Assembly (NCBI GenBank): GCA_002399435.1
Contig: DHDO01000111.1
Location: 18,447 to 31,709 of the forward strand
Direction: 5' to 3'
DNA length: 13,263 bases
Origin: Firmicutes bacterium UBA4874
GTDB taxonomy: Bacteria; Bacillota; Clostridia; Caldicoprobacterales; DTU083
Position numbers and translations under genes: made by a program
Notes under the pieces: generated by a model
What the model saw: the letters and a program-made list of their open reading frames with translations, nothing else
Told to the model about the DNA's origin: nothing
Databases searched by the model: none
Part shown: piece after piece, positions 1-13,263 of the stretch
Layout of the letters: each line of letters begins with the position of its first letter
Numbering within the stretch: position 1 is the stretch's first letter

Positions 1-40
1 TTTTGTTCTTTCTTTCTTTTGTTTTTCTTTTATTCTTTCT
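1..40. other. Pyrimidine-rich low-complexity tract
   Basis: Apart from two G and two A residues this stretch is only T and C on the plus strand, so it is purine-rich and A-rich on the transcribed minus strand directly after the DUF47 stop codon. There is no hairpin that would make it an intrinsic terminator inside the window. It may be simple-sequence 3' untranslated region; any terminator would lie beyond the left edge. Confidence 0.6.
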
Positions 41-667
41 TTATCGGTTCTTCACAGCTGTATTCTCCAGGACATCCGCCACATCTTCACAAACGTCATA
101 AATATCTTCCAGGCCGTCATAGATTTCCTTCCACTTCATAATATCCAGGGCAGACCGGTCCTCGCTGCTGAACAAAGTCCTCGTAATGGATCGGTGAAAT
201 ACATCGCCTTTTTCCTCCAGACGATTGACTTCAATGACCAGCTTGTTCAGTTTCACGGAGCTGCGGAAGGACTCAAATTCCTTTACCGCGTCGGCCAGCG
301 CCCTGCAGATGGTCACGCAAAGTCCGGACATTTCCTTTGCTGTCTCCTCCACCTGCTGAATGGAAAGGATATCAAACAGATTTGCCACATCCTCCACCCC
401 ATCCATCACATCGTCCAGGCCGCTTCCGATGGCAATCAAATCCTCACGGTCAATGGGCGTGATAAAAGCAGAATTCAGCTCATGAACCAGTTTGTGAAGA
501 AGATCATCGCATTCATGCTCGACATCGTGAATCTTCCTGGCCTTTTCGGCGACATTGGTAAAGTCATGCATCATTTCATCCAGCTGAATGGACGCCCGAT
601 GGGAGCATTGTGCCATTTGATAGAGTATTTCATAATAATTGGGCTCGTTTTTCCTGCCAAGTTTCAT
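41..667 (-). CDS. DUF47 / PhoU-like phosphate transport accessory protein
   Basis: This 208-residue, fully helical, acidic protein matches the DUF47 (TIGR00153, PhoU-like) family, whose members are encoded with Pit permeases and are thought to regulate them. Acidic metal-binding-like clusters of the PhoU fold are visible: HDVEHECDD near residues 47-55, GLDDVMDGVEDVAN near 83-96, NRLEEKGD near 148-155, and YDVCEDVADVLEN near the C-terminus. There is no signal peptide or membrane segment, so it should be cytosolic. Length is normal for the family. The start has an AGGAG-type ribosome binding site a few bases upstream. It follows the pit gene by 83 bases with no convincing promoter or terminator between, so the two are probably cotranscribed. 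The family assignment is firm; the exact role (gating Pit or signalling phosphate status) is inferred from the family. Confidence 0.93.
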   Translation of the reverse strand: MKLGRKNEPNYYEILYQMAQCSHRASIQLDEMMHDFTNVAEKARKIHDVEHECDDLLHKLVHELNSAFITPIDREDLIAIGSGLDDVMDGVEDVANLFDILSIQQVEETAKEMSGLCVTICRALADAVKEFESFRSSVKLNKLVIEVNRLEEKGDVFHRSITRTLFSSEDRSALDIMKWKEIYDGLEDIYDVCEDVADVLENTAVKNR

Positions 668-750
668 ATTCCTTCTCCTCTTCTGTTCACATTTTTTATA
701 CGCTTATTTCCATGCGTAAAACAAACAACTGATAAAACGGGTTCCGAAAA

Positions 751-1770
751 TCAAAAAATCGCCAGGAACAGCTTTGCCATCAAAAATCCAATCAGGCCGC
801 ATCCCGGAAACGTCAGGACCCAGGCATAGACCATATCCCGCGCGATTCCCCAGTTTACCGAGGAAGCCCGCCTGGACGTACCCACCCCCATAATGGCAGT
901 GGTCTTGGTATGCGTTGTGGATACCGGAAGGCCGGTCAGGGATGCCAGGAGCAGACAGGCGCCGGCAGCAACATCCGAAGCAAAGCCCTGGTAGGTCTGC
1001 ATCTTTACCATATCCATACCCACTTTTTTGATGATTCGCCATCCGCCTATCATGGTACCCGCCCCCATGGTAAGGGAACAAAGAACCATAACCCATATCG
1101 GAATTTCAAAGGAACCGCCAGCCCCTCTCTTCGCCATGCCGTTTAAAAACATGGCCACCATAAAGACTCCCATAAACTTCTGCCCATCCTGGGCACCATG
1201 CAGAAATGCCATACCGGCAGCTGCACCGGCTTGTCCCTTGCTGAAAAAGGATTCTGCCTTCTTCCGGTTTACCCGCCGCATAAAGGTTTCAATCAGGCGG
1301 GCAATCAGAAAACCACCGGCAAATCCCAGTATGGAGGACTCCACCAACCCGATCAGCACCTTGGACCATTCTGCCATATTCACGGCGGAAAGCCCGCCAA
1401 GGGCCAGAGCGGCACCGGTGATGCCGGCAATCAGCGCATGACTCTCACTGGTGGGAATACCAAAATACCATGCCGCCACTGCCCAGACAACGATGGCAAA
1501 CATGCCGGCCGTCAGAACCACAAGGGCATCCTTGCCGGGCTGCGAGCCAAAATCCACCATGTTGGATATGGTGTCCGCCACCTGCGTCGAAATGGAAGTC
1601 ATAAGCAGGACGCCAAGGAAGTTGAAAACCACAGCGACCAGAATGCCGGTACTCGGCCTGAAAACCTTGGTGGCCACTGCGCTCCCGATGGCATTGGGCG
1701 CATCGGTCCAGCCGTTGACAAAAACCACGGCCAGAACCAGCACAATACTGATAATAAATGCTACATTCAT
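751..1770 (-). CDS. pit: Pit-family inorganic phosphate transporter
   Basis: This 339-residue membrane protein is a PiT (PF01384) permease, which imports phosphate (or a metal-phosphate complex) with a cation gradient. The two inverted halves each carry a signature: NGWTDAPNAIGSAVATK near residues 19-35 and HGAQDGQKFMG in the second half. The paired motifs GIPTSESHALIAGI (first half) and GLPVSTTHTKTTAIMGVG (second half) are also clear. About ten hydrophobic segments are separated by a charged central loop (MRRVNRKKAESFFSKGQ). The signatures read D-A-P-N and Q-D-G-Q rather than the commoner N-D-V/A-N, which is a Firmicutes-like variant. The start is supported by GGGGTGA a few bases upstream. 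It is preceded by a strong promoter and followed by the DUF47 gene. Confidence 0.95.
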   Translation of the reverse strand: MNVAFIISIVLVLAVVFVNGWTDAPNAIGSAVATKVFRPSTGILVAVVFNFLGVLLMTSISTQVADTISNMVDFGSQPGKDALVVLTAGMFAIVVWAVAAWYFGIPTSESHALIAGITGAALALGGLSAVNMAEWSKVLIGLVESSILGFAGGFLIARLIETFMRRVNRKKAESFFSKGQAGAAAGMAFLHGAQDGQKFMGVFMVAMFLNGMAKRGAGGSFEIPIWVMVLCSLTMGAGTMIGGWRIIKKVGMDMVKMQTYQGFASDVAAGACLLLASLTGLPVSTTHTKTTAIMGVGTSRRASSVNWGIARDMVYAWVLTFPGCGLIGFLMAKLFLAIF

Positions 1771-1823
1771 CCGTTCACCCCATATTCTATTTGCCGCAAA
1801 AAGCGACTATTTTTACAACTAGT

Positions 1824-1852
1824 ACTATACATGGATTCCTGCTCACAGTCAA
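1824..1852 (-). promoter_or_regulatory. Sigma-A promoter for pit-DUF47
   Basis: On the minus strand a -35 box TTGACT (1847-1852) and a -10 box TATAGT (1824-1829) are separated by exactly 17 bases. Transcription should begin near 1817, about 45 bases before the pit start codon. I see no obvious Pho-box direct repeats next to it. Confidence 0.8.
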
Positions 1853-1863
1853 CATCAGACCAT

Positions 1864-1961
1864 GCATACGGGGACAGCGCCTCAGGCTGCGGTCCCGGCT
1901 TTCACGGCTGGTATATGCTCCGCATACGGGGAAAGCACGGCTTCTGCCGTGCTTTCCCCGT
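1864..1961. repeat. Two adjacent strong hairpins sharing an 11-base flank
   Basis: The gap between the synthetase gene and the pit promoter holds two inverted repeats. One spans 1871-1896: five pairs, an A/G mismatch, five more pairs and a TCAG loop. The other spans 1926-1961: a perfect 15-base stem with a six-base loop. Each is preceded on the plus strand by the same 11 bases, GCATACGGGGA (1864-1874 and 1922-1932). Neither is followed by a T-run on either strand, so they are not canonical intrinsic terminators, though they could block 3' exonucleases or end transcription another way. They may be copies of a dispersed palindromic element. Confidence 0.7.
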
Positions 1962-1976
1962 CGCATTCTGCGGGCA

Positions 1977-3989
1977 TCATTTCAGTTGGCTGGGATGCTT
2001 GGAGAAAAAATCCACCCTGGACTCCAAAGTTTTCAGCGTATGCCCTTGCGAAGGATCCATAAAGTCGTACACCGTATCAAAGATCCGGTCCCAGTCCCAG
2101 AACTCCTTCCCGAAGTTCAGATAGTCCCGTACCATCTCCGTCCCTTTCGGTGCAATGGGATGCATCAGCACAATGGAGGTACGCAGCATGTGAAAAGCGT
2201 CCACAACGATCTGCATCCTGAGATCGCTGTCGTCCTTGTCACTGACTTCCTTCATTCCGCCGGCCCAATACTTGTTGGCATTGCGGATGTACGTATCCAT
2301 AAGGCTCATGACATTGTGAAACTCATACCGGTACATCAGTCTCTCGTATTCCAGGATGGTCTCCCTGGATTCCCGCAGCACCGGATCGCTTATTTTCCCC
2401 ACCGGCATCCGACCGTCATAATACTTCTGGCACGTATAGAAGCAGGACCGTGCCAGGCGGTTCAGCACATTGGTGAGCAGGTTGCCTTCCTTGAGCGCCG
2501 GATCGCCGTCTCTCTCACCGGCCTTTGGATTCAGCGGTTTTGGCTGAAAGCTGACGCTGCGGATTCCAAGCCCCAGGCCCAGGAAATGAGCCCGCAGCTG
2601 TTCCGCCGTATAGTATTCCAGCAGATCTTTCGCCATGGGAGGTTTTACCTTCCCACTGCTGCTGGCCTTTTTGTTCAGGAACAGGATATGACTGTTGGCG
2701 ACCAGACTGGGCAGCTGCAGTTGCCCCGGATCCGGATGAATGGACGGATGCTTTCCCTGGGTCGCCATAAACATGGCCATCTCCGCCAGACCGTAAAAAT
2801 AAATATTGTCCTCCCCGATGAATTGATACACCTCTGCATCCGGAGAGCACCACCATTTTTTCCATTCCTCCGCACCCCGGCCCTGCTTCTCCAGCCAGGC
2901 CCTGGTAAAGGAAATCGGTGCCCAGAGGGACTCCGGCCATACCCAGAACGTCAGGCCGCCGACTCCTTCCCGCTCCGGCGCAGGAACCCCCCAGTCAATG
3001 TTTCCCGTCAGCCGGAAAGGTACCAGGGTTTTCCCTGTACGGTAATAAATCCCGTTTTCTGTCAGAACCGCACAGGCTTTTTCCCGGTCCTTCAGATTAT
3101 GAAATTCCATAATGAAAGAAGGTTTCTTCTCCTCTTCCTCCACAGTATGATCCGGAATCCGGTCCTTGATGGATTCCACCTGCTCAAAGAACTCCTTTTT
3201 TACATAAATCACCGGCGGCCTGAGGAACTCTTCCAGGACACGGATCAGCATGGGACGGGTATTGGAAGCCCGTTTCAGGGAATCCACCCATTCCTGCAGC
3301 AGTCCCCGGCAGTCTTCCAGATTGAAATACCAGTTGGTGACATCCCTCATATCGGGCTTCTTTCCCGATAAGGTGCTGATGGGATGGATCAACTCCGCCG
3401 GCATGTACTGATGGCCGAGGGAACATTCATCCGCATATCCTTTTTCCGAACGGCACCCTTCAATGGGGCACTGTCCTTCCACCTGCCGCCCGTTCAGAAA
3501 GATGCCCAATTCACTGTCATAAAACTGGGAAGTGGTGATTTTGGACAGACAACCATTTTGATAGAGCTTGTCGAAGATTTCCCGGGATACCTGCCTGTGA
3601 ATTTCCCGGGACCGGCCCAGTCCGGAACCGCCGTAGTAATCCAGGCTGATATCGTATTCCTCCAGAGCCTTCTTCTGCAGATCATGATTATGCGCTACAA
3701 AGTCCTCCATGGTCCCATGGAAGGAGCCATTTTCCGTCAATTTGCGGTAATTCTCCAGGATCGGCGATCCATAACAGTCCGTTCCGGAAACAAAAATCAC
3801 ATTGTCTTCCCCGATCCGATCCCGCAGGAACCGGGCAAAGACATCCGCATGGACAAACACACCGCCGATATGGCCAAAGTGCAGCTCCTTGTTGCCATAG
3901 GGCATTCCTCCCGTGATCACTGCCCGTTTCGGAAAAACAGGCCGGGCGGTTTCCCCCGTTTTTTCCTGTGCTGTTCTTCTTTCTGCCAT
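1977..3989 (-). CDS. Divergent methionyl-tRNA synthetase-like class I tRNA ligase
   Basis: This 670-residue protein is a class I aminoacyl-tRNA synthetase of the MetG family. The N-terminus has GGMPYGNKELHFGH (residues 27-40), equivalent to the A-x-P-Y...H-x-G-H motif, then SGTDCYGSPI near 68-77. A zinc-knob follows with likely ligands C174, C179, C189 and H193, where many relatives have a fourth Cys. IDWGVPAP (331-338) and an anticodon-binding-like helical region after about residue 500, including NKYW near 572-575, are also family-like. Several features depart from the family. KMSKS is replaced by KKASSSGK (440-447), the VWLDAPIGY segment reads VWPESLWAPIS (350-360), and the usual YFH near the methionine pocket reads YFY (397-399). 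About 90 extra residues, including a run of Glu and Lys, lie between NWYFNLED and IDWGVPAP. There is no C-terminal EMAP-type tRNA-binding domain. The start has AGAAGGAGA upstream. A T-box leader precedes it. It may be a second-copy synthetase or a synthetase-like protein with another job. Confidence 0.85.
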   Translation of the reverse strand: MAERRTAQEKTGETARPVFPKRAVITGGMPYGNKELHFGHIGGVFVHADVFARFLRDRIGEDNVIFVSGTDCYGSPILENYRKLTENGSFHGTMEDFVAHNHDLQKKALEEYDISLDYYGGSGLGRSREIHRQVSREIFDKLYQNGCLSKITTSQFYDSELGIFLNGRQVEGQCPIEGCRSEKGYADECSLGHQYMPAELIHPISTLSGKKPDMRDVTNWYFNLEDCRGLLQEWVDSLKRASNTRPMLIRVLEEFLRPPVIYVKKEFFEQVESIKDRIPDHTVEEEEKKPSFIMEFHNLKDREKACAVLTENGIYYRTGKTLVPFRLTGNIDWGVPAPEREGVGGLTFWVWPESLWAPISFTRAWLEKQGRGAEEWKKWWCSPDAEVYQFIGEDNIYFYGLAEMAMFMATQGKHPSIHPDPGQLQLPSLVANSHILFLNKKASSSGKVKPPMAKDLLEYYTAEQLRAHFLGLGLGIRSVSFQPKPLNPKAGERDGDPALKEGNLLTNVLNRLARSCFYTCQKYYDGRMPVGKISDPVLRESRETILEYERLMYRYEFHNVMSLMDTYIRNANKYWAGGMKEVSDKDDSDLRMQIVVDAFHMLRTSIVLMHPIAPKGTEMVRDYLNFGKEFWDWDRIFDTVYDFMDPSQGHTLKTLESRVDFFSKHPSQLK

Positions 3990-4005
3990 CTGAAATCTCT
4001 CCTTC

Positions 4006-4067
4006 TGTATCTTTCAACTTCTGTCCTTCAACTACTGTGTCCTTCAACTTCTGTGTCCTTCAACTAC
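4006..4067. repeat. Four tandem ~16-base repeats beside the ribosome binding site
   Basis: Four head-to-tail copies occupy 4006-4021, 4022-4035 (two bases shorter), 4036-4051 and 4052-4067, with plus-strand consensus TGTGTCCTTCAACTWC. On the transcribed strand each unit carries GTTGAAGGACACAG-like sequence. Three of the four contain AAGGA, a partial Shine-Dalgarno core, and the fourth reads AAAGA. The array ends just upstream of the true ribosome binding site (AGAAGGAG) of the synthetase gene. Confidence 0.85.
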
Positions 4068-4153
4068 TGCCATTGCCTTGCCGCTCTTTTGTCTTACCTT
4101 TGATTCTGCATCAATCCCGGGAAAAGCATACAGTATTGTACCCTCATGCAAAG

Positions 4154-4195
4154 AAAAAAGCCTCCGCCTCAGGATTTTTTCCTGAGGACGAAAGC
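4154..4195 (-). terminator. Intrinsic terminator of the T-box
   Basis: In the RNA, GCTTTCG (4189-4195) and CCTCAGGA (4174-4167 as the partner pair with 4187-4180) form a 15-pair stem with one bulged U and a loop of five A residues. It is followed by six U residues (4154-4159). The upstream arm is shared with the antiterminator, as expected for tRNA-controlled readthrough. Confidence 0.92.
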
Positions 4196-4465
4196 TTCCG
4201 CTTCGTGTTGCCACCTCTGTTCGCCAATATGTCACCATAATTGGCCTCAGCCGGTATCCATCTTTCCATATCCATACCGCTGTTCCGTAACGGGGAATGC
4301 CGTCATAACATCCATCCATACCCTCTGTCATCCAATATCCTTCTACCCAGGCATGGAAATCCGTATGCCGCTCCGAGGCTTGCTTTGGAAAAGCGCCATG
4401 CCCCTTTTCAGCATCGGGGGCTCTCTGTGAATGGAGTACTTTCCCTACTCTTCTCTTCATCGCAT
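4154..4465 (-). promoter_or_regulatory. T-box riboswitch leader of the synthetase-like gene
   Basis: The minus-strand leader has the hallmarks of a T-box (RF00230), an RNA that senses uncharged tRNA. Stem I contains GAAGAGTA with the AGTA loop-E strand (4446-4449), the CACAGAGAG motif (about 4421-4429) and a distal GATGCTGAAAA loop closed by CCCC/GGGG (about 4401-4419). The specifier side reads AAAGCAAGCC after the helix CTTTTCC. The antiterminator pairs GAGG (4214-4217) with CCTC (4184-4187), and ACGAAGC (4200-4206) with GCTTTCGT (4188-4195), around a seven-base bulge TGGCAAC (4207-4213). The competing terminator shares GCTTTCGTCCTC. TGGC would pair with a GCCA 3' end, so with a tRNA bearing G73; tRNA-Met normally has A73. 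Candidate specifier codons are AGC (Ser), GCA (Ala) or CAA (Gln). Serine best fits the G73 prediction, but I could not fix the register. Confidence 0.9.
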
Positions 4466-4498
4466 TTACATTCATTCTGCTTTCATTACGCCGGCTCG

Positions 4499-4578
4499 TT
4501 TGCTCTGCCGGTCATTTACTCTGCCGGTCGTTTGCTCTGCCGGTCATTTGCTCTGCCGGTCATTTACTCTGCCGGCCC
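4499..4578. repeat. Five tandem 16-base repeats upstream of the T-box
   Basis: Five contiguous 16-base copies (4499-4514, 4515-4530, 4531-4546, 4547-4562, 4563-4578) have plus-strand consensus TTTRCTCTGCCGGTCR. Copies 1, 3 and 4 are identical; copies 2 and 5 have A in place of G at position 4; copy 5 ends CCC. There are no spacers. With the promoter proposed at 4609-4637, the array would be transcribed at the 5' end of the T-box leader. Confidence 0.95.
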
Positions 4579-4597
4579 AGGTTTGTTTCCAAACCTG
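4578..4597 (-). other. GAAA-capped perfect hairpin in the leader 5' end
   Basis: On the minus strand CAGGTTTG and CAAACCTG form an eight-pair stem closed by a GAAA tetraloop. It lies between the predicted transcription start (near 4602) and the 16-base repeats, so it may protect the 5' end of the leader RNA. It has no following U-run and is not a terminator. Confidence 0.6.
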
Positions 4598-4608
4598 CCT
4601 TGTCTTAT

Positions 4609-4637
4609 ATCGTATCATAATTCCCCGACCCTGTAAA
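4609..4637 (-). promoter_or_regulatory. Probable promoter of the T-box / synthetase unit
   Basis: On the minus strand a -35-like TTTACA (4632-4637) is 17 bases from a -10-like TACGAT (4609-4614). The -10 is preceded by TGA, giving an extended -10. Both boxes deviate from consensus, but the spacing and the TGn element support it. I see no better promoter nearer to stem I. Confidence 0.55.
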
Positions 4638-4664
4638 TAAGAAAGCTGTCGAAAACCCCTTCGC

Positions 4665-4718
4665 CTGCCAGAATGGGCGGATGGGCTCCTGGCAGAATGA
4701 GCTGTCCCTCACAGGACA
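4665..4718 (-). other. Hairpins downstream of yfhO, possible transcript end
   Basis: After the yfhO stop the transcript can form TGTCC/GGACA (4703-4707 with 4714-4718) and a seven-pair stem CTGCCAG/CTGGCAG (4665-4671 with 4689-4695). The second is followed by a G-rich stretch and only four Ts, not a clean U-run, so termination here is uncertain. Confidence 0.35.
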
Positions 4719-4732
4719 TCTCAATAACAGTA

Positions 4733-7504
4733 TCAAGAACCTCCAATCGTTTTCGTGTCAGGACGATAGGATTTCTTCCCGGTTTTATTCCTATTTGTCA
4801 AAGCGATAAAAGCGAACGCAAATACTCCAATTAAGGATAATATTGTACCTGCTTTGATCCCTGGCGTACAATAGTTTAATTCAATTTTATGATAGCCCTT
4901 TGTAAGAGGTATGGCAATAAACATTCCGTTTGCCTTTAGAATATCAACCTTTTTTCCATCTGCCTTCGCTGACCAGCCATCAGAATAACCAATGCCAAGG
5001 CACAATATCTTATCCTCTGATAAATTTACTGTTCCTGCAACATTGTTCGTTGTAACCTTGATATTCTCCAGAGGCTCTTTCATCAAGGCCTCAGCCTGTG
5101 CAGGAAAATCATTCATTGGCTGTGAAAATACCTCAATGGCATTTAGCTTAAATTTGCCAACTTTCGGCAGTAGGATTGACGCAGTATTTTTCCCATCCTT
5201 ACTGTACCCAAGATTAACAAGATAATTTTTTCTGCCCAGGCCAAATTTATAGGATTTGCTCATTACCCGGCATGTCTTGGTTACCTTGCCGCTGCTTACC
5301 TTCATATAAAAGTTTTCAACCCCTGAATCATCGATATTTAGATTTTTAAGACGTACATAGGTCTCACTGTTTGAAACCTTGTCAAAGGAAATCCGTATTG
5401 AAGCATTTTCCTTTGTGACAGTTAAGTCCTTACCATTCCAGGTTACTCCATCCAGTCTTTGTATCCCATAGCTCAGGGGCTTTGTTGTACTTTTCGGTTT
5501 ACCCTTAGCGTATCTGCGGTCTGTATCAGCAAGAACAACAGACTGCATCATAGCTTCCTGCTTCTCCAAAGCAGTCATATTATTATAGTCTCCCTCAGTA
5601 ATATATGTAGAATAGGTATATCCCAGCGGAAGAACATATTGATTTTCATATATCGTGTATTTTTTATGATTTCTTTTCCTCTTGCAGGAAGGAATGAATC
5701 CAAAGGGTACATACTCCTCATGAACTCCGTCCTGAGCAGATATATATTTGACTGATGCAAGCGCATCCAGAGCAGCTCTATTATCCAGACCATACAGATT
5801 ATATGCCTGTGCCAGTTGAACATCCTCAAGTGAGTTCAAGCCATTGGAAACATGAGAATTCATTATACTGAAATAGGCTGTAGCACTGGGGTAATCCAGT
5901 ATCATGGAAGCATTCTGATAATGTCTTGCAATGGAGTCAACACGGTAGAATTCCTTATCAGGCAAGGGCAGAGCAGCCGCAACCTCAGAATTGACATGGT
6001 TGTCCAATGCTTTTCCAGTTTTTTTGAACTGAGAGATATAATGATTACCCCTTTCTGAAAACATTAGATTTGCCCCTGCAGATAAGTTTGCGGAAACGAG
6101 AAGACAGCATATTATTGCTCCAATTTTCCTGATGGTGCCGGGATTCTCATAAGTTGCCGAGGTAATAGGCAGCCCATTGAATTTAGCCTTTATACTTCTC
6201 AAAATAAACTGAATAGTATCCTGCTGGATCAGTAAAAGTATGAATAGACTGATGGACAGGACAAAAAATCCAAATATGGTATAACCATTTCTCACCAATG
6301 GATGTACCAGGCCGATAGCTCCATATAGTATCACGACTGCAGAGAATACATGCTTTTCACGTTTATTAAGGTTTTGTATGACCGGCATAATGTATACAAC
6401 GATAAGGGATATTAGAAAGCTGAATATAAATGTCCACCTGCCGCTTACATAGGAAAAGCCATTGGTGATATAGCCTCCAAAGGGGATCAGGTAGAATAGA
6501 AAGCCTATTCGTAAAGCCCATTTTAAGGGCCGATACTGATGATCCTTTCTCATGATCAATAGGATAACAGCAAACATGGCAAGTCCTGCAAGACTTAAAA
6601 ATTTCCAGCTGCCCGAGGGGGAGACGGAGGCCAAAAATTCACGGAAATAATATCCCGGATTGTATATCAGCAAATTCCCGGGATCAACCCTTGAGTTGCT
6701 TCTGGCACTGGTCAAATACCCCATAACAGCGGGTACAAAAATAAAAGCCGACATCATTATGCCTAACCCATATGACAATATGGAATGGGTAAATACTTTA
6801 ATAAATGGAATCCTTTTACTTCCACTATGAATACTGAAATAGCGAATCAAAGCGTATAGAAACACAAAAATTGTTGCAACATACAAAAAATAGAAGCCAT
6901 TTACAGCAGCGATACATACCGTTATTATAAACAAATACGGTTTTTGTCCATTGATGATTTTATCAATCCCAATCAGCAAAATTGGAAAATATATCATGGG
7001 AGTGATGAATGACGGATGCCTTACTCCAGAGTAAAGTGCATAACCGCAGAATACATAAATCAGAGCCCCTGTTATTACATGCAGTCCTGGCTTCTTCATG
7101 TAGAAGCAATACCATGAGAAGCCCAACCCTGCAAGATACATACGCACTACTACCAATGCATTATATAATGCTTCAGAATATCTGACCGGCGTAAAAGCTG
7201 ATAGAATCAGCAGCGGGTCCCCAAAGCCGTCAAATAAATTAAGCATGGCAATGATATTCTGACCCATGCCAAGATTGAAATCAAACATAGGTATAGAAAA
7301 ATCACCTGCCATGAAATTCGTAAAAATTTTCCTTAAATACTTTCCTATATAAATCAATGCAGGGTAATGCTGAATGTAGCCGTCATGCCACATGAATGCT
7401 TTGCCATTCTTAAAAAAAGCGCTATATCCAAGGCTAAAAATAGCAGCAAACAGAATGGTATAAACATATAAATATTTGATATACTTTTTCTTACCTTCAC
7501 CCAT
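4733..7504 (-). CDS. yfhO: YfhO-family polytopic membrane protein
   Basis: This 923-residue protein fits the YfhO family (PF09586), large GT-C-like membrane proteins. Bacillus subtilis YfhO is linked to sugar modification of lipoteichoic acid. A first membrane segment (about residues 9-29) is followed by MWHDGYIQHYP (38-48), where D41 sits at the usual first-outer-loop position of GT-C catalytic aspartates. About a dozen hydrophobic segments run to roughly residue 480. Next comes a long extracytoplasmic domain with a VKYIS motif and the family's GYSDGWSAKADGKKV and GYHKIELNYCTPG blocks. A final membrane helix and a basic tail end the protein. Length is normal. The start has AAGGGG eight bases upstream. 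The gene is monocistronic by its own promoter. Codon and base composition are more A+T-rich than in the flanking genes. The sugar donor and acceptor cannot be told from sequence. Confidence 0.9.
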   Translation of the reverse strand: MGEGKKKYIKYLYVYTILFAAIFSLGYSAFFKNGKAFMWHDGYIQHYPALIYIGKYLRKIFTNFMAGDFSIPMFDFNLGMGQNIIAMLNLFDGFGDPLLILSAFTPVRYSEALYNALVVVRMYLAGLGFSWYCFYMKKPGLHVITGALIYVFCGYALYSGVRHPSFITPMIYFPILLIGIDKIINGQKPYLFIITVCIAAVNGFYFLYVATIFVFLYALIRYFSIHSGSKRIPFIKVFTHSILSYGLGIMMSAFIFVPAVMGYLTSARSNSRVDPGNLLIYNPGYYFREFLASVSPSGSWKFLSLAGLAMFAVILLIMRKDHQYRPLKWALRIGFLFYLIPFGGYITNGFSYVSGRWTFIFSFLISLIVVYIMPVIQNLNKREKHVFSAVVILYGAIGLVHPLVRNGYTIFGFFVLSISLFILLLIQQDTIQFILRSIKAKFNGLPITSATYENPGTIRKIGAIICCLLVSANLSAGANLMFSERGNHYISQFKKTGKALDNHVNSEVAAALPLPDKEFYRVDSIARHYQNASMILDYPSATAYFSIMNSHVSNGLNSLEDVQLAQAYNLYGLDNRAALDALASVKYISAQDGVHEEYVPFGFIPSCKRKRNHKKYTIYENQYVLPLGYTYSTYITEGDYNNMTALEKQEAMMQSVVLADTDRRYAKGKPKSTTKPLSYGIQRLDGVTWNGKDLTVTKENASIRISFDKVSNSETYVRLKNLNIDDSGVENFYMKVSSGKVTKTCRVMSKSYKFGLGRKNYLVNLGYSKDGKNTASILLPKVGKFKLNAIEVFSQPMNDFPAQAEALMKEPLENIKVTTNNVAGTVNLSEDKILCLGIGYSDGWSAKADGKKVDILKANGMFIAIPLTKGYHKIELNYCTPGIKAGTILSLIGVFAFAFIALTNRNKTGKKSYRPDTKTIGGS

Positions 7505-7535
7505 GGTTATACCCCTTCATTTTTTATCAGGATAC

Positions 7536-7544
7536 ATTATACCA
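7536..7544 (-). promoter_or_regulatory. Extended -10 promoter of yfhO
   Basis: The minus strand reads TGGTATAAT: a perfect -10 hexamer (7536-7541) with an upstream TGn element. No good -35 box lies 16-18 bases upstream, which is typical for extended -10 promoters. It lies about 30 bases before the yfhO start. The 142 bases between yfhO and the response regulator hold nothing else I can support firmly. Confidence 0.65.
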
Positions 7545-7646
7545 CGTGAAGACAAATCAGGTACTATACTGAGTAAAACTTAATAGTTCATTTCATGACA
7601 TCCAAAAAATTCAGAACCTGGTCTGTGAGTGAAAGGACCGATCGTC

Positions 7647-8375
7647 CTATCCGTTCCGGTATTGATTCCGGAAATCCGTCGGCGTCTGCCCTTTCACCTT
7701 TTTGAACACGCGGTGAAAGTATTGATTGTCCTGGTATCCAACCCGGCTGGAGATGTTGCCGATCGGTTCATCCGACTTTCGCAGCAGATAACAGGCCGCC
7801 TCGATTCGGACCCCTGTCAGATACTGTGTCAGGGTCTCGCCGGTTTCCTTTCGGAAAAGACCGGATAAGTAATTGGGATGAACGGAAACATGCGCTGCGA
7901 TGTCTTTCACTGTGATATCCCTGTCATAGTTGGCGGTAATATATTCCCTGGCCCGGGAAATAATGTCCCTCCCGGAAATCTGCTGCTGCCCGGCCTCCGA
8001 AGAAGGATCCCCCTGCAGGACTTTCTGCAGGATGGAGACCAGGTCATAGTCGGTGATCGGCTTCAGGATATACCCTTCCGCACCCAGATTGATAGCCTTT
8101 TGGGCATATCGGAATTCCGAGTACCCGCTTATGATAACAAACCGGGTGCCAAACTGATTCCGGTTGTCCCATTCCATGAGCTCCAGGCCGCTTAGCCTGG
8201 GCATAATGATATCGGTTATCGCAATGCGCGGTCTCTTTTCCTCTATCAGCTTTTTCGCCTCCAGGCCATCGCCGGCTTCGTATATATTGTCAAAAGAAAG
8301 ACCGCCTTTCTTCAGTTTGGCGATGATTCCTTTCCGAATCCATTTTTCATCATCTGCAATCAGCAGATCCGGCAT
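7647..8375 (-). CDS. AraC-type response regulator (YesN-like, short)
   Basis: This 242-residue DNA-binding response regulator has an N-terminal receiver domain followed directly by an AraC helix-turn-helix domain. In the receiver I see the acidic pair D8-D9, phosphoacceptor D55 (ITDIIMPRLSG), S83 and K105 (ILKP). The C-terminal region, from about residue 146, has both AraC helix-turn-helix units: ITVKDIAAHVSVHPNYLSGLF, and IGNISSRVGYQDNQYFHRVFKK with the family ending TPTDFR. I start it at 8375 (MPDLLIADDE) rather than 14 codons upstream, because GAAGGAGG lies seven bases before that ATG and it begins where the receiver fold begins. It follows the kinase by 17 bases in one transcript. It is much shorter than the usual YesN proteins of about 500 residues, lacking their middle region. 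Its likely target is the neighbouring sugar importer. Confidence 0.93.
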   Translation of the reverse strand: MPDLLIADDEKWIRKGIIAKLKKGGLSFDNIYEAGDGLEAKKLIEEKRPRIAITDIIMPRLSGLELMEWDNRNQFGTRFVIISGYSEFRYAQKAINLGAEGYILKPITDYDLVSILQKVLQGDPSSEAGQQQISGRDIISRAREYITANYDRDITVKDIAAHVSVHPNYLSGLFRKETGETLTQYLTGVRIEAACYLLRKSDEPIGNISSRVGYQDNQYFHRVFKKVKGQTPTDFRNQYRNG

Positions 8376-8392
8376 TTTCCTGCCTCCTTCGT

Positions 8393-10162
8393 CTATTCTG
8401 CCGGGAGACGGATCCATACTTCCGTCCCCTTCCCTTCCTGACTTTCCAGCTGTATTCCGTAAGCCTCTCCGCAGCAGAGCTGAATCCGCTTATTGATGTT
8501 GTAAAGTCCGATTCCCGTACCCGTCCTGGCAGAGGCGATCCCTGTCTCCTGGTTATGGATGAAACGATTGATGCCGTCGAGCCTTTCCTTCGCAATCCCC
8601 TGCCCGTTGTCCTGAACCAGGATACACAAATAGGAATCCTTCCGTTCCGCATGGATGACAACGCAGCCGTCTGTTTTGTCCCGAAAGCCGTGCCGGAACG
8701 CATTTTCCACCAGAGGCTGAAGAATAAAACGCGGGACCCTGCATTCAAGAAGATCCTGCGAAACTTCTATTTTCACTTTTATTTTATCCTCAAACCGGAC
8801 TTTTTCAATCGAAGTATAATTCTGTATGTGCTCGATTTCCTCCCGCAGGGTGGCAAAGTCCGAATCTGAACCGGACATGTTATAACGGAACATCTGGCCC
8901 AGGTTCTGGCTTATCTTTCCGATATCGTCGCAGCCATATACCGAGGCCATGGAATTGATCAACTCCAGGGTATTGTAAAGAAAGTGAGGATTGATCTGAA
9001 AGCGGAGTGCCCTGAGCTCTGCTTCCTTTCTCTCTATATTCTGCACATAGTTCTCATTAATCAATTTGTGGAGCCGGACGATCATATTGTTGAAATCATG
9101 GTCGATCTCCGCAATCTCATCCCTGCCCGTTACAACAGGCTGTGTTGCAAAAGCCCCGGATTTAACCTTTTCCATCTTATCCGTCAGAACCTTCAGCCTC
9201 GCGGACATGGATGCGGAGAAAAGAATACAGATCATGAAAAGGATAATATAGAGGGTCAGACTCATGATAAAAATGGACATGGTGGCTTCCCTCACCTGTT
9301 GACGGATGGCGCCGTAATCAAACAGCAAAAGGACAGACCAGCCGTATCTCGCTATTTTTTGATTCAGGATCCGATATTCCCTTCCATCAATCTCCACATG
9401 ATTTTCCCCATGGGACCATGCATTTTCTATCATTTCCTTTTTGTTCTTCCAGTCATACAAATCCCCTGTCCCATATAACGGATCCCTGTTTTGATCCACT
9501 ATGGCGAGATTCACATTCTCACTGACCGCCGGAATATTGGTCAGTGCAAAAAAATTGGAAACAAAAGTGTCCAGCCGGGCCAACCCAAGGATATTGTCCG
9601 GTGCATATCGGTCCGTGTCCCTTATCACCGCATAAAAGGAAATCACTTTTCGGTCTGCCCAGTCCCGGCGAACATAAAAATTGGTCTTATTGCCCGTATC
9701 CAGCATCGATTGAATCCAGGAGCGATCATCCAGCCGATCCACATTCCCGATATGGCTGTGATACAGAACCGCTCGATTGCCGAGAGGATACAGGGTAAGT
9801 TCGTTTAATCCGGCAACAAACTTATCGGACAGGTACTTGTTGACATCTTCCAGCAAGGTCACTCTGGCTTCCCGCACCTCATCCGGATTCTTCACCTGCT
9901 GCAGGAACGTCAGAAAATCCTGCACCAGATTATTGGAGGATATTTCTCCCATAATGTTGTCATAGAGTGCCAGCTTATATTCCACATTACTCACGTACTG
10001 CTGTATTAAGTGCTGATAGGATGCAACGACTTCATCCTCCACTGTTTGCCTTATTTTATTGTAAAAGACCGTGTTGATGATAATCATTGGAATAAATGAG
10101 ATTACTGTCGTAAAAATAAATATTTTATAGGCTATTTTAAATCCATATTTTCGTTTTTTCAT
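8393..10162 (-). CDS. YesM-type sensor histidine kinase
   Basis: This 589-residue membrane kinase phosphorylates the response regulator encoded directly downstream. Membrane segments at about residues 11-31 and 294-316 enclose an extracellular Cache-like sensor region. A HAMP linker (about 317-370) follows. The His_kinase (PF06580) block has FQINPHFLYNTLE with the phospho-acceptor H393. The ATPase domain shows the N box LVENAFRHG (484-492), the G1 box DNGQGI (518-523) and the G2 box GTGIGLYNI (548-556). Order and length are standard for the family. The start at 10162 has a GGGG element about ten bases upstream and begins with a basic MKKRK tail. A strong promoter lies 100 bases upstream, after the terminator of the importer genes. 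The extracellular sensor probably detects a sugar or its binding protein; the ligand is unknown. Confidence 0.95.
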   Translation of the reverse strand: MKKRKYGFKIAYKIFIFTTVISFIPMIIINTVFYNKIRQTVEDEVVASYQHLIQQYVSNVEYKLALYDNIMGEISSNNLVQDFLTFLQQVKNPDEVREARVTLLEDVNKYLSDKFVAGLNELTLYPLGNRAVLYHSHIGNVDRLDDRSWIQSMLDTGNKTNFYVRRDWADRKVISFYAVIRDTDRYAPDNILGLARLDTFVSNFFALTNIPAVSENVNLAIVDQNRDPLYGTGDLYDWKNKKEMIENAWSHGENHVEIDGREYRILNQKIARYGWSVLLLFDYGAIRQQVREATMSIFIMSLTLYIILFMICILFSASMSARLKVLTDKMEKVKSGAFATQPVVTGRDEIAEIDHDFNNMIVRLHKLINENYVQNIERKEAELRALRFQINPHFLYNTLELINSMASVYGCDDIGKISQNLGQMFRYNMSGSDSDFATLREEIEHIQNYTSIEKVRFEDKIKVKIEVSQDLLECRVPRFILQPLVENAFRHGFRDKTDGCVVIHAERKDSYLCILVQDNGQGIAKERLDGINRFIHNQETGIASARTGTGIGLYNINKRIQLCCGEAYGIQLESQEGKGTEVWIRLPAE

Positions 10163-10263
10163 AATGGTTCATCCCCGCTTCTCCATTGAAGTTCCAATAG
10201 CCTCTCAGGAATATCCGCCTTTTCCGCCTGTCCGTTCCCAGCACTTTACTGCTTTACAATTCC

Positions 10264-10292
10264 ATTATAGTATGCAGGCCGGTTCAATTCAA
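10264..10292 (-). promoter_or_regulatory. Sigma-A promoter of the kinase-regulator pair
   Basis: The minus strand has -35 TTGAAT (10287-10292), exactly 17 bases, then a consensus -10 TATAAT (10264-10269). The leader to the kinase start is about 95 bases, with no riboswitch or clear operator that I recognise. Confidence 0.85.
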
Positions 10293-10305
10293 TAGGATGA
10301 TATTG

Positions 10306-10353
10306 GTAAAAAAACCAAAAAGAAAGGGAAGGCATGAACTAACCATACCTTCC
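10306..10353 (-). terminator. Intrinsic terminator after the solute-binding protein gene
   Basis: On the minus strand a ten-pair stem (10344-10353 with 10327-10336, one U-G pair) and a seven-base loop are followed by a T-rich tail (10306-10326) including a run of seven T. It begins about 23 bases after the stop of the binding protein gene and separates the importer transcript from the kinase promoter. Confidence 0.92.
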
Positions 10354-10375
10354 GATGCTTTCTCAGGTCAGAATA

Positions 10376-12040
10376 TCAATACCGGACGTCTTTCACCTTC
10401 GGAATTTCCTTCTGCATATACTCTATAAATTTATCCAGGCCTGCATCCTTCAGCTTTTTCCGGTAATCGTTCAATATTTTCAGTGCGCCTTCATCCGTGT
10501 CCTCAAAGGTCGCTCTCATAAACTCCTTGCCATAATCCAGCGCTGCAGTATTGCTTTCATATTCCTGCCGGTCCGGATAATCCCTGGCGATAAAGTTGGC
10601 ATTGGTGCCATCGTAAAACTCCAAAGGAGTCACTTCCTTTGCCTTCTCATAATCGGGATCCTCTTTTTCAGGCCACCAGCCCTTTCTGGGATCGGCTCCG
10701 ACAAAGTTGTCGCCAAATACCAGGCCTTCGTTCACGTAGGCTGTCATGTCATTTTCTTTCTTGTCCTGCCACTCGTCCGTACGCTGGGGCTTGTCGTCCA
10801 CCATGTTGTAATGAACGCCTTCGATTCCGAAGGTTACCAGCTTCAGGCCTTCATCGCTGTTGATATAATCAATGAACTCCAATGCCTTTTCCGGATTCTT
10901 GCATTTGCTGCTCAGAAAGATCGCGGGAGAACCTGTCCGGCCTCTGGATACCTTGGCTGTCACCTGCTTGCCGTCCGCATCCAGGAACGGACCCACTGGA
11001 ACATATTTCATTTCCGGATTGGTCTTATACAAAGTCTGCCTCATGAAATCCCTCAGGTTGGGATAATGGCCGTTCAGTACCGCCACTCTGCCGGTGGCGA
11101 TCTTTTCCTTCGCTACCGTGTCCGTCTGGGTATAGGCTTCCGGATCAAACAATCCTTCTGAAACCAGCTTTCTCATGAACAAAACCTTTTTATCCTCCAT
11201 GGGGTCAAAGATCCAGTGGGTAATTTTTCCGTCCAGATTTCTCCAGTCTGAAACGGTATCCCTGCTGAAGGATCTCATAAAATCGCTGTAGTTCCAGCCA
11301 TTTCCCCATGTGCCGGCTGTGATCACGGGTTTGCCGTTGATATCCTTGAACCCACCGCTTTTAATCTGTTTCATCAATTCGTACAGCTTTTCCGAGCTGT
11401 CAATGCTCTCCGGCTCTACACTCAGGTCCTTCAGAATATCCTGCCGCACCCAAACGTTATAGGCCCATTGGGTCACATCGGCATCGGTTCTGGGAGTCTG
11501 CTGGGGAATAATATAATGCTTGCCGTTATAATCCGGATGTTCCAGATCATATTTCTTGTAGGATTCGGAAACGCCTTCCGTCATCATTCTCTTTACGTTG
11601 GGATATTTGTCCATATAGGGATCCAGCTCCAGAACCAATCCCTCGGTGGCAGCCTTTCGGATGAAATCTCCCGAACTGCCCGGATTGGTGTCCCAATAAG
11701 GAGCGTTTACGATGTCGGGAACTTCACCGGATCCGAAAATCGTACTCAGCTTTTCCCCTTCGTCCGTGGTAATGGTCTGCACATTGAGGGTCACTCCGGT
11801 CTTTTTGGCCAGTTCCTTTGAAATCGGATTGTTTTTCATATCCTCCGGAAATTGGGAGGATGCGCCATTCCAGCACATCAGGAAATCCAGCGTGACCTGT
11901 TCCTTTCCGCCTTTTGCCGTTTTGGATCCTCCGCCATTGGATGTTTTCCCGTTTTCCTTGCTGCCGCAGCCGGTAAAAGCTGTCAGTGCAAAAAGACAGG
12001 CCAGACAAAGGACCAAAAACCGTTTTCGCCGTGAATTCAT
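10376..12040 (-). CDS. Solute-binding lipoprotein of a sugar ABC importer (LplA-like)
   Basis: This 554-residue protein is an extracellular solute-binding protein of the LplA/YtcQ type, capturing a saccharide and delivering it to the membrane permeases. The N-terminus MNSRRKRFLVLCLACLF is a basic-hydrophobic lipoprotein signal ending in FTGC, so C25 should be lipidated after cleavage. A Gly/Ser/Lys-rich linker (GSKENGKTSNGGGSK) follows. I start at 12040 rather than 11 codons upstream, because AAAGGGG lies nine bases before this ATG and the upstream ATG lacks a good site. The body contains family-like segments such as SPAIFLSSKCKNPEKALEFIDYI. The -3 lipobox residue is F rather than the common L, which is tolerated. 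It is the last gene of the importer unit, with 73 bases after the second permease and a terminator downstream. Confidence 0.93.
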   Translation of the reverse strand: MNSRRKRFLVLCLACLFALTAFTGCGSKENGKTSNGGGSKTAKGGKEQVTLDFLMCWNGASSQFPEDMKNNPISKELAKKTGVTLNVQTITTDEGEKLSTIFGSGEVPDIVNAPYWDTNPGSSGDFIRKAATEGLVLELDPYMDKYPNVKRMMTEGVSESYKKYDLEHPDYNGKHYIIPQQTPRTDADVTQWAYNVWVRQDILKDLSVEPESIDSSEKLYELMKQIKSGGFKDINGKPVITAGTWGNGWNYSDFMRSFSRDTVSDWRNLDGKITHWIFDPMEDKKVLFMRKLVSEGLFDPEAYTQTDTVAKEKIATGRVAVLNGHYPNLRDFMRQTLYKTNPEMKYVPVGPFLDADGKQVTAKVSRGRTGSPAIFLSSKCKNPEKALEFIDYINSDEGLKLVTFGIEGVHYNMVDDKPQRTDEWQDKKENDMTAYVNEGLVFGDNFVGADPRKGWWPEKEDPDYEKAKEVTPLEFYDGTNANFIARDYPDRQEYESNTAALDYGKEFMRATFEDTDEGALKILNDYRKKLKDAGLDKFIEYMQKEIPKVKDVRY

Positions 12041-12113
12041 GATTGAAATCCCCTTTCTTTTTTTGATATTCATTGGATAGCATTGCCTGTGATGACGATT
12101 TCACCTGCCGTGT

Positions 12114-13028
12114 TCACTCCTTGATGGATCCGATCATAACTCCTTTCACAAAATATTTTTGTAAAAAGGGATAGATGCATAATATGGGAACTGTAAGAAT
12201 AATCAGGAATGTCATTCTCAGGGCTTCCGGAGTCACATTACTGTTCTGGCGAATGGACTCATTTATATTTTCAAACCCATTTGCTCCTGCTGAACTCTCA
12301 AAACTTGCTTCACTCAGAAGCTTGTTCAGCAGGGTCGCCGCAGAAACCAGTTCGGCTTTGTTGATAAAATACTCACCGGTAAACCAGTCATTCCAGCTTC
12401 CCACTCCGACAAACAGGGAAATGGTGGCCAGAACCGGCATGGACAGCGGCAGAATGATCCGGAAAAATGTCTGCAGTTCACTGCATCCGTCAATCTCTGC
12501 CGCTTCGGATAAACTGTCGGGTATGCCGTCAAAATAGGTTTTCATGACAATTGCATTATAGAAATTGTACAAACCCGGCAGCACATAAATCCAGAAGTTG
12601 TTGAGAAGATTCATTTTCCGGTATATCACATATTTGGGGATCAGTCCGGCGTCGAACAGCATGGTAAAATAGAAGAACATCACAAAGTATTTCCGCCCGG
12701 GCATCCCTTTCTTGGACAGGGCATATGCCAGCATAGCCGTCAAAAATACGGACAGGACCACGGAAAGGACTGTCCGTGCAATCGATATCTGGAAAGCACT
12801 GGATATGTTGGGGTTCTGAAACGCCTTATAGTAATTGTCCAGAGTGAATTTCCTCGGCCAGAAGTAAATCCCCCCTTTCAATGCATCATTCCCGTCGTTA
12901 AAGGACAGCACCAAAGCATAAATAAAGGGATATAACGTGGTGAAGCCCAGAATCGACAGCAGCAGATAATTGATCCCGTCGAAAATCCGATCGCCTATTG
13001 TTCGTCTGTAACCAGCTGCTTTTTCCAT
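12114..13028 (-). CDS. Sugar ABC importer permease (LplC/YtcP-like)
   Basis: This 304-residue inner membrane permease is of the binding-protein-dependent carbohydrate importer type and forms the channel with the upstream permease. About six hydrophobic segments are visible. The cytoplasmic EAA loop, which docks the ATPase, is clear: SLSEAAEIDGCSELQTFFRI (EAA at 175-177, G181) followed by ILPLSMP. The C-terminus YPFLQKYFVKGVMIGSIKE is typical of this subfamily. The start has GGAGG upstream and lies 13 bases after the stop of the first permease, so they are cotranscribed. No ATPase is encoded here; importers of this class usually share a genome-encoded MsmX/MsmK-type ATPase. Confidence 0.95.
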   Translation of the reverse strand: MEKAAGYRRTIGDRIFDGINYLLLSILGFTTLYPFIYALVLSFNDGNDALKGGIYFWPRKFTLDNYYKAFQNPNISSAFQISIARTVLSVVLSVFLTAMLAYALSKKGMPGRKYFVMFFYFTMLFDAGLIPKYVIYRKMNLLNNFWIYVLPGLYNFYNAIVMKTYFDGIPDSLSEAAEIDGCSELQTFFRIILPLSMPVLATISLFVGVGSWNDWFTGEYFINKAELVSAATLLNKLLSEASFESSAGANGFENINESIRQNSNVTPEALRMTFLIILTVPILCIYPFLQKYFVKGVMIGSIKE

Positions 13029-13041
13029 GCCTTCCCCTCCT

Positions 13042-13263
13042 TCACCATAATGACACTTCTGTCGTTTTCCTGGAAATATAGTTTGTCACAACCACCAGGA
13101 TCAATGAAATAACGCTGGAGAAGAGCCCGATCGCCGTGGCGTACCCAAATTGATTCATTTTCAGACCTCTCTGCAGAACATAGGTGTCCAGCACCTCGGC
13201 GACATCCATTACAGGAGGCGTCTGCATCAACAGGATCTGTTCGTATCCTGCATTCAATATCCC
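13042..13263 (-). CDS. First permease of the sugar ABC importer, 3' end only (LplB-like)
   Basis: Only the last 73 residues are present; the gene continues past the right edge. The fragment begins GILNAGYEQILLMQTPPV and contains DTYVLQRGL, both typical of the C-terminal part of LplB-type permeases. One hydrophobic segment (ATAIGLFSSVISLILVVV) follows, and it ends in ISRKTTEVSLW. The internal TTG at 13257 is not the true start, because the reading frame is open to the window edge. It pairs with the permease encoded 13 bases downstream. Confidence 0.9.
   Translation of the reverse strand, partial: GILNAGYEQILLMQTPPVMDVAEVLDTYVLQRGLKMNQFGYATAIGLFSSVISLILVVVTNYISRKTTEVSLW

Follow-up and report, generated by a model that had tools for sequence, protein, structure and literature searches.

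Why should a gene for a protein resembling methionyl-tRNA synthetase (MetRS) lie behind a T-box leader whose contacts with tRNA do not suit methionine? The locus that raises this question lies in a stretch of 13,263 nucleotides, here called the window, which corresponds to contig bases 18447-31709 of a 2.57 Mb assembly in 113 contigs. Glutamine is known to reach its tRNA either through glutaminyl-tRNA synthetase (GlnRS) or through GluRS together with GatCAB. We argue that the MetRS-like enzyme is very probably a direct glutaminyl-tRNA synthetase that is derived from MetRS and is under feedback by tRNA-Gln. The observations behind this reading are the specifier codon of the leader, the matching tRNA end, genomic complementarity, a conserved altered pocket, and the fold.

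The leader aligns with the Rfam T-box model RF00230 over the full length of the model (search space of 761 bases; Table 1), and it has the features that mark a T-box, namely a Stem I with a specifier, a UGGN bulge, and an antiterminator and terminator that have sequence in common and form mutually exclusive folds. Note that the score of the leader lies below the Rfam gathering score of 93 bits, so that a scan of the window at the default threshold reports no RF00230 entry. Orthologous leaders score from 76.4 to 117.9 bits against the same model (L054, 93.2; L052, 76.4; of the other eight, L210 77.6 and seven 94.6-117.9). (Upstream of the T-box, at window positions 4500-4580, is a tandem array of about five units of 16 bases containing CCGGCAGAG, and in the interval between terminator and gene start, at 4005-4065, a short unit, GTTGAAGGACA(CAG), occurs in about four copies.)

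Table 1. Features of the MetRS-like locus, in window coordinates.
Feature	Position	Strand	Basis
MetRS-like enzyme gene, 670 aa; proposed glutaminyl-tRNA synthetase	1977..3989	(-)	PF09334; NCBIfam MetRS below cut-off; genome complementarity; model
Intrinsic terminator (hairpin, then U run); overlaps the antiterminator	4150..4198	(-)	-27.1 kcal/mol
T-box leader, Stem I to antiterminator	4181..4469	(-)	RF00230 model 1-219, 87 bits, E 2e-19
Antiterminator helix	4184..4217	(-)	fold of 4217-4179, -10.7 kcal/mol
T-box bulge UGGCAAC; UGGC complementary to a GCCA tRNA end	4207..4213	(-), read 4213-4207	sequence; own tRNA-Gln ends GCCA
Specifier codon CAA (glutamine)	4380..4382	(-), read 4382 to 4380	covariance alignment; CAA/CAG in 11/11 readable orthologous leaders

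In the covariance alignment, the Rfam consensus GAA-a-uuc-a-CC stands opposite AAA-G-CAA-G-CC in the window, giving the codon CAA followed by a purine and then by the closing stem. A preliminary description of this DNA had reported a complete antiterminator/terminator switch with the bulge TGGCAAC, had found no ATG in the specifier-side strand (AAAGCAAGCC), and had put forward AGC, GCA and CAA as candidate codons, with serine or another non-methionine tRNA as ligand. The switch is borne out by the end-to-end match to RF00230 and by the exclusive folds computed for it; the strand indeed contains no ATG, and the alignment does not place AUG in the specifier. CAA is the candidate that stands, whereas the serine (AGC) and alanine (GCA) registers fall because the base ahead of the specifier is G, C or A among relatives while CAA or CAG stays. 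(Across the orthologous leaders, other frames yield Ala/Pro/Thr or Lys/Arg; the chosen frame yields Gln in every one.) The leader is thus rightly taken as a non-methionine leader, but not as a serine leader. The pairing that had been proposed between TGGC and a tRNA ending in GCCA also fits: the genome's own tRNA-Gln(UUG) and tRNA-Gln(CUG) both have GCCA ends (G73), and the two tRNA(CAU) genes seen in the 13 fetched tRNA loci that were scanned, which do not represent every tRNA-Met of the genome, have ACCA ends and no G73. Since the CAA specifier and the match of UGGC to the GCCA end both indicate tRNA-Gln, this is most likely the tRNA that the leader senses, as far as sequence can tell.

Other T-boxes of the source genome, which has 12 in total, serve as a test of this way of reading the specifier; L001-L010 were inspected as alignments, and L011 (a further thrS) and L012 (glyS) lay outside that set. 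The codons obtained were UCC for serS, CUC for leuS, GUC for valS, ACC for thrS, GAC for a leader with hisS and then an AspRS-sized match downstream, and UGG for the gene of a TrpX-like protein. The codon follows directly on GAA in L001, L004, L006 and L008 and after one intervening base in L002, L003, L005, L009 and the window; in the pheS leader (L007), UUC is obtained only with an extra base. Two leaders, L003 (AUG, amidohydrolase) and L006 (UUC, TrpX-like), are uninformative for the test. Some observations on these leaders stand apart from it. The AUG-reading T-box of the genome, with the bulge UGGU (L003:1501-1735, minus strand), precedes a gene for an M20-type amidohydrolase, not a synthetase. 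Genes for TrpX-like substrate-binding proteins follow T-boxes reading UUC (L006:1501-1747, minus strand; the TrpX-like match here is under its cut-off) and UGG (L008:1501-1823, minus strand), and given these two specifiers, one TrpX-like protein may serve phenylalanine instead of tryptophan. The thrS gene is present in near-identical duplicate (L009 and L011, on contigs C23 and C22), each copy with an ACC T-box and with tRNA genes nearby; either the gene is duplicated or the assembly mixes strains.

Of 58 fetched loci with the MetRS-like gene (three of them repeats of others and one without upstream sequence), 11 have a T-box motif in the 200 bases ahead of it; with the window this makes 12 of about 55 distinct loci. 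About 43 of the 55, and hence most carriers, have no T-box motif close upstream, which counts against our reading. Leaving out L059, which is cut off, 11 leaders including that of the window could be aligned, and here the same leader does recur on homologous MetRS-like genes, a point that the preliminary description had proposed to check. The specifier is CAA in six (the window, L052, L054, L144, L210 and L215) and CAG in five (L154, L206, L208, L219 and L220; L208 and L220 have an identical alignment), with AUG in 0 of the 11. These leaders are spread over seven genera in five families. Glutamine specifiers rank among the least common in the T-box database TBDB, according to the part of that paper cited here (PMC7778990). 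The bulge is UGGC in 10 of the 11 and UGGU in L215. In genome G351 the leader bulge UGGU would predict A73 in tRNA-Gln (no tRNA-Gln was found in the 1.03 Mb of G351 examined); a G:U wobble at the contact between bulge and tRNA is described as tolerated in the same part of PMC7778990.

Among Pfam families at E<=1e-3, the protein matches the MetRS catalytic domain, PF09334 (221 bits against a gathering score of 20.1), and no other. Its scores miss the cut-offs of the NCBIfam MetRS profiles (190.4 against 336.35 bits and 244.3 against 587 bits, at most 57% of the cut-off), and the glnS profile TIGR00440 does not match it among NCBIfam profiles at E<=1e-3. Over 528 residues the protein is 24% identical to its E. 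coli MetRS counterpart. For the pocket we used an alignment of 261 rows (241 proteins and 19 loci besides the window, including a few repeats), in which E. coli numbering was anchored on the named mutations of 8bru. The equivalents of H301 and W305, residues of the methionine pocket, are changed throughout: the former is Tyr in 261 of 261 rows, while for the latter 131 rows have Glu and 130 have Gln. Moreover, E. coli W-L-D-A-P-I-G-Y is replaced by W-P-E-S-L-W-A-P in the MetRS-like protein, so that the A256-Y260 region is altered as well. D71, at the place of E. coli D52, is kept in all 261 rows, and two pairwise alignments give conflicting placements for the equivalent of W461. The protein lacks what a methionine pocket would require at H301 and W305 and, with its sub-cut-off profile scores as well, fails the tests of a functional MetRS. 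Methionine and glutamine have side chains of similar length, and for this reason a polar pocket residue is a plausible path from the one to the other.

The family is large: at E<=1e-3, one search for it scored 5413 of 7993 candidates and another 5363 of 7997, although ordinary MetRS may account for part of these; the best 120 matches listed in each are at least 64% and at least 59% identical to the query. Sequence collections contain at least 240 protein clusters of the family, named, if at all, 'methionyl-tRNA synthetase', 'methionine--tRNA ligase' or 'class I tRNA ligase family protein'. In a tree of 22 family members and 12 ordinary MetRS, a long branch separates the two groups; its length is 2.57 substitutions per site and its support is 0.685. 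A first structure model, made with 20 sequences, had a pLDDT of 75.3 and in Foldseek placed MetRS at rank 1 and the PyrN domain with a glutamyl-adenylate analogue at rank 16; for a second, made with 95 sequences (pLDDT 89.7, pTM 0.91), the best 50 structural matches listed were all MetRS, such as those of E. coli (1f4l) and P. abyssi (1rqg). As modelled, the protein has a MetRS fold.

The distribution of the gene was compared with that of GlnRS in a class sample of 391 genomes (presence threshold E<=1e-70) and an order sample of 30. In the class sample the MetRS-like gene is found in 48 genomes, GlnRS in 239 (235 over the cut-off) and neither in 106; both occur together in two (G135 and G211) against 29.3 expected (odds ratio 0.019, Fisher p 5.7e-19, relatedness ignored). 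The genes exchange within genera (MetRS-like/GlnRS counts: g22, 5/2; g42, 4/3; g69, 1/9; g126, 3/1; g132, 1/3), and no genome of these genera has both. Seven MetRS-like loci and three GlnRS loci from the same genera have no shared flanking DNA within about 1.5 kb of the kind that a one-locus swap would leave. In the order sample the MetRS-like gene is present in 12 of 13 genomes of family f1, including that of the window, and in none of the 17 others; the exception in f1, G014, has GlnRS and no MetRS-like gene, and another f1 genome, G015, has both. Both genes are missing from families f2 and f4, whose 11 genomes all have GatB. (AsnRS is over its cut-off in 15 of the 30 genomes, confined to families f1 and f3.) Taking the 48 carriers of the class sample with six further ones from the order sample, three of the 54 (G015, G135 and G211) have GlnRS alongside the MetRS-like gene, and these count against our reading. 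The suggestion in the preliminary description that the synthetase-like protein is wired to an amino acid other than its fold suggests is one that we judge right. Its alternative, a T-box inherited from some other gene, is unlikely in view of the glutamine specifier that recurs ahead of the MetRS-like gene in seven genera of five families and of a distribution complementary to that of GlnRS.

Bacteria without GlnRS and GluRS2 rely on GluRS and GatCAB in the standard view, as set out in the part of PMC3927822 cited here. GatB has a match in 42 of the 54 carriers (41 over the cut-off). Among the 40 carriers of good quality (completeness of 90% or more, contamination of 5% or less) it is missing from eight; one of these, G211, has GlnRS, and the other seven (G033, G071, G125, G193, G153, G351 and G374) have neither. 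The assembly of G351 is a single contig of 3.12 Mb. The whole genome of G033 has tRNA-Gln(CUG), tRNA-Gln(UUG), one GluRS and tRNA-Met genes, and tblastn at E<=1e-5 finds in it no GatA, no GatB and no GlnRS apart from the single GluRS. The G033 assembly has no tRNA-Asp and tRNA-Phe genes, which means that a stretch of the genome may be absent from it. The genome of the window has kept GatB, so that an indirect route to Gln-tRNA-Gln could exist there; this, too, counts against our reading. In its GluRS, the place of T. thermophilus R358, considered as a sign of whether the enzyme is discriminating, is Arg, and among 28 GluRS sequences no column near that place splits GlnRS-free from GlnRS-bearing genomes. 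(The HIGH motif of GluRS reads GYLHIGG in nine MetRS-like carriers of family f1, L126 and L129-L136, and GYMHIGN in G014 and other families.) No T-box was found near the GlnRS gene in 38 loci, of which L081 and L082 have short upstream sequence (66 and 799 bases); the GlnRS locus L192 has one T-box motif 768 bases from the gene.

Ordinary MetRS is over its cut-off in 49 of the 54 carriers. Of the five that lack it, G019, G084 and G204 are less than 90% complete, and G033 (L221-L268) and G288 (L218) are near-complete genomes of about 0.9 Mb. In G033 a gap of about 150 bases, measured between alignment ends, separates the genes that flank the MetRS of G125, and this gap contains no MetRS; the weak MetRS matches that remain elsewhere (23-29% identity) we take for other class I synthetases. 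Pocket residues are identical in the g22 genomes with ordinary MetRS (G071, G125 and G193) and in those without (G033 and G288).

The GatB matches give some room to the idea that the enzyme loads glutamate onto tRNA-Gln, as a MetRS-fold analogue of GluRS2, and that GatCAB amidates the product afterwards; PyrN, a relative with the MetRS fold, activates glutamate according to the part of PMC8664883 cited here. An enzyme of the GluRS2 type would always be accompanied by GatCAB, but eight of the 40 good-quality carriers have no GatB and seven of them no GlnRS either, with G033 having neither GatA nor GatB by tblastn; moreover, the conserved Glu or Gln at the W305 place would suit glutamine no worse than glutamate. 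We consider this course improbable. It is very improbable that the protein is a second MetRS, or in some lineages the MetRS that serves methionine, behind a borrowed glutamine T-box. Its fold, the five carriers without ordinary MetRS (two of them near complete) and the empty place of G125's MetRS in G033 speak for this, and the enzyme may have a methionine role in the lineage of G033 and G288; against it are the ordinary MetRS of the other 49, the identical pockets within g22, and glutamine specifiers in every readable leader.

In the smallest genomes a bifunctional enzyme might charge both tRNA-Met and tRNA-Gln, since G033 has genes for both tRNAs while ordinary MetRS, GlnRS and GatB were not found in it. 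The missing tRNA-Asp and tRNA-Phe genes make a missing stretch possible, however, and the pocket of G033 is that of its MetRS-keeping relatives, and so we give such an enzyme an even slimmer chance. Slimmest of all is the chance of a role outside translation with the T-box merely reporting the supply of glutamine. Cupin-associated MetRS paralogs of this kind do exist, as described in part of PMC2922099, but the protein has no cupin domain (Pfam, E<=1e-3), no cupin or lysine hydroxylase was found among the seven other window genes scanned, the distribution is complementary to that of GlnRS, and the gene is kept in genomes of 0.8-0.9 Mb.

Direct glutaminylation thus remains our preferred reading. 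The anticodon of uncharged tRNA-Gln(UUG) would pair with the CAA specifier, and the GCCA end of the same tRNA with UGGC, a fit that holds on paper; the bound tRNA would stabilize the antiterminator, and RNA polymerase would proceed into the MetRS-like gene. The enzyme, a MetRS fold with its amino-acid pocket rebuilt for glutamine, would then activate glutamine and attach it directly to tRNA-Gln, replacing the ordinary class Ib GlnRS. Most likely, then, it acts like a GlnRS yet falls outside the known GlnRS family. There is a strong case that this constitutes a third route to Gln-tRNA-Gln, by a class Ia GlnRS that originated in the MetRS lineage, independently of the class Ib GlnRS that derives from GluRS. 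In all likelihood the class Ia enzyme takes the place of GlnRS across many genera of the class and, in some genomes, that of GatCAB as well. If so, a MetRS-fold GlnRS would be an extra family among aminoacyl-tRNA synthetases and an example of a methionine pocket turned into a glutamine pocket; it would account for bacteria that have no apparent means of making Gln-tRNA-Gln, and would mend a recurrent annotation. The T-box specifier would here serve as a pointer to a hidden enzyme function.

Among known systems, the leader is ordinary in form for an RF00230 T-box; amidotransferase genes are described without a T-box in the part of a 2008 survey cited here (PMC2494555). We found no MetRS-like GlnRS in open-licence PMC papers, a body of literature that leaves preprints and most subscription journals outside, and the cited part of a 2024 catalogue places GlnRS in subclass Ib and MetRS in Ia (PMC11580382). 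From MetG, the class Ia MetRS of known structure, the window family differs in its low identity and sub-cut-off scores, in the changed H301, W305 and A256-Y260 places, in the glutamine specifiers upstream, and in its separate long branch. The cupin-associated paralogs PyrN and Spb40 (9l8v, with a glutamyl-adenylate analogue) are likewise cases of a MetRS fold recruited to another amino acid, glutamate for PyrN. The cited parts of PMC8664883 and PMC2922099 have PyrN making a glutamyl ester without tRNA, with a cupin partner, and the former describes tRNA-independent hydrazine formation; the window enzyme, in contrast, has a tRNA-Gln T-box, and the fused or adjacent cupin and the lysine N-hydroxylase that go with the PyrN type were found neither in the protein nor in the seven other window genes. 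GluRS or GluRS2 with GatCAB would supply the same Gln-tRNA-Gln, but this indirect route needs GatCAB, and GatB is missing from the seven good-quality carriers without GlnRS. GlnS (class Ib, TIGR00440) differs in that its profile does not match the window protein and its genes have no nearby T-box in the 38 loci; it would share with the MetRS-like enzyme the same job, and the distributions of the two are, with few exceptions, mutually exclusive.
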